Source of the DNA: a virus
IMG/VR virus record: IMGVR_UViG_3300008954_000211
Span: 1 to 28,313 of that record
Length of the DNA stretch: 28,313 bases
Strand: one strand, 5' to 3'
The notes beneath the pieces were generated by a model, which made no database searches, was not told the DNA's origin, and was given only the letters and a program-made list of their open reading frames with translations. Position numbers and translations under genes: made by a program. Positions 1-28,313 of this stretch are shown one piece after another (the first letter of the stretch is position 1; every line of letters starts with the position of its first letter).

Positions 1-3000
1 CCATAGCCACCGTCTTGCGTAGGAACATTTGCCGTACCCAGGGGCACTAATTTAATAGGCTTATATAATGCGGTATCCCCTCCTTGCCGGCGCCTCCAGT
101 TGGCCAGAAACGTGTGATATGTTAGTGTATCCATCCCCTCAAATTGTCCTGCTGCTTTAAATTCAGCAGTATCGGGGGAGGTATAGTCTGTCACAGCGGA
201 CTGATTAAGTTTAATTTTTTGCTTAATATTATAATTAAAGCAAGTATCGTTATTAAGAAAATTTCTTATAAGGTGATTAAAGAAATCATTTAAGAATCGA
301 GGAAGGGTGTACACGGCTCGGTCCTTCTTCAATAGCTTAGATGTAAGCCATTCATTAAAATATTTAATAGAGATTGGCAAATCACCCAAATTAACAAACC
401 GTGACTCACTTATATTAATAGGATTCACAATTTCTACTGGGCCCAGTACTGTTCTAAATCTTTTAAATTCATCGGCAAATTTTCTGAGTTTATACTTTTC
501 ATATTCTTTATCGCATTCGGTTATTTCGTCTATACGGTTAGCTGCGGGAGTGTTGGGGGCATTTATCTGATCAATCATGCCTTGCATTCCACCTTCACTT
601 AAATATGCATCAATTCCTTCTAGGATAGTGTCTAATAGGTCCCCTACATAAAAAAATGGGATCGCCTGCGCATTAGTGTCCATTATAAATTTAGTAAAAA
701 GCTTCGTATGTCCCTGGGGACCTGTTGCTGTTTCGGCGGCATCTCCTGCCAATTGAATATTTACATCTTGTTCAATTCTAGCGGCTATATCATCTGCGGC
801 TTGTGGGCTGCTAGAACGAATGCTGACACTAGATCCTATATTAGCATAAGGGCCCTCACTTTCCCACGTCTTCAGTTGATCATAGCTAATATTATAAAAC
901 TGCACTCTTCCCGTGTTAAAGAGATTTTGAGTTAAAGATTTCAAATTGCTGAGTTTGTTTTGGCCAACTTCGTTTTTTTCTTTTTCTTTAAGATCGTTGA
1001 TTTCCTCATTGTTGCATATTTTTTTTAACTTGTCAAATCGCATACGTCTTATTAACATGAACTTGGCAATTTCAAGATTGGTGAAGATATTAAAATGACG
1101 CTGATCAAAGAAATCTTCTACATATGCTAAATAATTAATAGTAAAAGTTACTCTCCCCATCTCATCAAATTTAAAATCATGAGTAGTGGGTGTTAGGTTT
1201 AGCGTTACAAAACTACTATCGACTGCCGCTCGTATACTATTATATTGTTTCGTAGCTGTGGTGCCTTGAAAGGCCGCGGCCAAATTGCCTATGAGGTTAC
1301 CGCGATTTTCAATCCCATAAAAGTCCAAATCAGTGTGCTCCGGATTTCTTCCCGATAAATTGGGAGGCGGAGCATAGCCCACTACAGCTTTCAACCGAAA
1401 GTTTAATTTATCTAAGGGGTCTTCACCAACGGTGGTGTTCTGTTGCTGATGATCGTCGGGTAAGCCGCTATTGGTGGGAGCGCAGGCGAGAGGGTCTTCC
1501 CCAGTTTGCCCGCTAGCTCGACCCGATGTGCTTCCCTCAGTTTGGCCGATACGTGGGCCTCCTGTCTTTAAGGCTAAGTCAATATATCTATAACCTTGGG
1601 ACGCATCATCGCTTTTACAATTGCCGCGGCACTTCATCAGTTCATCAAAACTATTAGCAAAAATTACCAATTTTGCTTTAATGCTTTTCTTGGCTGCGAA
1701 AGGATTGCTGCCATCATATGTAAAATTAAAGCTTTTGACTCCTGCTCCCATTCCGCGTTGCGTAGATGACATGAGCATCTGTTGTGGAGAAAAAGGCAGC
1801 GGGAAATTGCGTTCGAAGGCATCAAAGTTAATTTCTTTTTCGAATAGCTTTTCTTCTCCCTCTACTATTTTCTCGGTTACTTTAAAAAATCTCATCATGG
1901 GCTGCAGCATGGAAAGTTGAGAGTGGTGCGCTTGAAAGAAAGGAAATATGGCAGGATCAGTAGTCATGAGGTTCATAAATCCAAAACTTGACCCATCTAC
2001 TTGTAAGCATGCATTGCCAGGATATGGAGTTTGAAAAACAAACTTTCCATGAGCACCGTCAGGTTCATAAAACTCATTACCATGAACATAAGGCAAGCGC
2101 TTGCCTCGCAATTTATCCAAAGTGTCTTTTTTATAAGTTACAAGAGGAAAGATTTTGGACAAGAGAAAACATTGTTCTCTAAAAGAGGCTTTCTGGACGA
2201 GCCCCAAAGCAATATCTCGGCGCACTGCTGCGTCATCAAAATTCGACTGGCGCTCGTCTTCCACTTCGGCGATGAGTTCATCTAAGCAGCCCGATTGATC
2301 GTCCTCTCCCATACATTTGCGCACGGCGTTGTAATCGATTTGGTCGTGTTGGTTTTCTTCTTGCTCTAGGTACAAGGCGCGCCAATAAATCCACTCCTGA
2401 TAGACTTTCATTGCATAATCTAACAGGGTTTCTCCATCGTTGCACGAGATGAGATCATATATATATGGAGCCCTTCCGCGAACGTTATAGCCTCCGAACA
2501 CATCGTGACCCATGCCCGCCAGGGCGCCCTCGCCGGCGCTCGATGAATTATGGGCCAGTATACGAGCCCTATATTGGGCCGGATCTACTCCCCCTACCAT
2601 GCGAGGGTGGTATACCTCGCCAGCCGCGAATTCATTTTCAAGCGCGCTGCCGACTCCTGTTAAAATTGGAAGATTACTGCGGCCTTCTCCATAAGATTTT
2701 TCACCGGCATAATGCTGCGTAGCTTTTGGATCTCTCCATAATCGTGCGCGCAGGGTTGCCGCAGAATCGGCTTCGGTTGCATTAAACTGTACTAGAAAAT
2801 CGGGGTGATATTCGAGGAAGCTTGTGCCGTGATGAGGTCTGTCGGGAGTGTTGGTGATAGTTAAATTGGCAAAAGCTTGATTCCATCGCTCTTCATTCAT
2901 CAGAATTCCGTTATGGACCGCCTGCATTGCTTTCGGAAATTCTACATAGAATTTGGCATAAGCGGCTTGGACCTTGATGGCGTTCTCGCGCGCTTCTTGA

Positions 3001-3233
3001 CCTCCCTCAGCCCCGATCTCCAGAGAACTCCCGTTGCTCATTCCAGGATAAAAGTTTCCTGTAGCTGGATCTATAAAATCAAAACAAAAATCTCTTTCGA
3101 ATTCCGGAACTGCAAAAGTAGCATCGCCAGCTAGGTAGATGTTCTCGCTGCCTCGGCCCGCACCGCCGGACTCATAACCTAGGTTGGATGCAGCATCAGT
3201 AATATAAGTGTTGCGTGAGCCAATTTTCGCCAT
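1..3233 (-). CDS. Very large unrecognised virion protein, probably baseplate-associated (partial, 3' end missing)
   Basis: An uninterrupted frame runs from ATG at 3233 to the left edge: 1077 codons with no stop, so the gene continues outside the window. I do not recognise the family. The start MAKIGSRNTY is preceded by GAAGG and follows the stop of the LysM baseplate gene by 4 bases, so the two are probably co-translated. The protein is mixed alpha/beta in look, rich in aromatic residues, with no signal peptide or membrane segment seen. Short charged helical stretches occur near residues 455 and 740 and a Gly/Ser/Thr/Gln-rich linker near residues 570-600. A stretch near residue 700 (FTINYLAYVEDFF) has the alternating pattern of a beta-barrel or tail hub domain. 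Its place directly after the tube initiator and gp53-like genes suggests a baseplate or tail-tip structural role. That role is inferred from position only. Confidence 0.85.
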   Translation of the reverse strand, partial: MAKIGSRNTYITDAASNLGYESGGAGRGSENIYLAGDATFAVPEFERDFCFDFIDPATGNFYPGMSNGSSLEIGAEGGQEARENAIKVQAAYAKFYVEFPKAMQAVHNGILMNEERWNQAFANLTITNTPDRPHHGTSFLEYHPDFLVQFNATEADSAATLRARLWRDPKATQHYAGEKSYGEGRSNLPILTGVGSALENEFAAGEVYHPRMVGGVDPAQYRARILAHNSSSAGEGALAGMGHDVFGGYNVRGRAPYIYDLISCNDGETLLDYAMKVYQEWIYWRALYLEQEENQHDQIDYNAVRKCMGEDDQSGCLDELIAEVEDERQSNFDDAAVRRDIALGLVQKASFREQCFLLSKIFPLVTYKKDTLDKLRGKRLPYVHGNEFYEPDGAHGKFVFQTPYPGNACLQVDGSSFGFMNLMTTDPAIFPFFQAHHSQLSMLQPMMRFFKVTEKIVEGEEKLFEKEINFDAFERNFPLPFSPQQMLMSSTQRGMGAGVKSFNFTYDGSNPFAAKKSIKAKLVIFANSFDELMKCRGNCKSDDASQGYRYIDLALKTGGPRIGQTEGSTSGRASGQTGEDPLACAPTNSGLPDDHQQQNTTVGEDPLDKLNFRLKAVVGYAPPPNLSGRNPEHTDLDFYGIENRGNLIGNLAAAFQGTTATKQYNSIRAAVDSSFVTLNLTPTTHDFKFDEMGRVTFTINYLAYVEDFFDQRHFNIFTNLEIAKFMLIRRMRFDKLKKICNNEEINDLKEKEKNEVGQNKLSNLKSLTQNLFNTGRVQFYNISYDQLKTWESEGPYANIGSSVSIRSSSPQAADDIAARIEQDVNIQLAGDAAETATGPQGHTKLFTKFIMDTNAQAIPFFYVGDLLDTILEGIDAYLSEGGMQGMIDQINAPNTPAANRIDEITECDKEYEKYKLRKFADEFKRFRTVLGPVEIVNPINISESRFVNLGDLPISIKYFNEWLTSKLLKKDRAVYTLPRFLNDFFNHLIRNFLNNDTCFNYNIKQKIKLNQSAVTDYTSPDTAEFKAAGQFEGMDTLTYHTFLANWRRRQGGDTALYKPIKLVPLGTANVPTQDGGY

Positions 3234-3237
3234 AAAT

Positions 3238-3576
3238 TTAGACCTTCAATACGTTGAGCGCATCTGCGAGCGTCAGCGGAATATAAATGATTGCGCCAGG
3301 AAACAGGTGAGCTTCAGTAGGGTACCCATTGTACCACGCGATGACCCACCAATATCTTACGTCTCCATATTGGTCATATGCCAAGTTGGAAAGGCGATCT
3401 GTGTTTTTCCAAATGTGTTTGTTGGAGGCAATGCGGCTTCTTTCACCAACACTAGGATGGTAGATCTTGGGGGTGGCATATTGGCGGATCCGTTTTACTC
3501 CGCGCTCTTTTCTCAGAGGAGAATAATAATCGCTCGCATTTGTTAGAATTGTGGTTGTTGAATATCGTGTTGGCAT
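3238..3576 (-). CDS. LysM-like baseplate wedge protein (gp53-like)
   Basis: This 112-residue protein carries a LysM-like fold signature at residues 52-105: a TDRLSNLAYDQYGD segment, then WWVIAWYNG, then PGAIIYIP. That order is typical of LysM-like domains in baseplate proteins such as T4 gp53, which help hold wedges to the hub. It is shorter than T4 gp53 (196 residues) and is essentially the LysM domain plus a 50-residue basic N-terminus. I place the start at 3576 (MPTRYS). This ATG overlaps the TGA of the upstream gene as TGATG and is preceded by GGGAGGA about 6 bases away. The in-frame ATG at 3591 would place the ribosome site inside the gene. The overlap implies translational coupling with the tube initiator gene. 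Confidence 0.8.
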   Translation of the reverse strand: MPTRYSTTTILTNASDYYSPLRKERGVKRIRQYATPKIYHPSVGERSRIASNKHIWKNTDRLSNLAYDQYGDVRYWWVIAWYNGYPTEAHLFPGAIIYIPLTLADALNVLKV

Positions 3577-4841
3577 CAGACGTCCTCCCATTCACCTACG
3601 CCGCCGTAATAAGCCTCTTTTTCGCGTTCTATTTCGGCCGCTACTGTTTCTTGTATTTCTATCATCGTGGACCCACCCACATCCCGGTGGCCGGCATCGC
3701 GAAGGGCGCCCTGGTAGTATAACTTCATTTCCCTTGCGCGCTCAGTCCATTCGCCATGCATGTCAGTGGAGCCCAAGTCCGTGTAGCCGCCGGCTGCTGC
3801 TGCTGCAGCCAACGCCGTACTAGCATCGGATGGCGGCGTTTCATTTTCGAGGGCCCGGTCCGCGGAAGTGGCGGCATCTCCAGGGGCCGCGGCGGGATCG
3901 AGGCTATCGCCCTCTGTTCCTTCCTCGTGCGCATCGATTCCTTGATCGGCTTCGGCGGCGGAATAGCCGTGAGCTTGATAATAGTCTGGATCAGGGATTG
4001 CGCCGTAGGGGAAAGCATCGCTGCCGAAAGTCCCGTCTTCGAACCAGCCGAGATGAGATTCGTGGATGGGGCTAAAGTCGATTGTGATTTCAATCATCTT
4101 GGGCAAGATGGTTCCGCCCCCTTGTTCAAATACCCCGTCCTCTCCTTCTAAATTGTGATTAACATTAACGCTTCCAATGGCTCCCAAAAGTCCATCTTCG
4201 GGAAGAGAAGGCATCGCATCGAGGTGGGTGCGCCTTATATTCGATAGGCTCCTGTTCATCTGGGCGCTGGAGCCGGCTTCCACTGCTTGTATTTCCTCCA
4301 TAGAAGGGACTCCAGATTGCGCCTGGGGCTGAAATCTATCCTCTTGTCCATTTTCTCTTTTGCGGGCCAAGTTCATGACTTGAAGCCGCACAAGGGGGGC
4401 GCCCGAAATTGTGTTGGCATGCGCCATTCCTTCAACATCATTCCACGATTCGGTGCTCGGGGTATAGTCTCGGGGTCTAAGACCACTATAGTTAGGATAT
4501 AAGAATTGCAATAATTTTTGAACTCTTCCCAAGTTCTCATAGCTCTCGCCTATTGTGGCTGCGGGAACTTTAAAGGAGAGCGTTATTTTGCGTGTGGTAT
4601 TCTTAAACATGTAAATAGGATCATTGCGACCATACACTTGCTCTGATGCCCAATCGCTGCTATATGTCTCGTTAAACGCGGTTATAAAAGCTTTGAAGGC
4701 TACATAATGATCTGAATTAACATGATAAAACGTAATAATACGTTTCTGGTTAGCTAAAGCATCAGAAGCGTCGACAAAGGAAGGAAGAGAGCCTCCTCCA
4801 TTCATCTTATTTACATCAAAATTCTCATTTCCCTTCGCCAT
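3576..4841 (-). CDS. Baseplate tail-tube initiator / hub protein, in the gp48/gp54 position
   Basis: The 421-residue protein directly follows the tape measure gene, where T4 has gp48 and gp54, the cap from which the tail tube polymerises. Residues 47-117 (AFKAFITAFNETY, then QVYGRNDPIYMFKNT, then a VPA segment and LLQFLYPNY) and residues 247-263 (PKMIEITIDFSPIHES) form the conserved parts of tube-initiator-type baseplate proteins, as I know them from environmental myoviruses. After residue 265 there is a long acidic, alanine-rich tail, including a run of seven alanines near 344-350, that looks disordered until a final charged helix at 395-412. The tail is unusual for the family and may be a lineage-specific extension. 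The ATG has a CTGGAGAA ribosome site. The gene starts 17 bases after the tape measure stop and overlaps the next gene by 3 bases. Confidence 0.65.
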   Translation of the reverse strand: MAKGNENFDVNKMNGGGSLPSFVDASDALANQKRIITFYHVNSDHYVAFKAFITAFNETYSSDWASEQVYGRNDPIYMFKNTTRKITLSFKVPAATIGESYENLGRVQKLLQFLYPNYSGLRPRDYTPSTESWNDVEGMAHANTISGAPLVRLQVMNLARKRENGQEDRFQPQAQSGVPSMEEIQAVEAGSSAQMNRSLSNIRRTHLDAMPSLPEDGLLGAIGSVNVNHNLEGEDGVFEQGGGTILPKMIEITIDFSPIHESHLGWFEDGTFGSDAFPYGAIPDPDYYQAHGYSAAEADQGIDAHEEGTEGDSLDPAAAPGDAATSADRALENETPPSDASTALAAAAAAGGYTDLGSTDMHGEWTERAREMKLYYQGALRDAGHRDVGGSTMIEIQETVAAEIEREKEAYYGGVGEWEDV

Positions 4842-4858
4842 AATATTCTCCAGCTATA

Positions 4859-7435
4859 TTAATTTCCAAGCGCCATTTCGCTCAATCTGCCGTTTACAAT
4901 AGTAAGTACTTTCTCTTTAAATTTATCTCCATCAATCATTAAAGTTAATGGCACCGTATAGCGAGGCTGAACAACCTCAGTCTGTTGGGGAACTACCGTA
5001 GTGGTGCCGCCGGCAGTAGTGGTGGCCGTGGTTGCCGCTGCGGGCCCACGTCGGGGAGGAGGTGTTGGGGGAGTTCCGCGGGGAGTGCCGGGAACTACGG
5101 GCTCTTCAGGCGCAGGCATGGCGCCTCCCATATTGATTATAGCGAGAGACCCGGGCATCGATGCGTTTGCAGTGGTCACTGCGCCGGTGGTGACACTAGT
5201 ACTTCCCAAATTGAGAGATACATCTCCCATAGATTTAAACAGCTTGCGCCATGCGCCTGTCTGCGAAGCCCCCAGCACTAATGCTGCAGCAATTTTCTCG
5301 AATGCTGCGGCAATGCTGTTCATGGCATCTTTCTTTTGCGCCATCTTATCAGCCGTAGCGCTCATGGCACCATATTTGGCAGTCTCGTCCTTTTTAAATA
5401 TTCCCGACATGAGCTTCCAAGCGCCCCCTACCACGACCAGTGCTAACCCAAGGGCGCCCACTGCTGCAGCAAGCCATAGAATACCAGCGCCTGCCGTGGC
5501 CACCGCTGGGGCCCCATATACCATCGCCGCTATCATGATCGCAAATGCGACTGTAAAACCAATAACTGCTGCGGCGGCCGGCCATGCAGCATCTCCAAGG
5601 CCAGTAAACGCTATAACTAGGTTGGCTAGCCCTACGGCGGCGATGGCTATACCAGTGCCGATCAGAACCGCGGCAACGCCGAGAGCAAGCATAAACGGAA
5701 TAGCGGATGCAGCAGAAGCTCCGGCCTTACCGATAGACTTACCCATCTGTCTCATCTTTTTGCCGCTCTTTGCGCCTTTGCTGGCGGTTTCTTCGACCTC
5801 CTTGCCAAACAATTTCATTCCCAGGTTGATGGGCCCTAAAAGAAGTTGGCCGGCCTTAATGACAACCCATAGAATACCGAGCCCATAAACTAAAGGTTTG
5901 ATCCATTTAATGTTCGCCTGGATCCCTTTGGCTATCTTGGAGATCCAATCTACAAGATCGGTAAAGATGGGGATTAAGGGAAGAAGGGCGTTTTTAAGTT
6001 CTTCGAGGGCTGTTTTCATATCAGCCGCTTTTTTTTGTTGATCGGCGATCTGGGCACTTGTTTGCCCGATACCCCCCGCTAAATTATCATAATTTCCAGA
6101 GAGCATCATCGCCAAATCATTAACGTTGTCTAATCCGGCCGCCTCTGCATAGTACTTGCGTTGGTAATATGACATGTCATCGAAAGACAAGCCAGCGTCT
6201 GTAATAGCGTCTCGAATCATATCAAACCGAGCGGCAGGATCTGTTTCTGTGAGAAGATCCATGGCATTCACAAAATTGCCACCCAGTGCAGCATTAAGCT
6301 TTCCGGCTTGAGTAGCTGCGCCTTCGAATGTATCAAACTTTTCAGTCATCTGAAGGAGTTTTCCAATCTCAAGACCAGTGGCCTTGGCCCTCATCGCCAA
6401 GTCTTTAAAGGCTCGGGTACCGTTGTCTCCCATTTTAGCGAGTTGGCCACCAACACTAGCAAAGTCGGCAGCTAGTTTCTGCGGAGCCACCCCGAGATCC
6501 TGGGCTAAAGCATTGATTTCTAGAGCGCTTTTGGCTGCGCCTTCGGCTGTTTGGCCAAAAGCCTTGGTGGAAATCTGAATCCCTTTCGCCACATCTCCTA
6601 CAGAAACTCCAAATTCTCCTAGAATCTGGGTGGTGCGGGCTACTTCGCGTTGGACCGAGGGGGTTTGGAGAGTAAAATCAGTGAAAGTGTTGAAAAGGGC
6701 TGCGTTGGCGGCGCCGGCTTCTTCTGCTGTTACGCCATATTGACGCGTCATATCCCAAGTCTGAGTTAAGTTGCGTGTGAATTTTTCGGAGGCGCCTGTT
6801 GCCTGTCGGAAAGAAGATTCCATTTTATCAACCTCAAACCCAAGGTTAATAATGGTATCAATAATCCCTACAAATAGTCCGGTGCTTAAACTATCTAGAA
6901 ATTGTACGGGCGCTCTCAGGCCGCTGGCCAACTTCTTAAGATTACCCACATTGACGACTGTGTGCTGTCCATATAGAGCCATCGCGGATCCCATCTGGGT
7001 ACCTAAGTCTACGGCGTCTTCTAAGGCTTTATTGCGCTGTTTTTCAACTTCAAGGGTAGCTTTCGCTGTCTTGAGGCGAGCGCGCTCAGCGGCATCGAGG
7101 GTCTCGCCGGCTTTTATTTTGGCTTCAAGTAGGCGCTTGTCAGCTTCTGCTATCTCTAGGAGATTTTCCTGCAGCATCTTTCTTTGTTGCTGCTGAATGT
7201 ATCGGTCCCCTTCGGACTCCAGGGCGCCTTGGAGAGCAATGCGCTCTTTCTTCAATTTGTCCAGGCGCTGCTGTAAAAGATCGACCGATGCGCGCTGTTG
7301 GTCGAGCATATTCTCGGCGGCCGCCAGTCGGATCGCGTCTCTGGCATCCCAGTCGGTGCCCAGAGCCTTCCTGTCTTTGAGAAGCTGAATTTCCTGTTGT
7401 AGGAGGGCGAGTTCTTCTGGGGTAATAGTAGCCAC
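4859..7435 (-). CDS. Tail tape measure protein
   Basis: At 858 residues this is one of the longest genes of the tail block, and it lies between the tail assembly chaperone-like frame and the tube initiator, the canonical tape measure place. Residues 5-140 are a long charged coiled coil rich in Gln, Leu, Lys and Glu. Residues 200-500 are helical and resemble the TP901-type tape measure core. Hydrophobic segments at about 511-535, 578-612, 617-642 and 644-672 could insert in the host membrane during DNA injection. A Pro/Thr-rich linker (about 775-820) precedes a small conserved C-terminal segment. By the usual 0.15 nm per residue rule, the tail would be about 130 nm long. The start is GTG at 7435 with AAGAGAG upstream. 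A GGGCA/TGCCC hairpin (7456-7474) and a promoter-like motif lie in the leader. Confidence 0.88.
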   Translation of the reverse strand: MATITPEELALLQQEIQLLKDRKALGTDWDARDAIRLAAAENMLDQQRASVDLLQQRLDKLKKERIALQGALESEGDRYIQQQQRKMLQENLLEIAEADKRLLEAKIKAGETLDAAERARLKTAKATLEVEKQRNKALEDAVDLGTQMGSAMALYGQHTVVNVGNLKKLASGLRAPVQFLDSLSTGLFVGIIDTIINLGFEVDKMESSFRQATGASEKFTRNLTQTWDMTRQYGVTAEEAGAANAALFNTFTDFTLQTPSVQREVARTTQILGEFGVSVGDVAKGIQISTKAFGQTAEGAAKSALEINALAQDLGVAPQKLAADFASVGGQLAKMGDNGTRAFKDLAMRAKATGLEIGKLLQMTEKFDTFEGAATQAGKLNAALGGNFVNAMDLLTETDPAARFDMIRDAITDAGLSFDDMSYYQRKYYAEAAGLDNVNDLAMMLSGNYDNLAGGIGQTSAQIADQQKKAADMKTALEELKNALLPLIPIFTDLVDWISKIAKGIQANIKWIKPLVYGLGILWVVIKAGQLLLGPINLGMKLFGKEVEETASKGAKSGKKMRQMGKSIGKAGASAASAIPFMLALGVAAVLIGTGIAIAAVGLANLVIAFTGLGDAAWPAAAAVIGFTVAFAIMIAAMVYGAPAVATAGAGILWLAAAVGALGLALVVVGGAWKLMSGIFKKDETAKYGAMSATADKMAQKKDAMNSIAAAFEKIAAALVLGASQTGAWRKLFKSMGDVSLNLGSTSVTTGAVTTANASMPGSLAIINMGGAMPAPEEPVVPGTPRGTPPTPPPRRGPAAATTATTTAGGTTTVVPQQTEVVQPRYTVPLTLMIDGDKFKEKVLTIVNGRLSEMALGN

Positions 7436-7476
7436 TATAATGCTCTCTTAAAGGGGGGCAAATATAAAGTGCCCAC

Positions 7477-7487
7477 AATAAATAGTT
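7477..7487 (-). promoter_or_regulatory. Late-promoter-like motif before the tape measure gene
   Basis: The coding strand reads AACTATTTATT here, 42 bases upstream of the GTG start of the tape measure gene. It is one of five intergenic copies of a (A/T)ACTATTTA-type motif at similar distances from late genes in this window. This is an inferred promoter. The alternative is an RNA processing site. Confidence 0.5.
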
Positions 7488-7507
7488 TCCTAACGAAAAA
7501 GGCTAAA

Positions 7508-7759
7508 TTATGATTTATCGGAGCTATTCATGTTCATCATGTGTGAGGGCATAACGGGTTGATTATGAGATCCGAGTGTTTGAACACCCCCTCCCTGTCC
7601 TTTGGAGGCGCGTTCTTGCGCGTCGTTCTCGTCCTCGATCTGTTTAATGAGACGCTTTACAAACCATTCGCGCAAACCTACGGGCAAATTGTAAGCCTCT
7701 GAGAAAGCCCATCCTCCCCAATATTTGAGAAAGAAGAACTGCTCATAGATATGCTCCAT
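7508..7759 (-). CDS. Tail assembly chaperone-like / gp51-position reading frame, probably expressed by frameshift or coupling
   Basis: The open frame extends upstream to 7861, overlapping the end of the gp26-like gene in a different frame. Protein-like sequence begins around GLTDNYMEHIYEQFFFLKYW. The conserved part (YWGGWAF, SEAYNLPVGLREWFVKRLI) looks like the small helical protein that follows gp26 in T4-like phages (gp51 position) or the second part of frameshifted tail assembly chaperones. The ATG at 7759 gives 83 residues and lies 4 bases after the gp26-like stop, but has no recognisable Shine-Dalgarno sequence. The alternative is a +1 or -2 shift at the T7 run at 7778-7784, which would append 89 residues to the gp26-like protein. 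Its place just before the tape measure gene fits a role in loading or protecting the tape measure during tail assembly. The C-terminal 30 residues are Gly/Ser/Met-rich and probably disordered. Confidence 0.65.
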   Translation of the reverse strand: MEHIYEQFFFLKYWGGWAFSEAYNLPVGLREWFVKRLIKQIEDENDAQERASKGQGGGVQTLGSHNQPVMPSHMMNMNSSDKS

Positions 7760-7763
7760 GTAA

Positions 7764-8624
7764 TTATCGGTCAGGCCAAAAAAAGTCCGCAGACAGCGGA
7801 ACCTCCATGTCCGCTTCATAATTACACTCGTCACACACATAATATTGGGTGAGATCGACATTCGGGGATGCGGTACGATAAGCCAAGCGCAAGCTGCGCG
7901 AATCTATTGAAGGAATGTTGTCAATGAGATATTGAATTGCTTCAGCAGAATCATCATTATTCACTGCTACGACCATATTGCTCAATTGTCGAGTAACATT
8001 TTTTTCGTAGCTCTTTTTCTTGCGATCTGCCTGTACAGCATTCGTGAAGTTCTTCTCATCTGCTCCGGTTAAGAGCCGAAAAGTAGCCGTCACATTGGTT
8101 CGTGGCAGCACAACATCAAAGGTTCCGTTTTGGTTGTCTATGATATCTCGGTCTGCCAAGTCGGTGCCCGTATAAACAGACGCCTCGTTTAAATCAAAAC
8201 TATATTCTGTGGTGGTGCCGCATGAAGGACAACTTACTTTTGTGTCGTATTGGTTTCCATATCCTGACACTCTGGCGCACAGGATAATGGCGTTGCGATC
8301 TCCCACCAATAAATTATCAGGGTTGATTCGTTTATCCACAATTAAGCTGCGGATTACTCGATCTAAAGCCACCCCCTTACGGAGCAACGTAGCAGATGTA
8401 AGCATGTCCTCTTCTTTAGCGGTCATTTGCTTAATCTCTAGGCTTTCTTCTCCGTGTAAAGGATGATCTTCTGGGTAGAAGCGCCCTTTAGACGGGAGTT
8501 CTACAAATTCAGTAGGTACAACGAAAGAAAACCCGCTATTTGGGGCCCCTTCTTGAAGTACTGTGGGTGGGGGGCTCGCTGCTTGTGTTGCGGCGCCGCC
8601 AACGCGGTTTTTATTTCGTGACAA
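7764..8624 (-). CDS. gp26-like baseplate hub / tail assembly protein with zinc-binding cysteines
   Basis: The 286-residue protein matches the T4 gp26 baseplate family in its N-terminal half: FVELPSKGRFYPE at residues 40-52, then a conserved QMTAKEEDML (66-75) and a helix with ARVSGYG. It has two CxxC pairs, C132/C135 (CPSCG) and C264/C267 (CDEC), which together could bind one zinc ion. The second pair lies 15 residues before the slippery site at the gene's end. The start is TTG at 8624, supported by GAGAGGTG five bases upstream; no suitable ATG lies near. The first 35 residues are Ala/Pro-rich. It follows the tail tube gene and precedes the tape measure gene. In phages of this type the protein acts in hub or tail assembly. 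Whether it is a virion part or a chaperone here is not decided by the sequence. Confidence 0.78.
   Translation of the reverse strand: MSRNKNRVGGAATQAASPPPTVLQEGAPNSGFSFVVPTEFVELPSKGRFYPEDHPLHGEESLEIKQMTAKEEDMLTSATLLRKGVALDRVIRSLIVDKRINPDNLLVGDRNAIILCARVSGYGNQYDTKVSCPSCGTTTEYSFDLNEASVYTGTDLADRDIIDNQNGTFDVVLPRTNVTATFRLLTGADEKNFTNAVQADRKKKSYEKNVTRQLSNMVVAVNNDDSAEAIQYLIDNIPSIDSRSLRLAYRTASPNVDLTQYYVCDECNYEADMEVPLSADFFWPDR
7778..7800 (-). other. Putative programmed frameshift site: T7 run with adjacent upstream hairpin
   Basis: On the coding strand, seven T residues (7784 to 7778) are read as TTT TTT TGG near the end of the gp26-like gene. A +1 slip of the tRNA on the second TTT, or a -2 slip, both keep perfect TTT pairing and both lead to GGC CTG ACC, the frame of the downstream 83-residue protein. 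A hairpin TCCGC-TGTCT-GCGGA (7800 to 7786) ends one base before the run. A GGAGG sequence (7806 to 7802) lies just before the hairpin. No clear stimulatory pseudoknot was seen downstream by eye. A -2 shift is known for phage Mu tail genes, and -1 shifts for many others. Confidence 0.55.
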
Positions 8625-8665
8625 TATACACCTCTCGTAATTTATTTGTCGCTATAGTTCGTAGG

Positions 8666-9265
8666 TTAGACGTTAAAGAAGGGGCCATCACCGCCGCCTT
8701 TAACTGCTGCAGATCCACCGCCGTTGCTCGTCTCGACGCTTGCCCAATCATATTTCAAATCTACGGTAAGTTCGGTTAAATCGTCTTCACCATATGCAAG
8801 ATCCCCAAACTTCAAGTTAACGATAAAAGCGTTCCACAATGTCCAGGTTTCCAATGGGTTTCCCTCAGCATCAATTTGGGTAATCATCACACTTCCAAGT
8901 GCGCCGGCTGCTGAAGCCTTTGACATTGTGTTGAGCGAGTTGGCTGTCGTAGGAATGGAATATCCCGATAACTCAATGATATCTGACAGCGTTGCTGTCA
9001 TGTCTGGGTTGACCGGATCTACCAGGGTTAGGGAAACATCCTGCCATGTAACAGACCCGGGATAATAAAAAGTATGATTAAGATATTTGTGTTCGGCGGC
9101 TGCAATTTGAAAAGAAGGCTTTGCTACCGTTTTAGCATACCATAAGAGGGCGCCTCCAGCACCTTGTGCGGATTGAATCCCGTGAAATTCGACTTTAAAT
9201 CTAAATTTTCTTTTGGGATCTTTTAATTCGGTATCACCACCGAAATCGGTTGACCAGAATGGCAT
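8666..9265 (-). CDS. gp19: Tail tube protein (gp19-like)
   Basis: The 199-residue protein matches the T4 gp19 tail tube family. It opens with FRFKVEF (about residues 21-27), followed by WYAKTVAKPSFQI, the family's usual xKTVxKPS segment. HTFYYPGSVTWQDVSLTLVDP and a C-terminal TELTVDLKYDWA complete the tube fold. The length is close to that of T4 gp19 (163 residues) with a Gly/Ser-rich C-terminal extension. Subunits stack as hexamers around the tape measure to form the inner tube. The ATG at 9265 has an AGGAG ribosome site 9 bases upstream. The gene sits directly after the sheath gene and has its own promoter-like motif in the 61-base gap. Confidence 0.93.
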   Translation of the reverse strand: MPFWSTDFGGDTELKDPKRKFRFKVEFHGIQSAQGAGGALLWYAKTVAKPSFQIAAAEHKYLNHTFYYPGSVTWQDVSLTLVDPVNPDMTATLSDIIELSGYSIPTTANSLNTMSKASAAGALGSVMITQIDAEGNPLETWTLWNAFIVNLKFGDLAYGEDDLTELTVDLKYDWASVETSNGGGSAAVKGGGDGPFFNV

Positions 9266-9289
9266 TAGTTGGAACTCCTGTTTCTATTT

Positions 9290-9301
9290 TTATATAGTAT
9301 G
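9290..9301 (-). promoter_or_regulatory. Late-promoter-like motif before the tail tube gene (variant)
   Basis: The coding strand reads CATACTATATAA, 25 bases before the tube start codon. It differs from the other copies by one base in the core (ACTATATA against ACTATTTA). A separate promoter would let the tube protein be made in excess over the sheath, but this is an inference. Confidence 0.4.
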
Positions 9302-9326
9302 TGGTGTAAAATTTCTTTCATATCTT

Positions 9327-12300
9327 TTAGTCGTCGAATGAAGCGCCGGTCGAAGCAATCACGAAGTCAATTGCGATATATTCGATAGCTCTTGCAGGCT
9401 TCACCATAATCTTAGCATACAAAATGTTTTGGTCAATCAAATCTGGAGTCGTGGTGCTCTCATCCAAAATTAACCTATAATCGGTGATTCCGAAGTTAAC
9501 CTTAGTGTTGGCCAATAGTGGCTCAATGAGAGACTTGAAACGATTCCAAGTAGCTTGCACATTTTGTTCGAAAAGAATTTGTGTGGAAAGGATAGAGATC
9601 TGCTTCTTCAAGTAGATGACAAGCCTTCGCACGTTGATTCTGTCAAGAGCCGATTGGCGTTCTTGCAGAGTTTTCTGTCCAAAGACCACAATTCCACTAG
9701 AGGGGAAAGAGGCAATTGGATTGATGCGAGACTCATACAGAGTGTCGCGGTTCTTAGAGGTTAATCTTTCTGTGACAGCGGTAATGGGGATACCAGCAGC
9801 ACCGTCACTCAAACCACCTCTATTAAAGCCCGCTGGCGCGAACCAAAGTTCGGAAGCCTTTTGCGAGCTAGCGAGAACACCCAGCATTGCCACAGAGGGC
9901 GGAATCCACAAGAGACGACCGCTAGAGGCATCTCGGGTTTGGACCCAAGGATAGAAGGTGCAACCGTAGCTGGAGTCAATGCGGCGATTTCTCAGCGCAG
10001 TTGCTGCAGCTTGGGGGGTCGTGCCGATGCGCGATGCCTTGCTGCTATAGTATTTCTCATGCGCGGGAATGTATACATCCGGCAGATCAATGAGTGCCAG
10101 TGCATCGGCCCGGTCTTCACACACATCAATCGCGCGGCCGGTCAAGGACGTGTGAGTGAGTCCTGGAATAGACAGTAAGTTCATATCAATAAACTCAGGA
10201 TCAGCTACCGTATCGATAGCCTGTGCATAAGTGTGGAAAGCATAGCTTGTATCCTCGGTTACATTTGCTCCCATTCCTTGATTATAGAGGGGATCTGGCT
10301 TTTGAATATCAAAGCCATCGAAACCGCCCCAGAATGGCGCCGTAAAACGGTTATATTCTGCATTGAGCAGGTTTTCATAAGTACCCGACGTTATAGACAA
10401 AGATGCTGCGCGGGATCCTGATTGATAAAAATAGCGGCCATTGCCGTCCACGCGCATATCATCCAGTGAGAAGACATAAGACCATGCTTCTACGCCGGCT
10501 GTATATTGTTTAGCAGGGTTCTGTCCCGAAACCGGATCATCGGGGAAACTAGCGTACAACAAGCGATGCCAGTCGGCAACACTCGGATCTGGGCGCGTGC
10601 TTCCAGAAGTACGTGTTACGGAAAAACCGAAATACGCATTCGTTGGGTTGGAAAGTCCCCCAGCAGATGCTGAAATCCTAAGCCGATCTTGGGGCCAATA
10701 TAAGGACGCTGTAAGTCCGACTACGATGTCCGCTTTGTTAGCAGCAGAGGCTCCTGTCATAAACATGCCGAAGCGCGCTTGTCCTTCACCACTCCCAAAG
10801 GCATTGGCCATAGAGTCAATGCCAGGAGCGCTCGCAATTGAACCGGAGCCCAGTACGAATTTGCTCGTAGTATTGGCTGAAGTAGAGGTGAATCCGGAAC
10901 CTGAGATAATAGGTTCGAAGTTCGGGGGACCGAAATAGCCGAAGGGCAGGAGAAGGGGATCGGATGCTCCGGCCTCGACGTCTGCATTCATTTCTACATA
11001 GACGAACTTAGATTCATTAGGATACTCGCCGTATTCCTTGAGCCGTGCTGCATTTGCATCCCAGCTTAAATATTTATCTCCAATGAGGCGTGCCACATAG
11101 TTAGGAGATGTAGGATCGAGAGTACAATTATCAAATCGTTCTAAGATGACCACATTGTTGTCTGTATCAAGCAAAGATCTAATAACCACCGAAAATGTAC
11201 CATATTGACTTGTCGTGCTCGTCGAGTGACGAACCTTTTCGATAGAGACTTTAGCATGCTTATTAAGCCATGCACCATGTCCACGACCCTTCAAGCGGAA
11301 AAGCTTGGGCATTTGCGCTGGCTTATAGGTGGCCGGGTCTCCACTTAAATCCTGTCCAATAAACCAACCGGCAACAGCTTCGCGAGAAGCTTGCGACTTC
11401 ATGTTTTGGGGACCGATAGTGACAGAGCCACTCTTGGCAATCCCATAAATGGCTCCTTGCATCGCTTGCCCACTAAGAGATGAGCCCGAAACCATATAGT
11501 TGCGCACATTAGCTTCAAATGATTCGCCTAACCAAATATATGCAGTATTCGGATAAAAAGTATTTTGCGCAGTTAATAATTGGGGATTAGTATTAAATCG
11601 CTTTCTAATAAACGTTTCTGCGTCATCATCGAAACCGAATTTTATAGTTTCTTGTACTTGATCCTCATTGGTTACCACCACAGTGAATAAATTGTTACTA
11701 TCCGTTCCGATGCACGCAGTTGTTCCTGACATCAAAGTGCCGCCGACGCCGCGGCCCGATCCTGACAATGCGACGGAGCCACTGTTCATATAGAAAATGG
11801 CTGCTAAGATGCCTGCGTTAGGTTCGGGATTGGAACCGGCGCCGGCTCCTGGGCCCGATCCGGTGGCAGTAGATCCTGGCTCGGCAACGTGGGCGGGGGC
11901 GTTAGCTAAATCTGGTCCGCTTCCCGAAGGAAAAACCCATAGTCCATAAGCGCCGCCGCCGCTATTGCCGCCATCCCAATGAGGATAGGAGCCCAAGTTA
12001 GCTGCATTGTTGGTGGTCTTCCACCCTGCAGCCGCAGCGCCGCCAGCGCTGCTGCCAGCAGTCGTTTGCTGCCCTAAAAGACGGATATATGTAAGAGGAG
12101 CAACGTTTGCATTTAAGAAAGCTTTGGCTGCATAGGTTCCGTACATCGGGGACTGAAGATTGCCGTTGCGGTAGATATCGCCGCCCGCACGACCGGGTAC
12201 GGTGTCTCCAAACATTTCAACGAAGTCTGCGTAGGACGAAACCTGAACAGGTTGCATGGCAAGACCACGAGATGCGCGGCCGATTACTACGGGGCCAATC

Positions 12301-12386
12301 GCTTGGGGGCTCTTAGGAATGAAAGAGTTATCAATTTCATTAATGAACACACCGGGGGAGACAAATTTAAAGTTTTTCACTGACAT
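9327..12386 (-). CDS. gp18: Tail sheath protein (gp18-like), unusually long
   Basis: The N-terminus SPGVFINEIDNS followed by GPVVIGRASRG and a FVEMFGD segment is the standard opening of contractile tail sheath proteins. The C-terminal 230 residues contain the other conserved half: a VFGQKTLQ segment, INVRRLVIYLKKQI, the FEQN helix and a final MVKPARAIEYIAIDFVI strand that links neighbouring subunits. At 1019 residues it is much longer than T4 gp18 (659). The extra length lies in the middle, in Gly/Ser/Ala/Pro-rich stretches (from about residue 110 to 220) and beta-rich outer domains that probably face outward on the tail. The ATG at 12386 has AGAGGAA upstream. The gene follows a terminator and a promoter-like motif, so it probably heads its own transcription unit. 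Confidence 0.95.
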   Translation of the reverse strand: MSVKNFKFVSPGVFINEIDNSFIPKSPQAIGPVVIGRASRGLAMQPVQVSSYADFVEMFGDTVPGRAGGDIYRNGNLQSPMYGTYAAKAFLNANVAPLTYIRLLGQQTTAGSSAGGAAAAGWKTTNNAANLGSYPHWDGGNSGGGAYGLWVFPSGSGPDLANAPAHVAEPGSTATGSGPGAGAGSNPEPNAGILAAIFYMNSGSVALSGSGRGVGGTLMSGTTACIGTDSNNLFTVVVTNEDQVQETIKFGFDDDAETFIRKRFNTNPQLLTAQNTFYPNTAYIWLGESFEANVRNYMVSGSSLSGQAMQGAIYGIAKSGSVTIGPQNMKSQASREAVAGWFIGQDLSGDPATYKPAQMPKLFRLKGRGHGAWLNKHAKVSIEKVRHSTSTTSQYGTFSVVIRSLLDTDNNVVILERFDNCTLDPTSPNYVARLIGDKYLSWDANAARLKEYGEYPNESKFVYVEMNADVEAGASDPLLLPFGYFGPPNFEPIISGSGFTSTSANTTSKFVLGSGSIASAPGIDSMANAFGSGEGQARFGMFMTGASAANKADIVVGLTASLYWPQDRLRISASAGGLSNPTNAYFGFSVTRTSGSTRPDPSVADWHRLLYASFPDDPVSGQNPAKQYTAGVEAWSYVFSLDDMRVDGNGRYFYQSGSRAASLSITSGTYENLLNAEYNRFTAPFWGGFDGFDIQKPDPLYNQGMGANVTEDTSYAFHTYAQAIDTVADPEFIDMNLLSIPGLTHTSLTGRAIDVCEDRADALALIDLPDVYIPAHEKYYSSKASRIGTTPQAAATALRNRRIDSSYGCTFYPWVQTRDASSGRLLWIPPSVAMLGVLASSQKASELWFAPAGFNRGGLSDGAAGIPITAVTERLTSKNRDTLYESRINPIASFPSSGIVVFGQKTLQERQSALDRINVRRLVIYLKKQISILSTQILFEQNVQATWNRFKSLIEPLLANTKVNFGITDYRLILDESTTTPDLIDQNILYAKIMVKPARAIEYIAIDFVIASTGASFDD

Positions 12387-12438
12387 ATTGCTTGGTTCCT
12401 CTTCTGTGAGTATGACATTATATCATATTGCAATCATA

Positions 12439-12450
12439 AACTAAATAGTA
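12439..12450 (-). promoter_or_regulatory. Late-promoter-like motif before the tail sheath gene
   Basis: The coding strand reads TACTATTTAGTT, 53 bases before the sheath ATG and 28 bases beyond the terminator that ends the neck genes. The terminator-then-motif order is what one expects at the border of two transcription units. Confidence 0.5.
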
Positions 12451-12470
12451 TTTCTATTTTCAAAAAGCGG

Positions 12471-12515
12471 AAAAAGGTCCTGAACTAAACAGAAAAAAGC
12501 CGGTTCACTTCAGGA
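12471..12515 (-). terminator. Intrinsic terminator after the gp15-like gene
   Basis: In the minus-strand transcript a 13-position stem (arms 12515-12503 and 12490-12478) pairs with one mismatch and one G-U pair. The loop is 12 bases, and the T-rich tract CCTTTTTCC follows. The stem begins over the TGA stop of the gp15-like gene (12512-12510). Confidence 0.65.
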
Positions 12516-13409
12516 ACTCTCTCCGAAGAACGGAATGTCGCCTCCTGGAACCACTCTTTCGGATGGAAATTGAAATTCGACGGTGTTTTCGTCTATTCTC
12601 ACAATGGGGCGATCTTCGTTTTCTCCTTCACCCATCAAATACCCTAAAACTTTAATATTAATTTCCGTCGTAAACATGCGCATATCTTCGCCGAGATTGC
12701 TAATGTTATTGCTCTGAGCAAAGCTTTGATCGATGAATGCTTCGTATAAATGGCCGTTGCGCCGCATTACAAACGAATTAATTTGGCCGGTTCGTGCGAT
12801 AAAGGGAGCTACTAGGTCATTCATCTGTTGTTGGTATTCGGTTTTAAGTACAATCTTGTAATCAATATTAACGTATACTGGGATGGGCACCGATAAAGTT
12901 TGGATAACGATTTTGTGGTTTTTTCTCGGATAAAAAAGCTGTCTTTTGGATTCAGGAGGATTAGAGCGGCCGCGTTCGCGAACTCCGCTAGCTATAGCAA
13001 AATTCCGAGTTTTATCTGGAACAATGCGCTTTGCAATGATAAACCTTCCTGATCTGCCGTTTTTGTTTTTAGAATAATAATGCGCTTGAAAGGAGCCTTT
13101 TTTCTGCGGATCTTTCACAACGGCTGTGCGTTCCACACTAATGAGAGGAAGCTTTAAGGCGCCGGCGTCATCTCTTAAGTCTTTTTTGTGTTTAATCTGA
13201 TACGCTCTTTCGGGGGCCTGCCACAGCACAGGAGTGGTTACAAAGCCTTCATTGGTACGGGTTCCCAATTTCAAATCTTCTTTTACCCACGACACCAGGG
13301 AATAATCAATATTCTCTAGAGTAGAGGCCAACATTCCGATCTCTTTAAGACCTACGGCGCGTTCAGTACCTACGGGCAACATCGCAAAATCAAAATTATC
13401 AGGTAGCAT
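12510..13409 (-). CDS. gp15: Tail terminator / sheath stabiliser (gp15-like)
   Basis: The 299-residue protein stands where T4 has gp15, the ring that caps the tail and joins it to the neck. Its C-terminal part fits the T4 gp15 pattern: IPVYVNIDYKIVLKTEYQQQMNDLV (about residues 189-213, a strand and then the helix that in T4 reads like TRYEDDMFQIVEQ), then an ending in IKVLGYLMGEG, comparable to the terminal FEVNGWMYP strand of gp15. Identity is low, so the assignment rests on pattern plus order. I choose the ATG at 13409 (MLPDNF), preceded by AAAGGGA 7 bases away; it overlaps the gp14-like stop by 11 bases. The in-frame ATG at 13454 would extend 45 bases further into that gene without a better ribosome site. 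Confidence 0.7.
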   Translation of the reverse strand: MLPDNFDFAMLPVGTERAVGLKEIGMLASTLENIDYSLVSWVKEDLKLGTRTNEGFVTTPVLWQAPERAYQIKHKKDLRDDAGALKLPLISVERTAVVKDPQKKGSFQAHYYSKNKNGRSGRFIIAKRIVPDKTRNFAIASGVRERGRSNPPESKRQLFYPRKNHKIVIQTLSVPIPVYVNIDYKIVLKTEYQQQMNDLVAPFIARTGQINSFVMRRNGHLYEAFIDQSFAQSNNISNLGEDMRMFTTEINIKVLGYLMGEGENEDRPIVRIDENTVEFQFPSERVVPGGDIPFFGESS

Positions 13410-13890
13410 CGAATAGTCCCTTTCTGGCTCTCTTACAAGTAGCCGTAATTTCAAAGCTGTGTTCTACTTGGCCAAAAAGCTTCTTCGGCTCGGACAGCTT
13501 TACGATTTCATAGAAAAAATCGCCATATAATACAAAATCCCCTTCACGGACATACAAATCCTGATCTTCGGTAAGCCTTCTACGCTGGAAGTGGACCACA
13601 ATTTCCCAGGACTTGTCAATTCCCATATTTTCCATATATTCAGTAACATAATCGGTAAACTCTACCAATGCATATACACGGACTGGGGGCAAATAGGTTT
13701 TTTCAGGAGCTTCGCCATATAATTCATGAAAATTGGTAGTTTCTAGATCAATGGGATAATATAAGATTTGCTGGCCAATGACTTTTTCAATTAACTCATC
13801 ATTAACCTGTTTTACTAGATCTCGCTCTTTTTTCCCTAAGAAAAGAGGCGGGGGTGGTGCGGGCGGTCTTTTCCATTCATTATCAGACAT
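13399..13890 (-). CDS. gp14: Neck / head-closure protein (gp14-like)
   Basis: This 163-residue protein lies between the gp13- and gp15-like genes. It has the neck protein features ILYYPIDLETT and FHELYGEAPEK (about residues 42-62), comparable to the LYGED segment of T4 gp14, and then a beta-rich region with YVREGDFVLYGDFFYEIV, as in small head-closure proteins. It is shorter than T4 gp14 (256 residues). The N-terminus is Pro-rich (PPAPPPPL). Such proteins close the portal channel after DNA packaging and form the docking face for the tail. The start lies 3 bases after the gp13-like stop, so the two are surely co-translated. Confidence 0.68.
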   Translation of the reverse strand: MSDNEWKRPPAPPPPLFLGKKERDLVKQVNDELIEKVIGQQILYYPIDLETTNFHELYGEAPEKTYLPPVRVYALVEFTDYVTEYMENMGIDKSWEIVVHFQRRRLTEDQDLYVREGDFVLYGDFFYEIVKLSEPKKLFGQVEHSFEITATCKRARKGLFDAT

Positions 13891-13893
13891 GGG

Positions 13894-15186
13894 TTATCCC
13901 ACAAATATGGGCAACGGGGAGAAGAACATTGTCTCGGACGCGGCCTTGGCACGTTCCGAATCATCCTTCGTGAGTTGCACATACTCCATTTCTTTAAGAA
14001 GCTCTCTGAGCTTGTCTTTGAGGGCCGCTTGCTCTTCTTTGGCTTGGGCCAGCAATTCTGAATGGTTGAGAGTCACGCTCTCGCCCGGAATAGGCATTGT
14101 CGTGAATTTGCCGCGGATTTGACCCAACATCTCTTTGCACAAAGCTAACGCATACTTGCGAATCCACTGCTTTCCAATGGCATTGATGTTTTCGTAAGGA
14201 ATGTTGCCGAATGGAAGGGTATTGACATTATTGATCCCATCTGCACTTCCAGAGGCGCCTGCTCGGCCTTCCCAGGGACTATCTTCTACATAAAACTGCA
14301 CCCAAATGCGATCCATCTCTCCGAGTCCCCAATAGCTCGGTGTGGGGAACAGTCGTAATCTGCCGTCAATCAATTCATAAGAATAATTGGAGGTTCGCGT
14401 CCGGATGGAATCCTCGTACATGATGGCCTGCAATTTGTTCTGCCATGTAGGAATAATCTCAAATGTGGAGTCATCAGCAAATTGACCGTAAGTGGAGTAG
14501 TTTCCGACGACACCTACCCCGCCATAGTACCCATAGAAGCGCCACATTGCCCTAGGAGAGCGGAAAAAAACTTTAGTGACGTTGATACGCTTATTATTAA
14601 CTTTGCCCGCGTAATCGACAGCATTGCCTACTTCGTCGGTGCCGCTATCTGAGGCGTCCACGATAATTTGGCGAATATCATAGTCTTGTACGTCCTGCGT
14701 AGGCTTAAATGAGGCAGAATAATGTCGAACATCCCCTCCCATGCCGGCATAGGCTGCAACGCCATCTCCTACAGTACGGGCGCTTTGAAATTTGAATTTT
14801 GGATATTTGAGAGCTACGTGGGTGCCGCTCAAGCTCGACGAGAGCGGACTAGCGGTGAGATCCCCTAAATGATTGAAAGTGCCCGTTGTGCTTCCTAACA
14901 TACTCCCTAGGGTATTTTTGCCTTGATGGAGGTTAAGGATATACGAGTATTCTAAGACTGCTTCTTCATAAGCCGCATAAACGTTAGAAGGCGTCAACTC
15001 GATGTCAACTACATCCCCACCTAATTTCTTATACACAAAAGCGACTTGAGCTACGGCGCCGGTAATGAATTCGGCTGAAGATGTGTATGCCCCAAAAGGC
15101 AATGAGCCGGTTACTTTGGTGGCACTTCCGGTTGAAGTAAGCACAATTGCGCTGGTTGTGGAAATAGGATCAAGGGCTGTTGGCAT
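13894..15186 (-). CDS. gp13: Neck / head completion protein (gp13-like)
   Basis: The 430-residue protein fits the T4 gp13 neck family at both ends. Near residue 50 is the VAFVYKKLGGDVVDIELTPS segment, followed by the helix AYEEAVLEYSYI. Towards the C-terminus is WIRKYALALCKEMLGQIRGKF with PIPGESVTLNHSELL and a long charged helix (QAKEEQAALKDKLRELLKEM), as in gp13 homologues where this part binds the portal. It is longer than T4 gp13 (309 residues), with insertions in the middle beta-rich region. The ATG at 15186 has an AGAGGA ribosome site. It is the first gene after the capsid protein terminator. No promoter-like motif of the shared type was found in front of it. Confidence 0.8.
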   Translation of the reverse strand: MPTALDPISTTSAIVLTSTGSATKVTGSLPFGAYTSSAEFITGAVAQVAFVYKKLGGDVVDIELTPSNVYAAYEEAVLEYSYILNLHQGKNTLGSMLGSTTGTFNHLGDLTASPLSSSLSGTHVALKYPKFKFQSARTVGDGVAAYAGMGGDVRHYSASFKPTQDVQDYDIRQIIVDASDSGTDEVGNAVDYAGKVNNKRINVTKVFFRSPRAMWRFYGYYGGVGVVGNYSTYGQFADDSTFEIIPTWQNKLQAIMYEDSIRTRTSNYSYELIDGRLRLFPTPSYWGLGEMDRIWVQFYVEDSPWEGRAGASGSADGINNVNTLPFGNIPYENINAIGKQWIRKYALALCKEMLGQIRGKFTTMPIPGESVTLNHSELLAQAKEEQAALKDKLRELLKEMEYVQLTKDDSERAKAASETMFFSPLPIFVG

Positions 15187-15316
15187 AAAAGGGGTCCTCT
15201 GCTAAACTAATTAGTTGTTCATAAGCAAAGGCGCCTGCAACTATTCATAAAACGAAAATCTCAAAAATTTACCGGGGGGAAAATTTGACAGATCGACATT
15301 TTGCTTTTTGATCTCC

Positions 15317-15353
15317 AAAAACAAAACCCCTGCCACACGGAGGTGACAGGGGG
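15317..15353 (-). terminator. Strong intrinsic terminator after the major capsid protein gene
   Basis: In the minus-strand transcript, CCCCTGTCAC and GTGGCAGGGG form a 10-bp stem with one G-U pair and a six-base loop CTCCGT, followed by TTTTGTTTTT. It begins 30 bases after the capsid stop codon. It should end or attenuate the abundant scaffold-capsid transcript, as is also seen after gene 23 in T4. Confidence 0.85.
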
Positions 15354-15382
15354 ATTGTTTTAGGGGATGATTAATCTATTGA

Positions 15383-17206
15383 TTATTCACCTGACTCACC
15401 CAAGAGTCCACGCACGATGACAAGACCGTACATATCAGGACGGACCATCTTCTTGGCGTAACGAGTCATCACGCCCTTACGGGGCACGAAGTCTTCGGGG
15501 CCAAAGATGGTGGGTGTGGTCTGCAGTGGCACATACGGTGCGTACACAAATCCACTTTCAAGGAAAGAAGATCCGCGACGTCCGACGAGAACCACGTTCC
15601 GCAGGAAGTATGGGTCAACAATGACGTCAAACTTCTTGGAAAGTGATCCCACCTTGACAGCACCAATGGAGCCCTTCTCATCATCATTAGTGACAGAAGC
15701 ACGGAATCCAGCCGTGAACTCAAGGAGATTGGCAAGTTCGGGTCCAACGACCACGAAGTTTGCACCACCCCGCAGAGTCTTGCGGTGAATCTGTGCGGAC
15801 ACATCATTAATGGTTTCGATCAGAGTCTCATACCATTCGCTCACAGTACCGGTGAAATCGGGAGCCTTTGTAGACGCACCAACCTCGGCACCAGTCTCGC
15901 GGTTTAAGAACATACCGGGAGAACGTGACCAGTAGTAAGTACCAGCAGTTGCACCATTGACGAGATCCGCAAGAATCTCACGGTCAATCTCAAGAGCGAC
16001 CTGCTCAGAGAGAATGCTCGTAAGCTCAACCTCAGCATCCAGGTTGTGGTAGGCGTTAAGATCCTGTCCTAACTCCGGAGTCCACTTAGCCTTCAGCTTC
16101 TTGGTTACTGCGGTAATCGCCACGGAATCGACCTTGATGTCGATCTCGGGGATGTTCTGCTGGTTTTCCAGTCCCCAGACAGCCTGTCCAACAACCGCAC
16201 CCAGAGCACCACCAGAGACAAGATCATCAGTCTGGGCCCAGGAAACAGTGTTCCAACTAGCCGTAAGAGCGCCGACAACAAAGTCCGACAGTTCCTTGGG
16301 GAGGTTGGGCTGCGCACCATCACTACCCGTACTCACGAAGACAAGCTTCACACGAGGCGTGGTGGAACCACTAACCCGTTCCGTATGACGACGAATCAAG
16401 CGTGCAGTTGCAACGGCGGCTCCCTCAGTACCGGTGGTAGCACCAGTCTTCAGAATACCATTTCCGAGAGAACAGGATACATTGAAAGACTGAGGTCCCT
16501 CCATGCTAGCCTGATCGAGTCCCGACTGCAACACTGTGACAACTGCCACAGCCGTAGAGCCAGACACGAAATCGGGATCCCAATCGACTGCCTTATTCAG
16601 CACCGAGGCAGAGCTTTCCATACTGCCAAAGACACCATAAGGTCCCGCTTGCACAGTAAGGGTGAGATTATCAGCCGTGTCCGAACCGGTTGGAGATGAA
16701 TAACCGTTGTTAAGGTTATACGCACCGCCAGCACCGCCGACGCCGTGCTGGTTCAGGTCCACACCACCAGTGATCTGGGACCCAACCTTTCCACCACCGT
16801 AGAAAGAGCTAGACCAGTCATAGGCCAAACGAGAATACTCGTTGTCAAGGCCGTTGCCGGTGTCGCGACTTACGGTGAAGTCCAGGAAGAAGATGAGACC
16901 CGAGGGGAGACTCATCGGCTGAACGCTAACTAGATCGTTAGCGATCAATCCCGCAAAAACACGACGGACAATGGGGAATGCGACGGCAGCAAAACCTTCG
17001 ACATCTCCACCAGCCATGGTAGAAGTTTCGCGGAGAAGCTCCTTTGCCTGATTTTCAAGCAAACGAGCCATAGAGTGGCGTTGACGCTCAGTGTTAATGC
17101 CTTCCAGCAAACCTGTGCGCTCCCACTTCTGTAGTAATGCATGCCCTTCAGCACGCAAATCACGATTGATAACTCCTTCGGTCAATCGTTCAATTATACC
17201 AGCCAT
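15383..17206 (-). CDS. gp23: Major capsid protein (gp23-like)
   Basis: The 607-residue protein contains the conserved blocks of the T4 gp23 HK97-fold family: FPIVRRVFAGLIANDLVSVQPM (residues 77-98) with LPSGLIF, the KKLKAKWTPELGQDLNAYHNLD block with ILSEQVALEIDREIL, and a C-terminal YVPLQTTPT and MVRPDMYGLV. The Leu-x-Glu sequence LRE at residues 58-60, before TST, fits the recognition pattern of gp21-type proteases and lies near the T4 cleavage site at residue 65. LLE at 49-51 is a second candidate. So residues 1-60 are probably a removed propeptide. A Gly-rich insertion at about 135-190 and further middle insertions make it longer than T4 gp23 (521). The ribosome site is a near-perfect AGGAGGT. 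The gene uses C-ending codons much more than its neighbours do, as expected for the most abundant protein. Confidence 0.95.
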   Translation of the reverse strand: MAGIIERLTEGVINRDLRAEGHALLQKWERTGLLEGINTERQRHSMARLLENQAKELLRETSTMAGGDVEGFAAVAFPIVRRVFAGLIANDLVSVQPMSLPSGLIFFLDFTVSRDTGNGLDNEYSRLAYDWSSSFYGGGKVGSQITGGVDLNQHGVGGAGGAYNLNNGYSSPTGSDTADNLTLTVQAGPYGVFGSMESSASVLNKAVDWDPDFVSGSTAVAVVTVLQSGLDQASMEGPQSFNVSCSLGNGILKTGATTGTEGAAVATARLIRRHTERVSGSTTPRVKLVFVSTGSDGAQPNLPKELSDFVVGALTASWNTVSWAQTDDLVSGGALGAVVGQAVWGLENQQNIPEIDIKVDSVAITAVTKKLKAKWTPELGQDLNAYHNLDAEVELTSILSEQVALEIDREILADLVNGATAGTYYWSRSPGMFLNRETGAEVGASTKAPDFTGTVSEWYETLIETINDVSAQIHRKTLRGGANFVVVGPELANLLEFTAGFRASVTNDDEKGSIGAVKVGSLSKKFDVIVDPYFLRNVVLVGRRGSSFLESGFVYAPYVPLQTTPTIFGPEDFVPRKGVMTRYAKKMVRPDMYGLVIVRGLLGESGE

Positions 17207-17240
17207 TTTAAAATACCTCCTATGTTAATGTATTTGTATC

Positions 17241-18446
17241 TTAATCGATACCTGCTAGTTTTTTCATCCTATCCGCCATGGGATCGGATGGTACGCTCTC
17301 TTGACGAGAGGCACGTATAACAGAAGTGCCACGACGACCGAGTGCTTCGCTTAGTGATTGCGGACCAGACTTTACAGTCGATCCCACTGTGCTTTCAAGC
17401 GTGCGGTATATTGTTTTAGCTTCTGTTACTGAACCAGCTTTTGAAATAGCGTCGGCAATTTTTGTTTTTTGCCGCTCATTTAGGGAGGTATTTCTCAAAA
17501 CACGGTTCGTGTAAAGCAAGCGAGCATTGGAAAGGTTTACTTCATGTAAGCCTTCCTTCAACTCTTGAAGTGCTTGCTTGTGTTGGTTAAGGGACTCTTT
17601 AAGTTGTCTATTTTCAAAAACAACTTCTTCTTGAGCCTTCTTCAAATCTTTCATTTCATCTTCAACATCGGTGCTGCAGCGGTGGGCAAATTCTTTTTCC
17701 ATTTCCCAGCGCATCTTCTCGGATGAGCTTCCAGCCCAGCCAGTCAAATCAGCACCCATGTCAACTGTAAGTGTTTCGACGATGGAGTCAATTAACTCAT
17801 CGGAGATATCCATAGTCTCTTCGAGTCCGGCCTTTGCCATCGCATCGCTGTCAGCTTCGGTGTCTGCGGCAGAACCTGCGAGTGCCGCGGCACTATCATC
17901 ATCGTCTTCTTCCTCTTCGCCGGCTTCTTCGCCCGCAAAAGAGCCTGCATCGGTGGCCGCTTCTCCCAACAATGCATACAAATCTTCTTCATTAAGCTCG
18001 ATTTCCTGCTCGTTCTGAAGTTGCTGTACAGCTTCCTGGAGGGCGTCAAGATTAATCTCCACTTCTACGTTCTCGCCAGCGCGTGGCAGGTCGCTCAGAT
18101 TTTCGCCTTCGTTTTCGGAGAGATTGTCGGTTGCGGCAAGAGGAATATCTTCAGCCACTTCTTCGGCCTGCTCAGCGCCGCCGGCGCCAGCATCCATTCC
18201 CCCCCCTAAGTCCATACCAGGATCAGCCGGCGCGGCTGCCATGGGATCTCCTTCCGCCGGGGGAGGGGGCACTCCCAGGTCGGCGCCCAAATCATCGAGG
18301 GCCCCTTCTTCTTGTTCTAACAGATGATTCAAAGTGGTACGCACTTCTTCTGAATATCTATCAATTACAACGGATTCGGCATTTTTAAGTGCAGCTTCCC
18401 GTAAAGCTTTTGCGTCGACGATGGCGTCTCTTAGCAAACTAGACAT
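17241..18446 (-). CDS. gp22: Prohead core scaffold protein (gp22-like)
   Basis: The 401-residue protein precedes the capsid gene by 34 bases and has the features of a T4-type scaffold. It is acidic and low in aromatic residues, with Ala/Gly/Pro-rich stretches (55-95), a strongly acidic block (172-184, Glu and Asp) and a long coiled coil at about 245-312. A conserved C-terminal helical region follows (LLYTNRVLRN at 310-319, then AKTIYRTLEST), and it ends in DRMKKLAGID. The scaffold assembles inside the capsid shell and is destroyed by the prohead protease. The ATG at 18446 has TTTAGGAGT upstream and an ACTATTTATT motif further up, so scaffold and capsid probably share a transcript that ends at the terminator at 15317-15353. 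The acidic block is longer than in T4 gp22. Confidence 0.87.
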   Translation of the reverse strand: MSSLLRDAIVDAKALREAALKNAESVVIDRYSEEVRTTLNHLLEQEEGALDDLGADLGVPPPPAEGDPMAAAPADPGMDLGGGMDAGAGGAEQAEEVAEDIPLAATDNLSENEGENLSDLPRAGENVEVEINLDALQEAVQQLQNEQEIELNEEDLYALLGEAATDAGSFAGEEAGEEEEDDDDSAAALAGSAADTEADSDAMAKAGLEETMDISDELIDSIVETLTVDMGADLTGWAGSSSEKMRWEMEKEFAHRCSTDVEDEMKDLKKAQEEVVFENRQLKESLNQHKQALQELKEGLHEVNLSNARLLYTNRVLRNTSLNERQKTKIADAISKAGSVTEAKTIYRTLESTVGSTVKSGPQSLSEALGRRGTSVIRASRQESVPSDPMADRMKKLAGID

Positions 18447-18474
18447 TAATATACTCCTAAAATGACACTAATTC

Positions 18475-18487
18475 AAAATAAATAGTA
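18475..18487 (-). promoter_or_regulatory. Late-promoter-like motif before the scaffold gene
   Basis: The coding strand reads TACTATTTATTTT, about 31 bases before the scaffold ATG. Its core is identical to the copy before the tape measure gene (ACTATTTATT). It would drive the scaffold-capsid pair, where a strong late promoter is expected. Confidence 0.52.
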
Positions 18488-18511
18488 TTCTTTAAATGAA
18501 AACGACTATTA

Positions 18512-19618
18512 TTATGACCCTCGGCTGCTTATAACCCACCAATTTTCTCCATCGGACTGAAGCGACCGGCACGCGGTTGTCATTTTTATTTTAATCTCGT
18601 CAAATAAATCAATTGAGCCGCCGGCGCTTTTAATGATTAATGTATGAGACTTCAATATATATTTTTTCGAATGAATGGTTTTCAAATTTAAAATACGCCC
18701 CTTATGCAGAGCAGCATCGGGCAATATTACGGACACATGGTTATTAGACAGATCGACTAGTATAGTATAATCATTATCACTCACTTCATAAATTGGATTA
18801 GAGATAGTAGTAATGTTTTGGTGGTTTGCTGAGGTACAGAAGAGAGGGCCCGTTAAATCTACTCTTTCACTGGCCTTCAAAGCTAATGTTGAGAGTTGTC
18901 CATGAATATTAAGAATATTTTGGGCGCCATCAAAGGTTAAATTTCTACTAGAGCCAAAAGTGCTTCCCCTTTTAAACTGTAGGGTGTTTTGTTCTCCAGT
19001 GGGATGATGAATTTTAGAATTAATGTAGTCTTTATAAAAAGCTTGGAGAGTAGATTTACGAATCCGGTTGTGGGAGTTGTCATATACTAAAATACTGTCA
19101 GCGTCGGCTAGAGTTTGACCGTTCATCTTAATAGAGCCTACACCCTGGAAGCTTAATGTAAGCTGATCGTCTTCGATGGCGAGGCCGCTATCTTTGCGGA
19201 GGTCTAAAGTCTTCGCAGGCACAGTTCCTCGCAACTTCTGAGCGGGAATATCTGTCAAGTTCTCTGCCGATCCATACAAGTTGTTAAACCGCAAATTTAT
19301 ACCACTTAAGGTGGTACCATCCCATGCCAAATTTGTGGCTGCTGTGATGGTGTCGTCTCCGTTCGAAATTAAAATACCACTTGCACGGTTGTTGACAATG
19401 GTTTGTACCGCTGTGGGTCTAATCTCTCTCCCATCTGCGAGCTTAAAAGCTGTCGCTGTGACAGTCGAGCTAAAAGTCTTCTTTCCATTGATTTTTTGGT
19501 CCGAATGATCGTCTACTACGGTATCAAGTTTGTCAATTTTATTGAGTTTTTCTTTGTCTTCTTCTGCTAGTTCAATAACAGCAGGTTCAAGGCCCGGTTG
19601 AACAACATTATAAGCCAT
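18512..19618 (-). CDS. Modular virion fibre / surface protein with a C-terminal cap domain
   Basis: The 368-residue protein is a mosaic. Residues 38-60 (DHSDQKINGKKTFSSTV) match the DQxIxGxKTF motif common at the base of phage fibre repeats. Residues 96-127 (NLAWDGTTL through a LTDIPAQKL segment) and 225-240 (NLTFDGAQNILNI) parallel the LTFDG module of the 211-residue neighbour. Residues 170-195 (LADADSILVYDNSHN, then RIRKST) look like one unit of the repeat found nine times in the 662-residue neighbour. Residues 277-368 form a beta-rich end domain, with ILVDLSNNHVSVILP and a final SDGENWWVISSRG, similar in pattern to the caps of the neighbouring proteins. It is probably a trimeric surface or fibre component. 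The actual location on the virion is unknown. It starts after the terminator of the 662-residue gene, with AGGTAA upstream. Confidence 0.75.
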   Translation of the reverse strand: MAYNVVQPGLEPAVIELAEEDKEKLNKIDKLDTVVDDHSDQKINGKKTFSSTVTATAFKLADGREIRPTAVQTIVNNRASGILISNGDDTITAATNLAWDGTTLSGINLRFNNLYGSAENLTDIPAQKLRGTVPAKTLDLRKDSGLAIEDDQLTLSFQGVGSIKMNGQTLADADSILVYDNSHNRIRKSTLQAFYKDYINSKIHHPTGEQNTLQFKRGSTFGSSRNLTFDGAQNILNIHGQLSTLALKASERVDLTGPLFCTSANHQNITTISNPIYEVSDNDYTILVDLSNNHVSVILPDAALHKGRILNLKTIHSKKYILKSHTLIIKSAGGSIDLFDEIKIKMTTACRSLQSDGENWWVISSRGS

Positions 19619-19705
19619 ATATTAAATTACCTATATTATGGATTGCAAGAATCTAGTTTGCCTGTCATAATTAGACTCAATAAACTATAAATGCTTCGAT
19701 TATAT

Positions 19706-19738
19706 AAAAAAGGACGCCCCCCACGAGGAGGGGCGCCC
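19706..19738 (-). terminator. Strong intrinsic terminator after the 662-residue repeat protein gene
   Basis: The minus-strand transcript forms a GC-rich hairpin: GGGCGCCCCTC and GGGGGGCGTCC arms around a short CTCGT loop, then TTTTTT. It lies about 35 bases after the stop of the 662-residue gene and separates it from the next gene. Confidence 0.88.
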
Positions 19739-19773
19739 AGTAAACATTATCTTAGCAAGAGATAAATCTTAGA

Positions 19774-21762
19774 TTAGATAATAGACCATGAGCCGGAAAC
19801 AGTGTACACAAAGCCAACGGTGGCATAAGGATCGTTGAGGATGATTTGAGTTTCACCATCCATCTTATGCGTTCCGGAGACTTCTATATGAATACGATTG
19901 TTTACACCACAGTTACTCGGAGCTTTAACAAAGTATGTATCACCCACTGTCGGAGCCGAAGCTTCTGGCAGATTGATTTCGATATATCCTTGGTTGGGAT
20001 CAATGACACTAGCGGTAAAGTAATTCATACCCGCGGTCAATGTAACTCCCCACGCGGCGGCCGTGGAACTCATCGAGTCACCACCGGAAGTGTCCACAGA
20101 GAACACGCCGTTAGTGGCAGTAACACCAGTACCAGCCATCGCACTTGCGAGGTCAGCAATGCTTTCCTTCTTAGAAGCGTTGCTATCGTTAGCGTCGACA
20201 ATAGCAATGCTATCGTTAGCAACGTCAACAGCAGCAGCAGTCAACGAGTCCATGTCGAGAGCCAGCACCGAGGATGCAGCCTTCAGGCCGTTGCTTCCAG
20301 CAAGGAAAGTTGCGAAATCAGCAAGAGACTCTTTCTTGCCATCGCCAGTAGCGCCACCATCCAGGAACATGACATAGTCAGCCGCGGCAATCGAAGCTTC
20401 CGTGAGCAAAGCAGGAGACTTGGTGATCATGTTGTCGAAAGTGACTTTGTGAACTCCATCATCGCCGGAGTCATTGAACGCGATAGCATCGCCAGTGGCA
20501 ATAGTTTCGGCTGACAAGTTAGCGATGTCGAGAGCCATCACTGCAGAAGCGGCGGTCAGACCAGTACCAGCAAACAAAGTTGCGATATCATCGATGGTTT
20601 CTTGACGAACCACATCACCATTTTGATCATTGAACAAAAGAGTGTCCGTGGATGCAATAGCAGCCGCGGTTACATTGGCAATATCAAGGGTGAGAACACC
20701 GCTGGAAGCAGCGAGTGCGCTGTTGCCGACTGTGCCAGCCAGGAAAGTTGCTATGTCATCGATACTTTCCACTTTGGAAGCGTTGGAGTCATTTGCATCA
20801 ACAAACGCAAATTTATCGCCAGAAGCCACAGCCGCATCACTCAATTCGCTAAGGTCGAGTTCAAGTACTCCGCCAGTTGCACCGAGGCCTGGGCCCGCGA
20901 GGGCAGTGACGACATCGGACACAGCCTCCTTCTTGGCTTCGCCCGAGGCGCCACCATCAAGGAAGACGATATAATCGTCTTCGACTGCAATCGCAGCTTC
21001 AGTAACAAGCGCTGGACCGATCTTGAAAAGATCGTCAACGGTTTCCTTGTGGAGACCGTCGTCGCCATCATCATTGAATACGATAGTATCGCCAGTAGCA
21101 ATAACTTCTGCATTCAAGTTATTGATGTCAAGTGCAAGAACACCACTTGAATCGGCGAGTGCCGTAGTGGTTACTGTGCCAGCGATTGCACCCACAAGGT
21201 CAGCAATGCTTTCCTTTTTCGACAGATTAGAGTCGTTAGCGTCGATGATAGCAAAGCTATCGTTAGCAACGTCAACTGCAGCAGCGGCAAAATCGTCGAG
21301 ATCAACAGTAATATCGTCAGCAGCAACCGACAGACCACCGTTAGTTGCGCTAACAACAGCGAGTGTTGAGTTGGTCACAGCGAGTCCGGCGCCACCGAGC
21401 AAGCTAGCGAGATCAGAAGTATCACCCTTGGATTCGGCGCCGCTGGTGCCACCATCAAGGAAGATGAGGAAATCCCCATCCGCAATGGTTGCGGATGCCG
21501 CTTCAGTCAGATCGACGGCGATGTCATCATCATTAACGTCGATTAGAGAACCAGCGCCAACAGCAATAGTGTTGACACTACGCACCAAACCTGAGCCGGC
21601 AATATTGTCGCACAAATCCGTACTAAGGTTTCTCCCGTCGATTAATCCGGAAGCCGAAATGTTAGTAGTAGCACCACTTGCACTCAGAGCCGACTGGATT
21701 GGACCGGCTACAGTGAGAGAACCACTTAAAGTTGTGGGTCCCAATTGAAATTTATAAGCCAT
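19774..21762 (-). CDS. Repeat-built virion fibre / surface protein (nine Asp-rich repeats plus cap domain)
   Basis: The 662-residue protein has an N-terminal head (1-85), nine imperfect repeats (about 90-555) and a C-terminal cap (about 563-662). Each repeat has an LDI/VDL start, an A-x-GD strand, an Asp/Asn-rich turn, then K-x-ES/T-x-x-DL and a short Ala/Gly helix-like end. The turns come in three types: FLDGG (101, 267, 466), DANDSN (174, 322, 523) and FND-type (229, 377, 429). The Asp/Asn-rich turns could bind calcium. The cap has LTAGMNYFT, INLPEASAPTVGD, a KAPSNC segment and SGSWSII, and is closely related to the cap of the 211-residue neighbour. There is no signal peptide and no enzyme motif. 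It is most likely a fibre or capsid-surface protein. The ribosome site is a strong AGGAGGG. The gene uses more C-ending and regular codons than the flanking genes and ends at a strong terminator, suggesting high expression. Confidence 0.85.
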   Translation of the reverse strand: MAYKFQLGPTTLSGSLTVAGPIQSALSASGATTNISASGLIDGRNLSTDLCDNIAGSGLVRSVNTIAVGAGSLIDVNDDDIAVDLTEAASATIADGDFLIFLDGGTSGAESKGDTSDLASLLGGAGLAVTNSTLAVVSATNGGLSVAADDITVDLDDFAAAAVDVANDSFAIIDANDSNLSKKESIADLVGAIAGTVTTTALADSSGVLALDINNLNAEVIATGDTIVFNDDGDDGLHKETVDDLFKIGPALVTEAAIAVEDDYIVFLDGGASGEAKKEAVSDVVTALAGPGLGATGGVLELDLSELSDAAVASGDKFAFVDANDSNASKVESIDDIATFLAGTVGNSALAASSGVLTLDIANVTAAAIASTDTLLFNDQNGDVVRQETIDDIATLFAGTGLTAASAVMALDIANLSAETIATGDAIAFNDSGDDGVHKVTFDNMITKSPALLTEASIAAADYVMFLDGGATGDGKKESLADFATFLAGSNGLKAASSVLALDMDSLTAAAVDVANDSIAIVDANDSNASKKESIADLASAMAGTGVTATNGVFSVDTSGGDSMSSTAAAWGVTLTAGMNYFTASVIDPNQGYIEINLPEASAPTVGDTYFVKAPSNCGVNNRIHIEVSGTHKMDGETQIILNDPYATVGFVYTVSGSWSII
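20098..21495 (-). repeat. Nine-unit coding repeat with a higher-order C-A-B pattern
   Basis: Units of roughly 40-70 codons within the 662-residue gene fall in three turn types. In protein order they read C-A-B-C-A-B-B-C-A (C = FLDGG, A = DANDSN, B = FND..GD). This points to duplication of a three-unit block of about 150 codons plus an extra B unit, rather than of single units. Confidence 0.8.
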
Positions 21763-21799
21763 ATTTAAATACCCTCCTATAATTGTATTATTTTTTGGC

Positions 21800-21828
21800 G
21801 ACTGGGTTAGTTATACACCACCCCAGTC
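21800..21828 (-). other. Hairpin in the 209-base gap before the 662-residue gene
   Basis: GACTGGG (21800-21806) and CCCAGTC (21822-21828) can form a perfect 7-bp stem with a 15-base loop. In the minus-strand transcript the following bases are GCCAAAAAA, not a T run, so it is not a terminator for these genes. It may fold in the leader of the 662-residue gene. The remainder of the gap (21829-21971) shows no recognisable gene or promoter motif of the shared type. Confidence 0.35.
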
Positions 21829-21971
21829 AGACCCACCTGTGACGGGGGGCCTTACTATTAATTAGTGAGACCGGGTACTTAAATTTGTTCAATCATGCGA
21901 TTAATCGACCTCCACATACAAATAAGGCCGCTTTGCACATCACTCTATATAAGTTTGTATTTTTATGTTAA

Positions 21972-22607
21972 TCAATAAAGCATCCACGATCCCGAAGAAG
22001 CGTAGACTATCGACACAGCAGCATAGGGAGAGTTTAATACAATCGAATCTTCTCCATCAACCTTGTGGCTCCCAGATGTAGCAATCGTTATAATACGGGT
22101 TTCATTACAGTTGCTTGGCGCTTTTAAATGTACCAAATCTCCCACAGTCGGCGCCGATGCTTCTGGCAAGGAAACAGTCATAGTGCTCACGGCTGTTCCT
22201 AGAGTACCAGTAAAATAATTGAAGCCGGCGGTGAGGGTTGTGCCGTTAACCGCGGCTGTGGCGGTTACTCTGTCGCCGGAGCCCGTACCAGCAGTGATGC
22301 CAGTAAGGCGACTGCCGTCTCCCTCAAAGAAAGCAGCTTTCACTCCGATGCTAGCGGTGAGATCGCCGGTAATATTAAGGACGTCCCCATCAAAAGTGAG
22401 ATTAGTCTCGCATGTGATGTCGTTAGCGTCACCGCCCACATTCGTAATGAGCGCGTTATTGCTAGGGTTGGTTACGCGCGGAATATTAATAATAGAGCCG
22501 CCATCCGAAGTGCTTAAATTACCAGAAACGATGTTCCCAATTATTAAATCACCGGGCAGATATTCCTGGGCGGCTATTACGGTGCCAGATAAAGTGTTGT
22601 ATGCCAT
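21972..22607 (-). CDS. Small modular virion surface / fibre protein, paralogue of the 662-residue protein's cap
   Basis: The 211-residue protein has an N-terminal MAYNTLSGTV segment like its neighbours. Its middle module contains NALITNVGGDAND (51-63), NLTFDGDVLNITGDL (69-83) and FFEGDGSRLTGI (93-104), a combination I recognise from structural proteins of marine T4-like phages. The C-terminal cap (115-211) contains LTAGFNYFT, SLPEASAPTVGD, LKAPSNC, SHKVDGE and SGSWMLY, closely matching the cap of the 662-residue protein. There is no repeat region, so it looks like a minimal head-plus-cap version of the same architecture. It starts 18 bases after the 236-residue gene. GGAGG lies about 14 bases from the ATG, somewhat far. 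Confidence 0.78.
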   Translation of the reverse strand: MAYNTLSGTVIAAQEYLPGDLIIGNIVSGNLSTSDGGSIINIPRVTNPSNNALITNVGGDANDITCETNLTFDGDVLNITGDLTASIGVKAAFFEGDGSRLTGITAGTGSGDRVTATAAVNGTTLTAGFNYFTGTLGTAVSTMTVSLPEASAPTVGDLVHLKAPSNCNETRIITIATSGSHKVDGEDSIVLNSPYAAVSIVYASSGSWMLY

Positions 22608-22625
22608 AAGGCATCTCAGCCTCCA

Positions 22626-23336
22626 TTAAAATACATACCACGCAGTAGCACCGTTTGAGTATAAATGAATCGCAGGCATTGAGCCAGTTAATAAATAGTA
22701 GCCGACATTATCAATTGTATCAGCCCCCGATGCAGAGATATGAATGGCTGATGCAGTCGTTCGGCTCCCGGGATATTCGTCCTTCACGATAATAACACCT
22801 CCACGCGCTACAGTAGCGGCGCTGGGCAGTCTGAAATTGGTTTCTAGATCTCCGACATTAATGCCGACAATATAATCTCCGGCAGAAGCAGTCACTTTGT
22901 CTATTAATACATTGCGATAGTTTCCTTGGAATGCGCCTGAGAGCGTGAGGCCTCCCGAGCCTGTAATATAGACTCTTGTTTCGGCTACTGAGGCACTTAA
23001 GACATATCCGGCGCCATCGGCTTTCCACACAGACAGGCTTCCTGTGCGAATATGGGTATCATCGTTACTGTTACCAAACTTAGTTGAACCGGTTGCGTCA
23101 ATCACCGTCACATCTTCAATGTGCATGTGACTGGCGCTGATGGTGCCTGTGACCGAGAGCGTGCCAGTTAGCTGCAATAAGTTATGCGCCGATTGGTATG
23201 TGAAATTGGACGATCCAGAAGAGAAAGTATCTCCTGCACCTGTCATGTATTGCACAGAACCGGAAGGACCGTTGGCGTTGCCGCTCACGGAGCCCGTGTC
23301 AGAACAGTTTATATATGCCCATCCAAAATTAGCCAT
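22626..23336 (-). CDS. Virion surface / fibre-like structural protein
   Basis: The 236-residue protein has a Ser/Gly/Thr-rich, beta-strand-repeat composition: GPSGSVQYMTGAGDTFSSG near residues 24-42, FTYQSAHNLLQLTGTLSVTG, then HIEDVTVIDATGSTKFGNS and DDTHIRTGSL. This run of short strands is common in tail or head fibre proteins of environmental myoviruses. The C-terminal 90 residues (from SAGDYIVGINVG to AWYVF, with NFRLPSAATVARGG in the middle) have the same plan as the caps of the neighbouring proteins, namely a LP-x-A strand and a final aromatic strand, but are more diverged. AAGGAG precedes the ATG. It lies 11 bases after the 629-residue gene. The exact virion location is not known. Confidence 0.74.
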   Translation of the reverse strand: MANFGWAYINCSDTGSVSGNANGPSGSVQYMTGAGDTFSSGSSNFTYQSAHNLLQLTGTLSVTGTISASHMHIEDVTVIDATGSTKFGNSNDDTHIRTGSLSVWKADGAGYVLSASVAETRVYITGSGGLTLSGAFQGNYRNVLIDKVTASAGDYIVGINVGDLETNFRLPSAATVARGGVIIVKDEYPGSRTTASAIHISASGADTIDNVGYYLLTGSMPAIHLYSNGATAWYVF

Positions 23337-23347
23337 TCATAAACTCC

Positions 23348-25237
23348 TTATTCGCTTATCACATATTGTAACCAAACAAGAGCTTTCCCTGCGGTTAGAG
23401 CCTCGGTAGCTATTGTTAGAGTAATATTTGCAGCAACAGAAGTTTTGACAGCGGTCGCGCCTGATGAAGGGCTCACGCTGAAAAGACCTGTGGAACCGTA
23501 GCCAAGTGTAGCGAGACTATTCGCGGAAACGATGTCGTCTGCCGTGGCAACGTGAATGGCCACCGTCGCAGTTGCGGTAGTGTCAGTAAAAGCTGTCACG
23601 ACATCTATGAAGCCACCCACAATAACTGCATTATCGGGAATAGTAACCGCAAGATCTTTCGCGCCAACAGTTCCACCGTTTGCAGCAAAATCATATTCTG
23701 CTTTCGCCCATCTTGTGAGTGACGCCCACGCAGCGTCTGTTGGTTCCGTATTGTCAGCATCCAGTAAGTTCAACTCTGCGGCAGTGGAAGTCACCCCGTC
23801 AAGAATGTTAAGCTCTGCGGCAGTGGAAGTCACGCCATCGAGAATGTTAAGTTCTGCGGCAGTGGACGTTACCAAGACACCCCCCAGCTTCAGCCCATTT
23901 GTGCCGTCGTGAGAAGCAACATCAAAATCATTTGTGCCGTCGCTAATCGTAGCATTACCATTTACCGTTAACCCTGTGAGCGTACCGACTGCTGTGATTT
24001 GTGTTTGTGATGCGTCAACGCTCAATGTATTTGTCGAAAGCGACAAGCCTGTGCCTGCGACAAGATTTGTATCATCACTAATATCTAGTTTAGTTAGCGT
24101 GATCTCTTGACTAGAAAGAGTTAGGTAATTTGGCGTACCAGCTAGTGTCACATTGGTTGAATTATCTGTGCCGGCAGCATCTACACCAAGATTAGTGCGA
24201 GCATCGGCGGCTGTGCTAGCACCAGTGCCACCATCAGCAACAGCAAGATCGGTGATGCCGTTAATTGTTCCACCATTAATGTCGCAAGTTGTGACAGAAC
24301 CAAGGTCTGCGACGGTGATGCCGGCGTTTGTCCAGTTTGCGTTGAATTGTGCGACGGTGAGTCCGCCATCGTTTGCAAGTCCGAATTCGCCAGAAGGGCT
24401 GCTGATATAATATGAGCTACCAGTGATTCCTTGTGAGCCGGTTAGGGAGCCGTTAATTGTAACAGAGCTAGTGATGTTGTTGCCGAGAATTGTACTTCCT
24501 GTGACACACAGAGTACCGTTAATATCCCAAGTGTGTGCCGGATTATCAAGGTTGAGCCCAAACATTGAGCCGGTGCCGACGAAACCATAACCTGCAGAAG
24601 CAGTCATACCGACGCCGGTTTTGTTTGTGATTCTAAATCTGCGGTGATCTGCTGTCTGTGTGTCGACCCCCAAAGACCAAGCCCGTGATGAATCTGAATC
24701 GAGGTCATCAGAGGGGACCATCTTGAAGCCGATGTTTTTTTCTGACCCTGGTTGGCGGTTTCCCTCGCTGTCTAAGCCCTGACCAGCGCGATAAACAATA
24801 TTAGCATCAACGTTGCGAGTGCGCAAGGTAATAGCATTTGCTCCGTGACTGTCAACGTGTATTACTCCACGTTTACTGTTAACGCCTGAGCCAGATACCC
24901 ACAAGGCCGCCTGATTGGCCCCGGCAATGCCTTGACCTGCGGCTCCGGAAATGACCACGAGAGGGCTTCTGTCGGCATTGTTGGAATCGCGCTTGAATAG
25001 GACACCCATCGATGCAGTGATATACGGCATTTCGATATTGCTAACGACTCCCGAGCCGGTGACCGTGTTGACGCCCAGCTTGCCCTCATTGGTCATGCCA
25101 TAGTGGCGAGAACCATCACTGATTTGGAGAGAGCTTCCGGTAATACCTGAAGACGCGCTTAAATTGCCTTCAGTGGTAAAGTCTCCAACTAAATTATTTC
25201 TTCCTGGGGTGAATCCCCCGCCCGAACCAAAGCCCAT
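23348..25237 (-). CDS. Large fibre-like virion protein with a 13-residue tandem repeat
   Basis: The 629-residue protein begins with a Gly-rich segment (GFGSGGGFTPG) and alternating strand-turn sequence such as TEGNLSASSGITGSS and GEFGLANDGG. Around residues 335-400 it has the VADGGTGASTAADARTNLGV segment typical of tail fibre repeats. Next is a run of three TSTAAELNxLD repeats, found in many marine phage fibres. The C-terminal 125 residues (from about EYDFAANGGTVGAKDLAV to the final VWLQYVISE) form a beta-sandwich-like domain also seen at fibre ends. It is likely a homotrimeric fibre or surface protein. The long Ser/Thr/Gly content and lack of enzyme motifs argue against a catalytic role. The ATG has CTTAAGGAG upstream. 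It follows the 139-residue structural gene by 15 bases. Confidence 0.8.
   Translation of the reverse strand: MGFGSGGGFTPGRNNLVGDFTTEGNLSASSGITGSSLQISDGSRHYGMTNEGKLGVNTVTGSGVVSNIEMPYITASMGVLFKRDSNNADRSPLVVISGAAGQGIAGANQAALWVSGSGVNSKRGVIHVDSHGANAITLRTRNVDANIVYRAGQGLDSEGNRQPGSEKNIGFKMVPSDDLDSDSSRAWSLGVDTQTADHRRFRITNKTGVGMTASAGYGFVGTGSMFGLNLDNPAHTWDINGTLCVTGSTILGNNITSSVTINGSLTGSQGITGSSYYISSPSGEFGLANDGGLTVAQFNANWTNAGITVADLGSVTTCDINGGTINGITDLAVADGGTGASTAADARTNLGVDAAGTDNSTNVTLAGTPNYLTLSSQEITLTKLDISDDTNLVAGTGLSLSTNTLSVDASQTQITAVGTLTGLTVNGNATISDGTNDFDVASHDGTNGLKLGGVLVTSTAAELNILDGVTSTAAELNILDGVTSTAAELNLLDADNTEPTDAAWASLTRWAKAEYDFAANGGTVGAKDLAVTIPDNAVIVGGFIDVVTAFTDTTATATVAIHVATADDIVSANSLATLGYGSTGLFSVSPSSGATAVKTSVAANITLTIATEALTAGKALVWLQYVISE
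23774..23873 (-). repeat. 39-base tandem repeat inside the 629-residue gene
   Basis: Two full copies and a partial third copy of a 39-base unit start at 23774, 23813 and 23852 and encode TSTAAELNILDGV three times. Copies differ at only a few bases, so the expansion is recent or kept alike by recombination. The period is a multiple of 3 and the unit is coding. Confidence 0.9.
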
Positions 25238-25252
25238 TTTTTGAGTATCTCC

Positions 25253-25672
25253 TTAAGTTAAATCGTTAAGATGTTCAGTTAACCCAGAGCCGGTAAGATC
25301 GTACATGCTCATTCGGTCAATTCCCGTAAGTTCTGCTATTATCCGGTATTCTGCGTCCCCCCCATTAGCTGGAGCACTCACAAATATACGGTTACATTTT
25401 GCATTAAAGGTATACGAATCTTCATCACTATCCAATTCAACATAGTGAACACCACTAATTACGGGGCCTGAACCGGTAGAATTAAAGTGGACTCGAATCG
25501 TGTTCGCAGAGTGATTAACTACAGTAATATTTTTGGTTACATAGGGAAAGTCATATTGGATCTCCTGTAGGGGGGCATGTGTGGTGGACCCGCTAATATA
25601 GGGTTGCCCTGCAACTTGATATGACCCAACGTTTGCTAGGCCCGGGGGGGCCCATCCAAGGTGTGATGACAT
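25253..25672 (-). CDS. Small virion structural protein of marine T4-like phages
   Basis: The 139-residue protein begins MSSHLGWAPPGLANVGSYQVAGQP, a start I associate with a conserved structural protein of cyanophages and related marine myoviruses. The body is beta-rich: FPYVTKNITVVN, IRVHFNSTG, GVHYVELDSDEDSYTFN and CNRIFVSAP. It ends in a flexible tail (DLTGSGLTEHLNDLT). Size and fold suggest a capsid decoration or surface attachment protein, and it opens the fibre-like cassette. It is first after the bS21 gene and has its own promoter-like motif and a TAGGAG ribosome site. The family is known from structural-protein lists. Its exact place in the particle is my inference. Confidence 0.78.
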   Translation of the reverse strand: MSSHLGWAPPGLANVGSYQVAGQPYISGSTTHAPLQEIQYDFPYVTKNITVVNHSANTIRVHFNSTGSGPVISGVHYVELDSDEDSYTFNAKCNRIFVSAPANGGDAEYRIIAELTGIDRMSMYDLTGSGLTEHLNDLT

Positions 25673-25702
25673 TATAAAACTCCTAATTTATATATAGATA
25701 TA

Positions 25703-25715
25703 TAGTAAATAGTTA
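25703..25715 (-). promoter_or_regulatory. Late-promoter-like motif before the virion surface cassette
   Basis: The coding strand reads TAACTATTTACTA directly after the bS21 stop codon, 31 bases before the ATG of the 139-residue structural gene. The surrounding 43 bases are very AT-rich. It would start the transcript of the fibre-like genes. Confidence 0.48.
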
Positions 25716-25961
25716 TCATATTTTTCTATTGCGCCTTCTTTCTTGGGCGCGCTTTCTTTTTTTTTCATCTCGCAGCCTTTGGCGCTCTGCGCGGATGCGT
25801 TTTTCCTTTTTGGCTACCGAAGGTTTTTTGTAATGTCGACGCTCTTTAACTTCGTCTAGAATGCGGTCTTTTTTAACCTTTTTGGTAAAACGACGAATCA
25901 TTCTATCCACACTTCCGCGGCATTCTTTTATTGTAACTTTAACGTGCGCACCTTTAGACAT
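25716..25961 (-). CDS. rpsU: Ribosomal protein bS21 homologue
   Basis: The 81-residue, very basic protein matches bacterial ribosomal protein bS21. Residues 17-25 (SVDRMIRRF) and 34-48 (ILDEVKERRHYKKPS) line up with the PFDVALRRF and VLAEVRRREFYEKPT parts of E. coli S21, and the remainder is the usual Arg/Lys-rich helix, about ten residues longer than in E. coli (71). In the ribosome bS21 lies near the 3' end of 16S rRNA, where mRNA is selected. A phage copy may replace the host protein and favour late phage mRNA. Phage bS21 genes are known in a pelagiphage and in jumbo phages. I choose the ATG at 25961, 5 bases after the previous stop, over the in-frame TTG at 25985. It lies among head genes, so it should be made late and in quantity. 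Confidence 0.85.
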   Translation of the reverse strand: MSKGAHVKVTIKECRGSVDRMIRRFTKKVKKDRILDEVKERRHYKKPSVAKKEKRIRAERQRLRDEKKRKRAQERRRNRKI

Positions 25962-25966
25962 ATTTC

Positions 25967-26371
25967 CTACTTCAATGCCTGCCAAATAGCACTCGACTTG
26001 TCCATCATTGCTGTGATGTCTACTCCTGCATCTCTAGGGTCTCCTAGATCGGCCTGACCTTGTGGAGGCTGTGAATTGCTCATGGGTTCCGTACCCTCAA
26101 AAAGATTGACCCCATTGTAAGCCTCATCGCCGATAGAATCCATTAAACTTTGGCGGTATTGATTAATTTTCTGGGTGCTCTCGGTGTTTTTTCGCTGTGA
26201 GGGTGTTCGCTCTTGGCGCGGGCGCGCCTTCGATTCTACAATCACATTCTGTCGTAGGCCTTTTGCAACCTCCGATACAACATTAGATAGAAGCCCTTCT
26301 TCTAAAAGGACTTCGTGAATACACTCCTTGACCAATGGTTTAATAATCTGTTTCAGATCTGATTTCTTCAT
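25967..26371 (-). CDS. Small prohead-core-like protein, unassigned
   Basis: The 134-residue protein starts MKKSDLKQIIKPLVKECIHEVL, an amphipathic helix followed by LEEGLLSNVVSEVAKGL. This N-terminus is familiar from small proteins beside the prohead protease in marine T4-like phages. The middle is basic and Gln/Arg/Ser-rich (about 45-70), and the end is acidic and flexible. Its place between protease and scaffold resembles that of T4 gp67/gp68, the minor prohead core proteins, but no sequence identity to those can be claimed. It may be a core protein degraded by the protease. AAAGGAT precedes the ATG. The gene lies 3 bases after its neighbour and 5 bases before bS21. Confidence 0.7.
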   Translation of the reverse strand: MKKSDLKQIIKPLVKECIHEVLLEEGLLSNVVSEVAKGLRQNVIVESKARPRQERTPSQRKNTESTQKINQYRQSLMDSIGDEAYNGVNLFEGTEPMSNSQPPQGQADLGDPRDAGVDITAMMDKSSAIWQALK

Positions 26372-26374
26372 GTT

Positions 26375-27379
26375 CTATCCTTTGATAATTCCTGCTAGTT
26401 TGTGCCACTTTTCCAATAAAACCTTGTCGTCGTGCTCTACGCCTTCTGCTTGGGGAGTGTCACACTTGTCATAAGGTTCCCCTAGATTTTTGACACCCGT
26501 CGCAAATACTCGCTTAGAGGCAGGTTCGCATGTCTCAGGATTTAATTGAGTTACTTGTGCTGCCTCTGGGTGGTCTGGAAGGGGGTTGGTAACTTGGACA
26601 ACACCTTTGTTACCTTTCTTCGAGGTATAAACATAGCTATCGCCCTGCTTAACGGCAGTACCGGGAGCGGGTGCTTCGGTTCCGCCTTCGTCGTCGCCAG
26701 GAACCTCTTCTCCTGGCTGCTCGCCGGGCTGCTCTGCGGGCTCTTCTGCGGGCTGCTCAGCCGCCTGTTGCTGCTGTTGTGCGGGCTGCTCTTCGGGTTG
26801 GGCTTGAATATAGGCAGAGGCAAATTCTCTTACGTCACCAAAGCCAGCATTTTGAAAAATCGTTAAGACAGCTTTTTGGTAATCATCTGATTTAAGTCCG
26901 GTCACCACAAGCTTATAAAGGTTAGGATACTTCTCCAGATTTTCCAGCTTTCCGATCTTAGGCTTGCGCTCATGTTCCATTGCTCCGCGGGATGTGGCCT
27001 GTCGGCGGCGGAAAGGATTCCGAAGTTCCGACAAGTCAAGCTCCTTGCCCTGATCCATAATCTTAATATTCTGGTCTCGGAGGAACTGTTGGTACTCGCG
27101 CATAATGGCGCCATCGTCCAGCCTTCCCTGAAACAAATCTTGATTCAGATCTTGGAACCCTTTAATAGTTTCGGTAGCCTGACTAGCGTCAACATCTACC
27201 CATTCAAGTTCTTCTTTGCCGCCTTGTTCGTCGGGACACTCGGGACATGGAGGGCAGTCCTCTGGTCTTCCGCCGAATCTTGCTTTCTTTGCGTCCTTGT
27301 CCATCTCTTCAGTCAAGAACTCTCGCCATGCATCAGTGTGTTGCTGGTTTTCCTTAAAGCTGCTCCATTGCTTACTCAT
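26375..27379 (-). CDS. Acidic, Gln/Glu/Pro-rich head-module protein, unassigned
   Basis: The 334-residue protein is not one I recognise. The N-terminal 60 residues are charged and contain a CPPCPECP cysteine cluster at 42-49, which could bind a metal. Residues 60-190 are helical. Residues 193-240 are low-complexity Glu, Gln, Pro and Ala. Residues 245-310 form a small beta-rich region with two further cysteines. The end, LLEKWHKLAGIIKG, shares the KLAGI motif with the C-terminus of the scaffold protein. Composition and place between protease and scaffold suggest a prohead core or scaffold-associated protein. The ATG overlaps the end of the protease gene by 8 bases, so it is translationally coupled, with GAGGT just upstream. 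Confidence 0.72.
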   Translation of the reverse strand: MSKQWSSFKENQQHTDAWREFLTEEMDKDAKKARFGGRPEDCPPCPECPDEQGGKEELEWVDVDASQATETIKGFQDLNQDLFQGRLDDGAIMREYQQFLRDQNIKIMDQGKELDLSELRNPFRRRQATSRGAMEHERKPKIGKLENLEKYPNLYKLVVTGLKSDDYQKAVLTIFQNAGFGDVREFASAYIQAQPEEQPAQQQQQAAEQPAEEPAEQPGEQPGEEVPGDDEGGTEAPAPGTAVKQGDSYVYTSKKGNKGVVQVTNPLPDHPEAAQVTQLNPETCEPASKRVFATGVKNLGEPYDKCDTPQAEGVEHDDKVLLEKWHKLAGIIKG

Positions 27380-27980
27380 TATCTAATACCTCGTTAAGCA
27401 ATCGGTTAATACGATCTGCTTTGGTGAACACATTTGGGGCGCTCAAGTCCTTGGCTTCTTTCATCATATATGCACCGGGAGTTGAAGGTTCAGATACAAA
27501 GTCAAAACAGATAAGTTGGAAATCATCTTCCACGATGGTTTGTCCTTGAGATTCGCTAACAGAGCCCATGCCTCGGGAAGAAATTCCCAGTTGTGCGCCG
27601 CTATTAACTAGTCCCTTAAGGATGTTACCAGACGGAGTATCGAGAACTTTTACTTTTCCCATTACATTCTTATCATCCATCCAAACATCTGTCACCATAT
27701 GAGATGCATTCTTAAGATTAATAACGGAGTCGTCAGGATGATCTAGTTCTCCGAGGGCTCTGCGCTCTTTCACTAACTTTTTATAGTTTTGGACTTCACG
27801 CGTTAAAACCTTATAAGGATAAATGCGGCCATTACCGTTCTGAACATCGGCTTCTTGCAGCTTGCCTGACAGCATCATGCCGCCATTTGAAACGAATCGC
27901 TTCTCTTCTTCGGTTAACAGATCTTGACATACGCCACCTTCGCAAAGCGCATAATATTCTCGTAATAAAACTTTAGCCAT
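27372..27980 (-). CDS. gp21: Prohead core protease (gp21-like)
   Basis: The 202-residue protein has the herpesvirus-type serine protease features of T4 gp21. GELDHPDDS (77-85) holds the catalytic His81. LGISSRGMGS (131-140) holds the nucleophile at Ser134 or Ser135. CFDFVSEPSTPGA (158-170) holds the acidic partner at or near Asp160. NGNGRIYPYKVLTREV (48-63) is also conserved in the family. It cuts scaffold, core and capsid proteins after Leu/Ile-x-Glu inside the prohead and then destroys itself, making room for DNA. The size is close to that of T4 gp21 (212). The ATG has AAGGAT upstream. The next gene overlaps its stop by 8 bases, so the protease and the core-like proteins are made together. 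Confidence 0.92.
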   Translation of the reverse strand: MAKVLLREYYALCEGGVCQDLLTEEEKRFVSNGGMMLSGKLQEADVQNGNGRIYPYKVLTREVQNYKKLVKERRALGELDHPDDSVINLKNASHMVTDVWMDDKNVMGKVKVLDTPSGNILKGLVNSGAQLGISSRGMGSVSESQGQTIVEDDFQLICFDFVSEPSTPGAYMMKEAKDLSAPNVFTKADRINRLLNEVLDNE

Positions 27981-28028
27981 AGTTAAGATCCTTTACAACA
28001 ACGCCTTACGGGCTGTAACATCCATTTG

Positions 28029-28313
28029 CTAATCCACGTATTTGTATTCATGTTTAATTCCTTCGTCTCCAATTAACATATTAAGAACATACGATGTTCC
28101 TGATGAGATGCAACCTAAAATAAAATAATTTACCGCGGTTACATCAAAATTAAATAGTTCTGTATATGGAGAAAGTAGCATCAAAATCCATCCTACGTGA
28201 AAACCCATGCACATGGGACATGAAAATAATTGTCCTAGCCAGCCTTCAGTAGGGCGAAGTCCATCTAAAATCTTTCCATATACCAAAAGTTGCGTGAGTC
28301 CGTAAGAAGCTAA
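28029..28313 (-). CDS. Small membrane protein with CPMC motif, DUF1360-like (partial, 5' end missing)
   Basis: The reading frame stays open to the right edge, giving 94 residues plus an unknown N-terminal part that reads LASYGLTQLLVYGKI at the border. A TTG at 28286 could be a start, but the upstream residues continue the hydrophobic pattern, so I treat the gene as cut by the window. The conserved parts are LRPTEGWLGQLFSCPMCMGFHVGW and a second hydrophobic segment (VNYFILGCISSGTSYVLNML). The CPMC-MGFHVG pattern resembles small two-helix membrane proteins such as DUF1360, whose function is unknown. Similar genes occur near head genes in environmental T4-like phages. It may act in the host membrane rather than the virion. 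It ends 48 bases before the protease gene. Confidence 0.7.
   Translation of the reverse strand, partial: LASYGLTQLLVYGKILDGLRPTEGWLGQLFSCPMCMGFHVGWILMLLSPYTELFNFDVTAVNYFILGCISSGTSYVLNMLIGDEGIKHEYKYVD

Follow-up and report, generated by a model that had tools for sequence, protein, structure and literature searches.

Does translation of the gp26-like gene of this virus always end at the gene's own stop codon, or do some ribosomes pass, by a programmed frameshift, into the frame that overlaps its 3′ end? We analysed the locus within the window, a virus record of 28.3 kb taken over its full length, in which the tail genes described below all lie on the minus strand.

Gene order, overlapping frames and predicted fold

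The tail sheath gene (12386-9327) is followed by the tail tube gene (9265-8666; phrog_4542, E 3e-23; PF06841, E 3e-5), which adjoins the gp26-like gene on its upstream side. The gp26-like gene (8624-7764) starts at a TTG codon preceded by GAGAGG and ends at a TAA stop (7766-7764), encoding a product of 286 aa that corresponds to a short, G-like chaperone form by its PF12322 and phrog_150 matches and its fold. This protein matched PF12322 (T4_baseplate) with E 7e-17 and 62.2 bits, above the curated cut-off of 24.5, and phrog_150, labelled 'baseplate hub', with E 2e-19. A second frame, open from 7861 to a stop at 7508 on the same strand, overlaps it; the putative frameshift extension, a T-like helical tail of approximately 89 aa, occupies 7777-7508, with GGC at 7777 as its first codon. 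The second frame matched DUF6760 (PF20546) weakly (E 0.005-0.008; 17.5 bits, cut-off 27). A search of the plasmid collection gave no match. Further downstream, a gene of 858 aa (7435-4859) showed no family match of its own and was assigned to the tape measure position by its place and size; a tape measure is annotated at the equivalent place in SP-15, LIS04 and immuto. The gp26-like gene is thus located between the tail tube gene and the tape measure position, as is characteristic of a G/GT-type chaperone. Elsewhere in the window, the tail sheath protein (9327-12386) is very long (1019 aa), with the sheath-family match confined to its last ~320 residues. The major head protein of 607 aa (15383-17206) matches phrog_138 at residues 348-586 and is extended at its N-terminus by a long additional part, in which residues 31-102 match a different head protein family, and a 662-aa gene at 19774-21762, which has no PHROGs match, is overlain by three long antisense open frames (182-241 aa).

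The gp26-like gene ends with ATG GAG GTT CCG CTG TCT GCG GAC TTT TTT TGG CCT GAC CGA TAA. The T run (TTTTTTT, 7784-7778) is read in the 0 frame as TTT TTT TGG (7784-7776), a slippery site conserved among relatives, and TTTTTTTGG is present as a single copy in the whole record. A mini-hairpin, TCCGC(7800-7796)-TGTCT-GCGGA(7790-7786), with a conserved core of 4 bp, ends one base ahead of the T run, and a Shine-Dalgarno-like GGAGG (7806-7802) lies 17 nt ahead of it. None of the ATG codons of the second frame (7861, 7840, 7819 and 7759) is preceded by a Shine-Dalgarno sequence. All the parts named in the first-pass annotation (TTT TTT TGG, hairpin, GGAGG and an open second frame lacking a Shine-Dalgarno sequence) were therefore located on the minus strand, and the fusion of about 371 residues that it predicted agrees with the 371 residues computed for a +1 slip after the second TTT, reading ...ADFFGLTDNYMEHIYEQFF... 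across the junction. Taken alone, a seven-T run is near chance (3 on the minus strand, 3.3 expected), and the hairpin of the window as a single sequence gave a z of only −1.4; since neither is significant in the window by itself, neither was used as evidence. No RNA structure was found downstream of the site (z +0.6).

For the structural analysis, the gp26 part and the tail were modelled apart, not as one chain of 371 aa. The gp26 model (pLDDT 89.4) gave as its top PDB match in Foldseek the HK97 tail assembly chaperone 2OB9 (probability 0.90, E 0.15). Structural re-alignment over residues 27-131 gave moderate scores with 3fgx (Z 7.0), 3klu (5.5) and 2ob9 (5.5), the next matches being 5ir0 (4.5) and then 3.4; the first three are described as tail assembly chaperones (PMC9603447). 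A chaperone fold was thus found for the N-terminal domain of the short form, with moderate scores (Z 5.5-7.0). The tail was modelled as a helical domain, confidently predicted only downstream of the junction, and a fold search of this model against the PDB returned no match, which speaks neither for nor against the assignment. Fold and gene order are those of the lambda G/GT layout, and bear out the tail-chaperone role initially proposed for this gene.

Conservation of the overlap and direction of the probable shift

The overlapping frames were compared in two sets of loci, most of them from uncultured viruses. The close set comprised 80 IMG/VR loci with gp26 60-99% identical, of which 76 were testable for open frames (over a span reaching from 9 nt upstream to 110 nt downstream of the 0-frame stop); the distant set, obtained by profile search, comprised 84 loci that share 24-33% identity with the SP-15 query, of which 78 were testable. 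All 80 close loci keep the overlapping arrangement. The +1 frame was open across the 0-frame stop in every testable relative (76/76 close, 78/78 distant; 154/154), and the −1 frame in none of the 76 close and 10 of the 78 distant relatives (10/154). It is this conservation across relatives, not the T run or a single hairpin, that exceeds chance. The same +1 layout was found at 25-37% identity in named phages, namely, the LR756508 phage, Microcystis phage Mel-JY01, Flavobacterium phage immuto, Rhodothermus phage RM378, Bacillus phage SP-15, Streptococcus phage SagM-GXN1 and Listeria phage LIS04. Overlapping frames that share a conserved slippery site, a further feature of G/GT-type chaperone genes, are therefore present. 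Within the gp26-like gene, silent-site conservation was highest at the slippery site; among 46 dereplicated genes, the codons GAG (46/46), CCG (45/46), GCG (45/46) and TTT (46/46) were essentially invariant, with an expected codon identity of 0.27-0.70. In six loci (L020, L046, L058, L059, L062 and L079) the +1 frame is open only from 11 nt before TTTTGG; upstream of the shift this frame thus need not code, and the conservation of CCG and GCG there points to an RNA signal.

These data bear on whether the second frame might instead be an independent short gene, starting at the ATG at 7759 through coupled translation or through re-initiation once gp26 has terminated, with no fusion formed. The window and most relatives do have an ATG a short way past the 0-frame stop, and DUF6760 genes of injection systems show a start/stop overlap with a good ribosome site. 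However, no ATG of the frame has a Shine-Dalgarno sequence, 51 of 164 loci lack an ATG in the tail frame, and 17/164 lack ATG, GTG and TTG alike (between the upstream stop and 45 nt past the 0-frame stop), so that in the latter the tail would be reachable by shifting only, barring an unusual start codon. An independent gene would also leave unexplained the open frame upstream across the slippery run and the silent-site constraint, and we consider it improbable. The overlap and, with some variants, the slippery site are retained in the relatives, and well-separated frames with a good ribosome site on the second gene were not seen among the phage relatives. The programmed frameshift suggested in the first-pass annotation is thus supported by conservation, by the start-less relatives, by gene position and by fold.

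The direction of the shift, initially given as +1 or −2, was judged from the variant sites. Close and distant loci together carried TTTTTTTGG (145 loci), TTCTTTTGG (11), TTTTTTTAC (4), the rarer TTCTTTCGT, TTCCTTTGG and TTTCTTTGG (2 loci each) and single variants. A −2 shift as in Mu, which would add one more Phe, leads into a reading frame identical to that of a +1 shift, and the seven Ts of the window permit re-pairing two bases back. In contrast, TTC TTT TGG (11 loci), TTC CTT TGG and TTT CTT TGG (2 each) re-pair in +1 and not two bases back; at TTCCTTTGG and TTTCTTTGG the tRNA on CUU could re-pair with UUU after a +1 slip, as it does in prfB, but would mispair after a −2 slip. Because the variant sites re-pair well solely for +1, this direction is favoured and the +1 half of the original proposal retained, while a Mu-type −2 shift appears very unlikely and was rejected.

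Transcriptional slippage, in which RNA polymerase would drop a U at the seven-T run with the help of the nascent hairpin and so join the frames in a fraction of the mRNA, is equally hard to sustain. The order of hairpin and T run fits it, nascent stem loops being known to stimulate polymerase slippage (PMC5009743), but the +1 layout persists in variants that have no more than three or four Ts in a row, in some of them together with the hairpin (L021). A homopolymer assembly or sequencing error splitting what is really one gene can be practically dismissed, error-prone as homopolymers are, given that an identical offset recurs in more than 150 contigs, drawn from many samples, as well as in isolates and in variants without the homopolymer, that different 0-frame stop codons are kept a few codons later, and that in-frame versions are not the rule in relatives, the opposite being seen.

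Upstream hairpin, GGAGG and a model of the +1 slip

Across 84 distinct sequences, the 4-bp core of the hairpin, CCGC/GCGG, was paired in 92-100%, although conservation of the 3′ arm is biased by the part of this set that was gathered by the pattern GCGGAC. The perfect 5-bp hairpin originally noted is present in the window, but its outer T-A pair was kept in only 43% of these sequences. Hairpins mostly end 1-4 nt before the first Phe codon and are stronger than in synonymous-codon shuffles. In sequences with GAGGT, 23 of 29 formed strong stems, against a shuffle mean of 4.45 (max 9, 100 shuffles; energy z −10.1); in those without GAGGT the corresponding values were 12/31 and 7.1 (max 12; z −3.3). 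Stems at the equivalent place differ in sequence (TCCGC/GCGGA, TGCCG/CGGCA, ACCGTC/GACGGT, TACCG/CGGTA, TCCGTT/AACGGA, ATCCC/GGGAT and ACTCC/GGAGT), which argues that structure, and not sequence, is what is conserved. In the GGAGGT clade few compensatory changes were seen, the core being nearly invariant.

Pairing of the upstream stretch with the anti-Shine-Dalgarno sequence also exceeds that of synonymous shuffles (z −10.8, broad set). At 17 nt upstream, GGAGG is farther away than in known Shine-Dalgarno-stimulated shifts, unless the hairpin shortens the distance. The prfB (RF2) +1 site shares with the present site P-site re-pairing in +1 on CUU U / UUU U and a Shine-Dalgarno-like sequence upstream; it differs in that the A-site codon here is UGG, not a stop, and in that GGAGG is 17 nt away, compared with approximately 3 in prfB. 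In synthetic constructs, −1 shifting can fall and +1 shifting rise when a stem loop is positioned 4 nt 5′ of the −1 site (PMC5009743). By analogy, the hairpin may block backward and favour forward movement of the ribosome; the hairpin, and possibly GGAGG, would take part in the shift. If the hairpin drives the +1 shift, these phages would provide a natural, widespread case of a 5′-adjacent stem loop stimulating +1.

In conjunction with the chaperone fold and gene order, these results make it very probable that the gp26-like gene is a myovirus tail assembly chaperone gene, expressed in a short and a long form via a +1 slip at the T run. In this model, most ribosomes would terminate at 7766-7764 and yield the 286-aa short form, like lambda gpG. 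In a minority, with UGG in the A site, the P-site Phe-tRNA would leave UUU (7781-7779) and pair anew with the UUU that overlaps it one base further downstream (7780-7778), aided by the small hairpin that forms immediately 5′ of the site and, possibly, by GGAGG. Shifted ribosomes would add approximately 89 residues, giving a long form of 371 aa that resembles gpGT. If the lambda system is a guide, the tape measure protein would be bound by the chaperone part and the tube protein recruited by the helical extension. The sequences themselves show the overlapping frames, the conserved site and hairpin, the start-less relatives, the chaperone fold and the gene order; the occurrence of the shift in vivo, its efficiency, the roles of the hairpin and of GGAGG, and these binding partners are inferred.

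Relation to T4 gp51, cyanophages and other tail chaperones

T4 gp26 and gp51 are both full-length members of PF12322, and gp51 extends approximately 45 residues past the point where gp26 stops. Judged by sequence comparison, T4 gp51 is a gp26 paralogue bearing the same C-terminal tail as the frameshift extension. In 80 cyanophage-type loci, gp26 terminates in T TTT TTC NNN stop; the −1 frame was open across the gp26 stop in 78/78 testable loci. Its product is the short protein annotated 'gp51 baseplate hub assembly catalyst', and three loci have no start codon in this frame. In 81/82 cases the codon preceding TTT TTC has T as its last base, compared with 64% of Ser codons elsewhere in these genes. 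In profile comparisons, the cyanophage tails matched gp51 at 97.2% (E 3e-11) and the +1 tails at 95.1% (E 3e-8), reversed-sequence controls giving at most 0.2%. The +1 tails were linked to gp51 via this cyanophage intermediate, as the direct match to T4 gp51 was not significant (HMM E 0.2; profile-profile 20.6%). Sullivan et al. (2010, PMC3037559) had noted that the first ~200 residues are missing from cyanophage gp51; on our reading, the frameshift lets gp26 provide them.

Other arrangements were also observed. Jumbo phages LR756511 (L086), Pseudomonas phage Paride (L091) and Agrobacterium phage Atu_ph07 (L092) have a −1 layout at T-rich sites, and direction thus varies among fairly close gp26 relatives. 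In Synechococcus phage S-SCSM1 (L179, ~3180-3374), the gp51 tail differs from that of other cyanophages in lying in the +1 frame with its own ATGs, and TTT TTC is kept where gp26 ends. In contractile injection systems of several Actinomycetota, a DUF6760 gene with a good ribosome site follows the gp26-like frame with a start/stop overlap. In four of these (L268, L272, L277 and L286) it overlaps the stop of a gp26-like Zn-ribbon frame (GTGA/ATGA), with GGGGGA just upstream of its start (CGCCTGGGGGAATCRTGA), which looks like coupled initiation rather than frameshifting; L274 and L278 have CTGA and no ATG, GTG or TTG. Given the good ribosome site and the start/stop overlap, we make no claim of frameshifting in injection-system DUF6760 genes. 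Together with S-SCSM1, this branch indicates that some members of the wider family do without the frameshift. A search of viral contigs with the Vibrio Bakedbeans protein found nothing.

Frameshifting of tail assembly genes is conserved, as in lambda gpG/gpGT (Xu, Hendrix and Duda 2004; reviewed in PMC5009743). The present gene shares with the lambda system its position between tail tube and tape measure genes, a short and a long form from one start, a slippery run close to where the first frame ends and a short C-terminal extension; it differs in shifting +1, not −1, in belonging to PF12322 and in being seemingly stimulated by a 5′ hairpin. T4 has members of the same family, but derives the two forms from two genes rather than from one gene by a +1 shift. 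The T4-like cyanophages likewise combine gp26 with an overlapping frame for a homologous tail, but shift −1 at T TTT TTC, without a 5′ hairpin. In the tail genes of phage Mu (PMC5009743) the second frame has the same relative phase, whereas the variant sites here disallow the −2 shift of Mu. Pseudomonas phage Adele and the Andersonviridae (PMC12846349) also have a poly-T slippery site at the end of a myovirus chaperone gene, with the downstream frame left as a hypothetical gene as here, but belong to other virus families and shift −1 at GTTTTT.

A 2016 review describes G-T frameshifting as conserved in long-tailed phages, T4 excepted (PMC5009743). As far as its title and the papers citing it indicate, the study of Vladimirov, Gautam and Davidson (2022) identified T4-type tail assembly chaperone genes (gp26, gp51), proposed in its title that T4-like phages use a mechanism different from frameshifting, and apparently covers poly-T −1 sites too. 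According to papers citing it, a short and a long gene occur together in some T4-like phages (PMC10274946), and T4-type chaperone genes are known to contain poly-T −1 signals (PMC12846349). We therefore do not present the T4 gp26/gp51 chaperone link as new: the connection between T4-type and lambda-type tail assembly made in the first-pass annotation stands, but seems largely published already, and the cyanophage −1 part may well be known. For the +1 branch and its 5′ hairpin we found no account in the open-access literature searched, including the 2022 study as represented by its title and citing papers. Three features appear to be new: a large branch that shifts +1, a change of direction inside a single family, and a hairpin directly 5′ of the site.

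These comparisons suggest that the two-gene arrangement of T4 stands beside large branches shifting either −1 (cyanophages) or +1 (the present lineage, SP-15, immuto, Mel-JY01 and RM378). More tentatively, and with the odds slightly against it, one homologous chaperone family may switch shift direction between lineages (+1, −1 or two genes without a shift), with a hairpin 1-4 nt before the site driving +1 and absent from −1. The long form is absent from annotations, and the 'baseplate hub' label should probably become tail assembly chaperone; on this reading, short 'gp51' or hypothetical genes behind gp26 are frameshift extensions in these phages. The differences in direction among relatives would help explain how tails are built in T4-type viruses.

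Follow-up and report, generated by a model that had tools for sequence, protein, structure and literature searches.

A bS21-like ribosomal protein gene among the head genes of a marine T4-like phage

What use might a phage have for a ribosomal protein gene set among the genes for its head? The question is raised by a short gene in the 28,313-nucleotide stretch of DNA analysed here (IMG/VR record IMGVR_UViG_3300008954_000211, positions 1 to 28,313; hereafter the window), which comes from a T4-like, marine phage known from sequence alone. A sequence-only reading had taken the gene for bS21, expressed with the structural genes and reprogramming ribosomes at the time of virion production. The answer favoured here, with moderate confidence, is that a working bS21 would be made late and exchange into the host 30S subunit, sustaining or shifting initiation toward phage mRNAs.

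The gene, its product and its neighbours

The gene is an 81-aa ORF on the minus strand, 25961..25716, with its ATG at 25961 and a product of net charge +24; the plus-strand reading of 25716-25961 is interrupted by a stop. The protein starts MSKGAHVKVTIKECRGSVDRMIRRF, contains DEVKERRHYKKPSVAKKEKR, and carries MIRRF and DEVKERRHYKKPS. It matches PF01165 at 1.4e-12 (47.5 bits, above the curated cut-off of 27) and phrog_21469 'ribosomal protein S21' at 2.4e-05, and a six-frame search of the whole record gives a bS21 signal of 1.1e-13. The earlier description of a bS21-like protein with conserved parts is borne out by these matches, including the family HMM search that had been proposed as its check, and on this sequence evidence the identification as a phage bS21 (rpsU-like) is secure.

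A chance ORF can be ruled out because relatives are encoded at 28 loci in viral contigs, the gene is under purifying selection, and its upstream neighbour is constant. The 28 loci (L002-L029) were found by tblastn of the window's bS21 against viral contigs; against 50,697 phage records there were zero matches at 0.01. The dN/dS ratio is 0.06 between the window and L002, and has a median of 0.26 and a maximum of 0.68 over 200 bS21 pairs, the distant ones being near saturation, which indicates purifying selection. These pairs, all with usable synonymous divergence, derive from 72 sequences without N; the unique bS21 number 77, of which 73 are full length. Residues F25, K46 and S48 are unchanged across 63 aligned bS21, including one bacterial sequence and distant phage ones. 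Loci L026-L029 form a diverged branch in which bS21 is longer (103-104 aa where measured), with an extended N-terminus and a basic tail, and the gene order is unchanged.

An AF2 model of the window's protein, built from 59 sequences (pLDDT 84, pTM 0.43), has three predicted helices at residues 18-31, 34-42 and 47-80. Foldseek returned 7 PDB matches with this model, all of them ribosome chains and none significant (best E 0.65), of which three (5aj3_U, 7qv1_b, 6rw4_Q) are named as bS21 or as its mitochondrial counterpart. Off the ribosome, bS21 has little tertiary structure, so that a non-significant result made up wholly of ribosome chains is weak but consistent.

Such conservation bears on a plainer account, judged rather unlikely, in which the phage copy is a matter of supply: host bS21 would run short after host-gene shut-off, and the phage protein would complete ribosomes in the late burst without favouring any mRNA. 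It is the ordinary bS21 core that is best conserved, strong conservation fits a plain maintenance role, and no observation made here requires altered specificity. However, the N-terminal strand and the long basic C-terminal helix are also conserved in the family, would be needless for pure supply, and are unlike the sampled bacterial bS21 (81 aa in the window, 64 aa in the Flavobacteriaceae MAG described below).

The features of the region, in order of coordinate, are as follows.

15383..17206, minus strand: major capsid protein gp23 (PF07068, 6.9e-70)
17241..18446, minus strand: 401-aa core/scaffold-like protein, charge -53, preceding the capsid gene; without convincing family match
18512..25237 (~6.7 kb), minus strand: variable cassette encoding proteins of 629, 236, 211, 662 and 368 aa, perhaps virion appendages
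25253..25672, minus strand: 139-aa protein (g25253) directly downstream of bS21, detected in 24 of 28 relatives
25716..25961, minus strand: bS21 (rpsU-like), 81 aa (PF01165 match, relatives L002-L029, dN/dS, AF2 model)
25962..25985, minus strand: bS21/g25967 junction, with the g25967 stop TAG inside the AGGA preceding bS21 (AAGTAGGAAATATG)
25967..26371, minus strand: g25967, 134 aa, probable prohead core/internal protein with an N-terminal segment ending LEEG (neighbour constancy, site)
26375..27379, minus strand: acidic protein of 334 aa (net charge -21), called core-like for its position only; without informative match
27372..27980, minus strand: gp21-type prohead protease, 202 aa (PF03420, 1.2e-30; phrog_207, 2.9e-55)
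28029..28286, minus strand: small protein encoded upstream of the protease, with a DUF1360 match (E 0.0084) that falls short of the cut-off

The protease that had been placed upstream of bS21 is indeed there, by both family matches, and is the third gene upstream. The capsid gene is the eighth downstream, and only the second to fourth from bS21 in relatives such as L006, L024 and L027; beyond gp23 lie a head-tail adaptor match, the tail sheath and the tail tube. Among the 28 relatives, the small protein upstream of the protease is detected in 22, several contigs being cut, and the 334-aa acidic protein in two (L008 and L020). The 139-aa protein has zero Pfam matches and a best PHROG match of 0.07. 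The whole of 18512-25672, which had been called a virion surface cassette, is without informative family match, its sole phrog match (23348-25237) being of unknown function, and that label was a supposition. Cassette content varies strongly among relatives. A C-terminal domain is common to the 662-aa and 211-aa cassette proteins (19774-22607), with 51% between residues 545-659 of the first and 102-208 of the second, and the 629-aa protein (23348-25237) has in-frame repeats of a LDGVTSTAAELNI-like unit.

Directly upstream of bS21, and on the same strand, g25967 is present in all 26 of the 28 loci whose contigs reach that far (the other two, L023 and L025, begin inside bS21). Conversely, bS21 directly follows g25967 in 78 of the 80 best among 153 g25967 relatives, and in the other two the contig stops 4 and 34 bases past g25967. 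The 78 are not 78 independent events, since several of the 80 are already among the 28 loci and some are near-duplicates. The tightly packed, same-strand placement of bS21 among head genes that had been described thus holds and is conserved across relatives.

The bS21 start lies 5 bases past the g25967 stop (25962-25966), as had been noted. Initiation at a TTG at 25985 would instead yield a form of 89 aa whose gene overlaps g25967, but relatives share the ATG at 25961. In L037, L043, L072 and L082 the g25967 stop and the bS21 start overlap as ATGA, by coordinates. To judge from its sequence, the junction has the usual anatomy of coupled translation. Late production of bS21 is probable because the gene is read in the same direction as the head genes and its SD or start codon overlaps the end of the probable core gene, and co-expression with the structural genes would follow from this arrangement.

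The description of g25967 as core-like is likely, on the evidence of a low-confidence helical model (pLDDT 64, three helices) and of a conserved (L/I)xE(A/G/S) site, which 47 of 50 relatives have close to residue 23. The consensus (L/I)xE(A/G) is the kind of site cut by T4-type prohead proteases, and g25967 is accordingly a likely prohead core or internal protein. Most g25967 relatives have a C-terminal W-x-x-x-K. The family is strongly conserved and unnamed, with an N-terminus like MKKSDLKQLIKPLVKECIHEVLLEEG and with bS21 next wherever the contig continues; there were zero PHROG matches in 50 members and zero Pfam matches above cut-off. One locus, L041, has an identifier (IMGVR_UViG_2811995091_000133) that looks like that of a single genome and not of a metagenome.

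The position of bS21 after a probable protease-processed core protein, and its net charge, would fit a packaged internal protein: a basic bS21 derivative that enters the prohead with the core and is injected with the DNA, to act on ribosomes as soon as infection begins or to bind DNA. Encapsidation is raised as a possibility in the available text of Chen 2022 (PMC9723584). However, bS21 itself has no conserved (L/I)xE(A/G/S) site, 7 of 73 having one and all of these near residue 34; the looser (L/I)xE in the first 30 residues is likewise found in 7 of 73, the window included (IKE at 11-13). As a purely structural role would also leave the best-conserved bS21 core unexplained, packaging is considered improbable.

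Shine-Dalgarno use, host clues and position 54

The phage uses SD sequences. Mean SD pairing over 23 window starts is -6.07 kcal/mol, with 19 at or below -4 and 12 at or below -6, compared with 24% and 8.6% of internal ATGs (n=479). Strong SDs throughout the block had been claimed; this is correct for the block but not for bS21 itself, whose SD is modest at -4.8 kcal/mol (the mean over 77 family members is -5.05, and L063 has the strongest at -12.5). It therefore does not have the extended SD of an autoregulated Bacteroidota-type rpsU, which pairs below -13 kcal/mol according to the available text of McNutt 2023; the Flavobacteriaceae MAG's own rpsU is at -11.6 kcal/mol on the same scale.

Phages were compared by one automatic procedure, as the percentage of starts and of internal ATGs at or below -4 kcal/mol, by which the window has 74% and 23%. 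Three relatives of 136-195 kb are similar (G001 67/20%, G003 66/17%, G002 67/22%), as is G009 of the L026-L029 branch (68/13%). The nearest isolates range from depleted (immuto, 6/24%) through background (RM378, 25/22%) to SD-using (Mel-JY01, 56/13%), and values for other phages are 71/13% (Vibrio phage 2.275.O), 62/11% (Pelagibacter phage Mosig), 10/27% (LR756508), 41/20% (LR756511), 24/18% (LR756501), 5/15% (LR745206), 4/9% (LR756504), 7/15% (LR756502) and 11-28/17-20% (L159-L161). Where annotated starts were checked, they agree (Mosig 67%, Mel-JY01 72%, immuto 8%, Vibrio 79%).

The suggestion that these SDs fit a bS21 acting at the anti-SD end of 16S rRNA carries less weight than it might seem to. 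Vibrio phage 2.275.O and Mosig have SDs of equal strength and a bS21 away from head genes, so the SDs in the window are a sign of SD use by the phage and not of a bS21 that serves them.

In the 735-kb uncultured phage LR756501.1, where SD use is near background, AAAGGAGG lies directly before a Tyr54-type bS21, just before 542927 (L165:19976-20000). The same sequence precedes the rpsU of the Flavobacteriaceae MAG and is absent in three similar huge phages.

Other signals in the window are few. The motif TATAAATA (<=1 mismatch) has 54 sites on both strands where 28 are expected, a number reached in 0 of 100 dinucleotide shuffles; no promoter is claimed for it because the sites are scattered on both strands and the one before g25253 is ~13 bases from the start. 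Between 22000 and 28313 there is no excess of sigma-70-like sites (7, and 9.2 in shuffles) or of terminator-like sites (7, and 6.7 in shuffles), and the window has zero Rfam matches and zero tRNA.

A scan of bacterial genome contigs gave two matches, in a Flavobacteriaceae MAG and a Maricaulis MAG, each of which has another bS21 elsewhere. The contig in the Maricaulis bin is probably misbinned, since it is 42% GC and the MAG's own rpsU stretch is 66%; for the Flavobacteriaceae bin (41% and 38%) composition has no discriminating power. Profile A4, one row of which (L159) is of Bacteroidota type, was searched in the two phyla, with 200 and 61 genomes; when this row was left out, rescoring was confined to the top 30 and 20 loci, with the phage contig itself among each. 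The family profile reaches at best 45.3 bits in the Flavobacteriaceae MAG's phylum and 39.2 in the Maricaulis MAG's, so that with two phyla compared the profile scores lean, by 6 bits, to the former. A 195-kb relative encodes a GroEL-type chaperonin (L139:16381-17961; Cpn60, 1.3e-65) that is 42-47% identical to those of the Flavobacteriaceae MAG's phylum (146 of 148 genomes matched), which is uninformative on the host.

Residue Tyr54 in the bS21 of F. johnsoniae stacks against the 16S rRNA 3' tail and so contributes to hiding the anti-SD (McNutt 2023; Chen 2022, PMC9723584; both as far as their available text goes). Of the 77 sequences of the window's family, 3 are partial and were dropped; the 74 that can be read at this position, taken as the twelfth residue after KPS/KRS, have Arg (70) or Lys (4) there and no aromatic residue. 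Several phages fit a rule by which Arg54 goes with SD use: the window's family, Mel-JY01 and Mosig have Arg or Lys and use SDs, and four huge phages and L159-L161 have Tyr and are SD-poor or near background. The residue in LR745206, LR756504 and LR756502 was read by eye, and Vibrio phage 2.275.O, without the KPS motif, is unreadable here. Searching with the Flavobacteriaceae bS21 turned up three phage contigs whose bS21 is of the Tyr54 type and in which no head gene was recognisable by eye among the ORFs listed within 5 kb.

The rule itself was rejected. In 20 genomes hand-picked from the 61 in the Flavobacteriaceae MAG's phylum, with one 18-20 kb stretch each, Arg54 is present in 14, but an SD excess above 0.1 in only 2 of the 14 and in none of the 6 with Tyr54 (one-sided Mann-Whitney p 0.065, n 14 and 6). 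Arg54 alone therefore does not track SD use, 12 of the 14 being without such an excess, and LR756508 also breaks the rule, since it has no aromatic residue at 54 and yet an SD-poor stretch.

These data bear on a more radical possibility, in which the host ignores SDs, and a phage bS21 without the Tyr54 clamp would free the anti-SD for SD-led phage mRNAs. The phage does use SDs and has Arg or Lys at position 54 in 74 of 74; the profile scores are higher in the Flavobacteriaceae MAG's phylum, of the two sampled, where 18 of the 20 hand-picked genomes are without an SD excess above 0.1; and F. johnsoniae ribosomes gain SD use when bS21 is absent or carries Y54A (McNutt 2023, available text). An SD-using host is, however, the simpler explanation of the phage SDs, and the Arg54 genomes without SD excess and the SD-poor LR756508 argue against the switch, which is regarded as very improbable. 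It is just as hard to credit that an Arg54 bS21 would replace the host protein in an SD-ignoring host and so create a phage-made class of ribosomes reading SD-led late genes over SD-less host genes. From the sequences compared, position 54 sets the window's family apart from the Chen 2022 phages without revealing a mechanism.

A possible role on the host ribosome

In the favoured reading, late and abundant bS21 would exchange into the platform of the host 30S subunit, beside the 3' tail of 16S rRNA, and 30S subunits bearing it would keep up initiation, or shift it, in favour of the phage's SD-led late mRNAs. Ribosome entry, which is presumed here, has been reported for the bS21 of another phage: in the available text of Mizuno 2019 (PMC6375957), the bS21 of pelagiphage HTVC008M entered E. 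coli ribosomes. Those ribosomes made ~5% of the control protein, which tells against taking a gain of function for granted. The ordinary SD of bS21 itself and the non-significant Foldseek E-values also count against this reading, and a preference for phage mRNAs is, like ribosome entry and late co-expression, an inference.

Comparison with known bS21-encoding phages

According to the available text of McNutt 2023, bS21 is by far the commonest ribosomal protein encoded by phages, and that of Mizuno 2019 (PMC6375957) lists 1310 bS21-encoding viral genomes and contigs, with 90% of the bS21 from aquatic samples. A jumbo cyanophage with six ribosomal proteins is also described (PMC13157829, in part available). 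The marine T4-like phages HTVC008M and Pelagibacter phage Mosig carry bS21, as the window does; in Mosig it is ~15 kb from the capsid gene, near genes for an AAA protein, a small heat shock protein and a sliding clamp. In Vibrio phage 2.275.O (MG592671.1, 31702-32933), the genes flanking bS21 are annotated as initiation factor IF-3 and an L7/L12/ClpS-like protein, which makes this a translation cluster; none of the annotations in the 40 kb shown is of a head gene.

Judged by capsid protein, the isolates closest to the window are Flavobacterium phage immuto, which also tops the protease list, Microcystis phage Mel-JY01 and Rhodothermus phage RM378, together with two uncultured huge phages. Immuto and RM378 differ from the window in having no bS21 by profile in 48 kb and 40 kb, and in SDs that are depleted and at background respectively; a profile search of 40-49 kb of immuto, RM378 and LR756511 found none. 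The cultivated Mel-JY01 (PP395634.1) has an annotated RpsU between the prohead protease and the capsid gene, on the same strand, and uses SDs like the window. Its bS21 aligns to the window's family (hhalign probability 95%, 41% over 61 columns), and the 154-aa protein encoded next to it on the upstream side shows no detectable relationship to g25967. In the 484-kb phage LR756508, bS21 is at 169713-169949, two ORFs before the capsid gene. The presence of a like slot in Mel-JY01 and LR756508 makes it appear older than the window's family.

A bS21 gene beside head genes has therefore already been described (Chen 2022, PMC9723584; GenBank PP395634.1), and the idea has been published before; of the earlier interpretation it is the identity and the tight same-strand packing that stand, the placement being conserved, and the proposed function is plausible. 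In the available text of Chen 2022, bS21 shares a conserved block with the genes for terminase, portal, protease and capsid of a myovirus, is expressed late with the structural genes, and is proposed to redirect ribosomes; the hosts predicted for these phages are Bacteroidetes, mostly in freshwater, and their complete genomes are 293-331 kb. Across the 900 published bS21 phages also considered there, a protease lies within ten genes in 310 and a capsid gene in 154, generally 2-4 away. The window resembles this type in having bS21 near the protease and capsid genes, both within ten genes.

The differences from the Chen 2022 phages, as far as that text goes, are two and real: strand and packing, and position 54. 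In those phages bS21 is on the opposite strand to the structural genes and the block is not transcribed as a single operon, whereas in the window and its relatives the strand is the same, with bS21 5 bases from, or overlapping, the core-like gene. Position 54 is aromatic in 61 of 61 of those phages and Arg or Lys in 74 of 74 here. Among openly licensed PMC titles and abstracts, none was found that treats the SD use or the residue at 54 of head-linked bS21 phages from outside Bacteroidetes. The window's family thus offers a clean case, with a fixed place by a probable head-core gene, on the same strand, in an SD-using phage and with a non-aromatic residue at 54. In contrast with the Bacteroidetes phages of Chen 2022, it poses the question of whether phage bS21 alters mRNA choice or just completes ribosomes, and the cultivated Mel-JY01, with bS21 in a like slot, makes the question of mRNA choice testable.
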